DNA of 64,000 nt from positions 248,001 to 312,000 of the forward strand of contig JAEUSQ010000039.1 of NCBI GenBank assembly GCA_016788705.1, written 5' to 3'. Positions 1 to 64,000 of the stretch are shown here, in pieces. The position numbers and the translations under genes were made by a program. Numbering within the stretch: the first letter of the stretch is position 1; each line of letters opens with the position of its first letter. Below the pieces are notes generated by a model, which was given only the letters and a program-made list of their open reading frames with translations, made no database searches and was not told the origin of the DNA. The DNA is from Bacteroidetes Order II. bacterium. Its GTDB lineage: Bacteria > Bacteroidota > Rhodothermia > Rhodothermales > UBA2364.

Positions 1-1
1 T

Positions 2-826
2 AGAGAAGACCGATTAAGCGAATCGGGGCTTGGACGGCTAAACGAGCGGGCAATCAATACAAAACCGCCGGATGATTATTTGGTCCTCACCACTGTAAAT
101 GAAAAAGCAAGACGAATTAATGAGGAACGATTAAAATCCCTTGGTGGCCCCCCTTTTACTTATGTTGCCCATACCGACGGAGACTTTAACCAACGTGACT
201 TCCCAACCGAATCTGAACTAACCTTAAAAGTGGGGGCTAGGGTTATGTTTTTGCGAAATGATCCAGACGGATTGTTTGTCAATGGAACACTTGGAACCGT
301 GGAATATCTACACGGGGAAATTATCCGCATCGAGACCGACGCCGGCGACCAAGTGGAAGTAAGCCCGGAGAAGTGGGAAAATATGCGGTATTACTTCGAT
401 GCAGAAGAGAATAAAATCATGTCCGAGACCGTCGGTACATTTACACAATATCCCCTAAAATTGGCTTATGCCATTACGATTCACAAAAGCCAAGGACAAA
501 CATTTGACAAAGTGGCGATAGATTTAGACCGTGGCGCCTTTACCCACGGCCAAACCTACGTGGCGTTAAGCCGCTGCCGTACTTTTGAAGGCATTCTGCT
601 GACAAGGCCCATCCGCCCGTTGGATGTCTTGTTTGATCCAATTGTATATGAAGCCATTCATGCTTTTCAGCCCGGTAATCGGATTTATCAGGACTACCTT
701 GAGCGGTTCAAAGAAGCCAAAAATCAACTCATTCAGGGCAATTCGGCCTATTTGGTCTCCAATCGCCTCCGGCTACCCCTGGCTACCGTCCAAAAAATGG
801 CGTTAGAACTACCCACGTCCACATAA
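2..826 (+). CDS. PIF1/RecD-like ATP-dependent DNA helicase, C-terminal part (5' truncated by window)
   Basis: The reading frame is open from the first bases of the window, so the N-terminus with the Walker A and B motifs lies outside. What remains is the C-terminal helicase core. Near the start is a block typical of PIF1-like helicases (LKVGARVMFLRND, then NGTLGTV), which precedes an SH3-like/2B insertion. Near the end is the UvrD/PIF1 motif block ITIHKSQGQT, followed by YVALSRCR, the arginine-finger motif VI. The family unwinds DNA 5' to 3' using ATP and takes part in genome maintenance. About 65 residues follow motif VI and may form a small C-terminal helical domain. Family assignment is firm; the exact subfamily cannot be fixed without the missing N-terminus. 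Confidence 0.85.
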   Translation, partial: REDRLSESGLGRLNERAINTKPPDDYLVLTTVNEKARRINEERLKSLGGPPFTYVAHTDGDFNQRDFPTESELTLKVGARVMFLRNDPDGLFVNGTLGTVEYLHGEIIRIETDAGDQVEVSPEKWENMRYYFDAEENKIMSETVGTFTQYPLKLAYAITIHKSQGQTFDKVAIDLDRGAFTHGQTYVALSRCRTFEGILLTRPIRPLDVLFDPIVYEAIHAFQPGNRIYQDYLERFKEAKNQLIQGNSAYLVSNRLRLPLATVQKMALELPTST

Positions 827-855
827 AAAAAGCCCCCAACCCTTATGTGGAGGCC
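825..855 (-). terminator. Probable rho-independent terminator of the 875-1366 gene
   Basis: Read on the minus strand, a GC-rich imperfect stem (gcctcc paired with gggggc, one G-T pair, 11-nt loop) is followed directly by seven T residues. It lies 20 nt beyond the stop codon of the minus-strand gene and against the convergent helicase gene, so it may serve both. An overlapping perfect 8-bp inverted repeat (ccacataa/ttatgtgg, 819-826 and 843-850) is also present. Confidence 0.55.
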
Positions 856-874
856 TACTTTAGGGCACAGGTTT

Positions 875-1366
875 TTATTTTACAAAAGCATGTGCAATTT
901 CTGTCACAATCTTATCGTAGGGTGTGCGTTGATTTGCAGGATAAACGATTTCAAAACTTTTGATGTAGTCATATGTCATTCCTGGGACTGTGTTGGCTTT
1001 TACCAAAATCGTTTTCCGGTAAAAAATCCGACCATCATCCTGATAACCGGAGACTACGATAAAAGTCGGTTTTACCCGTTTTAAGGTCACCCTGCGGCCT
1101 TCGGATGCCATAAAAAGTTGTTCCTGTAACACCGTATCTGTACGAATGACCACACTTCCCCAAGTCGTGTATTCGGCCAAACCATCTGCCGAGCGATAAG
1201 ATTGTCCATCTCCATTCGTCGGAGGAGGGTCAGCAATCATGGCAGCAGGATATTTGATGCTGTAGTTAAACCGGGCGTTGGCATACAATTTTGTTTGTTG
1301 GGCCATACTAACAGAGGCCCCAAAAACAGAAAACACCAACAGTAAAAAAATTCTTCTTGTCAACAT
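875..1366 (-). CDS. Exported protein of unknown function
   Basis: This 163-residue protein has an N-terminal signal peptide: MLTRR, a hydrophobic stretch of about 14 residues, then a likely cleavage after SMA in SMAQQ. The frame stays open 36 codons further upstream, but that extension has no signal-peptide character, so the methionine just before the hydrophobic segment was chosen. The mature part begins with YANARFNYSIKYPA, a pattern seen in many small periplasmic proteins of Bacteroidota, and looks like a compact alpha/beta domain. No catalytic motif was recognised. It lies 115 nt downstream of the ACT-domain gene on the same strand, so it may or may not be co-transcribed. Function unknown. 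Confidence 0.6.
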   Translation of the reverse strand: MLTRRIFLLLVFSVFGASVSMAQQTKLYANARFNYSIKYPAAMIADPPPTNGDGQSYRSADGLAEYTTWGSVVIRTDTVLQEQLFMASEGRRVTLKRVKPTFIVVSGYQDDGRIFYRKTILVKANTVPGMTYDYIKSFEIVYPANQRTPYDKIVTEIAHAFVK

Positions 1367-1481
1367 GGCGCTACTTATTTTTAGGTTGAGGTGAAGGTAA
1401 AAGGTTAAACAATATAACATGCAATCAGTGTGCCCGAAATAAGAAAAAACAAACTTATTTTGACAAATCAGCAAGACTTGA

Positions 1482-1889
1482 TCATTCTGGAAGCATTTTC
1501 AACTTGATAAATTCTGTTTTTTCAAATACTTGTACGCATTCGGCTAAATTCTTCGCTTTCACTAATAAATAATCGGTATTATACGTTGAAAAAGCCATAA
1601 TACTGATTCTTGCTTTCGCCAAAGGAGACAAAACCGCCGACAAAATTCCCGTTTCATTAAATGCAAATGGTCCCACAAATTCAAAAAGCCGCCAACCATG
1701 TTCTAGTAAACCGCCAACAGGGACTGCTTCTTCGGTGCAAATCAAAGACCATTCATCTGGGGTTGCGGTGAGGGAAATCACGCCTTTATTAGACCAAAGG
1801 GCGTTATCGGGCCGCCAACTTGGAGGAAACTGGGCTACTACATAATGACCAATAAGTAGCCGAAGCATAATTGGGGTACGGACTTCCAT
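1482..1889 (-). CDS. ACT domain-containing protein (CASTOR/ACT_7-like)
   Basis: The product is a 135-residue protein of the stand-alone double-ACT family. Signature stretches are LLIGHYVVAQFPP near the N-terminus, WSLICTEEAVP around residues 47-57, and ISIMAFSTYNTDYLLVK at about residues 94-110, the last being the hallmark of the second ACT repeat. ACT domains bind small ligands, usually amino acids, and members of this family have been proposed as amino-acid sensors; the ligand cannot be read from sequence. An alternative start at 1868 (MLRLLIG) is equally consistent with the family. The gene begins 17 nt after the stop of the upstream DUF4397 lipoprotein gene, which suggests co-transcription without an obvious functional link. 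Confidence 0.8.
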   Translation of the reverse strand: MEVRTPIMLRLLIGHYVVAQFPPSWRPDNALWSNKGVISLTATPDEWSLICTEEAVPVGGLLEHGWRLFEFVGPFAFNETGILSAVLSPLAKARISIMAFSTYNTDYLLVKAKNLAECVQVFEKTEFIKLKMLPE

Positions 1890-1906
1890 TAATCTCTCAA
1901 ATTCGA

Positions 1907-2587
1907 TTAATTATCTTTCAGATTGACCAGATCAAATTCATCACCGGAGTTGATAGGATCCGCCAGAATGAGGGTTCGTACTTCTCCAGCAGCAAGTGTA
2001 ACGGTTTTGCTCGTAAAATTACGGTTTGGGTTCATAATGACAATTTGGTAATTTCCGGGGTCGAAAGCACGATAAGCCACCACCGATTTATACCCAACAC
2101 TACCAGACCACTGCTGGACACTCTCGAAATCAACGCCAACGGGGGCTAAAAACAAGCTATATTGTAAGGTAGTGGATTTTGCACCCAATACAAACCGAAC
2201 CAACGCTTTTCCACTGGCAGGCGTTTGCGGGGTTTCGGTAATGGAAAGAAACTCTGTCTGCGCGGTGTTCCCTAACAGCAGCCAAAACAATGTTTCGTCT
2301 TTCACAAAGGTTTGTTGTTTTTCCAGAAGGGGCGTAGTACCACCTTGACGGTACATCCCAACTGTCTGGCGGCTTCCGGCCTTTATTTGAAAAAAAGGTG
2401 TTCTGGCCTGATAGTTCAGATTAGAGGCAATATCTGTCGTCGCTGCTTTGACGGCCATGAGCGGTACATCCGAGAGGCCATTATAAACACGAAGATTTGC
2501 ATATTCTGTTTGCCCTGGGTCATTGCCATCACAGCCCATAATTAGGGTCAAAGAAACAAATGCAAGCAATAAGAATAGTGTACGCAT
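1907..2587 (-). CDS. DUF4397 domain lipoprotein
   Basis: This 226-residue protein begins with a lipoprotein signal peptide whose lipobox is LIMGC (Cys at about residue 19). The mature protein carries DUF4397-type beta-rich sequence: ANLRVYNGLSDVPL near the start, and repeats of the pattern hydrophobic-strand, Gly turn, Y-x-I/V (for example YQIVIMNPN) later. DUF4397 proteins are surface or periplasmic lipoproteins found widely in Bacteroidota and Firmicutes; their molecular role is not established. The gene is divergent from the acyltransferase at 2678 across 90 nt and probably leads a short operon with the ACT-domain gene. Confidence 0.75.
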   Translation of the reverse strand: MRTLFLLLAFVSLTLIMGCDGNDPGQTEYANLRVYNGLSDVPLMAVKAATTDIASNLNYQARTPFFQIKAGSRQTVGMYRQGGTTPLLEKQQTFVKDETLFWLLLGNTAQTEFLSITETPQTPASGKALVRFVLGAKSTTLQYSLFLAPVGVDFESVQQWSGSVGYKSVVAYRAFDPGNYQIVIMNPNRNFTSKTVTLAAGEVRTLILADPINSGDEFDLVNLKDN

Positions 2588-2677
2588 GGTAAATTAAGGT
2601 GTGTTATGAATGAACAGCAATTTTTGCCGTAAAGTAAATATACAGCGTTCCCGATCCCAAGCCCATATAATTAACCT

Positions 2678-3517
2678 ATGTTGTATTTTTTGCCTATTCA
2701 ACGGATTTTACGCCTTGTTATATCGTTGATTGTCCGAACTGCATGGCTTTCGTTGCGCTTAAAATGGCATCCAACAAGTGATCGCCGAAGAATCGCATAT
2801 GAAGAAATCTCTCACACAGCACGTCGTTTATGTAATATTCTGAATATCGAAGTGCGGCTACAAAACCAACCGCCAGAGGTGGATCGTGGGCTGGTAGTAA
2901 GTAATCACTTGGGTTACATAGACATGTTGGTTTTGGCATCGGTTTGGCCTGTCTGCTTTGTGGCCCGACACACGTTGGAAAAGGAATTTCTTTTTGGTTG
3001 GATTGCCTCTACGTTCCAAACCATTTTTGTTAACCGTGAACGTAAATCCGCCACCGAAAACTTTGTGCGCGAGGTTCAAGGGAGGCTGAATGAAGGGTAC
3101 CGTGTCTTGGTATTTCCTGAAGGCCGGGCCACCTTCGGAGATACCGTGTATCCCTTTAAAACGGGTGCCTTCGAAGCCGTTGCACAAACAACTTTGCCGA
3201 TTATTCCGATTTATATGGGTTTACACGAAATTGATGGCGTGAAACCATTTGGCCAAATCCGGTGGAAAATTTGTTGGCATGCACCAATGCCCATTTTCAG
3301 GCATATTTGGCGTTTGCTGTCTATCCAGAAAACAGTCTTCGAAGTCACTTTTGCAGACTCTTTTCCTGCAAATAACCATACCCGTAAAACCGCTTCGGTA
3401 GCGGCCCATCAGCAAATCTTAACACGTTTTGAAGCACACCATCATGCCTTAGAAGCTCCAGAGTGGGCCATCAACCACGCAGGCACACCTCCTGTTAAAC
3501 TAACTGATCTGCCGTAA
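2678..3517 (+). CDS. 1-acyl-sn-glycerol-3-phosphate acyltransferase family protein (PlsC-like)
   Basis: A 279-residue membrane-associated acyltransferase. An N-terminal hydrophobic segment (residues 1-25) is followed by the two catalytic blocks of the LPLAT/AGPAT superfamily: the HX4D motif in NHLGYID (about residue 77) and the acceptor-binding block VFPEGRATFGD (about residue 148). Members transfer an acyl chain to the sn-2 position of lysophosphatidate in phospholipid synthesis, though related enzymes acylate other lipids such as ornithine lipids. The acceptor cannot be settled from sequence, so no symbol is given. The 3' end overlaps the convergent PPK2 gene by 23 nt. Confidence 0.8.
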   Translation: MLYFLPIQRILRLVISLIVRTAWLSLRLKWHPTSDRRRIAYEEISHTARRLCNILNIEVRLQNQPPEVDRGLVVSNHLGYIDMLVLASVWPVCFVARHTLEKEFLFGWIASTFQTIFVNRERKSATENFVREVQGRLNEGYRVLVFPEGRATFGDTVYPFKTGAFEAVAQTTLPIIPIYMGLHEIDGVKPFGQIRWKICWHAPMPIFRHIWRLLSIQKTVFEVTFADSFPANNHTRKTASVAAHQQILTRFEAHHHALEAPEWAINHAGTPPVKLTDLP

Positions 3518-4310
3518 ATTGTGTCGGATCAAAAATGGGTTTTGGATAACGGGGTTTCATTTTCTCCAATACATCACGCAAGATTTGACTGACCACAAAT
3601 GTACGGAACCACTTATTTTCGGCAGGGACCACATACCAAGGGGCTTGCTCAGTAGAGCACTTGAGCAGTGCGGCTTCGTAGGCGCTCATATATTGATCCC
3701 AAAGTTTACGCTCTTCTATGTCTGCGGGATTAAATTTCCAATGTTTTTTAGGGTCTTCCAAACGCTCCCGAAATTGCGCCAACTGGTATTCGGGGGATAT
3801 ATGCAACATGATTTTTACGACTTTTGTACCATGTGCATGTAGCATTTGTTCAAAATGATTGATATACTCGTACCGCTTTTTGAGTAATTTTTCCGACGCC
3901 CAGCCATGAACGCGGACAATAAGTACATCCTCATAATGTGAACGGTTAAAAATCACAATATGACCCTTTGGTGGTGTCTTTTGGTGAACACGCCACAAAA
4001 AGTCGTGTGCTTTTTCTTCGTCGCTGGGGGCCTTAAAACTATGTACCAGTACCCCTTGTGGATTTAAGCCAGCCGTAATGGCTTTGATGGTACTGTCTTT
4101 CCCTGCTGCGTCCATTGCTTGCATGACCAACAATACAGACTGTTTGTCTTCGGCATAGAGGCGGGTTTGGAGTTCATCTATGGCAGTTATATTTTGCTTT
4201 AGCCGTTCCAACGCTTTTTCTTTTTCAAAGCCAAGCGCCTCGGCGGAATTTCTTTTTTTTAAGGACAGTTTTTTGCCCGGTTCCACCCGGAAAGGATCGT
4301 AAAAAGCCAT
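3495..4310 (-). CDS. ppk2: Polyphosphate kinase 2 family, polyphosphate:nucleotide phosphotransferase
   Basis: This 271-residue soluble protein has the PPK2 fold. The P-loop-like block is MQAMDAAGKDSTIKAI (about residues 64-79) and the lid/Walker B region is IVIFNRSHYEDVL (about 119-131). The N-terminus (FRVEPGKKLSLKK) matches PPK2 enzymes that phosphorylate nucleoside mono- or diphosphates using polyphosphate. The length fits single-domain class I or III enzymes; class II versus III, and therefore AMP versus ADP preference, cannot be settled by eye. A ppk1 gene lies about 1.8 kb away (6094-8385), so both polyphosphate synthesis and use are encoded nearby. The 3' end overlaps the convergent plsC-like gene. 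Confidence 0.9.
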   Translation of the reverse strand: MAFYDPFRVEPGKKLSLKKRNSAEALGFEKEKALERLKQNITAIDELQTRLYAEDKQSVLLVMQAMDAAGKDSTIKAITAGLNPQGVLVHSFKAPSDEEKAHDFLWRVHQKTPPKGHIVIFNRSHYEDVLIVRVHGWASEKLLKKRYEYINHFEQMLHAHGTKVVKIMLHISPEYQLAQFRERLEDPKKHWKFNPADIEERKLWDQYMSAYEAALLKCSTEQAPWYVVPAENKWFRTFVVSQILRDVLEKMKPRYPKPIFDPTQFTADQLV

Positions 4311-4380
4311 TGCTATTGTAGTTTTATTGGAAATTATTGTATTTTGTCTATCTTCTTTTCAAGCTACAAAAAATAAATTC

Positions 4381-5184
4381 ATGATGCAAAGTTCCTTTTT
4401 TCTCTTCGCTTTTGTATGCACAATGTGGAGTGGTAAACCCCCGATAACTTCCTCAGAAACGATAGAAGATTTTTCGACACATTATCAAAAATATGGAGTG
4501 TCTGGCTCTTTCCTGCTATACGACCTTAGGCAGGACCACGTCTCTGTGTATAATAAAGCCCAATGTGAAACAGGCTACCTTCCGGCTTCAACCTTTAAGA
4601 TTCCCAATACCTTGATCGCACTTGAAAATGGCGTCGTTCAAGACGAAAATACCGTTTTTAAATGGGATGGCGTGAAGCGAAGCATTGAAAACTGGAATCA
4701 AGACACCACTTTGCGGATGGCCTTCCAAAACTCTACCGTTTGGTATTACCAGAAAATTGCACAAGAAGTGGGATATGCCAAAATGAATCAATGGCTTCAA
4801 AAACTAAATTATGGCAACCATTCGATGGATGGGAAATTAGACCGCTTCTGGTTAGATGGCAATATTCGCGTTTCGCAATACCAACAAATTGATTTTATGA
4901 AACGCCTCCACCAAAATCGTTTACCTGTTTCGGCAAAAAGTGCTGCTGTTTTGAAAAATATCATGATTCGGAAAGAAACCCCCGCTTTCACTTATCGAGC
5001 AAAAACCGGATGGTCAGACCGGAACGGGAAGTCATTGGGTTGGTTTGTGGGTTACATCACCAAAGGCGAAAATACTTACTTTTTTGCCAACCGTGTGGAC
5101 GGTACACCAGAAAGCCCACAATTTGGTGCTTCTCGAATCGAAATAGCAGAATCCATCCTACGTGAAAAAGGAATCCTGCCTTAA
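4381..5184 (+). CDS. Class D (OXA-type) serine beta-lactamase
   Basis: This 267-residue protein has all class D active-site elements: PASTFK with nucleophile S70 and K73, S118-T-V followed by W121, the Y144-G-N block, and K208-T-G. A short hydrophobic N-terminus (SSFFLFAFVCTMW) suggests export to the periplasm. The frame extends upstream to a TTG at 4327, but the ATG at 4381 places the hydrophobic segment at the terminus and is preferred. Class D enzymes acylate and hydrolyse beta-lactams, usually through a carboxylated lysine, here K73. The gene stands alone between a polyphosphate kinase and a phosphatase with no mobile element, integron or resistance neighbour, so it looks like an intrinsic chromosomal gene. 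Substrate range is unknown. Confidence 0.88.
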   Translation: MMQSSFFLFAFVCTMWSGKPPITSSETIEDFSTHYQKYGVSGSFLLYDLRQDHVSVYNKAQCETGYLPASTFKIPNTLIALENGVVQDENTVFKWDGVKRSIENWNQDTTLRMAFQNSTVWYYQKIAQEVGYAKMNQWLQKLNYGNHSMDGKLDRFWLDGNIRVSQYQQIDFMKRLHQNRLPVSAKSAAVLKNIMIRKETPAFTYRAKTGWSDRNGKSLGWFVGYITKGENTYFFANRVDGTPESPQFGASRIEIAESILREKGILP

Positions 5185-5227
5185 GCCATCCCTCATCTTG
5201 CTCCACATTTACCCTTAATCCCTACAG

Positions 5228-5247
5228 CCCTTTCCCATTGCAAAGGG
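5228..5247. terminator. Weak hairpin between convergent genes
   Basis: A perfect 6-bp stem (ccctttcccattgcaaaggg) lies in the 109-nt gap between the convergent beta-lactamase and phosphatase genes. There is no long T tract on either side, so its role as a terminator is only suggested by position. Confidence 0.25.
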
Positions 5248-5293
5248 GTATTTAGGTTGATGAGCGGCAAGCACCCACTTCCGAGCACCCAAA

Positions 5294-6067
5294 TTATTCT
5301 TCGGTTTCGTTCAGAATTTGAATAATTTTTTTATGCAATAACGGACTTGAAGCCACCACAGAATTCGCACCAATCACCGATTCCCCCTGCCAGTTGGTTA
5401 TTTTCCCACCTGCACCTTCAATAATGGGGCGCAAAGGCCCCACATCCCACGGATTCATGATTGGATCCACCATCACATCTGCCCTGCCGGTTGCAAGCAT
5501 CAGATAGCCATAGGCATCTCCCCACGTCCGGAATTGTGCCACGGAGCGCATTAATTTGTCGAATCCAGCCCCATTCTGGTGTTTTTCCACACGGGCTGTC
5601 GCATAAGTACAGAGCATCAAGGCTTTAGACAAGTCATCGTTTGCACGCATATGGACGGGTTTTCCATTTAATTTGGTTACTTGACCATCACCAATGACCA
5701 TTTCTTGTAAGATTGGTTGATGGATCACCCCTAAAACCGGTTGACCTTGTTGCAATAGTGCAATTAGGGTTCCAAAAAGGGGAATACCCGCAACAAACGA
5801 ATGGGTCCCATCAATAGGATCTAATAACCAGACAAATTCGGCATGTGGATTTTCATTGCCAAATTCTTCGCCGATGATGCCATGCGACGGAAACGCGATG
5901 CGAATCAGGTCTCGCATTCGGGATTCAGCCTCTCGATCTGCAACCGTCACGGGCGAATCATCCCGTTTACGATCCACAGAGACCCCTTTTCCATAATATG
6001 AGCGGATAATATCGCCGCTGCTATGCGCCAATTTCGCGGCAAACTGATAATATGATGCGGGTAACAT
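5294..6067 (-). CDS. Inositol monophosphatase family protein, probable histidinol-phosphatase (HisN type)
   Basis: This 257-residue protein carries the metal-binding motifs of the Li+-sensitive phosphatase family: GEEFG, LLDPIDGTHSF (the conserved D-P-x-D-G-T), and WDVGPLRPIIEGAGG near the C-terminus. The local pattern (DDSPVTVADREAE, then FPSHGIIGEEFG, then FGTLIAL) is closest to the HisN subgroup that dephosphorylates histidinol phosphate. No other his genes are present to confirm this, so inositol or another sugar phosphate remains possible. The frame extends upstream to a TTG inside ppk1, but the ATG at 6067 gives a clean start 26 nt after the ppk1 stop, so the two are probably co-transcribed. 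Confidence 0.78.
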   Translation of the reverse strand: MLPASYYQFAAKLAHSSGDIIRSYYGKGVSVDRKRDDSPVTVADREAESRMRDLIRIAFPSHGIIGEEFGNENPHAEFVWLLDPIDGTHSFVAGIPLFGTLIALLQQGQPVLGVIHQPILQEMVIGDGQVTKLNGKPVHMRANDDLSKALMLCTYATARVEKHQNGAGFDKLMRSVAQFRTWGDAYGYLMLATGRADVMVDPIMNPWDVGPLRPIIEGAGGKITNWQGESVIGANSVVASSPLLHKKIIQILNETEE

Positions 6068-6093
6068 GGTCTTGTTGGATTGGTGAAAAGCAT

Positions 6094-8385
6094 TTATAAG
6101 TCCCAAGGCATTCCGGTATGGCCTTTTTTTCGGATCTCGGCCCGACGCATCAACTCATCGTGGAAAGAACAGGTATTTTCTCCGTTTTTAGGCCGCCGTT
6201 GAAGGTATTGACCGTTTTCGTTCATTTCCCATGATAGGCGATTATCGGCGAGGGCAATCTTGAGAATTCGGATTAGACGATCCCGTATTTCCTCGTCCTC
6301 GACAGGCGTGGCCACTTCTACACGGTCTTCCAGATTGCGCCGCTGCCAGTCTGCACTGCTAATTGTCAGATTGGGTACGCCATTGTTATGAAAATAGTAT
6401 ATCCGGCTGTGTTCTAAAAATCGTCCGATGATACTTATTACCCTGATATTTTCGCTAAAGCCCTTTAGTCCGGGTCGCAAGCGGCAATGCCCACGCACAA
6501 TCAGTTCAATTTTAACCCCGGCTTTTGATGCTTCGTATAGCTTATTGATCACCACAATATCATCCAAGGCATTCATTTTCGCCATGATAAGACCGTTTCC
6601 ATGCTTTTTGTGGCTGAGCATTTCTGCTTCGATCCATTCGAGGAAACGGTTTCGTAGATCTTTAGGGGCAACAATAAGTTTTTTATAGTGCTGTTCGGGA
6701 GCAAACCCCGTTAAATAGTGGAAAAGGTTAATGGCATCTTTTCCAATCTCCCGATCGGCGGTCAATACCCCCACATCGGTATAGATTTTTGCAGTAGAAG
6801 GATTATAGTTGCCCGTTCCCAAATGACAATAGGTACGGAGGCCTTTTTCTTCCTGCCTCAAAACCAGAATCACTTTTGCATGGGTTTTAAGTCCCACCAA
6901 GCCATATGTCACATGAATCCCATGGCGCGACATCATGTTGGCCCATGCAATATTCCGCTCTTCATCCAAACTCGCCTTCACCTCGATCAGAACGGCCACC
7001 TCCTTTCCTTGTTCGGCGGCCAACATTAATGCTTTTACAATAGGCGACTGTTCCGAAGTACGGTATAATGTTTGTTTGATGGCCACCACCTGCGGATCTG
7101 CAGCGGCTATTTCTATAAACTTTTGGGTACTCATAGCAAAGGACTCATACGGATGATGCAGCATAAGATCCCTTTCCCGTATGATGCTGAAAATATCCCG
7201 ACCTTCTTCAGGATCCAAGTCCAAAAGACGAATCGGCGTTATGGAATTCCATGCAGTAAACTGGTGACCGGATAAATTGAGCCCGGCAATCATAAAACAA
7301 CGATTAAGCTCCATCATCCCCCGTACCTGATATACTTCCTCGTCGGTCAGGTCTAATTCCTCCTTCAACATCCCCAATACATGCGATGGCATGGTTTGAT
7401 CTACTTCTAAGCGGACAATTTTGGCGAATCGTCTTTTGCGTACCTCCTCCGAAACCATTTCCAATAAGTCATCGGCCTCATCTTCGTTCAAGGACAAATC
7501 GGCACTGCGGGTTACCCGGAATGCGGATACAGAAACCACTTCCATTCCCCGAAAGGTTTCATCCAAATTATGGGCAATAACCTGTTCTACTGGTACATAG
7601 CGTTCGCGTTTACCCACTTTAACCCAAGGATGGCGCTGTGTAGGCACTTTTAAACGTGCAAAATGTTCGGTTCCTCGGATTGGATGACGGAGAACCACCG
7701 CCAACGAAAGGCTGAGGTTAGATAAAAAGGGAAAAGGGTGGCCTGGATCTACGCCTAATGGGGTTAGGATCGGAAACAAATTGGCCTCAAAAAACGCATG
7801 GGCTTCTTTTTTCTCGGCTGGCGTTAGGTCGGTATAACTACATATATCCACCCTTGCTTTTTTTCTTAGAGCAGGTTTTAAGGTTTTCTCCCATGTGTCA
7901 TGCAAATACCGCATCATTTCTTGAATCACAGGACGAATCAAGGCCAACTGCTCCCCTGCTGTACGGCCATCCGGTGTCCGAATCCCAACATTTGCTGCCA
8001 CCTGAGAATCCAGCCCCCCCACTCGTTTTCGGAAGAATTCGTCTATATTGCTATGCGCTATGGCAAGAAATCTAATTCTCTCCAATAACGGCCAACGTTC
8101 ATCTTTTGCCTGCGCCAGCACCCGCCAGTTAAAATCTAGCCAGCTCAATTCACGGTTAAAGTACAAGGTTTCATGCCCGATCTTGGCATTTACAGGAACC
8201 TTCCTTGAACGAACTGCAACGGGTACACGAACCACATCACTAACCGCTTTGCGTGCATGCACGGGCTTTGGTAAAGAAACAGGCAGATGTACCACTGGGC
8301 GAACCGAGTCTATACCGGGGCTTATACGATCACTTGCGGCCTTATTTTCTTCCACAGGGGCGTTAAGGTTTTTGGATTGCGCCAT
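6094..8385 (-). CDS. ppk1: Polyphosphate kinase 1
   Basis: This 763-residue enzyme makes polyphosphate from ATP through a phosphohistidine intermediate. The first 70 residues are a low-complexity Ala/Pro/Val/Lys-rich extension; the conserved protein starts at YFNRELSWLDFNWRVL. The phospholipase-D-like catalytic core contains the candidate phosphorylated histidine H502 in GLKTHAK, preceded by HHPYESF and IKQTLYR, and the second half-site lies in TISSADWQRRNLEDRVEV. The length is slightly above the usual 690-730 because of the N-terminal extension. It is followed 26 nt later by the HisN-type phosphatase gene. A PPK2 gene lies within 2 kb. Confidence 0.95.
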   Translation of the reverse strand: MAQSKNLNAPVEENKAASDRISPGIDSVRPVVHLPVSLPKPVHARKAVSDVVRVPVAVRSRKVPVNAKIGHETLYFNRELSWLDFNWRVLAQAKDERWPLLERIRFLAIAHSNIDEFFRKRVGGLDSQVAANVGIRTPDGRTAGEQLALIRPVIQEMMRYLHDTWEKTLKPALRKKARVDICSYTDLTPAEKKEAHAFFEANLFPILTPLGVDPGHPFPFLSNLSLSLAVVLRHPIRGTEHFARLKVPTQRHPWVKVGKRERYVPVEQVIAHNLDETFRGMEVVSVSAFRVTRSADLSLNEDEADDLLEMVSEEVRKRRFAKIVRLEVDQTMPSHVLGMLKEELDLTDEEVYQVRGMMELNRCFMIAGLNLSGHQFTAWNSITPIRLLDLDPEEGRDIFSIIRERDLMLHHPYESFAMSTQKFIEIAAADPQVVAIKQTLYRTSEQSPIVKALMLAAEQGKEVAVLIEVKASLDEERNIAWANMMSRHGIHVTYGLVGLKTHAKVILVLRQEEKGLRTYCHLGTGNYNPSTAKIYTDVGVLTADREIGKDAINLFHYLTGFAPEQHYKKLIVAPKDLRNRFLEWIEAEMLSHKKHGNGLIMAKMNALDDIVVINKLYEASKAGVKIELIVRGHCRLRPGLKGFSENIRVISIIGRFLEHSRIYYFHNNGVPNLTISSADWQRRNLEDRVEVATPVEDEEIRDRLIRILKIALADNRLSWEMNENGQYLQRRPKNGENTCSFHDELMRRAEIRKKGHTGMPWDL

Positions 8386-8480
8386 AGGGGTTCATAGATT
8401 AAACGCGAAGCAAATAGTTTCCCTTTTACTATATGTTGGCCAAAATTTAAGGAGAACTCAAAATAGTCAACTTTCTGGGC

Positions 8481-8512
8481 GGTCATTGAGCGCAGTCGAG
8501 CCGAGTGAAGCG
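8481..8512. repeat. Possible dispersed intergenic repeat (REP-like)
   Basis: The 217-nt gap between the start of ppk1 and the end of dnaG contains a GC-rich stretch (gtcattgagcgcagtcgagc, continuing ccgagtgaagcgg) that stands out from its AT-rich surroundings. The core resembles a short intergenic repeat I recall as common in Bacteroidota genomes (cattgagcgcagtcga). Only one copy was noticed in this window, so the repeat status rests on recall. The rest of the gap holds no gene that I can support. Confidence 0.35.
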
Positions 8513-8602
8513 GCACACGAAGTAAATGCTCATTTTTACAACGTATTTGAGGACGAAAAATAAATTTCGGGCTTTATTCTAAAAAATGGCTAACATATAG
8601 TT

Positions 8603-10492
8603 TTAAGGACTCATTTGTAAAAACATACGTTGTTCAATGTGTTTTTTAAGCACATGTAAATCTCTGACTTGGGTTAGCAAGCCTTCGTCTTCATGGCCTT
8701 GCTCTTGAGTCAGACGCAGTTCCTGATTTAATTGTTCAATAACCTGCTCAATCCGATAGCTCTTTAAACGGGTCATGGCATCTCCGGCCACTTTATACGG
8801 CTCCTTAAAACCAGAGGCAGTTCCAAAATCGTCTGGAATGCCCCATTTTTTGGATACCGACGCGGTATTCATCAAGACTTCGGTGACCCATTCACGGATT
8901 TCCGCCCCAAAGTCGCCCCGAACCATTCGGCTCACCTCTACTTCTCCGGCCTCTAGTTGCGACAGCAACAGGTTCATCAATGAAACCGACACCCCCGGAC
9001 TAAATTCTTGCAGGGTCATGTGTGCAAAGACAAAATAAATCATTTCCAGCCCTTCTGTCAGCATTAATCGCGCCAAAATAATTTCTGCGGCTTGCGGCTT
9101 ATTGGAACCCAAACCGGTAAGTGTTTCTTCTTTTACACGAAACCTTTTGGTCACGACCGCCTCCCCTGTCCGCCCGGAAAGACCACCCGTACCTGCACCA
9201 ATCGAACCTAAGACCCGCCTCAGGCTGTTTTCCGGAACCGAAAGTACTTTTGACGCCTCTTGAAGGTATAAATCCTGCTTAATCGGATCCGGAATGCACG
9301 AAATGGTTTCTACCACCTCGTGTACAACCTGGGTTTTTCCTTCTGGAGACGTCCAAAGTCCACTTCTTACAGCCAATGAATGCTTAAAAGCAATAAAATC
9401 CTGACGATGCTTTTGGATGTAGTTCAAAAAGGCCTCACCACCAAAATGACGGACAAAAGAATCGGGATCAGATCCTTTTTCCAATTCCACTACTTGCGGA
9501 GAAAGCCCGCCAGCGAATAACAGGTTTACCCCCCGCAGCATCGCATTGGCCCCAGCCGAGTCGGCATCATAAATCATGAGCACCTGTTTGGCATAACGTC
9601 CAAGCAATTTAACCTGCTGCGTCGTAAGCGCCGTTCCACTACTGGCCACTACATGTATAATTCCGGCTTGATAAAGCGAAATCACATCGGTGTAGCCTTC
9701 TACCAAAATCGCTTCTTGTTGCGACCGGATGGCATTTTTGGCTTGTTGTAAGCCATATAATACCTGACTTTTTTGGTAAACGGCCGTTTCGGGGGAGTTG
9801 ATGTACTTGGGTTGGTCTTTGGCTTCGGTCAGGATACGCCCTCCAAACCCTATTACTTTACCCAAATGGGAGATAATTGGAAACATCGCCCTGCCGCGAA
9901 AGCGATCATAATACCCACCCCGCTGAGAAGGCAAAATAAACCCCGCTTCTTCAAGATGTTCTAATCGAATTTGGGCCGTTTCGGCAGCTTTTATGAGTCC
10001 ATCCCAACCTTGCGGGGCATAGCCTAAACCAAATTTCTTAATGGTATCATTGGTAAATCCCCTTTTCCGAAAATAGGCCAATCCTGCCTTTTTCCCCTCC
10101 TCGGTTTTGATGAGTTGCTCCCAATAAAACTTGGCAGCAAAGCGGAGGGCGAAATACACGGGCTCTAAACGATTTTCCGGCAAGGAATCATCGGAGACTT
10201 CTTCTGGCAGATGGATATGTGCACGGGCTGCAAGATGTTTAATGCTCTCGTAAAATCCAAGGTGTTCATGATCCATCAGAAAATTAAACACGTCTCCTCC
10301 TTTCCCACAACCAAAACACTTATAAATCCCCATCGAAGGATTTACATTAAACGAAGGGGTTTTCTCTTGGTGAAAAGGACACAGCCCGATAAAATGAGAC
10401 CCACGTTTTTTTAGGGCTACGAATTCTGAAATAACCTCTACGATGTCGGTTGCGGCCCGAACTTCTTCAATTTTGTCATCCGAGATTCGCAT
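8603..10492 (-). CDS. dnaG: DNA primase DnaG
   Basis: This 629-residue primase makes RNA primers at the replication fork. Domains in order: an N-terminal CHC2 zinc finger with ligands C38, H41, C59 and C62 (CPFHQEKTPSF, then CFGCGKGGD); the RNA-polymerase core with TOPRIM motifs EGYTDVISL and MIYDADSAG near residues 260-315; and a C-terminal helical region (about 480-629) that would contact the DnaB helicase. Length and start (MRISDDKIEEV) match the family. It lies 26 nt after a small lipoprotein gene on the same strand and appears to be the last gene of that run. The macromolecular-synthesis partners rpsU and rpoD are not adjacent. Confidence 0.95.
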   Translation of the reverse strand: MRISDDKIEEVRAATDIVEVISEFVALKKRGSHFIGLCPFHQEKTPSFNVNPSMGIYKCFGCGKGGDVFNFLMDHEHLGFYESIKHLAARAHIHLPEEVSDDSLPENRLEPVYFALRFAAKFYWEQLIKTEEGKKAGLAYFRKRGFTNDTIKKFGLGYAPQGWDGLIKAAETAQIRLEHLEEAGFILPSQRGGYYDRFRGRAMFPIISHLGKVIGFGGRILTEAKDQPKYINSPETAVYQKSQVLYGLQQAKNAIRSQQEAILVEGYTDVISLYQAGIIHVVASSGTALTTQQVKLLGRYAKQVLMIYDADSAGANAMLRGVNLLFAGGLSPQVVELEKGSDPDSFVRHFGGEAFLNYIQKHRQDFIAFKHSLAVRSGLWTSPEGKTQVVHEVVETISCIPDPIKQDLYLQEASKVLSVPENSLRRVLGSIGAGTGGLSGRTGEAVVTKRFRVKEETLTGLGSNKPQAAEIILARLMLTEGLEMIYFVFAHMTLQEFSPGVSVSLMNLLLSQLEAGEVEVSRMVRGDFGAEIREWVTEVLMNTASVSKKWGIPDDFGTASGFKEPYKVAGDAMTRLKSYRIEQVIEQLNQELRLTQEQGHEDEGLLTQVRDLHVLKKHIEQRMFLQMSP

Positions 10493-10518
10493 GGGTACCG
10501 TCCCGAATAGGGCCTTAA

Positions 10519-10992
10519 TTATAGGGATTCTAAGGTTTTACAAGCGGCCCACATCCGCTGAATGTCTGCTTCGGTATGGGCCGCTGGTGTTTCGTCTTCT
10601 TTACAGGAAACCAATCCTTTTGAGGTCTTTACATTTCCCAAAAAATGGATTTCTTTACGGCTCTGAAACTGGCTTTCGTAGATCAACACTTCTGGCGATT
10701 CGGCCAAAATACGGGTAAGGCGATTCATCCGATTGGCTACAATGGCCGATTTCAGGAAGGGAAGGTCTATCGGCGTAGGGCCGAGGCGCAACTGAAACGC
10801 AGTTCCAGACCTAATGATTACCTCGTCACCAAGTGGATCTTTCACAACAACCGCATCATTTGGAACCCTGATACGGAATGCCTTCCCCCAAAGCGTCAGA
10901 TTTTCCAATCGGTCATTGGCACAACCGACCAAAAAGAAGACCAACAAAAGCCCACCCTCAACCAGGGTTAGGAGCGAACGAAAGCGGATCAT
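10519..10992 (-). CDS. Small lipoprotein of unknown function
   Basis: A 157-residue protein with a lipoprotein signal peptide; the lipobox is FLVGC with Cys near residue 24. The mature region begins with a beta-rich segment (LWGKAFRIRVPNDAVVV) and ends with a helical tail containing two cysteines about 35 residues apart. No known domain was recognised. It follows the SPOR-domain lipoprotein gene with only 3 nt between them and precedes dnaG by 26 nt, so these three genes probably share a transcript. Confidence 0.6.
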   Translation of the reverse strand: MIRFRSLLTLVEGGLLLVFFLVGCANDRLENLTLWGKAFRIRVPNDAVVVKDPLGDEVIIRSGTAFQLRLGPTPIDLPFLKSAIVANRMNRLTRILAESPEVLIYESQFQSRKEIHFLGNVKTSKGLVSCKEDETPAAHTEADIQRMWAACKTLESL

Positions 10993-10995
10993 CGC

Positions 10996-11589
10996 TTACT
11001 GAACAATGGTATCCGGAACAATAAACGTATCTGGAAACTTGCGTCGCAGATAGGCCGCCGCTTGGTCGGCCTCTTGGCGTGTCAGGTAATTTCCAATCCG
11101 CACTTTATATAATCCTTGTTGCTGCGGCACATAAATGGGTAAGTCGCCTCGTCCCATCACAGCAGGTGCACCCGCCTTGTTTGCTGTCCACCACTGAACG
11201 ACTTCGCGGCGCTTGGAATCTGCACCATCACGGGTTCCACTTGCATATATCTGAACCCGAAAGCCAGCACGGGTAGTACCCGTGGAATTGTTACCGATTG
11301 GAGGTTGCGGGTTGGGGGGCGTTGGATTGATAATCGGGGGCTGGGTATCCTTACGCAACAAGGTCTCCGGTACATCATGAACCAAGGTCACGGGCGAACT
11401 CGTGCTTGCCGTTCGTTCTGGATACGCTATTGAGTCAAAATTTTCATAGTCCGACATTTTTCCAGAATAACCCTTGTTGTCATTCTGTGTTGGGTCTTTG
11501 GGGCCTGTACAAGCCGAGATGCTCCAGACAAGTGCGAGCAGCAGGATGTATCGTTGTGGGTTTTTCATGAAAGTTATCAACGTTTTCAT
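10996..11589 (-). CDS. SPOR domain lipoprotein
   Basis: A 197-residue lipoprotein (lipobox ISAC, Cys near residue 27). After a disordered Pro/Asn/Thr-rich linker (PPIINPTPPNPQPP), residues about 107-190 form a SPOR domain: FRVQIYASGTRDGADSKRRE, then LYKVRIGNYLTRQEADQAAA and RRKFPDTFIV. SPOR domains bind peptidoglycan strands stripped of stem peptides at division sites, so a septal or cell-wall role in the periplasm is likely. An alternative start seven codons downstream (11568) also leaves a complete signal peptide. Confidence 0.85.
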   Translation of the reverse strand: MKTLITFMKNPQRYILLLALVWSISACTGPKDPTQNDNKGYSGKMSDYENFDSIAYPERTASTSSPVTLVHDVPETLLRKDTQPPIINPTPPNPQPPIGNNSTGTTRAGFRVQIYASGTRDGADSKRREVVQWWTANKAGAPAVMGRGDLPIYVPQQQGLYKVRIGNYLTRQEADQAAAYLRRKFPDTFIVPDTIVQ

Positions 11590-11643
11590 TTTTGGAGAAA
11601 GGGAAAATAGTGGAGAATGCAGGTCTATAACAAGAAGATCGTA

Positions 11644-12564
11644 TCATTTTGCCGAAATCACCTTCAAGCGATTTTTAAAGATTTCGACCTCAACAACCAA
11701 CGCTTCTAAAGACAACATTTCACCATCTGCATGAATAGGTAGCGGAATCTGGGAAGTAACCCGTGCGTTTTGGGTACGTGCCATGTGAACTTCGGGGAGG
11801 TGGATGTGTTCCCCTGTCAAGGTTTTTGGCAGGACACGGAGGATACGTGGAATGGAGGCCTGTTCAAATACACAAACTTCGAGCAAGCCATCATCCAGTA
11901 GGGCATGTGGTGTTAATTTAAAACCACCTCCCGTACAAAAACCATTCGCAAAGTCTGCCAGAATAAAGCGGCCTTCATAATAAAGGTGTTCATCCAACCA
12001 GATTTTGACGGAAGGGAAACGCCATTTCCCAAGGGTTCTTAAGACCGCTACCAGATAGGGAAGGGTTTTCCCCGGAATCATTTTGAGTCTAGATGCCAAA
12101 TGTGCGGCTTGGGCTTCAAAACCGATACCCGCCTGATTGATAAAATCTACCACTTTTTTGCCGGCATTTTCCTGAATGGTCAGCCTCCCGAAATCTGCCA
12201 TCACCCATACAGGTGTTTGGGTTAATGCCAAGATCGCAGGTTCCAGTTTTTTGGGTAATTTCAACATTTTAGCGTAATCGTTCCCAGTTCCAAGGGGCAA
12301 TACCCCCAATGCAGCCTTACACCCGCCACGGATCAACCCACACCCCACTTCATGTACCGTCCCATCTCCGCCAATGGCAACGACCACATCGGCACTTTCG
12401 CTACAACGGTATGCAAGTTCTTCGGCATGTCCTGGACCCAAGGTTTCTATGAATGTATAAGACACCGCATGTTTTTCAAGTACCGATTCGATTCTTCGCC
12501 GTTGCTTGGCGGCATACCCATTTCCGGCTTTGGGATTCAGAATAAAGACATAATGCATGGGCAA
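11644..12564 (-). CDS. Diacylglycerol kinase family lipid kinase (YegS/BmrU-like)
   Basis: A 306-residue protein of the DAGK catalytic superfamily. The nucleotide-binding motif is VAIGGDGTVHEV (about residues 61-72), followed by LPLGTGNDYAKML (about 90-102). The N-terminal block FILNPKAGNG is also typical. Such enzymes phosphorylate diacylglycerol, sphingosine-like bases or other lipids with ATP; the substrate is not predictable here. It lies 54 nt upstream of the SPOR-domain gene on the same strand. Confidence 0.85.
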   Translation of the reverse strand: MPMHYVFILNPKAGNGYAAKQRRRIESVLEKHAVSYTFIETLGPGHAEELAYRCSESADVVVAIGGDGTVHEVGCGLIRGGCKAALGVLPLGTGNDYAKMLKLPKKLEPAILALTQTPVWVMADFGRLTIQENAGKKVVDFINQAGIGFEAQAAHLASRLKMIPGKTLPYLVAVLRTLGKWRFPSVKIWLDEHLYYEGRFILADFANGFCTGGGFKLTPHALLDDGLLEVCVFEQASIPRILRVLPKTLTGEHIHLPEVHMARTQNARVTSQIPLPIHADGEMLSLEALVVEVEIFKNRLKVISAK

Positions 12565-12627
12565 ACTTGAAATGAATGCGCGAAAAACCTAAATTGTATT
12601 TCTTTTTGGAAGATAGCGCATCCCTTC

Positions 12628-13545
12628 ATGCTTCCCAAGGCTTTTTATCTCCTTTATTTACCTTGTTTTTCACTCATGTTCTCGGCTTGCGAATTTTTCT
12701 CGGCAAGTACCGAATCGTTAGCGGATTGGGTTCGTCTTGATCAATCGCCCATAGAAGAAGCAACTTCCGAAGTTTACCGAAGGGTCATTACTTTAGACCA
12801 AGGCATGACGGATTTGATGTATAGCGCCGGAGCGGGTGGCTATATTGTGGGCATCTCCGACTTGGAAAAACATGGTATGTTCCCCGACTCGGTAGCTAAA
12901 ATCCTTATTTTTCCACCAGATATAGAACGCTTTCGACAATTAGAGCCTGATTGGGTAATCGGCACCCGCAATGAAACCTCGGAATTGGTTGCCGAAAAGT
13001 TGCGGAAATTAGGGTTTAATGTCCGTCTTTTTTCGTTCAAAAACTGGCACGATGTCACCAGAGCCATTCAGGAATTAGGTACTTATTTTGGGACCGACTA
13101 CCGTGCCAAAAATGCAACGGATACCTTAACGGCCCAATGGCGTTCCATCCGGAGTCTCATCAATATTGGCCGTCCTAGCGTATTATTTCTTACAGGTGAG
13201 AAAGCCTTAGAAGGATTTGGCACCGATGCCCATCTGAATAAAATGATTGAAGACGCGGGTGGTTACAGCCTTACTTCTAAACTTGTTGGTGGCAAACAGC
13301 TCTTGAAGCCCGACTTTATTTCCCACGCCCCCGCAGATTTTATTATCCTCACCCCTGATGTTGCAAAATCCTTACAAGAACTCATCCAAAAACACCCCTA
13401 CCTCGCCCAAACCCGCGCCTTTAAACGCAAGAAAATTTACCTCATCGCATCCGAATTAACCCTTCATCCCAGTCCGCGCTACATAGAAGGAGCCAAAGAA
13501 CTTGCCCAGATTTTCTTTACCGATCTTTTCACTCCCTTGCAATAA
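12628..13545 (+). CDS. Periplasmic binding lipoprotein, helical-backbone metal/cobalamin/heme receptor type (BtuF/HmuT-like)
   Basis: A 305-residue lipoprotein with lipobox MFSAC (Cys near residue 20). The mature protein fits the class III substrate-binding fold: an N-terminal lobe containing ITLDQGMTDLMYSAGAGGYIVGIS, then LEPDWVIG, a long linking helix, and a C-terminal lobe with VLFLTGEKAL, GTDAHLNKMIEDAGG and the terminal IPEL-like segment HPSPRYIEGAKEL. These proteins deliver vitamin B12, heme or iron chelates to an ABC transporter. No permease or ATPase gene is adjacent, so it is an orphan here, and the ligand is undetermined. Confidence 0.8.
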   Translation: MLPKAFYLLYLPCFSLMFSACEFFSASTESLADWVRLDQSPIEEATSEVYRRVITLDQGMTDLMYSAGAGGYIVGISDLEKHGMFPDSVAKILIFPPDIERFRQLEPDWVIGTRNETSELVAEKLRKLGFNVRLFSFKNWHDVTRAIQELGTYFGTDYRAKNATDTLTAQWRSIRSLINIGRPSVLFLTGEKALEGFGTDAHLNKMIEDAGGYSLTSKLVGGKQLLKPDFISHAPADFIILTPDVAKSLQELIQKHPYLAQTRAFKRKKIYLIASELTLHPSPRYIEGAKELAQIFFTDLFTPLQ

Positions 13546-13677
13546 CTTTTGCCGTATTTACCGTATGACACCTTCAAACTGTGTTACCAGCCACCGAAAT
13601 GCCGTTATCATTCTGACTCCACTATCACATTTATTTTGATTTGAAGATTCTTTACCCGACACGACAAACCGATTGAT

Positions 13678-14709
13678 ATGACTGCATTGGAAACCACCAC
13701 CGCCACCACTAAACGCCCCGACCTATCGAACGGGAGACGCATTTCCATGCAAGACATCCAGCGCCCTATCGAGCAGGATCTGAAGGTTTTTGACCAATAC
13801 TTTAAAGAGGCCATGCGGTCTTCCCATCGCTTGCTCAGCCTCGTAACCCGTTATGTTTTAAAACAAAAAGGCAAACGCATCCGGCCCACACTGGTCCTTT
13901 TGGCAGCACAAACAACCGGGGGTACAACCCCGACGACACACCGAACCGCAGCACTTGTGGAACTTCTCCATACGGCAACGCTGGTGCATGACGATGTGGT
14001 GGATGAAGCCGACCGACGACGTGGGCTTTTTTCTATCAATGCCCTCTGGAAAAATAAAATTGCAGTCCTTTTTGGGGATTTTCTCCTAAGCAAAGGCTTG
14101 TTGCTTTCATTAGACTTTAAAGATTACCGCCAATTACACCTGCTTTCCGATGCCATACGGCGCATGAGCGAGGGCGAACTCCTACAATTTGAAAAAACCC
14201 GCCACTTAGACATAGACGAACCTACGTATTTCCAAATTATTTCGGACAAGACCGCTTCCCTGATTGCCGCTTGTCTGGCCTGTGGTGCTGCAAGTACGAC
14301 CGACAACGAGGACGAAATACAGAAAATGAAAACGATCGGCGAAAAGTTGGGGATGGCTTTCCAGATTCGAGATGACTTATTCGATTTTGGAACCGATGAC
14401 GTGGGCAAGCCGCTGGGCATTGACCTTCAGGAGAAGAAAATCACCTTGCCCTTGATTTATGCCCTCAAAAATGGTTCTGCGTCTGAACGAAAAGCCATCT
14501 TAAAGTTAGTAAAACAGAAAAAAAAGACGCCTAATGATATTGCCATTGTTCATGCCTTTGTTGATAAATACCAAGGAATTCCCTATACCCATCAGGTGAT
14601 GATGGCCTTCGCGGAAGAAGCCCAAACGCTGCTCTTGACTTTTCCAGAATCCCCCGCTCGCCAAGCCTTAATCGAATTGGTACATTATACCGTTTCACGA
14701 AAAAAATAA
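13678..14709 (+). CDS. Polyprenyl diphosphate synthase (trans-isoprenyl, octaprenyl type)
   Basis: This 343-residue enzyme condenses isopentenyl diphosphate onto an allylic primer to make the long prenyl tail, probably for menaquinone. Both aspartate-rich motifs are present: LVHDDVVDEADRRRG (first DDxxD) and FQIRDDLFDF (second). The substrate-binding block QKGKRIRPTLVLL is near residue 62. The first 24 residues are Thr-rich and poorly conserved; a methionine at residue 24 or 25 (MQDIQRP) is a plausible alternative start. Chain length cannot be fixed by eye, so no symbol is assigned. Confidence 0.9.
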   Translation: MTALETTTATTKRPDLSNGRRISMQDIQRPIEQDLKVFDQYFKEAMRSSHRLLSLVTRYVLKQKGKRIRPTLVLLAAQTTGGTTPTTHRTAALVELLHTATLVHDDVVDEADRRRGLFSINALWKNKIAVLFGDFLLSKGLLLSLDFKDYRQLHLLSDAIRRMSEGELLQFEKTRHLDIDEPTYFQIISDKTASLIAACLACGAASTTDNEDEIQKMKTIGEKLGMAFQIRDDLFDFGTDDVGKPLGIDLQEKKITLPLIYALKNGSASERKAILKLVKQKKKTPNDIAIVHAFVDKYQGIPYTHQVMMAFAEEAQTLLLTFPESPARQALIELVHYTVSRKK

Positions 14710-14824
14710 CGACACCAGCACCACCCCACACAACTAAGCACCTCCTGTTTCTGCCTTAAACGTCCTAGCACATCTGTTAGGTTTTCTAGTATCGCACCTT
14801 CTGTACCTGGCGTACCAAAACATA

Positions 14825-15025
14825 TTAGGTAAACACCACACCAGTACATTTACCACAAGACGGAGGCCCGCTACCTGCCTCCGTACATACATCCCCTATG
14901 GCCAATTGGGCCAAGATAATGAGTGTGCCCCGCTTTCGTTCCTTCCATTTTTTCCATAACCCTTCATCTGTGACTTGGTATATTCCATCCAAGCATAATG
15001 ATCCCCTGAACGAACGATATACCAT
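14825..15025 (-). CDS. Possible small cysteine-containing protein (uncertain)
   Basis: The 314-nt gap between the polyprenyl synthase and the next hydrolase holds no certain gene. On the minus strand, however, an open frame reads as a plausible 66-residue protein: YQVTDEGLWKKWKERKRG, a hydrophobic LIILAQLAIGD, then a C-terminal C-T-E-A-G ... P-S-C-G-K-C cluster that could bind a metal. Its ATG shares the palindrome ccatgg with the start codon of the plus-strand gene, which is awkward for two real starts; a TTG start at about residue 12 would avoid this. A perfect 8-bp inverted repeat (acggaggc/gcctccgt, 14860-14884) lies within it. No family is recognised; it may be spurious. Confidence 0.3.
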   Translation of the reverse strand: MVYRSFRGSLCLDGIYQVTDEGLWKKWKERKRGTLIILAQLAIGDVCTEAGSGPPSCGKCTGVVFT

Positions 15026-15785
15026 GGCTTTATTACACTTATTAGGAACAGGCGCCGGATATACCGATGCTTGGCGCACGACCACCATGCTTGCCTTTCA
15101 AGACGAACGCTCGATGGTTGCTGTGGACTGTGGCGGCGATTTAATGCAACGGCTCCAGGCCGCCAACTGCCCTTTGGAAAACCTGAATGCCTTGTTTATC
15201 ACCCATGAACACCCGGATCATTGTGGCGGCTTTCCTTTATTCATGGAAAAGCGCTGGCTTGCTGGCGTAAACACCCCCCTTCATGTGTATGGCCCTGAGC
15301 AAGGGCTAGATCAGGCACGTAAGGCGTTTGAAGTATTTGGCCTGCCCCACTGGAAAGGAATGGCAGAAGTGGTATGGCATGATTTGCCCTTGGAAGAACA
15401 GTTCTTGGCATATGAAGATGACATCTGGCATATTGTCACCAGCCCTACTTTTCACCCAGTACCTACCGTAGGAATGCGGGTTGTCCATAAACCGAGTGGA
15501 TTTGTGACCGCCTATTCCTGCGACACCTCTCCATGCGAAGCCGTACAAAAATTGGCAACCTCGGTGGATATTCTGGTACACGAAGCCAATCTCCTCGAAG
15601 GCTCCTTGCCCAATGTTCATTCCAGCATCTCTGAAGCCACCGATACTGCCCTTGCTGCAAATGTCAAGCGCTTGCTACTGATCCATGTCCCCAAAGGCAT
15701 TTCAGAAGCCCATTTGGTAGAAGACCGTTTACGCTTTTCACCAATCGAGATAGGTAAGGAATTGGGCGTCTATCCTATCGGCTAA
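15024..15785 (+). CDS. Metallo-beta-lactamase-fold hydrolase, RNase Z/ElaC-like
   Basis: A 253-residue protein. The start was placed at MALLHLLGTGAGYTDAWR because this superfamily typically begins with the L-L-G-T-G strand; the upstream in-frame extension lacks domain character. The metal site is ITHEHPDHCGG (HxHxDH, about residues 56-66), followed by SCDTSPCEAV (Asp ligand) and IHVP with the final histidine near residue 222. These features match the beta-CASP-free RNase Z-like group, whose members include tRNA 3' endonuclease and phosphodiesterases. The long exosite arm of true RNase Z is not apparent, so a general hydrolase or phosphodiesterase is the safer call. Confidence 0.8.
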   Translation: MALLHLLGTGAGYTDAWRTTTMLAFQDERSMVAVDCGGDLMQRLQAANCPLENLNALFITHEHPDHCGGFPLFMEKRWLAGVNTPLHVYGPEQGLDQARKAFEVFGLPHWKGMAEVVWHDLPLEEQFLAYEDDIWHIVTSPTFHPVPTVGMRVVHKPSGFVTAYSCDTSPCEAVQKLATSVDILVHEANLLEGSLPNVHSSISEATDTALAANVKRLLLIHVPKGISEAHLVEDRLRFSPIEIGKELGVYPIG

Positions 15786-15865
15786 ATTAAAAATAATGTC
15801 GCTATTGCATCCAATCGCCCTAAAGTTCGTCTGTGCGGTTGAATGTTTGTTATAACCCCACGTTA

Positions 15866-17107
15866 ATGGAACCCACACCCTTTGTCCCGCAACCTTCGGA
15901 TGAAGAAAAGCGGCGTCAACTTATTTACATGAAACGTATTGCCACCGGACTGTTAGGCGTGTCGGCAATCGTTTTTATAATAGCCCATCAACAAAGTGGC
16001 TTTTGGTGGGGATTGATTCGTGCGATTTCTGAAGCCTCGATGGTGGGAGGTCTCGCGGATTGGTTTGCGGTTACTGCGCTCTTCCGTCATCCGATGGGCA
16101 TTCCCATTCCCCATACAGCCATCATTTCTAAGAATAAAGACCGGATTGGCGCTGCACTCGGAAACTTTGTTTATAAACATTTTCTGACACCGGAACTCAT
16201 CAAAACCAAGCTCACAAACCTTAACCTTGGCGAGAAGATTGGAGAATGGTTGGCAAATCCCGAAAAAACGAGAACAGTACTGGAGGCCCTTACTACAGGT
16301 ATTACCAACCTCCTCGACCGCTTGAACGACGATGACATCCGCACTTTTATCCGCCAAAACATCTCGGACGAACTGCTTAAGACCGATCTTGCCCCACGGT
16401 TAGGACGTATGATAGATGGCTTGATGGATTCCGACCGCTTCAGGGACCTTTTAGACTTTCTTTTATTGAATACGGCGCAAGGCTTAGACCGGAACAAAGA
16501 AAAAATTGAACAATGGATGGACGATAACCTGAATTGGGTACAGCGTACCTTCCTCAAACAAGTGATCCGGCGTACACCTGGCGAATTGCTGCACATATTA
16601 GATGATCCCGAACACCGCTTCCGAAAACTGGTTTATGCGGGCGTACAGGACATGGCCGATAACTTGCAAGAAAACCCCGAATGGCACTTAAAATTGACCG
16701 ACATTAAACAGCAAATCCTGCAACGCGAGGAAGTACGTGCATACTTGGGCGATATCTGGACCACCCTAAAAACACGCATCCAAACGGATTTAACAGATGG
16801 CAATTCTCAGATCAAGTTTCGCCTACAGCAAGGTGCAGCCAGCCTGGGCGAGGCCATGTTGCGGGACGAAGCCGTCCGAAATGCCATCAACCGAAATGTA
16901 GAGCAAATCATCACCGAAATTGTCACCACACGTGGTTCTGAAGTGGCTGTTTTCATCAGCGATACCGTCCGGAAATGGGATGCCCAAACAATGGTTGACC
17001 GGGTAGAGATCAACATCGGGCGCGATTTACAATTCGTTCGGATTAATGGCACGATCGTGGGTGGCCTGGTTGGCGCGTTGCTTTACCTCATCACCCGATT
17101 ATTTTAA
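15866..17107 (+). CDS. DUF445 family membrane-associated protein (YjiN-like)
   Basis: A 413-residue protein when started at the ATG at 15866; an in-frame GTG lies 11 codons upstream. It has an N-terminal membrane segment (LLGVSAIVFIIAH), the DUF445 signature GGLADWFAVTALFRHPMGIPIPHTAII, a long helical middle region, and a C-terminal membrane helix (IVGGLVGALLYLI). The family is widespread in bacteria; no biochemical function is established, although the signature is nearly invariant. It follows the RNase Z-like gene by 80 nt. Confidence 0.88.
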   Translation: MEPTPFVPQPSDEEKRRQLIYMKRIATGLLGVSAIVFIIAHQQSGFWWGLIRAISEASMVGGLADWFAVTALFRHPMGIPIPHTAIISKNKDRIGAALGNFVYKHFLTPELIKTKLTNLNLGEKIGEWLANPEKTRTVLEALTTGITNLLDRLNDDDIRTFIRQNISDELLKTDLAPRLGRMIDGLMDSDRFRDLLDFLLLNTAQGLDRNKEKIEQWMDDNLNWVQRTFLKQVIRRTPGELLHILDDPEHRFRKLVYAGVQDMADNLQENPEWHLKLTDIKQQILQREEVRAYLGDIWTTLKTRIQTDLTDGNSQIKFRLQQGAASLGEAMLRDEAVRNAINRNVEQIITEIVTTRGSEVAVFISDTVRKWDAQTMVDRVEINIGRDLQFVRINGTIVGGLVGALLYLITRLF

Positions 17108-17127
17108 GTGTAAGTATTCCCGATGTT

Positions 17128-19686
17128 TCATCGCTGAATGCTCCACTTAATGGTTCTTGTTGTACCACTGCTGAACACACGAATCAGGTAGAGTCCTGCG
17201 GGCAAGACATTGGGTTGTAAGGTAAAATTCAACACTTCCGAGTGATTCTCGGTTTGGGCAATGCGGTGTACTTCACGCCCTAACAAGTCATACACGCTCG
17301 CCTTCAACAAACCAGGCTGGAGGCCGGAAAGGCGTAATTGTGCCGTTTCGCGGGATGGATTGGGGTAAAGTGAAAGTGACAGGGGTTGTTGTAAGACCTC
17401 CAGTTCGTTGAGGACGCTGGTCCGTTCGAAGCGGGCTACTAGGCCAGACTCTCCCAAAAGCGTAACCGTTAGGGTATCCAAGGAAGACTGTACCATGCCA
17501 GACCAGCCGGTAAACGTGAATCCCGCGTCAGGAATGGCCTTCAAACGCAAAGGAACCTCCTTAAAAAAAAGTAGCCGATGGTCACCTTCTGGCATTTTAA
17601 CCCCTTGAATCGTAACGGTTCCCCCTCCCGTTTCCGCAGTGGACGACTTAACGGATAGGTTTAGCCCTGTACTGCCCGAAAGACCAAATTTGGCCTGATA
17701 AAATGCCCGAATGGCATCTGGCCGCCGCCGCCCAAAATCCCGCATCACCTCGATGGCATCATCCCAAGTTTTATAAAAAGAAAGGCTACGTTCCCAACGG
17801 GCTTTGTGCCGTGCAATTTCCGGTAAGAGCAGGGTTTGGATGCTATCAATGGTGTGCAGAACGTGATCTGGTGCAAACGTGGTATTCAGATGCGCCGCCA
17901 TTCGTTGAATAAAGTCTTCTTTAAATTTCTTGTTTTCCAACAACTTACGGAGGATAAAGGTGGACCACGGCGGATTATACTCTGCTGCACTTGCTGGATC
18001 GGTCGCCCAGGCTAAGGTATTGCTATTTACCATGCCATTGCTGTTCCCGCCAAATCCGAAATCGAGGTCATAAATAAACCAGCGCCATTTCCCAGTGACG
18101 GTTGCAGGTCTCCAATAAGAAAGATTGTGCCCTGGCCAGTCTCCATTGGCCACAAAAATCTCTGAAGTGGTATAATCCAGATAATTTTCTAAATCAATTT
18201 GTTTACCCACATACGCCAAAGAAGTAGCTAGGCTCAAATCGTTTTTTGCAAGCCAATCGGTTAACGCCTTAAAATGAGCCGCACTTCCATTTTTTACCAC
18301 CCCATTGCCTTCAATCACATCTAACTGATCTGGGTCAACCCCATGATGGGCTTCTAAATAGGCTTCATTTTGTTTTTCACGTAGGTTATGTATTCCCCAG
18401 AATTCTCCGTTTAGAAAGACCAATGCTGGACGATAAGCCATGATGTCCAGTTGTGTATTTTTACCAATAAGGGTATGCATTAATTCATCGCGAAACATGG
18501 TTCGCCACCAATCTTGTCCCCCACTTCTAAGCAAAAGATTATTATAGTCTTTGAAGGGAAGTTGCGGAAAGATAGGATACTTCATTCGTGAAGGCCCATA
18601 CATACTGCGGGCATATAACGCCAAGCCTTTTTGTGGATAAATGCGGGAGCATCCACCATATATTTGTATCCCCATGTTTTGTGCAAATCCAATGCGGCCA
18701 TCCGGCTCAAAGAAAGAGACATGCACAGGACGCTCCCAGTCTTGATTCCAGTTTACGGGTTTAGAAGAGCAATTTCCGGTTTTTCCATTGGTTCCTTCTA
18801 CATAAATGCCAATGTGATTGTCAAAAAAATTCTTCGGATCGGTAGCAATAGACACAATGGGAAGGGTATATTTTCCCCCAATGAGATAGAAATGGGTAAC
18901 AGGGTCGCTTTCCTGATAATCCGGATGGAAGACCGCAGCACGCAAAACCGTGGTGCTTTCAACGGTCAGGGCCGACGTGTAGAGGGAAGAAAGGGCATTG
19001 GGAGGCGTACCATCGGTGGTATAGCGAATGAGTGAATTTGGTAGAGATGTTTGTAGTTGAACAAGTTGAGGATTCCCGTAGATGCCGCCTTGGCGAAGAA
19101 CAACGGGTTGGGGCGCTTTTCCAAGAATGCCTTTTTCCGGATTTTTGGTTGCGGGACTTGGAGGACTCAGGAACGACCATGACCCCGAACCATCTGGCGA
19201 ACGGCCCCACGCAATATCCGGTGATTGAACAGGAAACGATACCGAATCAGCCAATACCCCTTGTGTCGTATAAAGCCCTAAATATTCACCTTCCGCAGAT
19301 AGCTTAAAGTTGGTATGTAGTCCGGTATTTCGGTCATCTGCCCAGAGGAGCATATATCCATTGGAGGGAATAAAGGTATTGGACGGAATGATCCACTTTT
19401 TAGCCATTTCTCGGTCATCGGTCAAAGAATACCCCCCAATATTTACTGGAAATGAATGGAGATTGCGCAATTCCACCCAATCCGCTTTAGCCCCGAAATC
19501 AGGATCTGAAAGTCCTTGAACATTCGCAGCCATCAATTCGTTAATTACCACTTGTGCGTGACTGCGGGGGATCCATCCTAAAAAAATCAGCCCCCAACAC
19601 AGTCCTCCGACGATCCGAGCAAATGTTTTTTTGCGGTATATTGAAATTGGGGAAACGTTTTGATGTACCATATTTTTAAGTCTCAT
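17128..19686 (-). CDS. Secreted CotH-type protein with lamin-tail, chitobiase-like and T9SS sorting domains
   Basis: An 852-residue secreted protein. Order of parts: signal peptide (residues about 1-44, cleavage near SHAQ); lamin-tail domain (VINELMAANVQG, then ADWVELRN); chitobiase C-terminal-type beta domain around 190-265 (IRYTTDGTPPN); a CotH kinase-like region around 270-640 containing SFFEPDGRIGFAQN, LRSGGQDWWRTMFRDEL, GIHNLREKQNE and FIYDLDFGFGG; a short bacterial-repeat domain (FTFTGWSGMV); and a C-terminal type IX sorting domain (YPNPSRE, then VYDLLGREV and PAGLYLIRVFSSG). CotH domains can act as atypical kinases; activity here is unproven. Export through T9SS fits the porU/porV/porZ genes in the window. 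Confidence 0.88.
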   Translation of the reverse strand: MRLKNMVHQNVSPISIYRKKTFARIVGGLCWGLIFLGWIPRSHAQVVINELMAANVQGLSDPDFGAKADWVELRNLHSFPVNIGGYSLTDDREMAKKWIIPSNTFIPSNGYMLLWADDRNTGLHTNFKLSAEGEYLGLYTTQGVLADSVSFPVQSPDIAWGRSPDGSGSWSFLSPPSPATKNPEKGILGKAPQPVVLRQGGIYGNPQLVQLQTSLPNSLIRYTTDGTPPNALSSLYTSALTVESTTVLRAAVFHPDYQESDPVTHFYLIGGKYTLPIVSIATDPKNFFDNHIGIYVEGTNGKTGNCSSKPVNWNQDWERPVHVSFFEPDGRIGFAQNMGIQIYGGCSRIYPQKGLALYARSMYGPSRMKYPIFPQLPFKDYNNLLLRSGGQDWWRTMFRDELMHTLIGKNTQLDIMAYRPALVFLNGEFWGIHNLREKQNEAYLEAHHGVDPDQLDVIEGNGVVKNGSAAHFKALTDWLAKNDLSLATSLAYVGKQIDLENYLDYTTSEIFVANGDWPGHNLSYWRPATVTGKWRWFIYDLDFGFGGNSNGMVNSNTLAWATDPASAAEYNPPWSTFILRKLLENKKFKEDFIQRMAAHLNTTFAPDHVLHTIDSIQTLLLPEIARHKARWERSLSFYKTWDDAIEVMRDFGRRRPDAIRAFYQAKFGLSGSTGLNLSVKSSTAETGGGTVTIQGVKMPEGDHRLLFFKEVPLRLKAIPDAGFTFTGWSGMVQSSLDTLTVTLLGESGLVARFERTSVLNELEVLQQPLSLSLYPNPSRETAQLRLSGLQPGLLKASVYDLLGREVHRIAQTENHSEVLNFTLQPNVLPAGLYLIRVFSSGTTRTIKWSIQR

Positions 19687-19704
19687 TTTTTACCACAAGT
19701 AACT

Positions 19705-20022
19705 TCACCACTCCATCTCTTTTTCAGGCGGATACTTTTTCCGGTACACCAATTTTTCCCTTAGCTTTTCCAAAATGAGGTCCGCAAGTAAGACCGGAAT
19801 CTCGTCTATCGCAGCAAAGGTGAGAATGCGCTTGACATCGTATTCCCGTACATCTATACGATACAAAATGCTCAACAATTCTTCCCGTCGGTGTGTAAGC
19901 AACCAAGAAATGCGGATAGCCAGCGTATTACGAAGCGTTTCAGCATCCCAATTATTTTCAGATACTTCCAAACCAAAGGGTTTGGTTGCCATCCGAGTCA
20001 ACTCCGGCAGTTCTTCCTTCAC
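19705..20022 (-). CDS. Small protein of unknown function, coupled to the epimerase gene
   Basis: A 105-residue, mostly helical, charged protein (ends PPEKEMEW) with no signal peptide or recognised motif. Its ATG overlaps the stop codon region of the upstream SRPBCC-epimerase gene by 4 nt (20019-20022), a classic translational-coupling arrangement, which supports it being real. A hydrophobic, leucine-rich central stretch (IPVLLADLILEKLREKLV) could mediate dimerisation. Function unknown. Confidence 0.6.
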   Translation of the reverse strand: MKEELPELTRMATKPFGLEVSENNWDAETLRNTLAIRISWLLTHRREELLSILYRIDVREYDVKRILTFAAIDEIPVLLADLILEKLREKLVYRKKYPPEKEMEW

Positions 20023-21416
20023 AGGTTCCTCCGTGCTTTCTGCCCTAAGAGGTGTTCCAAGGCATCTTTCAGTTTAGGAAATTTAAATGCAAAACTTTGG
20101 TATTGTAATCGTTTGGGTTCAACATTTTGGCTTTGCAGAATGGTTTGTTCGCCCATCTCTCCAAACAAAAAGCGAATTATCTTTTCTGGAACCGTAAAAA
20201 AAGCTGGCCGACGCAATACTTTACCAAGTATTTTAGAGAATTCAGCATTTGTCACAGGATTCGGTGCCACCACATTGACGGGGCCTGTCACGGTATTTTG
20301 ATATAATAGATGATAAATGGCCGAAAGGGCGTCATCTAAGGCAATCCAACTTATATACTGATCTCCTGACCCAATCGCCCCCCCTACCCCCCATTTAAAC
20401 GGCAGCAGTAATTTTTTTAGCGCCCCTCCTTTCATAGAGAGCACCACGCCAAACCGAGTATATACCAATCGGATTCCGGCTTTTTTAACAGGTTCCGCAG
20501 CAGCCTCCCATTCTTTAACCACTTCTGCCAGAAAGCCTGCTCCTGGCCGGGTCTGCTCTGTGGCAGGCCGTTGGTGAACTTCGCCATATATACCAATTGC
20601 GGATGCGGATATAAACACTTCCGGCTTCTTTTTTAGTTTTACCACGGTTTGTGCCAGCATTGCAGTCAGTGATGTACGGCTTTTCAGAATGCGTTCTTTT
20701 CGTTTTGCAGACCAACGCTTGCCCACGTTTTCTCCCGCAAGATGGATGACGGCATCAATGCCTTCCACCTGAAACTCATTGATAAAGTGGGTTTCAGGAT
20801 TGATAAAGACTTCATTATTCTTTTGCGAGGGGAAGCGTACCAAGCGTAAAACCTCGTGCCCTCCACCGGATAAAAAACCAACCAAGGCTTCGCCTATCAG
20901 GCCATTGCTTCCACTAACTAAAATGCGTTTGGGGGCAATGGGATAACGTTTGAATACCGCCAGGTCATGGGCAAGAATACGATGTCGGTACGCAAATGCA
21001 CGTTCCAAGGTTTTCATGACCCCTTTTAAAAACAGCCGATGTGAGATTTCGGAAAAGGGTAATTTGAATTGAATTTCATCTTCTAAAAAACAAGATTCTT
21101 CGCCCGCCTCGGTCACTTTATGGAAGTGTTTCCAATAAGAAAAGGGCCCTTTGCGTTGGATGTCGGCAAATGAAACACCCTCTTTATAGTCCACATGTTC
21201 AGCCACCCATTTTCGGTGAAAGGGTGTGCCCGGTATGCCCATTTTAATCACCGTCTTTTGCCCCTCCCGGATGCCGCCATGGGCGATCACCCGTGCGCGT
21301 TGCCACGGCGGAATCATGCGGCCAAGTGCACCTTCGGTCTTGTGCCAGTCGAACAACACTTTTGCAGGAACCTCGAATCGGGACTTGTATCGGAAGATGG
21401 CTGTTTCCACGGGCAT
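20019..21416 (-). CDS. SRPBCC domain fused to a TIGR01777-type NAD-dependent epimerase
   Basis: This 465-residue protein is a fusion. Residues 1 to about 150 form a START/SRPBCC-like ligand-binding domain (FEVPAKVLFDWHKTEGAL, then FHKVTEAGEESCFLEDEI). Residues about 162-465 are a short-chain extended reductase of the TIGR01777 family: nucleotide-binding GSNGLIGEALVGFL, VIHLAGENVGKRWSAKRK, SASAIGIYGE, and a DUF1731-like C-terminus (LGKVLRRPAFFTVPEKIIRF). The same fusion is known in other bacteria and the family also acts in chloroplast and cell-division contexts; the substrate is unknown. It is coupled at both ends: 1-nt stop/start overlap with the upstream M48 protease gene and 4-nt overlap with the downstream 105-aa gene. 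Confidence 0.85.
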   Translation of the reverse strand: MPVETAIFRYKSRFEVPAKVLFDWHKTEGALGRMIPPWQRARVIAHGGIREGQKTVIKMGIPGTPFHRKWVAEHVDYKEGVSFADIQRKGPFSYWKHFHKVTEAGEESCFLEDEIQFKLPFSEISHRLFLKGVMKTLERAFAYRHRILAHDLAVFKRYPIAPKRILVSGSNGLIGEALVGFLSGGGHEVLRLVRFPSQKNNEVFINPETHFINEFQVEGIDAVIHLAGENVGKRWSAKRKERILKSRTSLTAMLAQTVVKLKKKPEVFISASAIGIYGEVHQRPATEQTRPGAGFLAEVVKEWEAAAEPVKKAGIRLVYTRFGVVLSMKGGALKKLLLPFKWGVGGAIGSGDQYISWIALDDALSAIYHLLYQNTVTGPVNVVAPNPVTNAEFSKILGKVLRRPAFFTVPEKIIRFLFGEMGEQTILQSQNVEPKRLQYQSFAFKFPKLKDALEHLLGQKARRNL

Positions 21417-22666
21417 TATGTTTTAGCGGATAAAATACGCTCCATGGCCGCAAGTCTTTGCGGAAGGGGTGGATGCGAATAGTTCAAAAATACAAAAAGC
21501 GGATGGGGATTTAGGTTCGTAAGGTGTTTTACCGACATTTTTTTCAAGGCTTCCCCCAATGCTTCTGGTTCTGGAGCCGTTTCTAAGGCATAGGCATCTG
21601 CCTCAAATTCATGCTTTCGAGAAAAATAATTGGTCAACATGCCCAACATGAATTCAATTGGGGAAAAAAGCAAGCCAAAAAACACCAATCCCGCATATAC
21701 ACTTTGTTGTTCTATGCCAAAAGCCGCATATAACCCCGGCAATTTTAGACAAAGGGACAATACAAAAAGATACGCCCCCGTCTGCAAGATACCCGTTACC
21801 ATCCCTTTCAGCAAGTGCTGGTGTTTATAATGCCCCACTTCATGGGCCACAATCGCGGTCAGTTCAGGGACTGTATGATCCGCAATCAGGGTATCAAACA
21901 ATGCAATACGACGATTTTTCCCAAACCCGGTAAAGAAAGCATTGGCTTTTGAAGACCGCCGAGAGCCATCCATCACCAGAATATTGGTAAGCGGAAACGA
22001 CACATTACGGGCATATGATAAAACCGCTTGTCGAAGTGGGTCGTCGGCTTGCAAAGGCTTGAAGGTATTAAAAAAGGGCATAATCCATGTTGGTGCAACA
22101 TACTGTAAGACCAAAGAAATGAGCGTAATGGCTCCCCACACATAAAGCCAAGCAGATTCACCCATTTTATCCAAAAGCCATACGACCAACGCAAGCACAG
22201 GCACCCCAATCAACAACCCCAATACAAGCCCCTTCATTCGGTCTATCCAAAATGTTTTAGGCGTCGTCTTGTTAAATCCAAAACGCTCTTCTATAACAAA
22301 CGTATGATACCAACCAAAAGGCAAGCCCATTACGCCGTTTAGCAAAGCCAAGCCTCCCACAAACAACAATCCTGTAGCTACTTCGCCCCATCCAAAACTA
22401 CGGGCCACAGTATCTAACCATCCGAACCCATCGAAAAACCAAAAAAACAATAATGCCAGCAAATCCAGTCCACGTTTGAACATGGCAAACCGAGTATTGG
22501 ATTTCAGATAGGTTTGTGCATTCGTATAGGCCGTTTCATCATACAATGACGCCAATGCAGGAGGCAAGACGGCATCGGCTGCACGTATATTAAGCCACTC
22601 CGCCAAAGTATCAATGACATGTGCGAGCAATAAGGCCACAAGGATGAACCAACCAATTTCATTCAT
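21416..22666 (-). CDS. M48 family zinc metallopeptidase, Ste24-like
   Basis: A 416-residue integral membrane protease resembling CAAX prenyl protease Ste24. The zinc motif is VAHEVGHYKHQHLLKG (HExxH) and the third ligand is in KHEFEADAYALE. Several membrane helices precede it, and the block GLPFGWYHTFVIEERFGFNKTT is characteristic of this family. Bacterial homologues degrade membrane or misfolded proteins. The open frame continues upstream; MALKNG (22687) and MNEIGWF (22666) are the likely starts, and the latter was used because it abuts the first helix. The stop overlaps the epimerase start by 1 nt. Confidence 0.88.
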   Translation of the reverse strand: MNEIGWFILVALLLAHVIDTLAEWLNIRAADAVLPPALASLYDETAYTNAQTYLKSNTRFAMFKRGLDLLALLFFWFFDGFGWLDTVARSFGWGEVATGLLFVGGLALLNGVMGLPFGWYHTFVIEERFGFNKTTPKTFWIDRMKGLVLGLLIGVPVLALVVWLLDKMGESAWLYVWGAITLISLVLQYVAPTWIMPFFNTFKPLQADDPLRQAVLSYARNVSFPLTNILVMDGSRRSSKANAFFTGFGKNRRIALFDTLIADHTVPELTAIVAHEVGHYKHQHLLKGMVTGILQTGAYLFVLSLCLKLPGLYAAFGIEQQSVYAGLVFFGLLFSPIEFMLGMLTNYFSRKHEFEADAYALETAPEPEALGEALKKMSVKHLTNLNPHPLFVFLNYSHPPLPQRLAAMERILSAKT

Positions 22667-22819
22667 AAAACCATTTTTTAACGCCATGAGAGAGAATTGG
22701 CCTTCATCGAAACAAAATTTGGGCCAATGGTCATACCCCAAACGTTCCGACACGGTTTCATGAAAGGGTTTTCATAACACACGGTTTGTCGTATATTTCA
22801 TCAACCTAACCCTACGCCC

Positions 22820-24622
22820 ATGACATCCCCTATACGAATCCGCTATATTGATGGCCGAAGACTCCGGCGATGTACCCTTGCGGCCGCGCGTTGGCTGATT
22901 GGTCAACAGCAATCCTTGAACGACATTAATGTATTTCCGGTGCCTGATGGCGATACGGGAACCAATATGGCTTTTACCATGCGCGGGGTGTTCGATCGGC
23001 TTTCTTCGCTTCGAAGTCATACCGTGTCGGAAATAAGTGAGGGCATTGCTGATGCGGCACTTTTGGGCGCTCGTGGCAACTCTGGCGCCATTCTCGCACA
23101 ATTCTTTCAAGGGCTTGCTCACGAATTGCAAGGCAAGTTACACACAAGCACCGAGGAGTTTGCCCATGCGGTAGCCCAAGGCTCGGCGTGGGCACGAGAA
23201 GCCGTCTCTGAGCCAAAGGAAGGAACGATATTGACCGTCATTCAGGATTGGGCCATGTACATTCTGCATCATGCCCCCACAAAAAAGGATTTCCTCGAAC
23301 TGTTTGAGCATGGCGTCGAGCAGGCACGAGAATCGCTGAGGCGTACACCGGAACAACTGGCAGAACTCAAAAAAGCAGGCGTAGTAGATGCAGGTGCTCA
23401 GGGCTTTGTCTATTTGTTGGAAGGTGCGCTGGAGTACATGAAAAATGGCCGAATTGACCGTGAACTGGAGATTGCCGAGCAAGACAATCTGCCAGCAGAA
23501 GCCCATATTGAGCACGATGCACACGACCTTACCTTTCGATATTGTACCGAATGCATGGTACATGGGGAACATCTGGAAACCACACACATGCGCCAACTGC
23601 TAACCGGAATGGGGGACTCGTTGGTGATTGCAGGTAGTTCGCGCAAAATGCGCATTCATATTCATACCGATACCCCAATCCGCGTATTTGAGGCATTAGA
23701 AGCCATCGCAACGGTGTCTCACCAGAAAGCGGACGACATGTACGTACAAGCGCGAGATGCTTTTGGGCACGAAACCGCAGCATTGGCCCTTGTGGTGGAT
23801 AGTGCTTGCGATTTACCGCCCGAACTCATGGAGCAATACAATATTCATGTGGTTCCGGTTCGGCTTAGTTTTGGCGACAAGGAATATATAGACCGCGTTA
23901 CCATAGACGAAGAAACCTTTTTTCGGAAACTCAAAACCGACCCCCATCACCCTCGAACGTCTCAACCTTCCCCGGCCGATTTTGATCGGGTTTATGCACA
24001 CGTCATGTCGCACTATGAGGCTGCCATCTCGTTGCATATTCCCGAAATGTATAGTGGAACCATCCAATCTGCCCGCCGTGCAGGCCATCGCTTCGGAGAC
24101 CGGATAGACATTGTGGATGCAGAGGCCGTTTCCATTGCTACAGGCCTGCTCGCCTTGAATACCGTCCGAAGAATTCGGCGTGGAATGTCACGGAAAGAAG
24201 TGCTGAACGCTTTAAAAGCAGATATAAAACGTTTGGAAGTATATGTAGCTCTGCCCACCGTCGAGTTTTTAATCAAAGGAGGGCGTGTCAGCTATTTTAA
24301 AGGGTTAATGGGCAGGTTCCTTAACATCCGACCAGTGATTAACTTTGGTGAAAAAGGGAAGATTGAGGCAGTCGGTAAGGCAATCGGGACACAAGATGTG
24401 TATCTTCAATTGCTCAAGATCATCGAAAAACGAGTCGGTACGCAAAAAGGTCTGATGATGTCTGTGGGCCATGCTGCCGCACCCGAAAAATGCAGCGAAG
24501 TCATTGAATTGCTGCGTCGTCAGTATGAACCAACCGAGTGTTTCAGCGTTCCATTGTCTCCTGCGCTTTCGATTCATGGCGGACCGGGACTGATTGGCAT
24601 TGCGTTTCTCCCACCCGCATAA
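22820..24622 (+). CDS. DAK2 (FakA-like) and DegV (FakB-like) fusion, probable fatty acid kinase
   Basis: A 600-residue fusion. Residues about 15-210 are a DhaL/DAK2 ATP-binding domain (VFPVPDGDTGTNM, then GARGNSGAILAQFFQGLA). Residues about 235-310 match the FakA middle domain (RYCTECMVHG, then MRIHIHTDTP). Residues about 318-600 are a complete DegV/FakB fatty-acid-binding domain (ALVVDSACDLPPELM, then HPRTSQPSPADF, and HGGPGLIGIAF at the end). In Firmicutes FakA and FakB are separate proteins that together phosphorylate fatty acids. The fusion suggests the kinase and its lipid-binding subunit are made 1:1. The next gene, 22 nt downstream, is plsY, whose substrate is acyl-phosphate. It is divergent from the M48 gene. 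Confidence 0.88.
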   Translation: MTSPIRIRYIDGRRLRRCTLAAARWLIGQQQSLNDINVFPVPDGDTGTNMAFTMRGVFDRLSSLRSHTVSEISEGIADAALLGARGNSGAILAQFFQGLAHELQGKLHTSTEEFAHAVAQGSAWAREAVSEPKEGTILTVIQDWAMYILHHAPTKKDFLELFEHGVEQARESLRRTPEQLAELKKAGVVDAGAQGFVYLLEGALEYMKNGRIDRELEIAEQDNLPAEAHIEHDAHDLTFRYCTECMVHGEHLETTHMRQLLTGMGDSLVIAGSSRKMRIHIHTDTPIRVFEALEAIATVSHQKADDMYVQARDAFGHETAALALVVDSACDLPPELMEQYNIHVVPVRLSFGDKEYIDRVTIDEETFFRKLKTDPHHPRTSQPSPADFDRVYAHVMSHYEAAISLHIPEMYSGTIQSARRAGHRFGDRIDIVDAEAVSIATGLLALNTVRRIRRGMSRKEVLNALKADIKRLEVYVALPTVEFLIKGGRVSYFKGLMGRFLNIRPVINFGEKGKIEAVGKAIGTQDVYLQLLKIIEKRVGTQKGLMMSVGHAAAPEKCSEVIELLRRQYEPTECFSVPLSPALSIHGGPGLIGIAFLPPA

Positions 24623-24644
24623 TTCATTCACTAACCCCAATTAT

Positions 24645-25286
24645 ATGTTATCCTTAGTCATTATCCTTTCCCTCAGCTATTTAGTGGGTTCCATTCCCAC
24701 CAGTATCGTTATTAGTAAATTATTAAAAGGCATAGACATCCGCGAACATGGTAGCGGGAATGCTGGCGGAACGAATACATACCGAATATTGGGGCGAAAT
24801 GCCGCACTTATTGTGGTGGTGGTTGATGTAATGAAAGGCTTGGTTGCTGCCCTGTTTATCTCCCAAATTCGGATAGGCGGGGAAGTGCTCCCCATTTCAG
24901 AAAAATATCATGCTATCATGTATATGGCGGGGTTAGCGGCTGTAATTGGCCATATCTGGACGATTTTTGCTGGTTTTCGTGGTGGAAAAGGTGTTGCAAC
25001 GGGGATGGGAATGGTGCTGGGTACATTACCCGGCGGCGTCTTGATCGGTTTACCCGTATTTGTCCTGATTGTTTGGATTACGGGTTATGTCTCGCTAAGT
25101 TCTATTTTGTCTGCCTTGGCCATTCCTTTTGCATTTGTAATTATGGATGAAACGGGGCTGTATAATTTTTCTCCGGTTGCCATTTGGTTTACCATCGGCC
25201 TTTCAGGGCTGATCGTCTTTGCACATCGCGCCAATATCAAAAGGCTCATGACGGGTTCCGAAAACAGTTTTAAAAAGAAAAACTAA
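24645..25286 (+). CDS. plsY: Acyl-phosphate:glycerol-3-phosphate acyltransferase PlsY
   Basis: A 213-residue integral membrane enzyme that moves an acyl group from acyl-phosphate to glycerol-3-phosphate, the first step of phospholipid synthesis. It shows the three family motifs: LVGSIPTS with IREHGSGNAGGTNTYR (residues 9-42), GFRGGKGVATGMG (about 110), and HRANIKRLMTGSENSF at the C-terminus. Five or so membrane helices are evident. The start MLSLVIILSL lies 22 nt after the FakA-FakB fusion stop; the open frame extends into that gene but without domain support. Co-transcription with the fatty-acid-kinase fusion is a strong functional fit. Confidence 0.95.
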   Translation: MLSLVIILSLSYLVGSIPTSIVISKLLKGIDIREHGSGNAGGTNTYRILGRNAALIVVVVDVMKGLVAALFISQIRIGGEVLPISEKYHAIMYMAGLAAVIGHIWTIFAGFRGGKGVATGMGMVLGTLPGGVLIGLPVFVLIVWITGYVSLSSILSALAIPFAFVIMDETGLYNFSPVAIWFTIGLSGLIVFAHRANIKRLMTGSENSFKKKN

Positions 25287-25410
25287 CTGTACTAGTTCGG
25301 TTTCATAATTGGAAGGGGGCACGATTGTTGCCCTTTTTGGTATTAAGGACCACTTAGGGACTCTGTCTAAGACCACACAATTCCAATGCGTATATCATTG
25401 TATGCTATCC

Positions 25411-26070
25411 ATGAATTCACCGCAAGAAATTCCAATTTTCCCATTACCTATGGTATTGTTTCCAATCGAACAACTTCCTTTGCATATTTTTGAGCCTCGA
25501 TATAAAGAGATGATACACTATTGCTTGGCCACACAATCTCCATTTGGGATCGTATTGGCCCATCACAATGGGATTACCCAAACAGGTTGTAGCGCTGTTG
25601 TGGTTCGTGAACTCAAAGAATATGAAGATGGGAAAAGAGATATTTTGGTGCAGGGACAGGAACGGTTCCGCATCAATAAAATCAGGCATAAATACACCTA
25701 TTTTACAGCAGACATAACGTGGTTGGTAGATGAAGTAATAGCAATTCCCGAATCATTAAAATTGCGCTTTCTGGCCTTATATACAAAATGGATGGAGGCC
25801 CTACACCAAAAACAACACCTGCTCTTACATCCGGAAGAAGAACGGCTGTCATTTGTGGTGGGTCGTACCCTCCCACTAAAGCCGGAACAAAAACAAATTT
25901 TACTCCAATTTGGCTCGGAAGAAGAACGACTAAACTTCTTATCAGATTATCTTGCAAAAAACATCCCAGAAGCTTCTGAAATGGCCGAAATCAAACGACT
26001 AATTCAGTCCGATGGTCACTTCGAGAACATCCTTCCAGATTTAGGCCATAACCAAAACGACGAAGACTAA
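25411..26070 (+). CDS. LON N-terminal (substrate-binding) domain protein
   Basis: A 219-residue protein consisting only of the LON substrate-binding domain found at the N-terminus of Lon protease. Key segments are IPIFPLPMVLFPIEQLPLHI with FEPRYKEM (residues about 6-33), GIVLAHHNG, and DILVQGQERFRI. The C-terminal part is helical (LSFVVGRTLPL, then EEERLNFLSDYL). There is no AAA ATPase or protease domain. Stand-alone LON proteins are common; their role is unclear, possibly substrate recognition. An ATG three codons upstream (25402) is an alternative start. The stop overlaps the next start by 1 nt. Confidence 0.88.
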   Translation: MNSPQEIPIFPLPMVLFPIEQLPLHIFEPRYKEMIHYCLATQSPFGIVLAHHNGITQTGCSAVVVRELKEYEDGKRDILVQGQERFRINKIRHKYTYFTADITWLVDEVIAIPESLKLRFLALYTKWMEALHQKQHLLLHPEEERLSFVVGRTLPLKPEQKQILLQFGSEEERLNFLSDYLAKNIPEASEMAEIKRLIQSDGHFENILPDLGHNQNDED

Positions 26071-26927
26071 TGCCAAAAATTGCCGGATACGAACTTTACA
26101 CCATTGAAAGTGGCCGCTTTGGCTTAGATGGCGGTGCTATGTTTGGGATAATCCCAAAACCCATGTGGGAAAAATATCTTCAAGCAGATGCACGCAACCG
26201 CATTCCAATGAACATGCGTTGCCTGCTTCTGGTTGGGAACAACCGCGTCATTCTCATAGACACTGGCCTTGGAGACAAGTTCGATGCCAAATTTGGCGAC
26301 ATTTATGCGGTAGATACCGAAATGTTCAATCTCCAACGCTCGTTAAAACACCATGATATAAAACCAGAAGACGTGACCGACGTCATTCTTTCTCATTTAC
26401 ATTTCGACCATGCAGGCGGGAGTACCATAAAAAAAGACGGCAACTTGGTGACGGCCTTTCCGAATGCGGTATATCATGTTCAAACCACACATTGGGAATG
26501 GGCCACCCAAAAACCGAATATCCGTGAACGAAATTCGTTTTTACATGAGAACTTAGCGCCTCTTGCTGATTCTGGACAACTACAACTTCAAACAGGCCCC
26601 GGCACTTTGTTTGAGGGGGTGGAGACGCTGGTCATCCACGGTCACACACCCGGCCAACAAATGATCAAGGTTTCTGATCAATCCCAAACCTTGGTTTTTA
26701 CAGCAGATTTGACTCCTACATTGGCACACATACCTTCTATATGGGTAATGGGGTACGATCTAGATCCCTTGCTGACCATCGCCGAAAAAGATCAGTTTTT
26801 GAAACAAGCTGCCGAGCACAAGTGGAAAATCATGTATGACCACGACCCACTTTCCGAAATATCAGATATTACTTGGACAGATCGCGGGCCTGTTGGTGTA
26901 CTCCCTCGTCCCCTCGCTGATCTTTAG
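26070..26927 (+). CDS. Metallo-beta-lactamase-fold hydrolase
   Basis: A 285-residue hydrolase translationally coupled (1-nt stop/start overlap) to the LON-domain gene. The zinc-binding motif is ILSHLHFDHAGG (HxHxDH), followed by VIHGHTPGQ (His ligand) and FTADLTPT (bridging Asp). The N-terminal block LLLVGNNRVILIDTGLGDKF and overall order resemble the AiiA/quorum-quenching-like and glyoxalase II-like branch. The substrate is not predictable from sequence. Confidence 0.85.
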   Translation: MPKIAGYELYTIESGRFGLDGGAMFGIIPKPMWEKYLQADARNRIPMNMRCLLLVGNNRVILIDTGLGDKFDAKFGDIYAVDTEMFNLQRSLKHHDIKPEDVTDVILSHLHFDHAGGSTIKKDGNLVTAFPNAVYHVQTTHWEWATQKPNIRERNSFLHENLAPLADSGQLQLQTGPGTLFEGVETLVIHGHTPGQQMIKVSDQSQTLVFTADLTPTLAHIPSIWVMGYDLDPLLTIAEKDQFLKQAAEHKWKIMYDHDPLSEISDITWTDRGPVGVLPRPLADL

Positions 26928-27077
26928 GAGGAGGCAGCCAATCGCCCATTACCCATTTTAGACACAATTTCTTCACAATCACCCCCATTGAATACAGGCT
27001 CTATTCAATCATTGCAAGGGTAACATTAACTTTATAAATGTTTATATTTTAATTATTTACAGACGAAATTACACCTT

Positions 27078-27209
27078 ATGGGAACCAAACCACAAACATT
27101 CCGCTTTAAGGCATCAAATTCGTTACACCATACGTTTGCAACCAAAGTTACTATTGCCCTTCTGATACTATCTTTATTTACGAACCCAGACCAGAAACCA
27201 AAATGGTAA
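27078..27209 (+). CDS. Possible 43-residue small membrane/leader peptide upstream of porU
   Basis: The 322-nt gap between the hydrolase and porU contains one small frame worth recording: 43 codons, ATG at 27078, encoding a basic N-terminus (TFRFKASNS), a hydrophobic stretch (VTIALLILSLFT) and a charged tail ending KPKW. It ends 40 nt before porU and is preceded by an AT-rich stretch (tttataaatgtttatattttaat) that may hold the porU promoter. No Shine-Dalgarno sequence or family match was seen, so it may be chance. Confidence 0.25.
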   Translation: MGTKPQTFRFKASNSLHHTFATKVTIALLILSLFTNPDQKPKW

Positions 27210-27249
27210 AAGGTGTTCGGACTATCGGCAAACGTAAACGTAATTTTCC

Positions 27250-30200
27250 ATGTTAAGTCGGTTTTTTTCTCTTTTCGGATTGCAACTTATTGCAACATTG
27301 GCCAGTGCATTATACGGCCAGCAAGCCCACATTGAGCGCTTGTCTCAAGATGCAAATCAGGCCATCTTCCGGATTCATACCTCTTGGAAAAGCGAAGTAA
27401 ATCCAGAAAACCTGAAGGCAAAAACGGCCGAACAAATCCTTATAGCGCTTACCGATGGCTGGGCGATTGTTTCCGAACAAATATCCTTGCCCACACACGC
27501 TCTCCCTACCATAGAGGTTTCGGGAACGCGCTTTGAAACCATATCGGTACAAAATATTGCACACAAAACCTTATTTGAAGGCTATGTAAACGATTTGGCC
27601 AGTATTGGACAACTGGGGATCGAAAGAAAAAAACCTACGGCCACCCTCACGGCCAATCTTCTTTCCTACGACAAGGAACAGGGGCTTTTATACCGCTACA
27701 CCGAGTACCTTATTACGGTGCGCTTCGGCAAAAACGATGTCTTATCCAAAAAGGAAACTTGTAGCAACGCCCATGTGGCAACAACCAAAAGTGTGCTCGC
27801 ACAAGGGCGCTGGTTCCGCTTTCCCGTCACCGAAGAAGGACTTTATAAAATTGATGCCGCTTATTTACAAGGCTTGGGCGTAACGGGAACCATAGACTGG
27901 ACCAAAGTACAAATATATGGGAATGGGGGTAAGATGTTACCAGCCAAAAATTGCGACCCAAGGCCCGGAGACCTTACGCCTATATCCGTATCCGTCTTGT
28001 CTGATGGCCTTGTCTTTTATGGAAATGGGCCCAAAGGCTGGATTTACAATGCCGATCAAAACCTTTGGGAGCACTTTTCGCACGATTTTAGCAATGAAAA
28101 CATTTACTTCATCCGTGTGGATGAGACCGCTCCCACTCTTGTAAAGGCAGCCCTTGCACCCAACCAGAACAATCCGGTTACCCTCACCCAAACAACTGGT
28201 CGGTGGTTCAAAGAAGAAGACAAGATAAACATTGGCGGCGACTCTGGATCGGGTTTAGACTGGTTAGGGCAAGAAGTACTGGGCGGCGGTAGCGTTACCG
28301 TTGTGGATCAGGTCTTTGATGGCCTCGCAAGTGGAACCGTACAATACCGTGCCCGAATTGCAGCGCGCGCAAATCCAGGTGCGCAAGTTTCAGTAATTTC
28401 GGGCAACAACACCCTCCACCAATTTACCAGTAGAATTGTGGACTTAAACCAAAGTTTAGGAGTTAAAGCGTCTGAGGAGTCTTTCTCCTTCACCCATACT
28501 GCTGTTACAGGAAGTAAACAAACCATTCAATTTCGATTAGCGAAAACAGACAATGATCCCCGGTTTTGGATGGATTGGATTGCGGCATTTTATCCGCAAG
28601 ACCTGGTTGCAGCCAACCAGTACCTCCGCTTTGCCACCCCAACAGGGGAAAAAGGAGAAATAATTTTTGCTTTGTCCGGTTTTGCTTCCACGCCCACTGT
28701 TTGGGATATTACAGACGGTAAAGATACCCGCCAATTGCCCGTCTCGGAATCCGGTGGCAAATATTTGGTTAGGATGAATATTGCCGACACGCCAAGGGAA
28801 CTGGTGGCTTTTGTACCCACAGCCATCACCTACAAAAAACCTGCAACCGGAAGTGCCGTTGCCAACCAAAACCTGCATGGTATAACCACCATTCCAGCTT
28901 TTGTAATAGTCACCCCAACCGAATTTAAAAGTCAAGCCGAAAACCTGGCCCAATACCGTCGGAGCCAAGGAATTACTACCGAAGTGGTAGAAATTCACCA
29001 AATAATAAACGAGTTTTCAGGTGGCGTAATGGACATGCGGGCGATGCGCGACTACTTCAAGTTTTTGTACGACAAAGATACCCAAGACGTTTTTAAATAT
29101 GTCTTGCTTTTTGGAGATGGACATTTTGATTACCGCAACATTAATGGTACTACCAATACGCTTAAAAATTGGATTCCAGTGTACCAAACGGATGAATCAT
29201 TCGATGAAATAACATCGTTCACTTCTGATGATTATTTTGGACTATTAGATGATCAAGAAGGCGAATGGCGATGGCTTTTTGATTCAAGTTCTTCTTTTGA
29301 AAGAATGGATATTGGTATTGGTCGGTTTGTGGTACAAAGTACAGCACAAGCAGCAGGGGTGATCCAAAAAATAAAGCATTATGAAAACCCAAAAAATCTA
29401 GGCGCATGGAGAACCCGTTTTACCTTTATTGCAGATGATGAAATTGCCGGGTCTCGCCAGCCTGAATCAGATTTACACACCCAGAATGCCGATATGATTG
29501 CTCGGATGTTGGAAGACATAGCACCAGACTTTAACCTACATAAAATTTATGCCATGTCTTATAATCCTGTTACAACCGTAAACGGACGACGCGTACCGGA
29601 GGCTAAAGACGAAATTTTCCGCGCCTTTAACGAGGGAACTTTGGTATGGAATTACAGTGGGCACGGGGGTTATGAAGCCTTGGCGGATGAAAAATTGGTT
29701 TTGCTAGAGGACCTCAATGAATTGGCCAACCTTGATACTTTACCGATCATTGTGACGGCTACATGTTCTTTCGGACACTGGGACTACGCCGATAAACAAA
29801 GTGGCGCCGAGGTTGCATTTCTAAATGCAGACGGAGGAGCAATTGCAGTCTTTACAACCGTGCGTCCTGTGTACACTACAAGTTCCTTAGATTCCCTCAA
29901 CCCTGGACTGAACCGACAACTGACGATTCAGATGGTAACCCGCGAACCGAATGGCCTCCCCCAACGCTTTGGAGATGTCTTACGCAAAACCAAAAATACA
30001 ACAGCGGGCTCGCAAGATAATAACCGGAAATTCAATTTATTTGGGGACCCTACGATGCGTGTAGGGTTGCCCACCCTTAAAACCGTTGTTTCAACAATTA
30101 ATGAAAAACCGCTTACCGATAACCTCCAGATTAAAGCCTTAGATAAAGTGGTAGTAAAAGGTGAAGTTGTACAACAAAACGGTCAACGGGCCACTGATTT

Positions 30201-31185
30201 CTCCGGTAAAGTGGACCTAATGGTGTATGATGCACCGCGCCAAGTTACGCTCCGAGACGCACAATATTTACCAGGTGGACAATATAAAGTTTACCGCGAT
30301 CTTATTTTCAGAGGACGCGCAAGTGTTAAAAATGGAGAATATACCCTTACTTTTGTCGCTCCCAAAGACATATCGTATAGCAATACCAATGGACGTATTT
30401 CGTTGTATGCGGCTGGAGCACAAACAGACGCAATTGGACATAGCTTACGTATCGTAATTGGCGGCACAGCCACAAATCCGATCAAAGACTTAAAAGGGCC
30501 GGAAGTTCAGCTTTTTTTGAATGACACCACGTTTGTTTCCGGTGGTATCACCCATAAAAAACCACGATTGATTGCCAAATTATTCGACGAAAATGGCCTC
30601 AATACCGTTGGGACAGGAATTGGCCATGAGTTACTGCTGGTGATCAATGGAGATGAACAAAATGCCCGCAACCTGAGTGAGTTCTTTGTAGGAAATGAAA
30701 ATTCTTACCAGCGCGGAATGGTGTCTTATGCCTTACCCGAATTGGCTCCCGGCACACACACCCTCACATTGAAGGCATGGGATGTCTCTAACAACTCTAG
30801 TTTGGCAACTTTAGACTTTGTGGTGGCCGATGAGCAACAGCTGGAAATTCGGAATCTGGCCAATTATCCGAATCCAACCATGGGACCCACCCGTTTTGTT
30901 CTGGAACACAACCAAATTCCGGGGCGTACCGCCCGAGCAGAAATCAAAATATTCTCGCTCAGTGGCCGCTTAATCCGAACCATTGGCACAGACGAACTCC
31001 TACCCGGCGGTGTTCTAACCGGAAGCACCTTGCAATACCAATGGGATGGAAAAGATGAAGATGGGGATGCACCTGCTATGGGTGTGTATCTCTATAAAGC
31101 CAAGATAGAAATCACCGATGAAACCAGCGAAATCCCCACCAAGCAAACTGCGGAACTGATTGAAAAAATGGCCATTATTCGCTAA
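27250..31185 (+). CDS. porU: Type IX secretion system sortase PorU (C25 gingipain-like)
   Basis: A 1311-residue surface-associated protease. The signal peptide is at residues 1 to about 23 (ASALYGQQA). The C25 gingipain-type catalytic domain occupies roughly residues 545-945, with the catalytic pair visible as H805 in SGHGGYEALADE and C839 in VTATCSFGHWD, and a conserved FGDPTMRVG near 935. After that come beta-sandwich domains and a C-terminal type A sorting/FlgD-like domain (NYPNPTMGPT, then IKIFSLSGRLIRTI and GVYLYKAK). PorU cleaves the C-terminal signal of T9SS cargo and attaches the cargo to A-LPS or an equivalent lipid in P. gingivalis. porV follows, as in many Bacteroidota. Confidence 0.93.
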   Translation: MLSRFFSLFGLQLIATLASALYGQQAHIERLSQDANQAIFRIHTSWKSEVNPENLKAKTAEQILIALTDGWAIVSEQISLPTHALPTIEVSGTRFETISVQNIAHKTLFEGYVNDLASIGQLGIERKKPTATLTANLLSYDKEQGLLYRYTEYLITVRFGKNDVLSKKETCSNAHVATTKSVLAQGRWFRFPVTEEGLYKIDAAYLQGLGVTGTIDWTKVQIYGNGGKMLPAKNCDPRPGDLTPISVSVLSDGLVFYGNGPKGWIYNADQNLWEHFSHDFSNENIYFIRVDETAPTLVKAALAPNQNNPVTLTQTTGRWFKEEDKINIGGDSGSGLDWLGQEVLGGGSVTVVDQVFDGLASGTVQYRARIAARANPGAQVSVISGNNTLHQFTSRIVDLNQSLGVKASEESFSFTHTAVTGSKQTIQFRLAKTDNDPRFWMDWIAAFYPQDLVAANQYLRFATPTGEKGEIIFALSGFASTPTVWDITDGKDTRQLPVSESGGKYLVRMNIADTPRELVAFVPTAITYKKPATGSAVANQNLHGITTIPAFVIVTPTEFKSQAENLAQYRRSQGITTEVVEIHQIINEFSGGVMDMRAMRDYFKFLYDKDTQDVFKYVLLFGDGHFDYRNINGTTNTLKNWIPVYQTDESFDEITSFTSDDYFGLLDDQEGEWRWLFDSSSSFERMDIGIGRFVVQSTAQAAGVIQKIKHYENPKNLGAWRTRFTFIADDEIAGSRQPESDLHTQNADMIARMLEDIAPDFNLHKIYAMSYNPVTTVNGRRVPEAKDEIFRAFNEGTLVWNYSGHGGYEALADEKLVLLEDLNELANLDTLPIIVTATCSFGHWDYADKQSGAEVAFLNADGGAIAVFTTVRPVYTTSSLDSLNPGLNRQLTIQMVTREPNGLPQRFGDVLRKTKNTTAGSQDNNRKFNLFGDPTMRVGLPTLKTVVSTINEKPLTDNLQIKALDKVVVKGEVVQQNGQRATDFSGKVDLMVYDAPRQVTLRDAQYLPGGQYKVYRDLIFRGRASVKNGEYTLTFVAPKDISYSNTNGRISLYAAGAQTDAIGHSLRIVIGGTATNPIKDLKGPEVQLFLNDTTFVSGGITHKKPRLIAKLFDENGLNTVGTGIGHELLLVINGDEQNARNLSEFFVGNENSYQRGMVSYALPELAPGTHTLTLKAWDVSNNSSLATLDFVVADEQQLEIRNLANYPNPTMGPTRFVLEHNQIPGRTARAEIKIFSLSGRLIRTIGTDELLPGGVLTGSTLQYQWDGKDEDGDAPAMGVYLYKAKIEITDETSEIPTKQTAELIEKMAIIR

Positions 31186-31227
31186 TGGGGTGTTCTCCTT
31201 TAAAAACACGAACTTTATTGCTTAGTA

Positions 31228-31261
31228 CCAGAACTAAAAAATTGGTATCTTTATGTTCTGG
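31228..31261 (+). other. Inverted repeat between porU and porV
   Basis: A perfect 7-bp stem (ccagaac/gttctgg, 31228-31234 and 31255-31261) overlaps an alternative 5-bp stem (tacca/tggta, 31226-31230 and 31243-31247); the two cannot form together. It lies in the 106-nt gap before porV. No T tract follows. It might be a processing or attenuation signal, or may be chance. Confidence 0.3.
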
Positions 31262-31291
31262 AAATTTAATCCTTAAAACATTTAATTGTCT

Positions 31292-32416
31292 ATGATCAGA
31301 AAATCCCTGCTCGCACTCTTCGTTTTGTTTTACACTTCGGGTGTTTTTGCGCAAAACAATGCTGCGGTCGTTTTCTTACAAATAGAACCAGACGCCCGTT
31401 TTTCTGGAATGGGAAATGCTGGCAGCGCAGTAGCCGATAACTCCAGTGCCGTTTTTTGGAACCCTGCCGGACTAGCCTCCCAAAAAAATACAGAATTTAG
31501 TTTGACCCACTCAAACTGGTTGCCCAAACTAAGTAGCGATTTGTTCTATGAATATCTTACTGGAAAATATCATGTTGAGGGCTTGGGGACCTTCGGCGCC
31601 CATGTTACGTTCCTCAACCTTGGTGAAAGTGAACGCCGCGACGAATCCAACAACCTGATTGATACTTTCCGCTCATACGATGCCGCTGCTGGGGTTTCAT
31701 TCGGATTTCCGGTGAATGAACGTCTTTCGATAGGAACAGGTGCACGTATCATCTATTCCAATCTGGATAGCGGCGGTGGTAGTGTCGGAACCCAGAAGAC
31801 ACAGGCCGGGATATCGGCGGGTGTGGATATGGGACTACTCTACAAAGCACGTCCAATAAATTTGGGCGGCATCAAGACTTCGCTCTCTGCTGGATTTAAC
31901 CTTGCCAATATGGGGCCAACCATCCAGTATTCTGATAAAGGGCAAAGCGACCCTATCCCGACCAATATTCGCCTTGGGGTAGCCAGCCGTTTCGACATTG
32001 ACAACTACAACTCCATTACCTTGGTGGGGGATGCCACCAAATTGTTGGTTCATTCCGAAAAGAACGCAGATACGGGTAACTTCGAAGCTGATCCATTTTA
32101 CAAGGCCATTTTTAGCTCATGGAAGCCCCTCACTGTAAATATTGCACCACAAGGGCAGCCGGAAGTATTTAAGACCCTTAGCATTGCGAACCAAATGACA
32201 TGGGCCGCTGGAATGGAATACTGGTACCGCAAATTCTTCGCCATTCGTGCTGGGTATTTTTACGAACATCCGGATAACGGAAACCGGAACTTCCTTACAC
32301 TTGGCGCGGGAATTCGCCAAAGTATTATTGGTGTTGATTTTTCCTACGTGATTTCTTTACAGGAAAATGGCCCCAACTCCGATACCCCCCGTTTCTCCAT
32401 CATCCTGAATTTATAA
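31292..32416 (+). CDS. porV: Type IX secretion outer-membrane protein PorV
   Basis: A 374-residue FadL-like beta-barrel of the PorV family. A signal peptide (residues 1 to about 18, cleavage near VFAQ) is followed by the conserved PorV N-terminus: FLQIEPDARFSGMGNAGSAVADNSSAVFWNPAGLA. Alternating hydrophobic strands continue to the terminal RFSIILNL. PorV shuttles T9SS cargo from the Sov/SprA translocon to the PorU attachment complex. It follows porU by 106 nt. The start MIRKSL was chosen because a TTG two codons upstream has no advantage. Confidence 0.9.
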   Translation: MIRKSLLALFVLFYTSGVFAQNNAAVVFLQIEPDARFSGMGNAGSAVADNSSAVFWNPAGLASQKNTEFSLTHSNWLPKLSSDLFYEYLTGKYHVEGLGTFGAHVTFLNLGESERRDESNNLIDTFRSYDAAAGVSFGFPVNERLSIGTGARIIYSNLDSGGGSVGTQKTQAGISAGVDMGLLYKARPINLGGIKTSLSAGFNLANMGPTIQYSDKGQSDPIPTNIRLGVASRFDIDNYNSITLVGDATKLLVHSEKNADTGNFEADPFYKAIFSSWKPLTVNIAPQGQPEVFKTLSIANQMTWAAGMEYWYRKFFAIRAGYFYEHPDNGNRNFLTLGAGIRQSIIGVDFSYVISLQENGPNSDTPRFSIILNL

Positions 32417-32505
32417 TCCCATAAAGAGGTCTCTATGATCTCTGGGATAAACCGAATGGTTATGGGGAGCGTGCCATCGTGCGTTCCCCTTTTTTTAAGA
32501 CCTCC

Positions 32506-35097
32506 ATGAAGTTGTATAAGCGCCTTTTTTTACCCCTCATTTTTGGCTTTTGGAGCCTCGGAGCCTCCCAGCAAATTATTGCCCAAACCTTGCGTAATCC
32601 GGCTGCAGACCTTTATCATGTGGTCGCGCTTCGTGTCGAATTTCAACCAGACACCACTCGTTTTACGACAGGTGATGGAACATTTTCCGACAAACTATGG
32701 AAGGGATTGGTGCCCAAAATAGATCCACTACCTCATGATGCAGGTTATTTCCAGGCGCATTTAACGTTTTTAGAAAATTATATCGCAAGGGTTTCGGATG
32801 GAAAAACCAGCCTTAAGACACATCTAATTCCAGAAATTGTACGAGTCTCTAAGCAAATGGGTGCTTATGCACCAACGGGCAAAACATCCGACTCGGAGGC
32901 CGAAAGACAAAAATTGGCCGCTCTGGTAAAAGAAGCTTGGCAACTTGCGGATGTTCAAAGCAGTTTCGACATCACAGGGATGGACCCCAAACGCACCCTG
33001 TTTCTACTCTTCCATGCAGGCGCCGGACGCGATATTGAACTCGTTGGCACCACCTTGCTAAAAACACCGGAAGACCTACCTTCTCTTTTTTTCAACCAGC
33101 CAGCCCTCGACAAACTAACCGGCGGTAACATCCGCTTTAAAGGCTTTGAGGTGAACCATACCGCTATCCTGCCAGAAACAGAAACCCGTTTGGGATATGA
33201 TAGTTTTGCCCAAAAAAACTTTCTCGTAGAAGTTTCGATTAATGGACTCCTTGCGGCTTCGTTTCTAAACTATTTGGGGGTTCCCGATTTGTTTGACACC
33301 GTTACTGGCAAAACAGCCATCGGTTCTTTTTGTGTGATGGACGGTGAAGGTATTTTTGCCTATAATGGCCTTTTTCCGCCCGAACCTTCTGCATGGGTAA
33401 AATACTATGTAGGCTGGACAGAACCCCGCCTCCTTCTGCCGGAATACGCGAAGCCGCAAGAAGTGGTTTTAGAACAAGCAGGGGCCGCCACTACTTCTGA
33501 CGTCATCAAAATTCCGTTGTCCCATACCGAATATTATTTGGTTGAAAATCGTCAACGCGATGCAGAAGGGGATGGCATTCGACTCCAAATTCGGAGACCG
33601 GATGGTCAGGTTATTACACAAGTTTTTACCAACCACGACCAAACCTTTACCAGAACAGATCAGTCAGGAATTTCAAGTGGAACGGTTGTGGGCGTGGACA
33701 ATTACGACTGGGCTTTACCGGGTGGTGTGGACCGTGCCGGACATGATCGCATGGGCGGCATTTTGGTCTGGCATATAGACGAAACGGTCTTACGTGCCAA
33801 ATTGGCGGATAACCGAGTGAATGTGGACGCTCAGCAACGAGGGGTTGATTTGGAGGAAGCAGACGGTGCACAAGACATTGGGGTCGCCTCTTTCCCTTGT
33901 AGCGACGAAGGAGATAACAATATACTTCGCGGCAGCTACGACGATTTTTGGTTTTTGAACAATCCCGTAAATTGTGTGATTGATGCTGCCGCAAAACCAA
34001 TTGGTCAATACAGGAATGAACTTGGTCCAAGCACTTTCCCCAATACCAATACCAATTCCGGCGCCAAGACAGGGGTTCAGCTGTTTGACTTTTCGGCAAC
34101 GGGCGCCCAAATGGGCTTTAAGGTCAGCCGGAAGAAGGTACCTACTTATCTGGAGAACAGGATATTACCCAATTCCGTTTCGCTCAAAACAACCCAATTG
34201 ACCTCGGCACCTGTAAAAGCCATGCTAAATGGCCAGACATGGACGCTAACGCCCCAGATGGATACCAAACGTTATACCTGGATGAAGGACAATTCAACCG
34301 GAAAAACGTTTGATCCCGCGCAGTACTTGTCAGGAACCACAACGATCAATGGATTCCCTATTCTGACGAACATTGGCCCCCAAGAATCTCTGGTGGCACT
34401 CACCACCGTAGATAAGTACTTACTTGGTTTCAATACCGAAGGCGCCATGGCTGAGGGCTTCCCTATTGTACTGCCCAGTTCCTCCATCCACCAACCATTA
34501 GTCATTCGGTTCAAGGCTCAACAGAAAGGGACTGTCATTATTGCGGGTACCGACGGCAACCTGTATGGTTTTGATTTAGACCGAGGCGGTAAACCACATC
34601 CCGATTTTCCCCTTGCTGCGGGTGGCACGTTTTCACATCATCCAAAAGCAGACCTTGAAGGAATTTATATCAAGAATGGTACAACAGACGGCCAATTTTG
34701 GCGTTGGGATACAGGATACATTTCTTCAATTTTATGGGGTGAGTTGTTTTATGATGCACAAAACAGTAATACCATCACACTTACAAGTATGTCACTCCCC
34801 GCTTTTGAAGAACTGCTTATCTCGAAGGAAACATATAATTGGCCCAATCCTGTCCGAAAAGGCACTACACACTTGCGTCTTGCTTGCACAGAGACCTGTG
34901 ACGTAAGTATTCTTATCACCGATTTGGCAGGACAAAAGATCGCTGTTTTTGATTTGAAAAACATCCCCGCACAAATACCATACGAAACAAACTGGTCGGC
35001 CTCTGTTCCAAATGGGGTGTATTTGGCAAAGGTTAAAGCCAGCAGTACCAATAGAACCGAGTATAAAATCATTCAAATTGCAGTGGTAAAACAATAA
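32506..35097 (+). CDS. T9SS cargo with M6-like (immune inhibitor A-like) fold lacking the HExxH zinc motif
   Basis: An 863-residue secreted protein. It starts with a signal peptide (cleavage near IIAQ). Its central region resembles M6-type metallopeptidase-like proteins found in the Bacteroidota/Chlorobi group: LYHVVALRVEFQPD near the start, LGVPDLFDTVTG and SFCVMDGEG in the position of the usual GLPDLYD and WDLMG blocks, and GGILVWHIDE later. At residues 251-255, where HExxH should precede LG(V/L)PDL, the sequence is A-S-F-L-N, so the zinc site is absent. Residues about 785-863 form a type A sorting domain (NWPNPVRKGTT, then ILITDLAGQKIAVFD and NGVYLAKV). Probably a non-catalytic surface protein. 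The first paralog of the next family starts 5 nt downstream. Confidence 0.7.
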   Translation: MKLYKRLFLPLIFGFWSLGASQQIIAQTLRNPAADLYHVVALRVEFQPDTTRFTTGDGTFSDKLWKGLVPKIDPLPHDAGYFQAHLTFLENYIARVSDGKTSLKTHLIPEIVRVSKQMGAYAPTGKTSDSEAERQKLAALVKEAWQLADVQSSFDITGMDPKRTLFLLFHAGAGRDIELVGTTLLKTPEDLPSLFFNQPALDKLTGGNIRFKGFEVNHTAILPETETRLGYDSFAQKNFLVEVSINGLLAASFLNYLGVPDLFDTVTGKTAIGSFCVMDGEGIFAYNGLFPPEPSAWVKYYVGWTEPRLLLPEYAKPQEVVLEQAGAATTSDVIKIPLSHTEYYLVENRQRDAEGDGIRLQIRRPDGQVITQVFTNHDQTFTRTDQSGISSGTVVGVDNYDWALPGGVDRAGHDRMGGILVWHIDETVLRAKLADNRVNVDAQQRGVDLEEADGAQDIGVASFPCSDEGDNNILRGSYDDFWFLNNPVNCVIDAAAKPIGQYRNELGPSTFPNTNTNSGAKTGVQLFDFSATGAQMGFKVSRKKVPTYLENRILPNSVSLKTTQLTSAPVKAMLNGQTWTLTPQMDTKRYTWMKDNSTGKTFDPAQYLSGTTTINGFPILTNIGPQESLVALTTVDKYLLGFNTEGAMAEGFPIVLPSSSIHQPLVIRFKAQQKGTVIIAGTDGNLYGFDLDRGGKPHPDFPLAAGGTFSHHPKADLEGIYIKNGTTDGQFWRWDTGYISSILWGELFYDAQNSNTITLTSMSLPAFEELLISKETYNWPNPVRKGTTHLRLACTETCDVSILITDLAGQKIAVFDLKNIPAQIPYETNWSASVPNGVYLAKVKASSTNRTEYKIIQIAVVKQ

Positions 35098-35102
35098 TAC
35101 CT

Positions 35103-35687
35103 ATGAAGTACTTCCTCTTTTTTTTACTTTGCTTTTTGACCTTTCCCATACAAGCCCAAAAAAATCCCGATCTGGTTGTAGAATTGGCCCAGATTGCAGA
35201 ACCATTACCCTTGATATCTTCGAAGAAACAGCTTACGACTGCCTATATGGCTTCTTTACTCAATACAGCACTCCCGGTTGTTGCCTATCAAGTGCTGAGC
35301 CAAAAAATAGACTCCGACGCCCTGATCTGGATTCCTCTATATGCTATGAGTGTGGGACCATCCGGCGGGCATCTTTATACAAGAGATTGGAAGCGTGTAG
35401 GCATTGGTTCGGCCAGCCGTCTCGTAGGTACTGCTATGGTCATTTCCACTGCCTTCCTATGTTTTGAGTCAGGTTGTACGGGTCATGAAAAAACGAGGCA
35501 AACCTTTATACAGATAATAGGAGGCGTCATGTACATCGGTGGATTGGCCTACAGCCTCGCCACCACTCCAAAATCTGTAATATCTTATAATCTCCGTCAT
35601 GAGCAAAAAGTCAAATTGGCGTTGGCACTTTTACCGGATAATACGCAAAAGCCTCATCTTGGCATCTCTATGTATGTTAGTTTTTAA
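35103..35687 (+). CDS. Exported/membrane protein of unnamed family (GPSGG motif), copy 1
   Basis: A 194-residue protein with a signal peptide (MKYFLFFLLCFLTFPIQAQ). The body shows several membrane-like helices and the motif YAMSVGPSGGHLYTRDWKR (about residues 79-97), followed by a conserved Gly-Ser-x-x-Arg helix and a Cys pair in CFESGC. It ends in SMYVSF. Clearly homologous to the two genes that follow. The motif resembles GPSxGxxY signatures I have seen in unnamed Bacteroidota membrane proteins; no function is known. It lies 5 nt after the M6-like gene, so these two are probably co-transcribed. Confidence 0.65.
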   Translation: MKYFLFFLLCFLTFPIQAQKNPDLVVELAQIAEPLPLISSKKQLTTAYMASLLNTALPVVAYQVLSQKIDSDALIWIPLYAMSVGPSGGHLYTRDWKRVGIGSASRLVGTAMVISTAFLCFESGCTGHEKTRQTFIQIIGGVMYIGGLAYSLATTPKSVISYNLRHEQKVKLALALLPDNTQKPHLGISMYVSF

Positions 35688-35816
35688 AATTATTTTGCCA
35701 AAATAAGGATTTAATTTTTTGTTTCAACTGTAATAAATCTATATCGCCTATAAATTATTTGGTAATCAATGGATCACGTTATTTATTTCTATTTTCCTCA
35801 ATAAAAACGCTGCCCA

Positions 35817-36440
35817 ATGAAAGTCATTATTTACCTTATTCCCTTTCTGACAACCCTTTTATATGGGCAAGTATCTAATTTAGCAAAACCCCTTTTGCCC
35901 AATCAATCGCTGTTGTATCAAGATCAAACCGACACCACAAGTAATGGTTTTGACAAAAAAAACTACCGTACAGCCCTAAGGTGGTCTATCGCCAATTCAG
36001 TCATTCCTTTTGTTTCTGCGCCACTTGCACAGGCATTGCTTCGTTCCGACAAGGCACTATTACTCAGTTTTTATGGACTTGTTATCGGTCCATCTGGAGG
36101 CCACCTTTACACACAAGACTGGAAGCGCACCCTCGTCGGGTCGGGTATTCGGTATGCAGGTGGTCGGATACTGCTTAGAGGCCTTTTTGCTTGCTGGGAA
36201 CCCGGCTGTACAAAATATGAAGAAAAAGCATCCCAAAGGAGAGGGATCGTTGGATTGCTTATTTATGAAGTAGGCATTGGTTACACCTTATACACGCTTA
36301 CGAAATCGGTGGAAACTTTTAACACGCGCTACACCAAACGCAATGCTATCGCTGTCTTACCTATCCTGATAGAAAAGCCCTATTTTTTGACGGGTATGCG
36401 AGAATACATGCCAGCACTAAACCTGCAAATTGGATTTTAA
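35817..36440 (+). CDS. Exported/membrane protein of unnamed family (GPSGG motif), copy 2
   Basis: A 207-residue paralog of the preceding gene. Signal peptide (residues 1 to about 17), the motif YGLVIGPSGGHLYTQDWKR (about 90-108), a G-S-G-I-R helix, and the Cys pair in CWEPGC are all shared with copy 1. The C-terminus is LNLQIGF. A 129-nt AT-rich gap separates it from copy 1, containing a perfect 7-bp hairpin ttattttgccaaaataa (35691-35707), so it may start a new transcript. Copy 3 follows after 2 nt. Confidence 0.65.
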   Translation: MKVIIYLIPFLTTLLYGQVSNLAKPLLPNQSLLYQDQTDTTSNGFDKKNYRTALRWSIANSVIPFVSAPLAQALLRSDKALLLSFYGLVIGPSGGHLYTQDWKRTLVGSGIRYAGGRILLRGLFACWEPGCTKYEEKASQRRGIVGLLIYEVGIGYTLYTLTKSVETFNTRYTKRNAIAVLPILIEKPYFLTGMREYMPALNLQIGF

Positions 36441-36442
36441 CT

Positions 36443-37018
36443 ATGATGAAATACTTTATAATCGGTTTATTCAATCCCTTAGCACTCTGGGCGCAACCTG
36501 TTTCACAAAATCAATCGGCTGAAATAAAGCAGTTATGGCGCCAAGTTGCTATCCATACAATGGTTCCAACAGGGGTTGGAAGCGCCTTTTTATTTAAGGG
36601 TTATGAAAGGGATCATCATTTAATTGAAAACATGGGATTGGCCGTATCTTTGTATGGCTTGCTCATTGGCCCCTCTGTTGGACAAATTAGGGTTCAAGAC
36701 CTTCGTGCTGCTGCAACATTTACTGTAGGCCGTATCGGAGTGGGCGCAGCCTCTTTAGCCCTTTCGCACCGATACCAAAAAAATGGACTTTGTAACAAGC
36801 CGACAAGCGACTTTGATGACCCTTGCGATTTCATTGGGTGGACTGGCGCAGCTTCTGTTACGGTTTTAGCACTTTGGGATGTCTTGTCTGCCACACGAAA
36901 ACTACAAAATGGACAAATACCCCAGCCACGTGGCCGAGAAAGGCTCAGTTTAAGTCCTCGATTACTTTCCACCGGTTCAAAATTAGTACCGGGCACAACG
37001 ATACAACTACGATTCTAA
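36443..37018 (+). CDS. Exported/membrane protein of unnamed family (GPSxG motif), copy 3, diverged
   Basis: A 191-residue third paralog. It keeps the signal peptide, YGLLIGPSVGQIRVQD at about residues 71-86 and the following glycine-rich helix. It has lost the HLYTxDWKR half of the motif (IRVQDLRAA instead). The Cys pair is more widely spaced (C-N-K-P-T-S-D-F-D-D-P-C). The C-terminus is TIQLRF. Its TAA stop overlaps the ATG of the next gene (TAATG), which implies translational coupling. Function unknown. Confidence 0.62.
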   Translation: MMKYFIIGLFNPLALWAQPVSQNQSAEIKQLWRQVAIHTMVPTGVGSAFLFKGYERDHHLIENMGLAVSLYGLLIGPSVGQIRVQDLRAAATFTVGRIGVGAASLALSHRYQKNGLCNKPTSDFDDPCDFIGWTGAASVTVLALWDVLSATRKLQNGQIPQPRGRERLSLSPRLLSTGSKLVPGTTIQLRF

Positions 37019-40000
37019 TGACCCGTATCCGGCTAATCCACATTCTCTCCAAAAAACCAGACAACTTCTGGACTATTGTTGTCCTTTTGTGCGCTTTTTG
37101 TCTCCCTGTACATGCGCAAGACTGGCCTTCCGAACAGACCTTTAACCGCGCTGGCCTCCGGTGGCACACCTTAGAAACCGAGCATTTTCGCATACATTTC
37201 CATACCGACGCAAACGGAAAAGGGAGTACACGAACGGCTGCGGTAGTTGCCCGCATCGCAGAGGAAATCTATGGCCCCATCACCCACTTATACCAACACA
37301 CACCAGACAGTAAAGTGGATTTTGTGCTGAAAGACTATGAGGATTATTCCAATGGCGCGGCCTATTTTTTCGACAATAAAATTGAGATTTGGGCGCCCGC
37401 CCTCGAATCGCCGTTAAGGGGGGATCATCATTGGCTTCGCAATGTCATCACCCACGAATTTACACATATTGTGCAGGTTCAGAAGACCATGCGAACGACA
37501 CGAAAGACACCCATTTTCTTTTTTCAATATCTTGGGTACGAAAAAGTGCGACGTCCTGATGTCTTATATGGCTATCCCAATATTGTGGCTTCTTATCCCG
37601 TCCCTGTGATGAACAATCCGGCTTGGTTTGCCGAGGGTACCGCCCAATTTCAGCGTTCAGGCTTACATTATGAAACCTGGGACAGCCACCGCGACATGCT
37701 CCTACGTACCCAGATTTTAGGGAATAAAGCGTTTTCCTTGTCCGAGATGGGTTCTTTCCTTTCCAAAAACAGCCTTGGCCGCGAGAGTGTCTATAATCAT
37801 GGTTTTGCTTTTACACAATACTTGGCCAACCGATTTGGCGAAGACGTGCTACGGCTTATTTCGGAAGCATTGGCCAAACACTGGAATATGGAAAAAGCAT
37901 TGGCGTCCGCGACGGGTATTCCGGGCAAAAAACTTCATGCAGAATGGATGTCAGCCATGAAAACGGCTTATGATACCTCCACCATCGAGATCCGTCAAAA
38001 AATGGTTGACGGGCACACGATAGAAGACGGTGGCTTTTTCAATTTCCACCCCCGATGGTCGCCCGATGGCAAAAAAGTGGCTTACCTCTCTAATAAGGGA
38101 TATGATTTTAGTGCAACCGCCCTCTATATCCTGGATTTGGAGACCAACCTAACGACGGCTTTTCCGGTAGAAGGGCTGCAAAACCGATATTTTGAACAAA
38201 CATGCTCGCATGGACACAAATTGCAAGCGGGTATCTCCGGTGCTTTTGACTGGTTTCCTGATGGTAAACGCCTGGTTTTGGCCAAAGTGAGGGATACCGC
38301 TCAAGGTAATTTATTCTCTGATTTATATGAATTGGATATTGCTTCAAAAAAAACAAAACGACTCACTCGTAACCTCCGTGCAGCCGGCCCCAGCCTGAAT
38401 AGTAATGGCACTGAATTGGTTTTTATCCAGCAACAAGACGGAACGACCAATCTAATACGACGTGCGGAAACGGGCCTCATACAACCTGTCACCCAATTTT
38501 CGGGCGGTGAACAGGTCTTGGATGCCCACTGGTCTGGTGAATGGATTTATTTCACCATGAGCCAAGGAGGAAATCCTGACCTCTTCCGTATCAAACCGGA
38601 TGGATCTTCACTTACCAAGGTTTATGAATCCCCTCACGATGACCGAAATGTCAGGGTTTCGGAAGATGATTTGTACTTTTCGTCTGATGCAAGCGGTATT
38701 TTCAACCTATATCGTCTTTCACTTAAGGAAAAAAATGCCAAACCCGTTCCTATAACCAATGTCTTGGGCGGAGCTTTTATGCCGGACGTACATGCTTCTG
38801 GGCAACTCCTTTTTGCCCGATACGAAGCCGAAGGCTATAAAATTGCCCGTATTGTACAACCCGAAGTGGTTTCTGTACCAATGTACCAAACTCCAGCAAC
38901 CCTTGCAAAAAAATCAGTCTATCAAGATGCCGATTGGGCAACCCTCAACGCCGCAAACGATCGTGCGATTCCAGCCTTGGTCCCGGGCACGCCTGAGGTC
39001 ACTTCCTATGAACCAACATTTAGCCGCATTGGGTTCATTCCTGTCCTTCGCATGGATGATTACAATAGCCCAGCCCGATCCATAGATGCTACCCTACAAC
39101 GCTCTGGAACCGAAGAGTTGCTACGCACCACCAAGATTGGGGTTATGATGACTTCTCGTGAAGTATTGGAAGGTGTAAACCTTTATGCCAGTGCCTTGGT
39201 TGCCCCAGCCTCCATAGAGGCCGAAACCGTCCGAGATTTTCTGGTTCCAAGCCGCCTCCGACGATTGGAACGGGATATACAAATGCAATTAGAATACAAC
39301 CGTGGGGTTTCTTTCCTCCCCAAAGCCTGGGGGCCTAAACTTTCGTTAGATGTTTTTAATATTCAACGGATTGTTCCAAATGGGCTTACCATCGAAGAAT
39401 TCCCTTGTACGGCTTGTTTTCCAGAAAAAAGCTATGCAGACCTCACTTATACCCTCTGGGAAGTAGCACTGAATGCCCGTTCAAAGTTTTCGCGCAATTT
39501 TTCGGCACTCGCTGGTTATAAAATTAGTCCTTTTAATGTTCGAACCGAATCCTTCTACTCCCGCGAATACCAACAGACCATTGGCGCATCCTCCAGTCGG
39601 TACTTTATGGGACGCGGCCTAACAGTCCAAGGTTTTTTTGAGGCCCGAAAACCAAGCCAGCATGACCATTTCTTGCCCGAAGGAATCCGAGCCTCACTCA
39701 CGTTTGAACACCAACCTGGTCAATTATTAGACCGTTACGACATTCAAAATAATACGTTGGTTCCTATTTATAAGTCCTACAAAATCAATCGCTTAACCTT
39801 TGATACTAAATATGGCCTTGCGTTGGGCAAAATAAACCGATCTACACATGGCCTCGAAGCACGCCTCCGAGTAAGTGGGATCGTAGGAAAAGAAGTGGAT
39901 GATTTTTTCAACGACTACGTAGGAGGTTTAATCGGGGCACGCGGGTACCCCTTCTATGCGGTGGGTGGAAACCAAGCAGCATGGGCACAAGTATCCTATC

Positions 40001-40332
40001 AATTCCCCATTATTTCCCGATTTACCAATCAATGGGGCTTCCTATCACCTGATCGGCTCTATGGCCGGGTTTATGCAGATGCAGCCATGGGATGGTCGGA
40101 TAACCGCCCAGCATGGAACCAAATTCGAAAAGATGCCGGCGCAGAATTAAGGTTAAGTTTGGGTTCTTTTTACCTATTTCCAACGGCACTCTTTGTCGGT
40201 ACGACCTACGGCTTCAACCAATTTGATTATCAACTCAAAAATCGGCTCACCACCGTGGAAGGGAATACATTTGTAACCTATGGGCGGCAATGGCTTTGGC
40301 ATTTTGGCGTCCTTTTTAGCTTCGACTTATGA
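37018..40332 (+). CDS. Peptidase MA-like domain, TolB-like beta-propeller and Omp85-like barrel in one protein
   Basis: A 1104-residue envelope protein, started at the ATG that overlaps the previous stop; a longer upstream frame runs through the paralog gene and is discounted. Signal peptide cleavage is near PVHAQ. Residues about 40-330 form a gluzincin peptidase: THEFTH gives H146, E147 and H150, and E206 in WFAEGTAQF is the likely third zinc ligand. Residues about 340-620 are WD40/TolB-like propeller repeats (FHPRWSPDGKKVAYLS, FDWFPDGKRLVLAK). The C-terminal third is beta-barrel-like with an Omp85-type block, GARGYPFYAVGGNQ, and ends FSFDL. It is likely anchored in the outer membrane with the protease in the periplasm or at the surface. 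Related proteins occur in Bacteroidota, usually unnamed. The next gene overlaps by 4 nt. Confidence 0.75.
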   Translation: MTRIRLIHILSKKPDNFWTIVVLLCAFCLPVHAQDWPSEQTFNRAGLRWHTLETEHFRIHFHTDANGKGSTRTAAVVARIAEEIYGPITHLYQHTPDSKVDFVLKDYEDYSNGAAYFFDNKIEIWAPALESPLRGDHHWLRNVITHEFTHIVQVQKTMRTTRKTPIFFFQYLGYEKVRRPDVLYGYPNIVASYPVPVMNNPAWFAEGTAQFQRSGLHYETWDSHRDMLLRTQILGNKAFSLSEMGSFLSKNSLGRESVYNHGFAFTQYLANRFGEDVLRLISEALAKHWNMEKALASATGIPGKKLHAEWMSAMKTAYDTSTIEIRQKMVDGHTIEDGGFFNFHPRWSPDGKKVAYLSNKGYDFSATALYILDLETNLTTAFPVEGLQNRYFEQTCSHGHKLQAGISGAFDWFPDGKRLVLAKVRDTAQGNLFSDLYELDIASKKTKRLTRNLRAAGPSLNSNGTELVFIQQQDGTTNLIRRAETGLIQPVTQFSGGEQVLDAHWSGEWIYFTMSQGGNPDLFRIKPDGSSLTKVYESPHDDRNVRVSEDDLYFSSDASGIFNLYRLSLKEKNAKPVPITNVLGGAFMPDVHASGQLLFARYEAEGYKIARIVQPEVVSVPMYQTPATLAKKSVYQDADWATLNAANDRAIPALVPGTPEVTSYEPTFSRIGFIPVLRMDDYNSPARSIDATLQRSGTEELLRTTKIGVMMTSREVLEGVNLYASALVAPASIEAETVRDFLVPSRLRRLERDIQMQLEYNRGVSFLPKAWGPKLSLDVFNIQRIVPNGLTIEEFPCTACFPEKSYADLTYTLWEVALNARSKFSRNFSALAGYKISPFNVRTESFYSREYQQTIGASSSRYFMGRGLTVQGFFEARKPSQHDHFLPEGIRASLTFEHQPGQLLDRYDIQNNTLVPIYKSYKINRLTFDTKYGLALGKINRSTHGLEARLRVSGIVGKEVDDFFNDYVGGLIGARGYPFYAVGGNQAAWAQVSYQFPIISRFTNQWGFLSPDRLYGRVYADAAMGWSDNRPAWNQIRKDAGAELRLSLGSFYLFPTALFVGTTYGFNQFDYQLKNRLTTVEGNTFVTYGRQWLWHFGVLFSFDL

Positions 40333-41240
40333 AATACTTGTCTTTCTTTTGCATCAACATTCTTTTTTTTACTCCTGTTTATGCCCAACATCGCGATCTA
40401 CAAACCGATTTGTTACAGAATCTACTTCCAGAGGTGGCTTATGTGTCTCCCACCCTTCTTATTCCCGCAGCTACACATAAGCCAAAACATGTAGCGATCG
40501 CTTTTTTGGCATCGGCGGTGGTTCCGGGAGCAGGTCAAGTTTACAATCGGCAATTTGTAAAATCTGGGGTGTTTTTTGGAGCAGAAATCACCTCGATTGT
40601 CCTCCAACAGAAATGGCAGCAAGAAGGAAATCAGCAATATGCGTTGGTCAAACAAACCGCACATCGGGGCTGGAGCATCATCCGATATGCCGAGTGGTTG
40701 AATAAATTTTCCGGGTATGCAGGACCTAAAATCCCCATTTCCTCTACGATTCGCCAAATAGACCTCACCAACCCGGCCAAATGGACCGACTCCGAGCGTC
40801 AAACCGTGCGGGAACTCTTCAATGCCGTACGAGCCGCCGAAGATCAGTCCAAAAACCCGAAAACGGGTGCTGCATTCTCTCATAAAATCCCCTTCTTTGG
40901 CGAACAACAATACTATGAACTGGTAGGTAAATATTATCAATATAGCCCCGGATGGCCCGATTACAACGGTGCGGACGATCCAGATGAGAAAGTGGAGGGG
41001 GTTTACGTGAATGCATCGGCTCAATTTTTAGCCTATGCCCAATCTCATGGGGCTTCGCAAGCCCAATTACGAAAAGCCTCACGTACCAGTACGTTGATTG
41101 TTTTAAATCATTTTATATCGGCTTTTGAAGCAGGTATCTCTGCACGCCTTCACAATCGTAAAATTTCTGCCACACCCGTTGCCATGTTTACCGATTCCGG
41201 AGACTGGGTACCCGCACTCACCATGTCTTTTAAGTGGTAA
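40329..41240 (+). CDS. DUF5683 family protein
   Basis: A 303-residue protein with a signal peptide (PVYAQ) and the DUF5683 core AIAFLASAVVPGAGQVYNRQFVKSG at about residues 56-80. The rest is helical with a second hydrophobic segment near the C-terminus (TLIVLNHFISAFEAGISA), where the family typically ends with a Tyr/Phe-rich strand. DUF5683 proteins are common in Bacteroidota and are presumed envelope proteins; no function is established. It overlaps the preceding giant protein gene by 4 nt, so both are likely made together. Confidence 0.78.
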   Translation: MKYLSFFCINILFFTPVYAQHRDLQTDLLQNLLPEVAYVSPTLLIPAATHKPKHVAIAFLASAVVPGAGQVYNRQFVKSGVFFGAEITSIVLQQKWQQEGNQQYALVKQTAHRGWSIIRYAEWLNKFSGYAGPKIPISSTIRQIDLTNPAKWTDSERQTVRELFNAVRAAEDQSKNPKTGAAFSHKIPFFGEQQYYELVGKYYQYSPGWPDYNGADDPDEKVEGVYVNASAQFLAYAQSHGASQAQLRKASRTSTLIVLNHFISAFEAGISARLHNRKISATPVAMFTDSGDWVPALTMSFKW

Positions 41241-41446
41241 CTATTTATTTACTTCCGTTATGTGAAAATTCCCCCTGCCACATACCAGTAAGGGCCAAAA
41301 GATTAAACTGGTTACCTATGCCCATTTGGTATTATTTGCAAATGGACACATTTCTTCTTATCATCTTTTTTCACCTCACCTTGAAAAGTAGTTCATACAG
41401 CCTTTCAGCGCGAAGGTGCTAACATTCATTCCAATCTACACTCTCA

Positions 41447-42100
41447 ATGAAAACAAGCGTACCACTCTTCCTTCTTTTCATTTTGGTCGTGCCACTACAA
41501 GCACAATGGTACGAAGAAAAGGACGAAACACCAGGCCTCTCTTTTATTGGCGGAACAAGCAACAAGGTCATGTTTGACAACGAAGATGGGACTTTTTACA
41601 CTGATATGCGAGCTTTTCAAGCCGGAATTGCCAAGGCGACCTTTCGATTTCATGGACATGCACAAGCCAGCAAAATGCTACTCATCACCCATCAGACTGC
41701 AAAAGCACAATACCATGATGGGTACAAATCGCTCACCATGACCAATGCGGAAGCCCATTTTCTTGGCGCTCTTTCATTGGGTCATTTGATTTTTGCAGGT
41801 GTCGAAGGAGGTATTTATCTCGCTGTTCCACTTGTGGTTAATGGCGAAACAGTACGAACAAGTGTACCTGCTTTTAGTAAAGCATACGAACGTCCCTACT
41901 TTTATCAGGGATTTATTGGGGGTGGAACGGTTGGCCTAAAAGTGGGTGGGGTGATTGTTGCTGCACACGGAAGGGTTAATATACCCTTTATAAAGATTTA
42001 TAAACCCCAACCAGAAGTTGAAGACGGTACCAAGATCACTCCTCAACTCCTTAGGGCGGAAATGTTGCTGTTTTCCATTACGATTAAAGGACGAGAGTAA
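41447..42100 (+). CDS. Exported protein of unknown function, probable small outer-membrane barrel
   Basis: A 217-residue protein with a clear signal peptide (MKTSVPLFLLFILVVPLQAQ). The mature part is rich in alternating strands (ISFIGGTSN-like openings, HFLGALSLGHLIFAGVEGG, GFIGGGTVGLKVGGVIVAAHG) and ends with MLLFSITIKG, which suggests an outer-membrane barrel. No motif was recognised. A 206-nt gap separates it from the DUF5683 gene; that gap holds two imperfect hairpins but no gene. Convergent with the DUF72 gene, 12 nt away. Confidence 0.6.
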   Translation: MKTSVPLFLLFILVVPLQAQWYEEKDETPGLSFIGGTSNKVMFDNEDGTFYTDMRAFQAGIAKATFRFHGHAQASKMLLITHQTAKAQYHDGYKSLTMTNAEAHFLGALSLGHLIFAGVEGGIYLAVPLVVNGETVRTSVPAFSKAYERPYFYQGFIGGGTVGLKVGGVIVAAHGRVNIPFIKIYKPQPEVEDGTKITPQLLRAEMLLFSITIKGRE

Positions 42101-42112
42101 ATCACAACAACT

Positions 42113-43165
42113 TCAGGCGTGCTTCCTTTCCGCAAAGTCCAAAAATCGGCTGGCGATGGCTTGGTTCAGTGCAGGCGAGTTGCCCCAAGCGCGGTTATTG
42201 GCAATAATGTGCAAAACCTTCGATTGTCCAATTGCCTGATACGCCAAGGCCGTTGCTTCATTAACCATTGCAAAGGCTCCAGCCGTCTGGGAAAGTTCCG
42301 GAACCGCCTTCTCGAAAGGGTACGCCAACCGGAATGCCTCGGCATAATTCATTTTGAGTGGGGTAAGCAACCGAAGTACGGCCTGACCATCTGCGGCAGA
42401 AAACGCACGGCCACAACGATCCCATTGTTCGCGAATAGGGGGCAAATATGTCCAATGACTAAAGACAAATCCAATCCCACGACGATGCAACAGATCAAAA
42501 TAAGGGGGTAACAAAAGGTGTTCTGAACGAATTTCGATGTGGTGCTGCACGTCATCCGGCACGTCTCGAAAAAACGCATCTAACTCAGCAATAAACGTTC
42601 CCGGCAATGGTGCTTCTGATTTTCTTTGATATTCCTGTTGCAACAATACGCCTGCAATCCGATCGCCAAGCAAGTCCATCAATGGCGCTAAAAACATTTT
42701 TACATACCCTAATGCGTCTAAATAAAATGGATTCTTTTCGTACATCACAGGCCCACCTTTCCGCGACCGCCGGATGATACGAGCAAAAAATTGTTGCGGT
42801 GCTTTTACCAAAAAACGGGCTTCGGGTGGTGCATGTTCAATGTATTGTAATAAGTTATAATATACCGCTGTGGGCTTTCCATCTGGTTCTAAAATGGCAC
42901 GATAAAACGTAAAATCCGTTTCTAATGTAGAAAAGTGCTGAAAATAATCAGTGACTGAGGCGATAGGAAGGGTACGCTCGGTAAAACTTCCGGTATCCAA
43001 TTTTTTGGTACGTGTTTCTACTTGGTCCTGCCATATTTCGGGATAAATTTGTCCAATCCATGCCGCATAACGGTCGCTCGCCGTTCCAAATTTCAGGTTG
43101 GGATGGACGTCATTCAGTTTATACTGCAAAACTTCGGCACGTCTTTCGGAAAGATCACGATACAT
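42113..43165 (-). CDS. DUF72 family protein (YecE-like)
   Basis: A 350-residue protein with a TIM-barrel-like layout. Typical DUF72 blocks are visible: KFGTASDRYAAWIGQIYPE near the N-terminus, VTDYFQHFSTLETDFTFY in the middle-left, HHIEIRSEHLL around residue 210, and HIIANNRAWGNSPALN at the C-terminus. It is slightly longer than the usual 240-300 because of an N-terminal extension of about 25 residues (MYRDLSERRAEVLQYKL). The family is widespread and structurally known, but its reaction is not. Confidence 0.82.
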   Translation of the reverse strand: MYRDLSERRAEVLQYKLNDVHPNLKFGTASDRYAAWIGQIYPEIWQDQVETRTKKLDTGSFTERTLPIASVTDYFQHFSTLETDFTFYRAILEPDGKPTAVYYNLLQYIEHAPPEARFLVKAPQQFFARIIRRSRKGGPVMYEKNPFYLDALGYVKMFLAPLMDLLGDRIAGVLLQQEYQRKSEAPLPGTFIAELDAFFRDVPDDVQHHIEIRSEHLLLPPYFDLLHRRGIGFVFSHWTYLPPIREQWDRCGRAFSAADGQAVLRLLTPLKMNYAEAFRLAYPFEKAVPELSQTAGAFAMVNEATALAYQAIGQSKVLHIIANNRAWGNSPALNQAIASRFLDFAERKHA

Positions 43166-43476
43166 TAATTACGATTTTAAATTCCTTTGTAAATTGTCTC
43201 GCTATAAGCCAATAAATACATCACTTTTTGCGCTCCCGCCACCCATAAGTGTAGGCTCCTTGATGTCAATCTCGATATCAATGGCTACACAAGGATTGTG
43301 CATGGAAAATAAGAAGAAAAGTGGCTATTAGAAATATTAAACAAGAAAACGATAGGCGATTTTCCTTTTTTACCATTCATCAGTCGAAGATCGTCCATAA
43401 ATTTAGCCTTGTCCAAGAAAGTTACTTTTGCAAGTAGAAGCGCAAATAAAAGATTTGATTGAACCTATTTGAAAAT

Positions 43477-43499
43477 GGTAGCCATAAGGTTGCCGTTTT
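43477..43499 (+). terminator. Terminator-like hairpin (copy A)
   Basis: The stem ggtagcc/ggttgcc (7 pairs, two of them G-T) with loop ataa is followed by gtttt. It resembles the hairpin at 44029. No intact plus-strand gene lies immediately upstream, so it may end a lost gene or belong to a dispersed hairpin family. Confidence 0.4.
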
Positions 43500-43578
43500 G
43501 TATTTTGTGCGGTTGTGGAGCGGTGGAGCATGGTGCAGCGGCGTGGCGTTCAAAAAAAGTAACGCTACACCCTACTAA

Positions 43579-43950
43579 ACAAGTCATACTAAAGTAATAG
43601 ACCGAGTAAAATGTTTCTCTGAAGAAAAAGTGTGCCCTAAACTACTAACATTTTTCCGACATCAAGGCATCGGATTTGATGTATATATAAAGCGAAATAG
43701 ACAATTTTTATTATAAATTAATTTATTATTAATAGGTGAAAGTCATTCGATTGCGGTAAAAGTAGATAGTGTGCCTCATAAATGCCACATTGATGACCAT
43801 ATTGAGCGACTGAAAAAGTTACAAAAATCGCCAAGCTGTGCAGTGAAGGGTTCAACCATGTATGGCGCGGTTGCGGGTATGATCGTGAAGGACGAAGTAG
43901 AGCAATATGCCACCAAGAAAGGTTTTTATCTAATCAAAACGAAGAATTAA
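43579..43950 (+). pseudogene. Decayed nuclease-like gene fragment (DUF3782 / PD-(D/E)XK-like)
   Basis: The 954-nt stretch from 43166 to 44119 has no intact gene. Within it, one plus-strand frame reads as a relic: KLLTFFRHQGIGFDVYIKRNR, then a TAA stop at 43714-43716, then INLLLIGESHSIAVKVDSV, HIDDHIERLKKL, MYGAVAGMIVKDEV and a C-terminus near KGFYLIKTKN with its own stop at 43948-43950. The order (R-N near the start, D-I-L-L-x-x-G, V-E-V-K, H-L-x-x-L, YGAVAG, GFxxL) matches coiled-coil-nuclease proteins of the DUF3782 type. The catalytic E-x-K region reads V-K-V-D, so the site is also lost. No start codon is present. The remainder of the desert shows no other coding signal. Confidence 0.55.
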
Positions 43951-44028
43951 AATGTAAAAATTAGCAATCAACCTGACTTCAAGCCTGCAAAACGGGAAAT
44001 ACTGAACGATAAAGCCTAAACCTAAAAA

Positions 44029-44056
44029 CGGTAACCACTTGGTTGCCGCTTTTTAT
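44029..44056 (+). terminator. Rho-independent terminator (copy B)
   Basis: The stem cggtaacca/tggttgccg with a short ct loop (one G-T pair) is followed by ctttttat. It lies 79 nt past the stop of the decayed nuclease-like frame and 64 nt before the convergent YbhN-like gene's stop, so it would end transcription from the relic. It is similar in sequence to the hairpin at 43477. Confidence 0.6.
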
Positions 44057-44119
44057 AAGGTAACGAGTCGAGGTTTTATACATACCAACTCTTACGAAAA
44101 ACCTTGCTTAGCCTCCATA

Positions 44120-45184
44120 TTATTTTCGGATTGATTTTTCCCCCATTGTTTTGGCAGTCAAAAATACACCAATGATAATAAACATGTAAAATCCGATAAA
44201 GCGCCAAGCAAAAAGTGTGGGTGCAACATAGGCGGCTCCCAATAACGGTGTCATAAAAACCGTATAGGCTGCCTCAATACCACCTGCACCACCCGGTGTA
44301 GGCATAATGATATAGCTTAGTAAAATGGCCATTGCACGGAAAATAATTTGAACCGGATTGTACACCTCGGTAATACTCATCACCACAAACAATAGTAGAA
44401 AATAACGACATACCCATAAAGAGGCCGTCATCAATACGCCTTTGACAAAAAACATCGGCTTTTCTTTGCGGATAATGGCGGCACGGGCTTGTAAAGACTC
44501 CATTTCGCGATCTGCACGCGCTTTAAAACGGCTTAAAAAAGGCAGGGAAAACAACTTAAGTACTAACCATTCCAAAATTTGAGGCCGTACCAAGGTGGCG
44601 TAGGCAAAAATGGCTGCCCAACTCATAATAACCAAGAAATACAACGAAATGGCGCCTTCCCCAATGCTCCCAACAGAAGCCGGAATGATCTCTACAAACA
44701 TTGAAGCGCCCAACATAATCAGGATCGAAACCGCAAACCAGATCTGATCCAACAACATCAAGAACATCATAATACCCGATGCTTCACCCAATGGGATCCG
44801 CTGGTCTTTGTTCATATACAACGCAGCAAAAGGGGTTCCTCCGATTACCGAAGGTGTGATATTGGCATAAAAATCCCATACCAATTGGGTGCGAAGTGCC
44901 GGCACAAATGGGATGCGGCCATGTGAAACATATTTAATGCGAAAGGCACCGATTACGACCCGCAATGAAACGGTTAAAAGAGCGGCGATTAACAATCCAG
45001 GCTTAAAAACCTTTGCCAAATTTGCCCACATGCCGGGCACATACGTAAGCCAAGTGACAATCCCAAAGGCAAAAGCACTAACGAGCAACGGAATGAGCAG
45101 GTTTCGGGCATTCACTTTATAGGCACGGACCTCTTCCGAAACGATGGAAGGTACTTCGACTGGTGCTGTTTCTGATGTTTTCAA
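44120..45184 (-). CDS. Lysylphosphatidylglycerol synthase TM region / YbhN-like flippase family protein
   Basis: A 354-residue polytopic membrane protein with about eight hydrophobic segments. The family signature PTPGGAGGIEAAY is near residue 293, and the block LVWDFYANITPSVIGGTPF is near residue 102. This domain (PF03706) forms the flippase half of MprF and also occurs alone, as here, in putative lipid transporters. There is no aminoacyl-transferase domain. A cytosolic N-terminus rich in Glu and Val precedes the first helix. Confidence 0.85.
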   Translation of the reverse strand: MKTSETAPVEVPSIVSEEVRAYKVNARNLLIPLLVSAFAFGIVTWLTYVPGMWANLAKVFKPGLLIAALLTVSLRVVIGAFRIKYVSHGRIPFVPALRTQLVWDFYANITPSVIGGTPFAALYMNKDQRIPLGEASGIMMFLMLLDQIWFAVSILIMLGASMFVEIIPASVGSIGEGAISLYFLVIMSWAAIFAYATLVRPQILEWLVLKLFSLPFLSRFKARADREMESLQARAAIIRKEKPMFFVKGVLMTASLWVCRYFLLLFVVMSITEVYNPVQIIFRAMAILLSYIIMPTPGGAGGIEAAYTVFMTPLLGAAYVAPTLFAWRFIGFYMFIIIGVFLTAKTMGEKSIRK

Positions 45185-45427
45185 GGATCTTATGAGACGT
45201 CAAAAAGGTTGATGAGAATGAAAAAACACAAAAATATACGGCATCATACCCTTCGCATGTTCATCCATGTACCACAATCCACCAAGCATCCACATTAGAG
45301 AGTCTCCATTCCGAAAACCCAGCCTTCAACGTCGTACCCATCTTCGTCATGATTTGGGTTGGTTTTGGGGGTACAAAGCAAGTATTTTAGAAAAATCCTA
45401 TCAAAAACAGACCTCCAACCTAAGAAC

Positions 45428-45898
45428 ATGAAAAAAATTGCCGGAAACCTTCTTGCCACAGATCACCACTTTGGATTGGTGGTATCGCGCTTTAACCACT
45501 TTATCACCGATAAACTACTCGAAGGGGCATTAGACGTTTTAGAGCGTCATGGTGCAGCTTCAGAAAACCTGACCATAGCCCACTGTCCGGGCGCCTATGA
45601 AATTCCATTAGTGGCGCAACAAATGGCCAAAACCAACAAATTCGATGCTATTATTTGTTTGGGGGCAGTCATCCGAGGTGCAACCTCCCATTACGACTTG
45701 GTCGCTGGACAATCAGCACAAATTGGACATGTCTCCCTAAATACGGGTGTCCCCATTCTGTTCGGTGTCATCACTACCGAGAGCATTGAACAAGCCATTG
45801 AACGGGCTGGGACAAAAGCCGGGAACAAAGGGGCCGAAGCTGCAGTTTCTGCCATCGAAATGGTCAACCTTTTAAAGGAAATAAACGCGCTTTCTTAA
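45428..45898 (+). CDS. ribH: 6,7-dimethyl-8-ribityllumazine synthase
   Basis: A 156-residue enzyme catalysing the penultimate step of riboflavin synthesis, joining a pyrimidine and a four-carbon sugar phosphate. Landmarks: [20 protein letters not shown] (substrate pocket Phe), [35 protein letters not shown] (catalytic His), and [20 protein letters not shown] with GNKGAEAA. The start [15 protein letters not shown] was chosen; an upstream in-frame extension has no support. The 243-nt gap on its 5' side, between it and the divergent YbhN-like gene, shows no FMN-riboswitch consensus. No other rib genes are adjacent. Confidence 0.94.
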
Positions 45899-45979
45899 AA
45901 ACCTTAAACCTTTCCGCTGATTGTAATTGGTTACGCCCTGAATTTTTATCACGATTCCCTTCCATTAGGGTTTTAACCA

Positions 45980-48298
45980 ATGAAACATATTCTTATGCGC
46001 ATTTTCGCTTTTCTTAAAAAGTGCCTTTTGCTATTAGGCCTTCTTACTCCCCATACTTTTGCACAAATTGGTTCATGGCAAGCCCATACTGCCATGCGGC
46101 AAATCAATGATCTTGCAGATGCAGGAACAGAAATCTGGGCAGCTACTCAAGGCGGGGTTTTTGGGTACAATGTCTCTACAGGTGAAATCCGGAGAATCAC
46201 AACCATAGAGGGCCTCCACGCCCTAAATCCGACGACCATTACATACGACGACCGCAGAAAAGCGCTGTGGCTTGGTTATGAAGACGGCGCATTAGACCGG
46301 TACGACCTTGCCAGCAAAAATGTACGTACCTTCAGAGACATTGCCCGTGCCACCCAATTCACCGATCGTTCCATTGGACGCATCAAAATACAAGGGGACT
46401 CTGTTTTGGTGGCCACAGCATTCGGTATGGTCATTTTTGATGCCCAGAAAAACGAAATACGTGATTCCTATACCCAATTTGGCAATCTTTCATCCGGCAT
46501 CAGGGTCTATGACATGATGGTTCATCCATTGCCCGATGGCAGAAATGGGTTTTGGATTGCCCTCGAGCGTGGAGTGGCCTATGCCCCAATGAGCAGTGTC
46601 AACCTTCGGGAGCCGCTTCAGTGGGTACTAGACCAACGCCTCCAAAATGTCACTAGTATAGGAAAATTAGGCTCAATCGTTTTTATTGGAACCAAAATGG
46701 ATGGTTACGCCTTAGGTGCGACGGAGTGGGAACGCCAAGGATTTATTACAGGAGAGGTTCGCAGAATCACCTATTCCGACGATAGCATGATAGTGACCAC
46801 CCCATTTTGGTTGGTAGTGGTACGTAAGAATGGGCAACGCACGCTGGTCAGTTACAGCGACTATTTTAATCTAGGCGCCGGAATTGCAATGGCTGACGGC
46901 TCCTTATGGAGCGGCGACCGGTCTGCGGGTCTTGCGCAGTTTTCTTCCATACCGCCTGCCGGTAGTACCAATGAAAAACCAACACGGGTTGTTATACCCA
47001 ATGGGCCTTATTGGCAACTCTTTGCTGATTTGGAAAGCGATGCACAAGGAAATATTTATGCATCGGCATTTGCAGATCTAAAAGGGACTGTATATAAATT
47101 ATCGTCCAATGCCATTTGGGAAACATATCCGAATACCGCTGTTCCCGACCTTAAAGGTAAGACATCCTTTGACCGCGTACACGTAGATGCTTTGGGAAAC
47201 ATTTGGACGGCCTCTTCGAGAATCGGCGTAGGCCTTCTTCAGATTCAGAAGAATGGTCAGACCACCCTATACAACGATACGAATAGCTCGCTAAGGGCGA
47301 TTCCGAATCTGCCCGGCGACGTCCGTGTCGCTGGGATGTCTTCCGAGAAGGACGGAACTTTGTGGCTTTCCAATTTCTTAACCACCCCACGTCTTCATGT
47401 AAGAACGCCCAATGGTCAGTGGACGGGACTGAATGAGTTTTATGATCAATCAGGACAACGGATTGAAGGGGACTTTACCCGTGTTTTTGTAGATTCTTTT
47501 GGCAAAAAATGGGTACTCCTCTTCTATGAGGGCGGTATAATGGTCATGGACACCAAAAATACCCCCGCCAATACTGCCGATGACAAAATTCGATATTGGA
47601 CGGGCAAACGTTCCGACGGCAAAGGACTGCCCTCTGCACAAGTGCGTGCAATTTGTGAAGACAAAAAAGGTGGTATCTGGATCGGCACGAGCCGAGGTCT
47701 TACGGTTTTTGTGTTTGGGAATCTTGCCACCGACTCCGACCCGAACTGGCCTTCACGGGATGGGGCCTATGTATTGCGCGAGGTATTCGTCAATGATATG
47801 GCTGTTGATGCCGCAAACCGTTTGTGGATTGCCACCACCGAGGGGGTCTGGGTAATGAATGCCGAGACCTATGAGGTACTGCACCATTATACCAAAGACA
47901 ACTCCCCACTTTTTACAGATAATATTTCTGCATTGGCCATAGACGACAATTCCGGACGCATTTACTTTGCAACCGATCTTGGTGTACTCAGTATCCAAAG
48001 TGATGCTGCTAAACCACAGGCCGTTTTGTCCGAACTGCGTATTCATCCCATACTTGCAAAAGCCGAGGGTGGCGTATTACCCAATATCTATATTGAAAAC
48101 CTCACCGATGAAAATGAAATCAGGATTCTTAATACCGCAGGGACCCACATCAAACAGTTCAATGGATATGGGGGACGTGTGGCCTGGAATGGTCGAGATG
48201 ATGCTGGTAACCTGGTTCCATCGGGGGTGTATTTTATCGTTGCACGAAACAATAACAGCGGTGAACGCACCATTGGTAAAGTAGCTATTGTGCGTTAA
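45980..48298 (+). CDS. porZ: PorZ-like beta-propeller protein of the type IX attachment complex
   Basis: A 772-residue exported protein. After a signal peptide (cleavage near TFAQ) it starts with the PorZ hallmark IGSWQAHTAMRQINDLADAG, followed by WAATQGGVFGYNVSTGE and repeated two-component-regulator-type propeller blades (IWIGTSRGLTVF, LWIATTEGVWVMN). A C-terminal type A sorting-like domain closes it (IRILNTAGTHIKQFNGYGG, then PSGVYFIVARN). PorZ sits on the surface with PorU, PorV and PorQ and, in P. gingivalis, presents A-LPS for cargo attachment. Length matches known PorZ. It lies 81 nt after ribH. Confidence 0.85.
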   Translation: MKHILMRIFAFLKKCLLLLGLLTPHTFAQIGSWQAHTAMRQINDLADAGTEIWAATQGGVFGYNVSTGEIRRITTIEGLHALNPTTITYDDRRKALWLGYEDGALDRYDLASKNVRTFRDIARATQFTDRSIGRIKIQGDSVLVATAFGMVIFDAQKNEIRDSYTQFGNLSSGIRVYDMMVHPLPDGRNGFWIALERGVAYAPMSSVNLREPLQWVLDQRLQNVTSIGKLGSIVFIGTKMDGYALGATEWERQGFITGEVRRITYSDDSMIVTTPFWLVVVRKNGQRTLVSYSDYFNLGAGIAMADGSLWSGDRSAGLAQFSSIPPAGSTNEKPTRVVIPNGPYWQLFADLESDAQGNIYASAFADLKGTVYKLSSNAIWETYPNTAVPDLKGKTSFDRVHVDALGNIWTASSRIGVGLLQIQKNGQTTLYNDTNSSLRAIPNLPGDVRVAGMSSEKDGTLWLSNFLTTPRLHVRTPNGQWTGLNEFYDQSGQRIEGDFTRVFVDSFGKKWVLLFYEGGIMVMDTKNTPANTADDKIRYWTGKRSDGKGLPSAQVRAICEDKKGGIWIGTSRGLTVFVFGNLATDSDPNWPSRDGAYVLREVFVNDMAVDAANRLWIATTEGVWVMNAETYEVLHHYTKDNSPLFTDNISALAIDDNSGRIYFATDLGVLSIQSDAAKPQAVLSELRIHPILAKAEGGVLPNIYIENLTDENEIRILNTAGTHIKQFNGYGGRVAWNGRDDAGNLVPSGVYFIVARNNNSGERTIGKVAIVR

Positions 48299-48352
48299 GG
48301 GATTTTATTTGCTAAAAAAACGGTGAAACCAGCTTAAAATTGGTGGCCATAC

Positions 48353-48383
48353 TTGAATCACCAACTTAAATTACCTAACTTCA
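48353..48383 (+). promoter_or_regulatory. Candidate Bacteroidota-type promoter for the tRNA pair
   Basis: A TTG (48353-48355) and taacttca (48376-48383) are separated by 20 nt, approximating the -33 TTG and -7 TAnnTTTG elements of primary-sigma promoters in Bacteroidota. The match at -7 is partial (TA-n-n-T-T). It sits 17 nt before the first tRNA. Confidence 0.35.
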
Positions 48384-48400
48384 TTTCTCTACAAAAAAAT

Positions 48401-48478
48401 GGAGGGTGTAGCTCAGCAGGTTAGAGCGCAAGATTGTGGCTCTTGAGGCCGTGGGTTCGAACCCCATCATCCTCCCCA
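48401..48478 (+). tRNA. tRNA-His (anticodon GTG)
   Basis: Full cloverleaf with the diagnostic extra G at -1 (48401) opposite C73. The acceptor stem gagggtg pairs with catcctc, the D arm gctc/gagc is intact, and the anticodon stem caaga/tcttg encloses loop ttgtggc with anticodon GTG. The T arm is gtggg-ttcgaac-cccat. CCA is encoded (48476-48478). Confidence 0.97.
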
Positions 48479-48488
48479 TTTTAGAGAT

Positions 48489-48560
48489 GTCCAGTTCGTC
48501 TAGCGGTCAGGACTCCGCCCTTTCACGGCGGCAACACGGGTTCGATTCCCGTACTGGATA
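48489..48560 (+). tRNA. tRNA-Glu (anticodon TTC)
   Basis: Acceptor gtccagt pairs with actggat (G-T at the first pair). Anticodon stem ccgcc/ggcgg surrounds loop ctttcac, anticodon TTC. The T arm is acggg-ttcgatt-cccgt. The 3' end is A73 followed by ccg, so a complete CCA is not encoded, unlike the His tRNA 10 nt upstream. Both are probably on one transcript. Confidence 0.97.
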
Positions 48561-48564
48561 CCGA

Positions 48565-48589
48565 AGCGCCCCAAAGGCGCTTTTTTTTT
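48565..48589 (+). terminator. Rho-independent terminator of the tRNA operon
   Basis: Stem agcgcc/ggcgct with loop ccaaa, followed by a run of nine T residues starting at 48581. It lies a few nt after tRNA-Glu. Confidence 0.9.
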
Positions 48590-48688
48590 ACGTTTTACCA
48601 GAACGAATGTTTTCAGGTCTATTGCTTTGCTGGCTGAAGGGTGGCAGATCAATTTTACAACTTTCCATAACACGCAAGTTTTTACGTT

Positions 48689-50572
48689 TTATGCCTCTTT
48701 AATCTCAAGAACAAAAAAGGCTTGTTGGTGCAAGAAAAGGCCGCTTTGTGTTGTATCCAACAACCGGACTGGAAATTGATTAAAAAACTTGTACCAGTCC
48801 GCAACCGTGCGGAAATGTAAGAACGCTTCTTGGTGTTTCATCAATCCGCCAGACCGCAAGCGATTGGCTAAGGTATCCAGAAACGTGAGTTGTCGTAGAT
48901 CCCACTCAGTTTGATAGACGGATTCTATAATCAAAATGCGCTTGCGGGTAACCCGGACGGCTTCATGAAAAACTTGTGTTTGATTCTCGCAATGGTGAAG
49001 CACAAAAGACAAAACGGTAACATCAAAGGCATCATCCGGAAATGGCAGACGATGCCCGTCGTATCGTAAGAATGGCATTTGGGTACGGTTAAAATCTACA
49101 ACATCTGCTAAAGAAACCTCGGCCTGTCGGTCTTGACGGATCCATTCACCCAGATACCCTTCCCCACACCCCAAATCCAATACCTGTAAGGGCAGATCCG
49201 ATGATAAGACAGGAAAACCATTTCGGATTTTCGCATATTTTCCGCCCGCTCGTGAAAAGTGAACCCGCTGCAACAACCCTTTCAGGGGTAAGAGCAGCAA
49301 CAATACCAGCCAGCCGCCCCAGCCCACAATCACCCAAGGCCATTGATTTTCTGTCAGATAGAAGAAATAATTACCCGTCATCATCCCACCCAACCAAATC
49401 CAGTGCCAAGGAGGAAGCGGGGCTTCTTGAAGCTGAACCGGAGTTTCGGCATGTTGATCACGAAAGCCTACATCAACCAATAACGGAATCATCGCCAAAA
49501 GCCCTAATAAATACCAAGGATGTACCGTAGTCGCTGTAAGAAGAAACACCCCAATAAAGAGGTAAAACAGGGCGGGTAATGATTTCCGTTTCATGATATC
49601 CCCTACCCAGATTACGCTGATCGTAAAGAAAAATACCATTTGTAGAAAAGGCCCCAAAGCCTTGCTTTCCTCATGCCCCATGATCTGGCGGCCCCACTCT
49701 TTCAACCAATAATACAACCCCGCCCCGAACTCAAATTGTTGGGTGTATAAATTTAAAGAGGTTCGAATATTTGTAAAGAAATCGGGATGATAATAAGGAA
49801 TCAAGCAAATCAATCCTGTTAATAGTGGAATCCAAAAATAACGCCATCCGGTTCGGTTCAAAACAAACGGAATAAGCAATAATGGATATAACTTGGTCCA
49901 CATTGCCAACGCAATAAAAACAAGTGCCCATTTGGGTCGGTTGATCTGTAAGGCCCAGATGGTCCCAACTAACCAAGTCACCAACATCGCTTCGTTATGC
50001 GGCTGCCCGGCCACCTCCATCAATACCAAGGGATTCCATGCATAAAGGATCAAAGACCGAGCCTGCACCATACGAGAAAGTAAAAACACGCCAACAAACT
50101 CTATACCTACGAAAACCACTTTGATGGCCCAATACGAAACCACCGAACCAAACGGATAAAAAATGGCGCCCACGCCAAATACCACCTGCGAAACGGGAGG
50201 ATAAACCGTGAAATAATCTGCCGAATTTAGGCTTAGGTACAAATCAGTATTGTGTAGTGCCCCTAAGGCCGGATCATTGGGCCGAAATACAAATGGATTT
50301 ATGCCTTTCCACTGCAATAAACCATCCCATATATAACGAAATCCATCGTCCGAGAGCGAAGGCAATACAGGTAGCAATACCAAGCGATACAAGATGGCAT
50401 AGACGAGGACCGTTCGCATTGTCCAGTCTTGCCCGCGCCACCACGCGAAGGCCATTAGAAGTGTTCCGGCCCACGATGCATAGATAAAAACAGGAAGCGT
50501 GGCCTCGGAGCCCACAAACCACGCCATTGCACTGGTTACAACAAGTATAAGGACGGGCAATATATGGGACAT
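48689..50572 (-). CDS. GT-C mannosyltransferase-like membrane protein fused to a SAM-dependent methyltransferase
   Basis: A 627-residue fusion. Residues 1 to about 435 are polytopic, with the GT-C family block LSDDGFRYIWDGLLQ near residue 70 and AWNPLVLMEVAGQPHNE near residue 178, as in polyprenol-phosphate-dependent mannosyltransferases. Residues about 450-627 form a class I methyltransferase with motif I VLDLGCGEGYLGEW, DGHRLPFPDDAFDVTVLSFVLHHC, and a Tyr/Phe-rich end. Start at MSHILP (50572) was chosen over an upstream TTG. The combination suggests that a lipid-linked or surface glycan (or a lipid) is both glycosylated and methylated, but acceptors are unknown. The last codons are followed by a 98-nt gap to the tRNA terminator on the other strand. 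Confidence 0.82.
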   Translation of the reverse strand: MSHILPVLILVVTSAMAWFVGSEATLPVFIYASWAGTLLMAFAWWRGQDWTMRTVLVYAILYRLVLLPVLPSLSDDGFRYIWDGLLQWKGINPFVFRPNDPALGALHNTDLYLSLNSADYFTVYPPVSQVVFGVGAIFYPFGSVVSYWAIKVVFVGIEFVGVFLLSRMVQARSLILYAWNPLVLMEVAGQPHNEAMLVTWLVGTIWALQINRPKWALVFIALAMWTKLYPLLLIPFVLNRTGWRYFWIPLLTGLICLIPYYHPDFFTNIRTSLNLYTQQFEFGAGLYYWLKEWGRQIMGHEESKALGPFLQMVFFFTISVIWVGDIMKRKSLPALFYLFIGVFLLTATTVHPWYLLGLLAMIPLLVDVGFRDQHAETPVQLQEAPLPPWHWIWLGGMMTGNYFFYLTENQWPWVIVGWGGWLVLLLLLPLKGLLQRVHFSRAGGKYAKIRNGFPVLSSDLPLQVLDLGCGEGYLGEWIRQDRQAEVSLADVVDFNRTQMPFLRYDGHRLPFPDDAFDVTVLSFVLHHCENQTQVFHEAVRVTRKRILIIESVYQTEWDLRQLTFLDTLANRLRSGGLMKHQEAFLHFRTVADWYKFFNQFPVRLLDTTQSGLFLHQQAFFVLEIKEA

Positions 50573-50658
50573 AAGGAAAAAATTGTAACCAAACAATAGG
50601 TAACAAACACGGTCGAGACCCCTTTATTCCATCATTGAGGAGCGAGTGTTTATTTACC

Positions 50659-52794
50659 TCAAAAGCGCCACCGAATCTGGACGTTTACATCCCTTAAACG
50701 GTTTCCTTCCACTTCATCAAGACCGGAACTCACCGTTTTCCGGTGTTCATACCGCGTCGCTCCATATTTAAGCCAGAGGTCAATACCGGAAAGAGGCGAA
50801 CATTTTAGCAGAACATATGCCCTTTGCCCTATACCGGAAAAGGATGGGTTGGAAAGCACGTACAAGGCGTCATTTTCGAAGGAATAGACACGGGCATCGT
50901 AGTTATCGGTCTGAAATACCGCAAACCGGACATCCATTTGTACCTTGGGTGTCACTATCCAGCGGGCATCTTGGTACATTAAGAAGCCAAATGCCGATGG
51001 TTGCTGATCAAACTGATAATGGCTAACATCCAAACGTGTGCGGGTGCGCAAGGTTTTACTAAAATCGTATTCTAGATGCAAACGGGCGGTCTGGCGATTT
51101 TGTGGCGCCACACCTGGTAAAAGTTGGTTTCTACCTATTCCAATTTTTGTGGCTTCTTCTTTGGTTTCGGTCTTGAATTGCACATAAGAACGGAGCCATC
51201 GTCTGGGTTGATAATCTACTTTAACCAAAGCCTCGTACCCTTTTGTGGGGCGATAAATATTATACCGCAACCACGGAAACTCGAATTGGTCAAAATAGGC
51301 AGAGGCGGTCCAGTTTCGGTTTAATCGGATTTTAAGGCCCGTATAAATGCCTTTTTCATTATTGGTTTCACCTGCTCTCTCACCAAAAGCATAGCCATAT
51401 AAGCTATTAAATTGGGGTGCAAAATTTCGTGCCAAAACCAAGGTTTCCACTCCTGGACTCATTCTAAAAAAGATCCCTCCCAGCCCGCCAAATGTTCCAT
51501 CTCCATCTCGGCTTAACTCCCCAAAGCCATAGATTTTCCCAATCGTTTGATTAAAATAAAGGCTAAATTGTGTAGTTTCTTTTCCAGTAAATGCAAAATA
51601 TTGGTATGCATTGTCTTTTGTTGCAAAGGGCTGATCAAATAAGACATAATAGCCCGTTGCCCCTACCATGCCTTTTTTGTATTTCCACTCCAGCGCACCG
51701 CCCAATGTTTTTTCATTCAGCGTTCCTTTTTTCTCCAGCTCCGACTCGGTCCGATGGTATCCAGTGTCATAAATCGAAAAAACCTCACGTTCTTCGTCCG
51801 AGAGAGAATCCGGCACCACAGAGGCATCACGGTCTCGGATGGAGCCAAAGGCAGACAAATTGAGGGTTGGCGAAAGTGCAATGGTCGCACCAACTCCTCG
51901 AAAGAACCGATTTTCATCCGTGGAGCTATAGGGCAACACGCCGCCCCCACGTCGGATAATCGAACGTGTGGTCTCGGTCCCTTTACCAAAACCGGAGCCT
52001 CGCCATTGCGCTACCCCTTGCCCAAAAGCAGTCACAAAATCTCCAATCACCAACGAACGAATCCGGCCCATATTGCGAATGGCCACGTGGCCTGCCAAGA
52101 AGTCATACCCCAATATTTTCTGATTCGGATCCCATTGAAACGCTTCTCCAGGGTCTTTGTCGGCCGTAAGGGCAATGCTCACATTCCGGCGATATGTGGC
52201 TTTAAACCGGGTGACCATTCGATACGGACTTCCCAGATAGCGGGTTCCGGTTTTTTCGGGGTCATACCCCGGCCCAAGATCTAAACGGCGGCTAGCACGT
52301 TGAATAATATCATACCGCATTCCTTGGGTTATGGTTTGGAAAGAGGGGACCAGTGGGTATTTGGGCGGCGTTTTCCGTCGGGTTTCCAAGACTTCACCAA
52401 TGGTGATGTAGGGCCTGATGTTTAACAAAATCTCCGCACTTAGCCCGGGCACATTCCGCAATTCAGGAATGGAACTAAACGGACCATTAACATCTCGATA
52501 CGAAACAATCGCTTGTGCAAGTACAGCACCCAAATACGGAATCTGGGCAAAATCTGCAGCAGACGCGGAATTGATTTCTAGCGGGTTTTCCTGTAGTTCC
52601 GTTAGGATTTCCAGCAAACCTTCCTGAATGCCTTCTGCATCGTTTGCATCTTCCAGTACCGATTCTACATCGGGATCCACCTGGGTGGTATCTCGGTCTT
52701 GGGCCCAGCTTTGTGCCGTAAACGTAAAGCAAACCATCCCTAATAAGGTCATTTTCCTAAAAGGGGGCGAAAGTATGACATTGATGATCCACAT
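50659..52794 (-). CDS. Helix-hairpin-helix domain plus outer-membrane barrel protein
   Basis: A 711-residue exported protein. After the signal peptide (cleavage near SWAQ) comes an acidic stretch, then a tandem ComEA-like helix-hairpin-helix domain at about 65-130: NPLEINSASAADFAQIPYLG, then ISLP-type FSSIPELRNVPGLSAEIL. From about 160 to the end it is a beta-barrel (VSIALTADKDPGEAF, then many aromatic-flanked strands ending VNVQIRWRF). This architecture is common in Bacteroidota; the helix-hairpin-helix part binds DNA in other proteins, hence speculation about DNA uptake, but the function is unproven. Alternative starts are 52845 and 52752. Probably co-transcribed with the PorV/PorQ-like gene, 28 nt upstream. 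Confidence 0.75.
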   Translation of the reverse strand: MWIINVILSPPFRKMTLLGMVCFTFTAQSWAQDRDTTQVDPDVESVLEDANDAEGIQEGLLEILTELQENPLEINSASAADFAQIPYLGAVLAQAIVSYRDVNGPFSSIPELRNVPGLSAEILLNIRPYITIGEVLETRRKTPPKYPLVPSFQTITQGMRYDIIQRASRRLDLGPGYDPEKTGTRYLGSPYRMVTRFKATYRRNVSIALTADKDPGEAFQWDPNQKILGYDFLAGHVAIRNMGRIRSLVIGDFVTAFGQGVAQWRGSGFGKGTETTRSIIRRGGGVLPYSSTDENRFFRGVGATIALSPTLNLSAFGSIRDRDASVVPDSLSDEEREVFSIYDTGYHRTESELEKKGTLNEKTLGGALEWKYKKGMVGATGYYVLFDQPFATKDNAYQYFAFTGKETTQFSLYFNQTIGKIYGFGELSRDGDGTFGGLGGIFFRMSPGVETLVLARNFAPQFNSLYGYAFGERAGETNNEKGIYTGLKIRLNRNWTASAYFDQFEFPWLRYNIYRPTKGYEALVKVDYQPRRWLRSYVQFKTETKEEATKIGIGRNQLLPGVAPQNRQTARLHLEYDFSKTLRTRTRLDVSHYQFDQQPSAFGFLMYQDARWIVTPKVQMDVRFAVFQTDNYDARVYSFENDALYVLSNPSFSGIGQRAYVLLKCSPLSGIDLWLKYGATRYEHRKTVSSGLDEVEGNRLRDVNVQIRWRF

Positions 52795-52822
52795 ATTTAC
52801 GAAGGTTAAGCATCCAGACAAA

Positions 52823-53659
52823 TCAGAACCCCACCGAAAAAGCAACAGAAGGGGTCCAACCTAATGTTTCATGTCGTTCAAAAGCAGCATCCGCTCCCAA
52901 ACGCCCAGCCTTGAACCCAACACCAGCCGCATATCGCACAGGCGCCGTAGAAAACCCAGAACGTAAGGTGAGTGATTTAACCGGACTGTATTCAAAGCCA
53001 CCACGCACCGAAACGGGAAAACGGACATCTTTTTCAGCATCTAATAAAAAACGGACATCCGGCAGGGGTTTATATGCCAGACCTACGGCCAAGTTACGGG
53101 GCAACTCCTCCCCATTGGTATATGTCGCTTTGTTTAGGTTAGATATTCTAAAACCTATCATTGTACGATCGGTTAAGGCAGTCAATCCACCAATTCCGAC
53201 GGAAAACGCGCTGCCATTGCCATAATTGGAGATGTTGAGCATGTGGTACTGAGCCGTTGCACCAAGGTAAAATTTTCGTTTAGAGCCAAATCCAAAACCG
53301 CGTGCAGCATGTAGCCGAAATTGGGTTTCCCGAAATGCCTCGAACCCAAACGACCCGACATTTAGCCCCAGAGACAAGGCATTCATTGGAAGACTGACGG
53401 TTAAAAGCCCATGACGAAGTTCTGCCATACCAAAGCCCTGTGCCGCAGAAAAAGAGACCTGCCTTAGGGCAGACTCACCCAAAGCGGCAGGATTCAATAG
53501 GCCGGAAGTTTCGCCTACCAATGCCACCCCAGCCCCCCCTACACCAAGGCTACGAACGGGAGCGGTCAAGGGTTGGGCAGGCAAAACTGCGGGTAAGAGG
53601 AACAACAGCCACAGTGCAGGCGTTTGAAAAAAGGTTTCACACAAAGTTTTGGATTTCAT
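52823..53659 (-). CDS. PorV/PorQ-like outer-membrane protein
   Basis: A 278-residue barrel with a signal peptide (cleavage near VLPAQ) and a PorV/PorQ-type N-terminal region: PVRSLGVGGAGVALVGETSGLLNPAAL. Strand-rich sequence continues to the terminal TPSVAFSVGF. In P. gingivalis PorQ partners PorV, PorU and PorZ in the attachment complex; whether this protein fills that role cannot be decided by eye, since Bacteroidota have several paralogs. Unlike most genes here it has a strong Shine-Dalgarno sequence. Confidence 0.7.
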   Translation of the reverse strand: MKSKTLCETFFQTPALWLLFLLPAVLPAQPLTAPVRSLGVGGAGVALVGETSGLLNPAALGESALRQVSFSAAQGFGMAELRHGLLTVSLPMNALSLGLNVGSFGFEAFRETQFRLHAARGFGFGSKRKFYLGATAQYHMLNISNYGNGSAFSVGIGGLTALTDRTMIGFRISNLNKATYTNGEELPRNLAVGLAYKPLPDVRFLLDAEKDVRFPVSVRGGFEYSPVKSLTLRSGFSTAPVRYAAGVGFKAGRLGADAAFERHETLGWTPSVAFSVGF

Positions 53660-53664
53660 ATTGG

Positions 53665-53671
53665 CCTCCTT
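53665..53671 (-). promoter_or_regulatory. Strong Shine-Dalgarno site of the PorV/PorQ-like gene
   Basis: The minus strand reads aaggagg 5 nt before the ATG at 53659. Such a site is exceptional in this window, where starts generally follow AT-rich leaders, and it supports the chosen start. Confidence 0.6.
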
Positions 53672-53762
53672 CTATACCTTAAAGATACTTCCCTAATTTA
53701 TGAAGTTTGGGCTACCATTCACACAAATTCATGATCTCTACGACCATTAAGGGCCCGACACA

Positions 53763-54680
53763 ATGTACCAAAAAATCTGTCTGCTAAAAAATTCCATCTT
53801 TTTTTTTACGGCAACTCTCTTTCTGTTGCCAATAACCGCATTACAGGCGCAAGAACTTCGTTGTAGCGTCTCGGTTAATTATAACCTACTTCAAGGAAAT
53901 GATTTCACCTTTCTGCGCGATATACAGTCCACATTGGAACAATACATCAATGACCGGGTGTGGACCGAAGACCGCTTCGAGAAAGATGAGCGTATCTCTT
54001 GTTCCTTCGGACTTACTTTTACCAAAGCACAAGGTATTGATAGATTTGAAGTTACCTTAGATGTAACGGCAAGCAGGCCCGTTTATCAATCGTCCACCGA
54101 AACCACTTCCCTTAAATTGGTGGACAATGCTTGGGCGTTTTCTTATGTGCCCAATCAAGCCATTGTTTTCGACCCAAACCGTTTTGACCCTTTGGCCTCC
54201 GTCATAGATTATTATGCTTTTTTGATTCTCGGTTTTGATTATGACTCGTTTTCAGAACAAGGGGGGACGCCCTTTTTTGAAAAAGCCCGCCGAATTGTCG
54301 AACTCGCCCAAACGCAGGGTGGATCCGGATGGCAATATGGAGGCACTGAACGTACACGGGGTGTGCTGATTCAGGAATTACTGGATCCCCGCATGAAGCC
54401 CTTACGTCAGGCATCGTTCGATTACCACCATCATGGTTTAGACCATTTCCTTCAAAACCCCAATTCGTCTCGCCAACGGGTATTGGAAACCCTCAGCCAA
54501 TTAGAACAACTCAGTCAAGAGAGTACCCGAAAGCATACTTTCGAGTTGTTCTTTGCGATGAAGTCGCAAGAATTGGTTTCGATCTTTGAAAATTCCCCCT
54601 TTTCGAGTCGAGCATACAGTATCTTACTCAAGGTTGATTCCGGACGATCGAATACCTATGACCGATTAACGGCCAACTAA
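53763..54680 (+). CDS. DUF4835 family protein (PorD-like)
   Basis: A 305-residue exported protein; signal peptide cleavage is near LQAQ. It opens with the DUF4835 pattern ELRCSVSVNYNLLQGND, continues FLRDIQSTLEQYINDRVWTEDRF, and has a conserved helical middle, VIDYYAFLILGFDYDSFSEQGG. The C-terminus matches the family's helical bundle. DUF4835 proteins are often listed as PorD-type T9SS accessory proteins; I recall this from annotation practice and did not verify it. An alpha-amylase gene follows after 34 nt. Confidence 0.82.
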   Translation: MYQKICLLKNSIFFFTATLFLLPITALQAQELRCSVSVNYNLLQGNDFTFLRDIQSTLEQYINDRVWTEDRFEKDERISCSFGLTFTKAQGIDRFEVTLDVTASRPVYQSSTETTSLKLVDNAWAFSYVPNQAIVFDPNRFDPLASVIDYYAFLILGFDYDSFSEQGGTPFFEKARRIVELAQTQGGSGWQYGGTERTRGVLIQELLDPRMKPLRQASFDYHHHGLDHFLQNPNSSRQRVLETLSQLEQLSQESTRKHTFELFFAMKSQELVSIFENSPFSSRAYSILLKVDSGRSNTYDRLTAN

Positions 54681-54714
54681 TTCAACCCGTTAACCACCCT
54701 TTTTTCACATTCTC

Positions 54715-57096
54715 ATGCGACTGAAATCCATCCATGTTGTGCTGGTCTTCTTCGCCTGCATCACATCTGCATTTGCCCAAATCCGTGACCCTTTTGATGT
54801 ACTCAACCTCACGGCAGGCGAATCTGTTACCCTTCCCATTTCGGATTTATACTATCTGACCCGTTACAAACCTACGTTCTCCCCGCCTAAGGGTATCCGA
54901 GTAACGGTTGACAACCGCCAACGGGTAACCTTTTCCGCAACCGAAGAGGCTGAAGGCTTCCGAACAATTTCTTTCCGCGAAGGCAGTTATCGCTACGACT
55001 TGCCTGTGCGTGTTACGATCAAGCCTCAGCGAACGTTTTATTTTAAGCCTGTGAATAAGCCTCAGAAAATTACTTTATTCGGCTCGTTCAATGGCTGGAA
55101 TCGAGACACCCTCCCCCTGACTGATCCAGAAGGGGATGGCACGTTTTCTTGTACCGTCTCCTTAGACCCCGGTAGCTACGAATATAAGTTTTTTGTGGAT
55201 GGAGAAGAGGTACTGGATCCGGAAAACCCAGAAAAGGCCCCCAATGGATTTGGCGGATTCAATTCTGTTCTTCGCGTACAACCACGTCACAACACCAAAA
55301 CGTTTCTTCATTTTGGCACATGGCGAAAGACCGCCACTGGCTCCCAATTTAGCTTCCTCTATGAACGTGCAGGCGATCCCATCCCGCTTCAGAAACAACA
55401 TGTGGTGGCACTTTTAGACAATCGCCAGTTATCCGCCACACAAATCAGCATCAACGATCATACGGTCATCCTTCAAATTCCCAATGATGACATCGAGACG
55501 AATCAATTATTGCGAATCGCCATAACCCAAGATGGCCTCAGTACGCCCGTTAAAGAGGTGTTTCTACACTTCGGAAAGCCCCGAAACAACGAAAGCCCAT
55601 TTATTTGGCAAGATGCGACCCTCTATTCCCTAATGATAGACCGTTTTAAGGACGGAGACCCCGGCAACAACCGCCCTGTCATTGGCGACTCGTTGCATCC
55701 AGAGGTTAATTATATGGGAGGCGATCTGAAAGGTGTCCTCCAAAAATTAGAGTCGGGTTATTTTGACCAACTTGGCGTCAATGTATTATGGCTTTCGCCC
55801 GTTGTGGACAATGCAGAAGGTACTTGGGGTAAGTCGGCGATTAGTGGCTCTAAGTTCACGGCTTATCATGGATACTGGCCGACCAATTTAGAAAAAGTGG
55901 AAGATCGGTTTGGTACGTTATCTCTTCTCCGGACGGTTGTGCAAAAAGCACACGCAAAAGGAATGAAAGTTATTTTGGACTTTGTGGCCCACCACGTCCA
56001 CCAAAATCACCCTTGGGTCAAACAAAATCCGACATGGTTTGGCCATTTATATCTTCCTGATGGACGTAAAAACATTGAACTTTGGGACGAACAACGCCTC
56101 ACCACATGGTTCGACACATTTTTACCCACATTCAATTACCTCAACAGCCCTGAAGCCATCGAAGCCGTTGCCGAAAATGCCATGTTCTGGATCCGAGAAT
56201 CGGGTGTGGATGGGTTCCGTCAGGACGCAGTGAAACATGTTCCAAACGAATTTTGGCGGGCACTTACCCGTAAAATCCGGGCTTATGAAATTGTTTCTGG
56301 AAAGCGGCTGTTCCAGATCGGCGAAACATTTGGAAGTTACGACCTCATCAAGTCCTATGTTAACCGTGGTCAATTGGATGCCCAGTTCAACTTTAACCTT
56401 TTTTATCGGGCCCGTTCTATTTTCTTGACCCCAAGTGCAGAATTTAGCCTACTCGCGGCAGAATTGGAAGCCACCCAAGCCATGTATGGCTCCAATCACC
56501 TCATGGGTAATCTTATGGATAGCCACGACCAAGTACGATATATGGCTTATGCGGATGGAGACCTGAAATTAGATGCCGACGATGCCGGACGACGTGCTTG
56601 GTTTGATCAACCCCAGGCCGATCATGCAGAAAGTTTTCGCAAGGTTGCGCTTTATATGGCCTACATGATGGCAATTCCGGGACTTCCCACGATATATTAT
56701 GGGGACGAAATTGGAATAAGTGGCTCCAGTGACCCTGATAACCGTCGCATGATGCGTTTTGCCCCCCAACTGAATGCATCCGAAGCACAGCTACTTAAGG
56801 AAATCCAACAAATCTCTAACCTTCGCCGCCAATTACCAGCCCTGCGTTATGGCGATTTCCTTCCCATCAAAGCCGAACAGGGTCTTTTTGCTTTTCTCCG
56901 TTCCGATTATAACCAACGGGTCTTGGTTGTCCTAAACAAGCAGGATCACGCCCAAGAAGTTCGGCTCTCCTTGCCAAGCGTACATCGCCTGATACGGGCA
57001 CAAGAACTCCTAACGGGTACTATAATTAATCTACAAAACCAAGAAATGCTCACCACCCTACCAGCTCATGGGGCTGCATTTTTTGTATTGGAGTAG
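54715..57096 (+). CDS. Exported alpha-amylase family glycoside hydrolase (GH13) with CBM48-like domain
   Basis: A 793-residue protein with a signal peptide (cleavage near AFAQ). Residues about 105-190 form an early-set/CBM48-like domain (ITLFGSFNGWNRDTLPL, then YEYKFFVDGEEV). The GH13 barrel spans about 300-720: FVAHHVHQNHP, DGFRQDAVKH with nucleophile D504, QIGETFG with acid/base E537, and MDSHDQVR with D605. A C-terminal beta domain closes it. The architecture is like neopullulanase or cyclomaltodextrinase relatives, acting on starch, glycogen or maltodextrins in the periplasm or outside. No sorting domain was seen. Next to DUF4835 by 34 nt, though a functional link is unlikely. Confidence 0.9.
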   Translation: MRLKSIHVVLVFFACITSAFAQIRDPFDVLNLTAGESVTLPISDLYYLTRYKPTFSPPKGIRVTVDNRQRVTFSATEEAEGFRTISFREGSYRYDLPVRVTIKPQRTFYFKPVNKPQKITLFGSFNGWNRDTLPLTDPEGDGTFSCTVSLDPGSYEYKFFVDGEEVLDPENPEKAPNGFGGFNSVLRVQPRHNTKTFLHFGTWRKTATGSQFSFLYERAGDPIPLQKQHVVALLDNRQLSATQISINDHTVILQIPNDDIETNQLLRIAITQDGLSTPVKEVFLHFGKPRNNESPFIWQDATLYSLMIDRFKDGDPGNNRPVIGDSLHPEVNYMGGDLKGVLQKLESGYFDQLGVNVLWLSPVVDNAEGTWGKSAISGSKFTAYHGYWPTNLEKVEDRFGTLSLLRTVVQKAHAKGMKVILDFVAHHVHQNHPWVKQNPTWFGHLYLPDGRKNIELWDEQRLTTWFDTFLPTFNYLNSPEAIEAVAENAMFWIRESGVDGFRQDAVKHVPNEFWRALTRKIRAYEIVSGKRLFQIGETFGSYDLIKSYVNRGQLDAQFNFNLFYRARSIFLTPSAEFSLLAAELEATQAMYGSNHLMGNLMDSHDQVRYMAYADGDLKLDADDAGRRAWFDQPQADHAESFRKVALYMAYMMAIPGLPTIYYGDEIGISGSSDPDNRRMMRFAPQLNASEAQLLKEIQQISNLRRQLPALRYGDFLPIKAEQGLFAFLRSDYNQRVLVVLNKQDHAQEVRLSLPSVHRLIRAQELLTGTIINLQNQEMLTTLPAHGAAFFVLE

Positions 57097-57182
57097 GCGC
57101 TATTCACGGCAGGACAAAAAGTTTTATGCCAACATAATGGGGCATATATACTTTACAATATTGAAATCGAAGCAATAAAGTC

Positions 57183-58073
57183 TTAGTCTATGCTAAAATA
57201 ATCCATAGACTGATACGAACCAGATTTGAGTTTTTGATATTGCATCAACACATCATTTACCAACGAAGAGGCACCGAAACGGAACCAATTGGGGCTTAAC
57301 CAAGCATCTCCGAGGGTTTCTTTCACCATTACCAAGTAATGCCATGCTTCCTTGGCGGTACGAATACCACCAGCAGGCTTCATCCCAATCATGCTGCCAG
57401 TTTTGAGGAAATGATCTCGGATGGTCTCCAACATCACCAGTGTTACAGGCATGGTGGCAGCAGGTTGTACTTTACCCGTAGAGGTTTTAATAAAATCCGC
57501 TCCGGCATCAATTGCAATTTGTGAGGCTTTCCGTACCAGATCCAAGGTTTGTAGTTCACCCGTTTCCAGAATAACCTTTAGGTGTGCCGGCCCACACGCT
57601 TCTTTAAATGCAGCCACTTCGTCGAAGACATAGGCGTATTCTCCCGCAAGCAAGGCCCCACGCGAGATCACCATGTCTATCTCATCTGCTCCAGCAGAAA
57701 CGGTTTGTCGCACTTCTTGCGTTCTGATATTTAAAAAAGACTGGCCACTGGGAAACGCTGTGGCTACGGCAGCAACCAATACGCCACTGTCTCCCACCGC
57801 TTCTTTTGCGATGGAAACCATCGTCGGGTACACACAAACTGCGGCGGTATGAGGCAAGTCGTGCCCAACCAAGGGCTGAATCGCCTTCCGACACATCATA
57901 CGAACTTTACCCGCCGTATCCATACCCTCCAAGGTAGTAAGGTCGCACATTGAAAGCGCCATTCGGAGTGCGGCTTCTTTCGATTCGTTCTTAATGCTCC
58001 GCGTTTTAAATGAAGCAGCGCGGGATTCTGCTGCAATTTGATCTACTGAGGGAATACGGGGAAGTTGATACAT
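57183..58073 (-). CDS. deoC: Deoxyribose-phosphate aldolase
   Basis: A 296-residue class I aldolase that splits 2-deoxyribose-5-phosphate into glyceraldehyde-3-phosphate and acetaldehyde in nucleoside catabolism. The family blocks are clear: CDLTTLEGMDT near residue 60, VCVYPTMV, ADEIDMVIS, HLKVILETGEL, ADFIKTSTGK (Schiff-base lysine region) and GMKPAGGIRT. It is longer than E. coli DeoC (259) because of an N-terminal extension, and belongs to the long-form subgroup common in Bacteroidota. Start at MYQLPRIPS; the upstream extension has no conservation features. Stands alone. Confidence 0.93.
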   Translation of the reverse strand: MYQLPRIPSVDQIAAESRAASFKTRSIKNESKEAALRMALSMCDLTTLEGMDTAGKVRMMCRKAIQPLVGHDLPHTAAVCVYPTMVSIAKEAVGDSGVLVAAVATAFPSGQSFLNIRTQEVRQTVSAGADEIDMVISRGALLAGEYAYVFDEVAAFKEACGPAHLKVILETGELQTLDLVRKASQIAIDAGADFIKTSTGKVQPAATMPVTLVMLETIRDHFLKTGSMIGMKPAGGIRTAKEAWHYLVMVKETLGDAWLSPNWFRFGASSLVNDVLMQYQKLKSGSYQSMDYFSID

Positions 58074-58190
58074 ACTTTTTTTCTGAATGATACGGGAATT
58101 TGACGCCAAATGCAACGATCCCATAGCAGGGAAACCGAAGCGATTTCGTACCTTATTTAAAATGATTTATCCACTAAACTCCTTTTGCAA

Positions 58191-58922
58191 ATGAACCGTT
58201 TTTTGGATGGTTGGCACAGCCCAGCATTAAATAAGCACATGGAAATTGCCGAATATGGACACTATGGTATTGCCCTTTTGCTTTTGCCTACCGCCGCCGC
58301 CGACTACTTGGAATACGAACGCTTCTTACTCATCCGTGCCATTCAGGAGCAGATTAATGCAGGTAAAGTGAAGGTCTATTCCATCAATAGCATCAATTCT
58401 GAAAGTTGGTTAAACCGCAATATGCACCCCCGCCATAAGGCCATTCGACACCAACAATTTAATGAATACGTTTTTAACGAGGTGATCCCATATATTCGCC
58501 ACCGAACAAGTCAAGACACGCCGATCATTACGTGTGGCGCTTCTTTTGGCGCGTTGCATTCTGCCAACCTTTTTTTTAAACGCCCAGACTTGATTAATGG
58601 CGTGATTGCGATGAGTGGTGACTATGACCTGACAAGTTATACCAGCGGGTATTTTGATGATGATGTGTATTTCAATTCTCCGGCTCATTATTTACCTAAT
58701 CTGACCGATGAAGGCATTTTGGACCAGATCCGAAAGAGTCATCACATTCACATTGTCACTGGGTCTGGCGATTATGAGCATCCTGCAGCCTCCAAGCGCC
58801 TATCTGATACCCTCCACGCAAAAGACATTGAACACGAGTTGGAAATATGGGGCCCCGACATGCGGCATGATTGGCCGACTTGGCGGGCTATGCTACCCAT
58901 TTATTTAAAAACCCGCTTCTGA
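58191..58922 (+). CDS. Alpha/beta-hydrolase, esterase family
   Basis: A 243-residue protein with an alpha/beta-hydrolase fold. The nucleophile elbow is TCGASFGALHS (G-x-S-x-G), preceded by a Y-D-D-Y-like substrate loop and FNEYVFNEVIPYIRH, and a late GPDMRHDWPTWRAMLP that supplies the catalytic His. The pattern fits esterase D/PHB depolymerase-like enzymes annotated as esterases in many bacteria. No signal peptide, so it is probably cytosolic. Divergent from deoC with 117 nt between starts. Confidence 0.82.
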   Translation: MNRFLDGWHSPALNKHMEIAEYGHYGIALLLLPTAAADYLEYERFLLIRAIQEQINAGKVKVYSINSINSESWLNRNMHPRHKAIRHQQFNEYVFNEVIPYIRHRTSQDTPIITCGASFGALHSANLFFKRPDLINGVIAMSGDYDLTSYTSGYFDDDVYFNSPAHYLPNLTDEGILDQIRKSHHIHIVTGSGDYEHPAASKRLSDTLHAKDIEHELEIWGPDMRHDWPTWRAMLPIYLKTRF

Positions 58923-58925
58923 ACG

Positions 58926-58961
58926 AAAAAGCCCTGTACAATTATGCACAGGGCTTTTTTT
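58926..58961. terminator. Bidirectional rho-independent terminator
   Basis: A near-perfect stem (aaaaagccctgt pairing with acagggcttttt) with a loop of about 10 nt has A-tracts on the left and T-tracts on the right. It ends both the esterase gene (stop 58922) and the convergent DUF3078 gene (stop 58982). Confidence 0.92.
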
Positions 58962-58981
58962 GATGAATCGAAGTTGTTCAA

Positions 58982-59857
58982 TCAATAAAATTTATATGAA
59001 AAGCCAACCGCTAACACCTCGCGAAACTGCACCTTTTTGTTCACATTGGTATCATGAACCAAATTTGCCTCAAAATTGACACTGATCAATTTGTTAACTT
59101 TCATGGCAATTAAGTTATCCCACCGCGTCAATGGCGCCCATTCTGCTTCGGGCTTAGACGGCTGACGAAAACTCATGAACAGACTGAGTTGGCTTTTATA
59201 ATTAACATTGGTCGCCAAGTTTTTATTGAACTTCGTCAAAAAGTTAAGCCCTGCCTCCGACCGAATGTTTTCGTCGGCTTTCAAACCCCAAGCGGTTCTC
59301 AAGCCCTCGTCGCGAACAACACGCTGCTTAAAACCAATCCCCACCGATTGCGAGAAAACCGGACTGGGATCGTAGGAATAACCGATAGATTCGATAATGT
59401 CGGCGGGTGCAAACAGGTCCGATACCAAGGTTTTAGTCCCCTTCGCATCATCATATTTATAGGTAGGCGCAAATTGGGTTTTAAAGTCCAGTACGGCAGT
59501 TGGTTTAAATTTTTTTCCTGTTTCCCAGTCCAGTTTAAACAGGTAAGCAATCACATCAGTAGCCTTTCGTAATGAGAGATCACCTTGTTTAAATTGACCA
59601 TATGTAAGATTAAACGTGTGGGAACGATTTACTTTTCCTTTGATATGGTCAAATTTACCAGCCAGACTTGCTGTCGCAGACAAGGTATTGACCCCACCTG
59701 CCTGCCAATTATTGTATCCAGATTGGGTAATGGAGAGAGCCGTACCCATATCTTTTTTCCAGGTTTCGGTTTTAGCATCTGTTTTAGGTGCTTCTTGCGC
59801 CCAGAGCACTGGAGGGGCAAGCATCACAAGACATATGATGAATAGTTGTTTTTTCAT
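58982..59857 (-). CDS. DUF3078 domain protein, probable outer-membrane barrel
   Basis: A 291-residue exported protein with a signal peptide (cleavage near LWAQ). The DUF3078 signature is present: TETWKKDMGTALSITQSGYNNWQAGGVNTLS at the start of the mature part, and HTFNLTYGQFKQGDLSLRKATDV following. The rest has barrel-like strands ending in AVGFSYKFY. The family is restricted mostly to Bacteroidota/Chlorobi and its function is unknown. Confidence 0.88.
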   Translation of the reverse strand: MKKQLFIICLVMLAPPVLWAQEAPKTDAKTETWKKDMGTALSITQSGYNNWQAGGVNTLSATASLAGKFDHIKGKVNRSHTFNLTYGQFKQGDLSLRKATDVIAYLFKLDWETGKKFKPTAVLDFKTQFAPTYKYDDAKGTKTLVSDLFAPADIIESIGYSYDPSPVFSQSVGIGFKQRVVRDEGLRTAWGLKADENIRSEAGLNFLTKFNKNLATNVNYKSQLSLFMSFRQPSKPEAEWAPLTRWDNLIAMKVNKLISVNFEANLVHDTNVNKKVQFREVLAVGFSYKFY

Positions 59858-59948
59858 TGGTTCGTTATGGCTGAATGAAATAAAAAATGGCCGGAGCCTG
59901 TTTGGGGTCCGACCAGAAAATTAAGGCATAAGTAGTACCAAAAAGTAC

Positions 59949-60128
59949 TTACTCGCCAGAGTTCTTAATGTTTTGAATTTCGGTACGAATTTCCTGCGCT
60001 TTGTCTTTGAGATCTTGCATGGCTTTGCGGATGCGTGTACCTGCGGCTTTATTGCCTTTTTCGTAGAATGCGTTGAAGTCTTTTTCAAGGGCATCTACCA
60101 TGTCTTTTAATTCCTCAAATTTACTCAT
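59949..60128 (-). CDS. Histone H1-like nucleoid protein (Hc1 type)
   Basis: A 59-residue protein: MSKFEELKDMVDALEKDF, FNAFYEKGNKAAGTRIRKAM, then QDLKDKAQEIRTEIQNIKN. It is entirely helical and Lys/Glu-rich, and matches small Hc1-like proteins of Bacteroidota with the conserved F-x-x-F-Y-E-K-G-N-x-A-A-G-T-R-x-R-K core. These are presumed to bind DNA in the nucleoid. It is divergent from dnaE and separated from the DUF3078 gene by 91 nt. Confidence 0.85.
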   Translation of the reverse strand: MSKFEELKDMVDALEKDFNAFYEKGNKAAGTRIRKAMQDLKDKAQEIRTEIQNIKNSGE

Positions 60129-60333
60129 TGGTTTACCTCAGTCTTAAGATGATGTAGGATTGTAGCGGAAAAATGGTGGGGACGTTTGTTGTAAGTTAAA
60201 TGCTACCATAGGGATGTGTCAAGTGGAAATCGCTTTTTATATATTTTTACTACCTTTATCAATCAATTTCAAAACACCAGACACGTTATTTTTACGGACG
60301 TTATGGCATTTCACTTGCACCCTTGGGGATAAA

Positions 60334-60348
60334 TCCCGAAATTCGGGA
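60334..60348. promoter_or_regulatory. Perfect palindrome upstream of dnaE, possible operator
   Basis: A 15-bp palindrome tcccgaaattcggga (7-bp arms, one central base) ends 27 nt before the dnaE ATG, in the 247-nt region shared with the divergent histone-like gene. Its position suits an operator or a leader hairpin. No binding protein can be named. Confidence 0.45.
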
Positions 60349-60375
60349 ATTCTATTTCTCTCTTTGCAAGACCTT

Positions 60376-63300
60376 ATGCCCGAATTTTGCCACCTGCATT
60401 GTCATACCCAATACTCCCTGCTCGATGGAGCTGCCCGGATCAAAAATCTGATTGGCAAAGCCAAAGAGTTAGGAATGCCTGCGGTCGCCATCACTGATCA
60501 TGGCAACTTATTTGGGGTTCCAGAATTTTACAAAACGGCCAAACAACAAGGGATAAAACCTATTATAGGGTGTGAGTTTTATATCGCACCTTCTGGGATG
60601 AAGGATAAAACAGATCGCACCAGGTTTCATCAAGTACTATTGGCAAAATCAGAAGAAGGATATAAAAATCTTATCAAATTATCTTCTTTATCCTATACCG
60701 AGGGCTATTATTATAAACCACGCATAGACCGGGAAACCTTAAAAAAACACAGTACCGGACTCATCGCCACAACTTGTTGTTTACAAGGTGAGGTACTACA
60801 AGCGATTTTAAAAAAGGGCGAAGAAGCCGCACGCCTGATCTTTAAAGAATATTTAGATATTTTTGGAGAGGATTACTATATTGAACTACAAGATCATGGT
60901 ATTCCGGAGCAAAAGCGATGTAACGAGGTCTTGTTGCGATGGGCCACCGAATACAAGGTGAAGACCATTGCCACAAATGACGTTCATTATGTAAAACAAG
61001 GGGACTCGGAGGCGCAGGATGTTTTGCTCTGCCTGCAAACAGGAAAAGACCTGAACGATCCCAAGCGGATGCGTTTCGAGAATGATCAATTCTTTTTCAA
61101 AACCACCGAAGAAATGCAGGCTGCTTTTCCCAGCCTGACCGCAAAAATCCGAGATGCCTCCTTAGACAATACCCGCGAAATTGCGGATAAATGCGACCTC
61201 ACCATTCCGATGGGGAAACTCCTGATGCCCAACTATCCCATGCCGCCAGAATATGCTGGCGATATGGATCGCTATTTACATGACCTGGTTTTTGAGCGTG
61301 CCCAAACCCGCTATCCCCGAATGACCGAAGAGATTCGAGAACGGCTTACTTTTGAACTTTCGATTATCAAGCAAATGGGTTTTGCGGGCTACTTTCTAAT
61401 TGTTCAAGATTTTACTACGGCAGCCCGCAAATTGGGGGTAAGTGTGGGGCCAGGACGTGGTTCGGCGGCAGGCTCGGCTATTGCCTATTGTTTGGGCATC
61501 ACCAATATAGACCCGCTGGCATACAATCTACTCTTCGAGCGTTTCCTGAATCCAGAACGGGTTTCCATGCCCGATATAGATATTGACTTCGATGACCGAG
61601 GACGAGGGAAGGTGATTGACTATGTGGTGCAAAAATATGGCCGTGAAAGCGTGTGCCAGATCATCACCTTTGGTACGATGGGTGCCCGATCTGTCATCCG
61701 TGATGTGGCACGTGTCATGAATATACCGCTTTCGGAAGCCGACCGGATTGCGAAACTGGTTCCGGAAGGTCCAAAGGAAAACCTGCATACCGCACGGGAA
61801 AAAGTACCAGAATTTTCGTCCCTCTTCCAATCGGGTGACGCCAATATTCGGAAATTGATGGAATTCTCGACGGTTTTGGAGGGATCAGCCCGCCACACCG
61901 GAATCCATGCGGCTGGGGTTATTATTGCACCAGGAAACGTGGGGGAGTTTGTACCTGTGGCCTTGGCAAAGGGTAAATCGGGCGAAGAAGACATTGTTAC
62001 CACGCAATATGAAGGGAAATATGTTGAAGATTTTGGGCTTTTGAAAATGGACTTTTTGGGCCTCAAAACCCTTACCATCTTGAACGACGCCCTTCAACTC
62101 ATTAAGGAAAATTATGGGAAAGAGGTAGATTTAGACAAGATTCCACTCGACGATCTCAAGACCTTTGAAATGTTTCAGCGGGGCGAAACAGTAGCCATTT
62201 TCCAGTTTGAAAGTTCGGGCATGCGTGAGTATATGAAACTCCTTAAACCCACCGACCTCAACGACCTAATCGCCATGAACGCCCTTTATCGGCCAGGCCC
62301 GATGGATCTGATCCCCAATTACATCGCCCGAAAACATGGCCGTGAACCCATAGAATATCCGCATCCGATGCTGGAGGAAGTGCTTAAGCCCACCTTTGGC
62401 ATTCCGATTTACCAAGAACAGGTCATGCAAATGGCGCAGGTTATGGGTTCTTATACCCTCGGTGGTGCCGATCTTCTTCGCCGTGCGATGGGGAAAAAGA
62501 AAAAAGAGGAGATGGATGCCCAGCGGATTACGTTTCTAAAAGGTGCACAAGGCAATCAGGTGGACGAGACGACGGCCAACCAAGTCTTTGACATGATGGA
62601 AAAGTTTGCCGGATACGGGTTTAATAAGTCTCATAGTGCGGCCTATTCTGTGGTGGCCTATCAAACAGCTTATTTAAAAGCCAATTATCCCTATGCTTTC
62701 TTGGCCGCAGCGATGACCTCGGAAATGGGAGACACCAAAAAATTGGCCATTGTTTTGGAAGAAGCCCGACATCTCGGACTTAAGGTCTTGCCGCCTAATA
62801 TCAACCACAGCCAAGCCGCATTTAGTGTGGAAGGCGAGGCCATCCGATTCGGCATGGCAGCCATCAAGGGGGTTGGAACGGGGGCCATAGAAATCATTTG
62901 TAATGAACGAAACCAAAACGGACCATTTACTTCGCTCCACGATTTGGTGAAACGGGTGGATTTGAGGCAGGTGAACAAGAAGACCTTAGAAGGCTTGGCC
63001 GCTTCTGGAGCATTAGATGCGTTCGAGGGTCACCGTAAACAATTCATTGCAGCGCTCGACGACGCCATTCGGTTTGCACATCAGGCCCAACTAAACCGCG
63101 CCGCCGGGCAAAATTCGCTTTTCGGGGAATTCAGTGACACGGCTATTGAGCTTACCCCGCAAATGCCTTTTATGGAACCTTGGTCTCGTGGTGAAACGCT
63201 GCGGAACGAACGTGAACTGATTGGGCTTTATGTCTCTGGACATCCGTTGGATGAATACGGCCCGCTTGTTCGAGCCTTTTCGACCGCGTCGTTCAAGGAC

Positions 63301-63828
63301 TTAGAAAAGTTAGAGCCGGACCGCGAATACCGCTTTTGTGGCATTATTACCGAGGTACAAAAACGATATGCAAAAAATGGTAAGCCATTTGCTTTTATCA
63401 CCTTAGAAGATTTTGAAGGCGCTGGGGAAATCACCATCTTCTCCAATCAGTTCGAGCGTATTGGCCCACATTTGCTGCCCGACGAACTAGTGATGGCAAC
63501 GGCGAAATTAGAAAAAAGGGAACGTGGGGTCTCGCTGATTGCCAAAGACCTTGTGCCCATGTGGCAAGCCCAAGAACGCTTCATCAAGTCTATCTTGTTG
63601 CGACTGAACCCAGAAGCCGTGCCCGCCGAACACATGCAAAAACTAAAAGAAGTTTGCGACCAAAATAAAGGAGGGACACGACTCTACTTCGACCTGCTCA
63701 ACCCTGTTTCTGGGAGGGCCATTCGGCTTAAAAGCCGTTTGTGTGTTATAGACCCATCACCGGAAGTATTACGCACCATGGAACGTATTTTTGGTGCGGA
63801 AAACGTTGTTCTACAAGGAGAAAGCTAA
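60376..63828 (+). CDS. dnaE: DNA polymerase III alpha subunit
   Basis: The 1150-residue replicative polymerase. Order: PHP domain (CHLHCHTQYSLLDGAARIKN and ITDHGN), catalytic palm with GPGRGSAAGSAIAYCLGI and PDIDIDFDDRGRG, fingers, helix-hairpin-helix near 820-850, and an OB-fold domain near 985 (FCGIITEVQKRYAKNGKPFA). Length matches DnaE1. Start MPEFCHLHCH was chosen; the frame extends upstream but without conservation. The stop overlaps the next start by TAATG. Confidence 0.97.
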   Translation: MPEFCHLHCHTQYSLLDGAARIKNLIGKAKELGMPAVAITDHGNLFGVPEFYKTAKQQGIKPIIGCEFYIAPSGMKDKTDRTRFHQVLLAKSEEGYKNLIKLSSLSYTEGYYYKPRIDRETLKKHSTGLIATTCCLQGEVLQAILKKGEEAARLIFKEYLDIFGEDYYIELQDHGIPEQKRCNEVLLRWATEYKVKTIATNDVHYVKQGDSEAQDVLLCLQTGKDLNDPKRMRFENDQFFFKTTEEMQAAFPSLTAKIRDASLDNTREIADKCDLTIPMGKLLMPNYPMPPEYAGDMDRYLHDLVFERAQTRYPRMTEEIRERLTFELSIIKQMGFAGYFLIVQDFTTAARKLGVSVGPGRGSAAGSAIAYCLGITNIDPLAYNLLFERFLNPERVSMPDIDIDFDDRGRGKVIDYVVQKYGRESVCQIITFGTMGARSVIRDVARVMNIPLSEADRIAKLVPEGPKENLHTAREKVPEFSSLFQSGDANIRKLMEFSTVLEGSARHTGIHAAGVIIAPGNVGEFVPVALAKGKSGEEDIVTTQYEGKYVEDFGLLKMDFLGLKTLTILNDALQLIKENYGKEVDLDKIPLDDLKTFEMFQRGETVAIFQFESSGMREYMKLLKPTDLNDLIAMNALYRPGPMDLIPNYIARKHGREPIEYPHPMLEEVLKPTFGIPIYQEQVMQMAQVMGSYTLGGADLLRRAMGKKKKEEMDAQRITFLKGAQGNQVDETTANQVFDMMEKFAGYGFNKSHSAAYSVVAYQTAYLKANYPYAFLAAAMTSEMGDTKKLAIVLEEARHLGLKVLPPNINHSQAAFSVEGEAIRFGMAAIKGVGTGAIEIICNERNQNGPFTSLHDLVKRVDLRQVNKKTLEGLAASGALDAFEGHRKQFIAALDDAIRFAHQAQLNRAAGQNSLFGEFSDTAIELTPQMPFMEPWSRGETLRNERELIGLYVSGHPLDEYGPLVRAFSTASFKDLEKLEPDREYRFCGIITEVQKRYAKNGKPFAFITLEDFEGAGEITIFSNQFERIGPHLLPDELVMATAKLEKRERGVSLIAKDLVPMWQAQERFIKSILLRLNPEAVPAEHMQKLKEVCDQNKGGTRLYFDLLNPVSGRAIRLKSRLCVIDPSPEVLRTMERIFGAENVVLQGES

Positions 63829-64000
63829 TGGATCAACTACGAGAAACTTTTTTACATCGCGAGGTTTTGGTAGAAGGCAAATTATTGCATGTTTATCGCG
63901 ATACCGTCGCCCTCTCCGACGGCAGCGAGAGCATCCGCGAGTGGATAAATCATCCCGGCGCAGCAGCCGTGGTCCCCCTTTTTGACGATGGAACAACGCT
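63828..64000 (+). CDS. NUDIX hydrolase, N-terminal part (truncated by window end)
   Basis: The first 57 codons of a gene translationally coupled to dnaE (TAATG). The sequence LHRDTV-like stretch VLVEGKLLHVYRDTVALSDG, then EWINHPGAAAVVPLFDDG, is typical of the N-terminus of ADP-ribose pyrophosphatase-type NUDIX proteins, which hydrolyse ADP-ribose and related compounds. The NUDIX box itself lies beyond the window, so the exact substrate class is unknown. Confidence 0.75.
   Translation, partial: MDQLRETFLHREVLVEGKLLHVYRDTVALSDGSESIREWINHPGAAAVVPLFDDGTT

Follow-up and report, generated by a model that had tools for sequence, protein, structure and literature searches.

What brings three tandem genes for small GPSGG-motif proteins together with a giant gene for a protease, propeller and barrel protein and with a DUF5683 gene? 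The five genes lie side by side in the window, by which we mean the whole 64,000-nucleotide stretch of DNA that was analysed. The earlier note took their tight coupling to imply joint synthesis and perhaps a complex in the outer envelope, and recognised no named system with this composition. The latter statement was half right, since it missed a type IX secretion (T9SS) context: PorU, PorV and M6i lie upstream, and PorZ lies downstream at 45980. The relevant features are listed here.

27250-31185, + strand: PorU, T9SS sortase (NCBIfam NF033707, 1030 bits against a cut-off of 420)
31286-32416, + strand: PorV, T9SS shuttle/outer-membrane protein (NCBIfam NF033710, 270 bits against a cut-off of 250)
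32464-32489, + strand: predicted terminator-like stem-loop between PorV and M6i (11 bp stem, T7 tail)
32506-35097, + strand: M6i, T9SS-dependent M6-like inactivated metalloprotease with a type A sorting domain (NF052323, 747 bits against a cut-off of 600; TIGR04183 at the C-terminus)
35103-35687, + strand: GP1, GPSGG-motif exported helical protein, 194 aa
35817-36440, + strand: GP2, GPSGG-motif exported helical protein, 207 aa (signal peptide, four helices and C-terminal beta-hairpin in a model with mean pLDDT 83)
36443-37018, + strand: GP3, diverged GPS-x-G copy, 191 aa
37018-40332, + strand: PROT, with a peptidase-MA-like gluzincin domain, a TolB-like propeller and a predicted barrel of about 16 strands with an RGY motif
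40329-41240, + strand: long-form DUF5683 protein with a PGAGQVYN motif, a SHKIPFFGEQQYYELVGKY block and C-terminal strands (orthologue alignment; PF18935 at 2.6e-7, 31.2 bits against a cut-off of 26.7)
45980-48298, + strand: PorZ, T9SS A-LPS delivery protein, in the same region and outside the conserved block (NF052228, 376 bits against a cut-off of 260)

The spacing given in the earlier note was exact: 2 nt separate GP2 from GP3, GP3 and PROT overlap by 1 nt (TAATG), and PROT and the DUF5683 gene overlap by 4 nt (40329-40332). GP1 and GP2 are 129 nt apart. Upstream, 5 nt lie between the end of M6i and the start of GP1, with PorV and PorU further upstream of M6i. PROT starts at ATG 37018; a longer TTG start at 36823 falls within GP3. 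For M6i, ATG 32506 is favoured over GTG 32479 and is the likelier start because the GTG sits within the terminator-like stem. This stem is the longest in the region, where the count of such sites is close to the shuffled mean, and its position between PorV and M6i suggests that the genes from M6i onward may form a separate transcript. GP1, GP2, GP3, PROT and the DUF5683 protein each begin with a signal-peptide-like segment whose likely cleavage site is immediately followed by Q, in keeping with the Bacteroidetes Q-rule (PMC5837995).

GP1 and GP2 are clear paralogs, with 36% identity over 151 aa (BLASTP, E=1e-32). The pairwise match of GP3 to GP2 reaches only 4e-5, over 27 aa around GPS-x-G; its membership is backed independently by a homologue elsewhere (the L005 protein), which matches GP3 at 2e-5. 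The motif sequences are YAMSVGPSGGHLYTRDWKR in GP1, YGLVIGPSGGHLYTQDWKR in GP2 and YGLLIGPSVGQIRVQDLRA in GP3. These data bear out the description of three adjacent homologous exported proteins with a diverged third copy. The downstream Cys pair noted in all three copies is also present, spaced C-x4-C in GP1 and GP2 and C-x11-C in GP3; it is not conserved across most of the wider GPSGG family.

Pfam, NCBIfam and PHROG assigned no family to GP1-3. Fold comparison of the GP2 model found nothing informative in the PDB: Foldseek gave no match with E<=0.001, and Z in the VIA comparison did not exceed 7.0, as is usual for helical bundles. Hydropathy peaks are moderate (1.3-1.6), making membrane insertion plausible. 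When GP and DUF5683 profiles were aligned with hhalign, PSGGHLY fell over the PGAGQVYN motif, weakly (probability 12% and 24%), and the best alignment to the short DUF5683 profile was a different short stretch. GP1-3 are possibly distant DUF5683-like proteins.

One explanation of the locus places the GPSGG proteins at its functional heart, in a complex with PROT and DUF5683. GP2, GP3, PROT and DUF5683 are tightly spaced, GP, PROT and DUF5683 have a signal-peptide style in common, and another genome of the window's genus (G002) keeps GP-GP3-PROT-DUF5683 together while its PorU and M6i are found on a different contig. However, 91 of the 94 PROT-positive sampled genomes have no GP gene at the locus, and GP homologues, whether single or tandem, are found with no PROT beside them, which makes this explanation quite improbable.

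The distribution of the GPSGG family points the same way. Profile searches found it in 21/114 genomes of the order and in 14/247 Bacteroidota genomes, and each of these 14 belongs to the window's class. Only three genomes, all of the window's genus, have GPSGG genes beside PROT: the window has GP1, GP2 and GP3, G001 has GP1 and GP3, and G002 has a GP1/GP2-like gene and GP3. In a tree, GP1 and GP2 of the locus cluster together, next to a stand-alone copy from this genus, and GP3 has a long branch of its own. We rejected the paralogs as a conserved core: in the order, 18 of the 21 genomes that have the family lack it at the PROT locus, no sampled genome outside the class has it, and flanking genes elsewhere recur only among close relatives. 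The profile search proposed in the earlier note, for recurring PROT/DUF5683 neighbourhoods, returned scattered homologues with non-recurring neighbours, an outcome that the note had named as refuting, and the GPSGG part of its proposal falls. GP1-3 are a local, genus-level, optional addition to the PROT/DUF5683 locus. The functional coupling that is strongly supported is that of PROT with DUF5683, which are adjacent in 86 of the 93 genomes having both and also in candidate division KSB1.

The more interesting object is this PROT/DUF5683 pair with M6i and PorV, which has a much broader distribution than the window alone suggested. The PROT/M6i/DUF5683 block is strongly conserved, in the order PorU-PorV-M6i-PROT-(TlpA-like thioredoxin)-DUF5683. 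We compared 28 loci from 10 families of the order, the window's among them. DUF5683 comes after PROT in 27, and the remaining contig ends first. On every contig that reaches far enough, M6i, PorV and PorU lie upstream of PROT, G002 being the exception. A TlpA/ResA-like thioredoxin gene stands between PROT and DUF5683 in 23/28 of these loci. Two genera have no such gene there, the window's and g34 of family f12, and its link to the block is lineage-limited. The GP proteins were considered as thioredoxin substitutes, which found no support: genus g34 also has no GP there, and most GP relatives have no Cys pair.

In a scan of named genomes, additional Rhodothermales contigs showed this order, as did KSB1. 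The KSB1 evidence consists of two contigs; one (L154) reads PorV-M6i-PROT-DUF5683-DUF5683, with M6i above its cut-off. Outside the order, PorV, M6i, PROT and DUF5683 occur together in 17/20 loci from 11 families. PorU accompanies the block in 16 of these 17, and one has an extra small gene before PROT. We found no paper on the PorV-M6i-PROT-DUF5683 block in the open-licence literature.

We then counted these genes across 247 evenly sampled Bacteroidota genomes. Strong PROT orthologues and M6i are present in an identical set of 94/247, with no discordant genome (Fisher p-value 1e-70, which ignores shared ancestry and is overstated at face value, as the counts are not phylogenetically independent). 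They lie within 3 kb of each other in 84 of the 94 and are far apart or on different contigs in 10, some of these perhaps through assembly breaks. The long DUF5683 form is found in 93 of the 94 PROT genomes and in 4 further genomes.

Gene order might be inherited without any joint function, since lineages that rearrange slowly can retain it and these genomes share ancestry. However, none of the 247 genomes has one of M6i and PROT without the other, even though the two are not adjacent in 10, and the order is common to KSB1. We consider inheritance without joint function very improbable.

PorU is broader than the trio, with matches in 164/247 genomes. Seven sampled genomes have PROT, M6i and DUF5683 and no PorU match, and PorV is kept in the one of these that was read (L211); the module can therefore do without the sortase. 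Conversely, many PorU-positive genomes have no trio, and the trio is therefore not a core part of T9SS. A core component is present wherever T9SS is, and PROT and DUF5683 are not (94/247 against 164/247 for PorU). PROT, M6i and DUF5683 do co-occur and co-locate with T9SS genes across distant lineages, as expected of a T9SS-linked module. These data make PROT and DUF5683 good candidate partners of T9SS.

What kind of protein is PROT? Its protease domain carries HEFTH at 146-150 and E206, and HExxH with a W-x-[AS]-E-G third-ligand motif is present in 31/31 aligned PROT sequences, KSB1 included. PROT thus has the HExxH and downstream Glu ligand that define peptidase MA/gluzincins. The PF13485 score of the window's domain is slightly below the cut-off (31.6 against 32.4) and that of KSB1 is above it. 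The propeller (~330-618) has PD40 in 25/25 members and matches TolB structures with Z ~26 and an rmsd of 2.6 A over 244 aligned residues. In a PROT model (mean pLDDT 77, pTM 0.75), a protease-like domain at the N-terminus is followed by the propeller and ~16 strands (672-1100), counted in the whole-protein model. An RGY-type loop lies between predicted strands 11 and 12. In Omp85 proteins, loop 6 carries RGY between these same strands. The PROT barrel had no Pfam match, and its profile had no PDB sequence match; the model and the RGY motif make it a candidate Omp85-like barrel. Because HExxH, W-x-[AS]-E-G and the RGY-type loop are kept in all lineages compared, including KSB1, both protease and barrel look constrained. 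The thioredoxin might be a redox partner of a C-x-x-C in PROT; this C-x-x-C is absent outside the window's class and, within the class, occurs also at loci without an adjacent thioredoxin. PROT-like paralogs of the same architecture are numerous, and weaker matches (~1e-30 to 1e-43) are such paralogs; orthologues were separated from them at a natural gap.

The DUF5683 protein of these loci is ~300-345 aa long and differs from PF18935 as described in its length and in an extra conserved block, SHxLPxFxxQQYYELIGKY. In hhalign, the long form matches the short one with a probability of 99.8%. The only mention of DUF5683 that we found in the open-licence literature was unrelated to the gene block.

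We propose that M6i, PROT and DUF5683 form a dedicated T9SS accessory module, mainly because PROT pairs exactly with one cargo, M6i. The module would include a membrane-anchored TlpA-like thioredoxin in most Rhodothermales and stand beside PorU-PorV. The 16-strand Omp85-like barrel would anchor PROT in the outer membrane, with its gluzincin zinc-metalloprotease and TolB-like propeller most likely facing the periplasm. There these two domains would bind proteins handled by the PorV branch of T9SS and trim them or check their quality; the foremost candidate clients are M6i, a cargo with a type A signal, and PorV. The exported, mainly helical DUF5683 protein may be a dedicated partner or anchor of PROT, perhaps in a physical complex, and GP1-3, with a similar general layout, may supplement it. 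We give this reading as a whole a probability of roughly 40%.

Two other readings of PROT were weighed. In one, PROT is a two-part surface protease like PlpD, its own barrel carrying metalloprotease and propeller to the cell surface, with M6i as a regulator or decoy and DUF5683 serving assembly only. Its propeller is TolB-like, however, and the best-known members of the TolB family are periplasmic. A large folded region would also need to cross the membrane, and we found no evidence of a cleavage site, of translocation or of surface delivery. The arrangement of an N-terminal enzyme and a C-terminal Omp85-like barrel does resemble PlpD of type Vd secretion, a patatin-Omp85 protein (PMC4104836), and M6i is a T9SS-exported inactive protease with a phyletic pattern identical to that of PROT. 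PROT differs from PlpD in its enzyme class and in the propeller between enzyme and barrel. We judge a surface protease unlikely.

In the other, the locus serves outer-membrane biogenesis: PROT would be a BamA/BamB-like fusion, equipped with a protease for quality control, that helps to insert PorV or other barrels, and the link to T9SS would run indirectly through the client PorV. This is somewhat unlikely. The closest described architecture, the WD40-Omp85 subfamily of the Omp85/TpsB superfamily, likewise has a TolB-like propeller followed by a C-terminal barrel and has been proposed to resemble a BamA-BamB fusion (PMC4104836); PorV is also the neighbour retained where PorU is missing (L211). 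However, the exact co-occurrence partner of PROT is the cargo M6i and not a barrel, and the PROT-like paralogs in genomes without M6i indicate that the architecture serves other uses. PROT also differs from WD40-Omp85 proteins in its additional N-terminal HExxH metalloprotease domain, and the word 'peptidase' is absent from the paper describing that subfamily (PMC4104836).

The accessory module can also be set against T9SS itself. PorU, PorV and PorZ of the window all score above their NCBIfam cut-offs as T9SS attachment and shuttle genes; PROT, M6i and DUF5683 occur in only a subset of PorU-positive genomes. Type A cargo is carried by the shuttle PorV, and genes for type B cargo lie next to those for cognate PorP/SprF-like shuttles (PMC12618676). 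M6i beside PorV is likewise a cargo gene by a shuttle gene; it differs from the type B pairs described there in its type A signal, in having the general shuttle PorV as its neighbour and in the further uncharacterised genes. In the open-licence T9SS literature, as far as its text was accessible, we did not find PROT, DUF5683 or GP proteins as T9SS parts.

Should the proposed role hold, an outer-membrane protease-barrel with a helical partner would be in use in a large part of the Bacteroidota that secrete by type IX, and we found neither protein in any T9SS component list consulted. The exact pairing of PROT with M6i offers a direct, testable client, and the module genes are present in the cultured genus Roseithermus (L111). 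This reading would also place a DUF5683 subfamily and the propeller-Omp85 architecture in a cellular context.

Members of the GPSGG-motif family and of the protease/propeller/barrel family also occur away from this locus. The window's own genome (G000) carries a solo GPSGG-family gene with about 60 additional residues at the N-terminus (YRITFTKGGFLLGTVLEE...), and a solo gene with an N-terminal extension is also present in a congener (G001:C16). Several protease/propeller/barrel paralogs per genome were observed in many genomes of the order, with a maximum of eight matched stretches per genome.

G000:C63:33202-33690 (L011, L068), solo GPSGG-family gene

In the congener G002, the locus lies in two pieces, with GP-GP3-PROT-DUF5683 on one contig (G002:C21, L043) and PorU and M6i on the other (G002:C1). 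Unrelated rhodanese-like and permease-like genes stand immediately upstream of its GP genes. At locus L226, the position that the GP genes have in the window, between M6i and PROT, is taken by an inserted lipoprotein-like gene.

L226 8391-9050, lipoprotein-like gene, 219 aa

The genes that follow PROT also differ among loci. In candidate division KSB1, PROT is followed by two DUF5683-type genes in tandem (L154 13064-14728; L155 3119-4796), paralleling the window's local multiplication of helical proteins. On two contigs of the order (L152 13421-16232; L161 13551-17980), unrelated genes occupy the usual site of Trx and DUF5683, suggesting insertion or rearrangement after PROT.

Downstream of DUF5683, the window encodes an exported protein without family assignment, which is conserved in G001 (76%); no counterpart was seen in G002. 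Roughly 13.5 kb separate PorV from a PorZ homologue further downstream. The T9SS attachment genes form a loose cluster within the window.

41447-42100, exported protein, 217 aa
45980-48298, PorZ homologue (NF052228)
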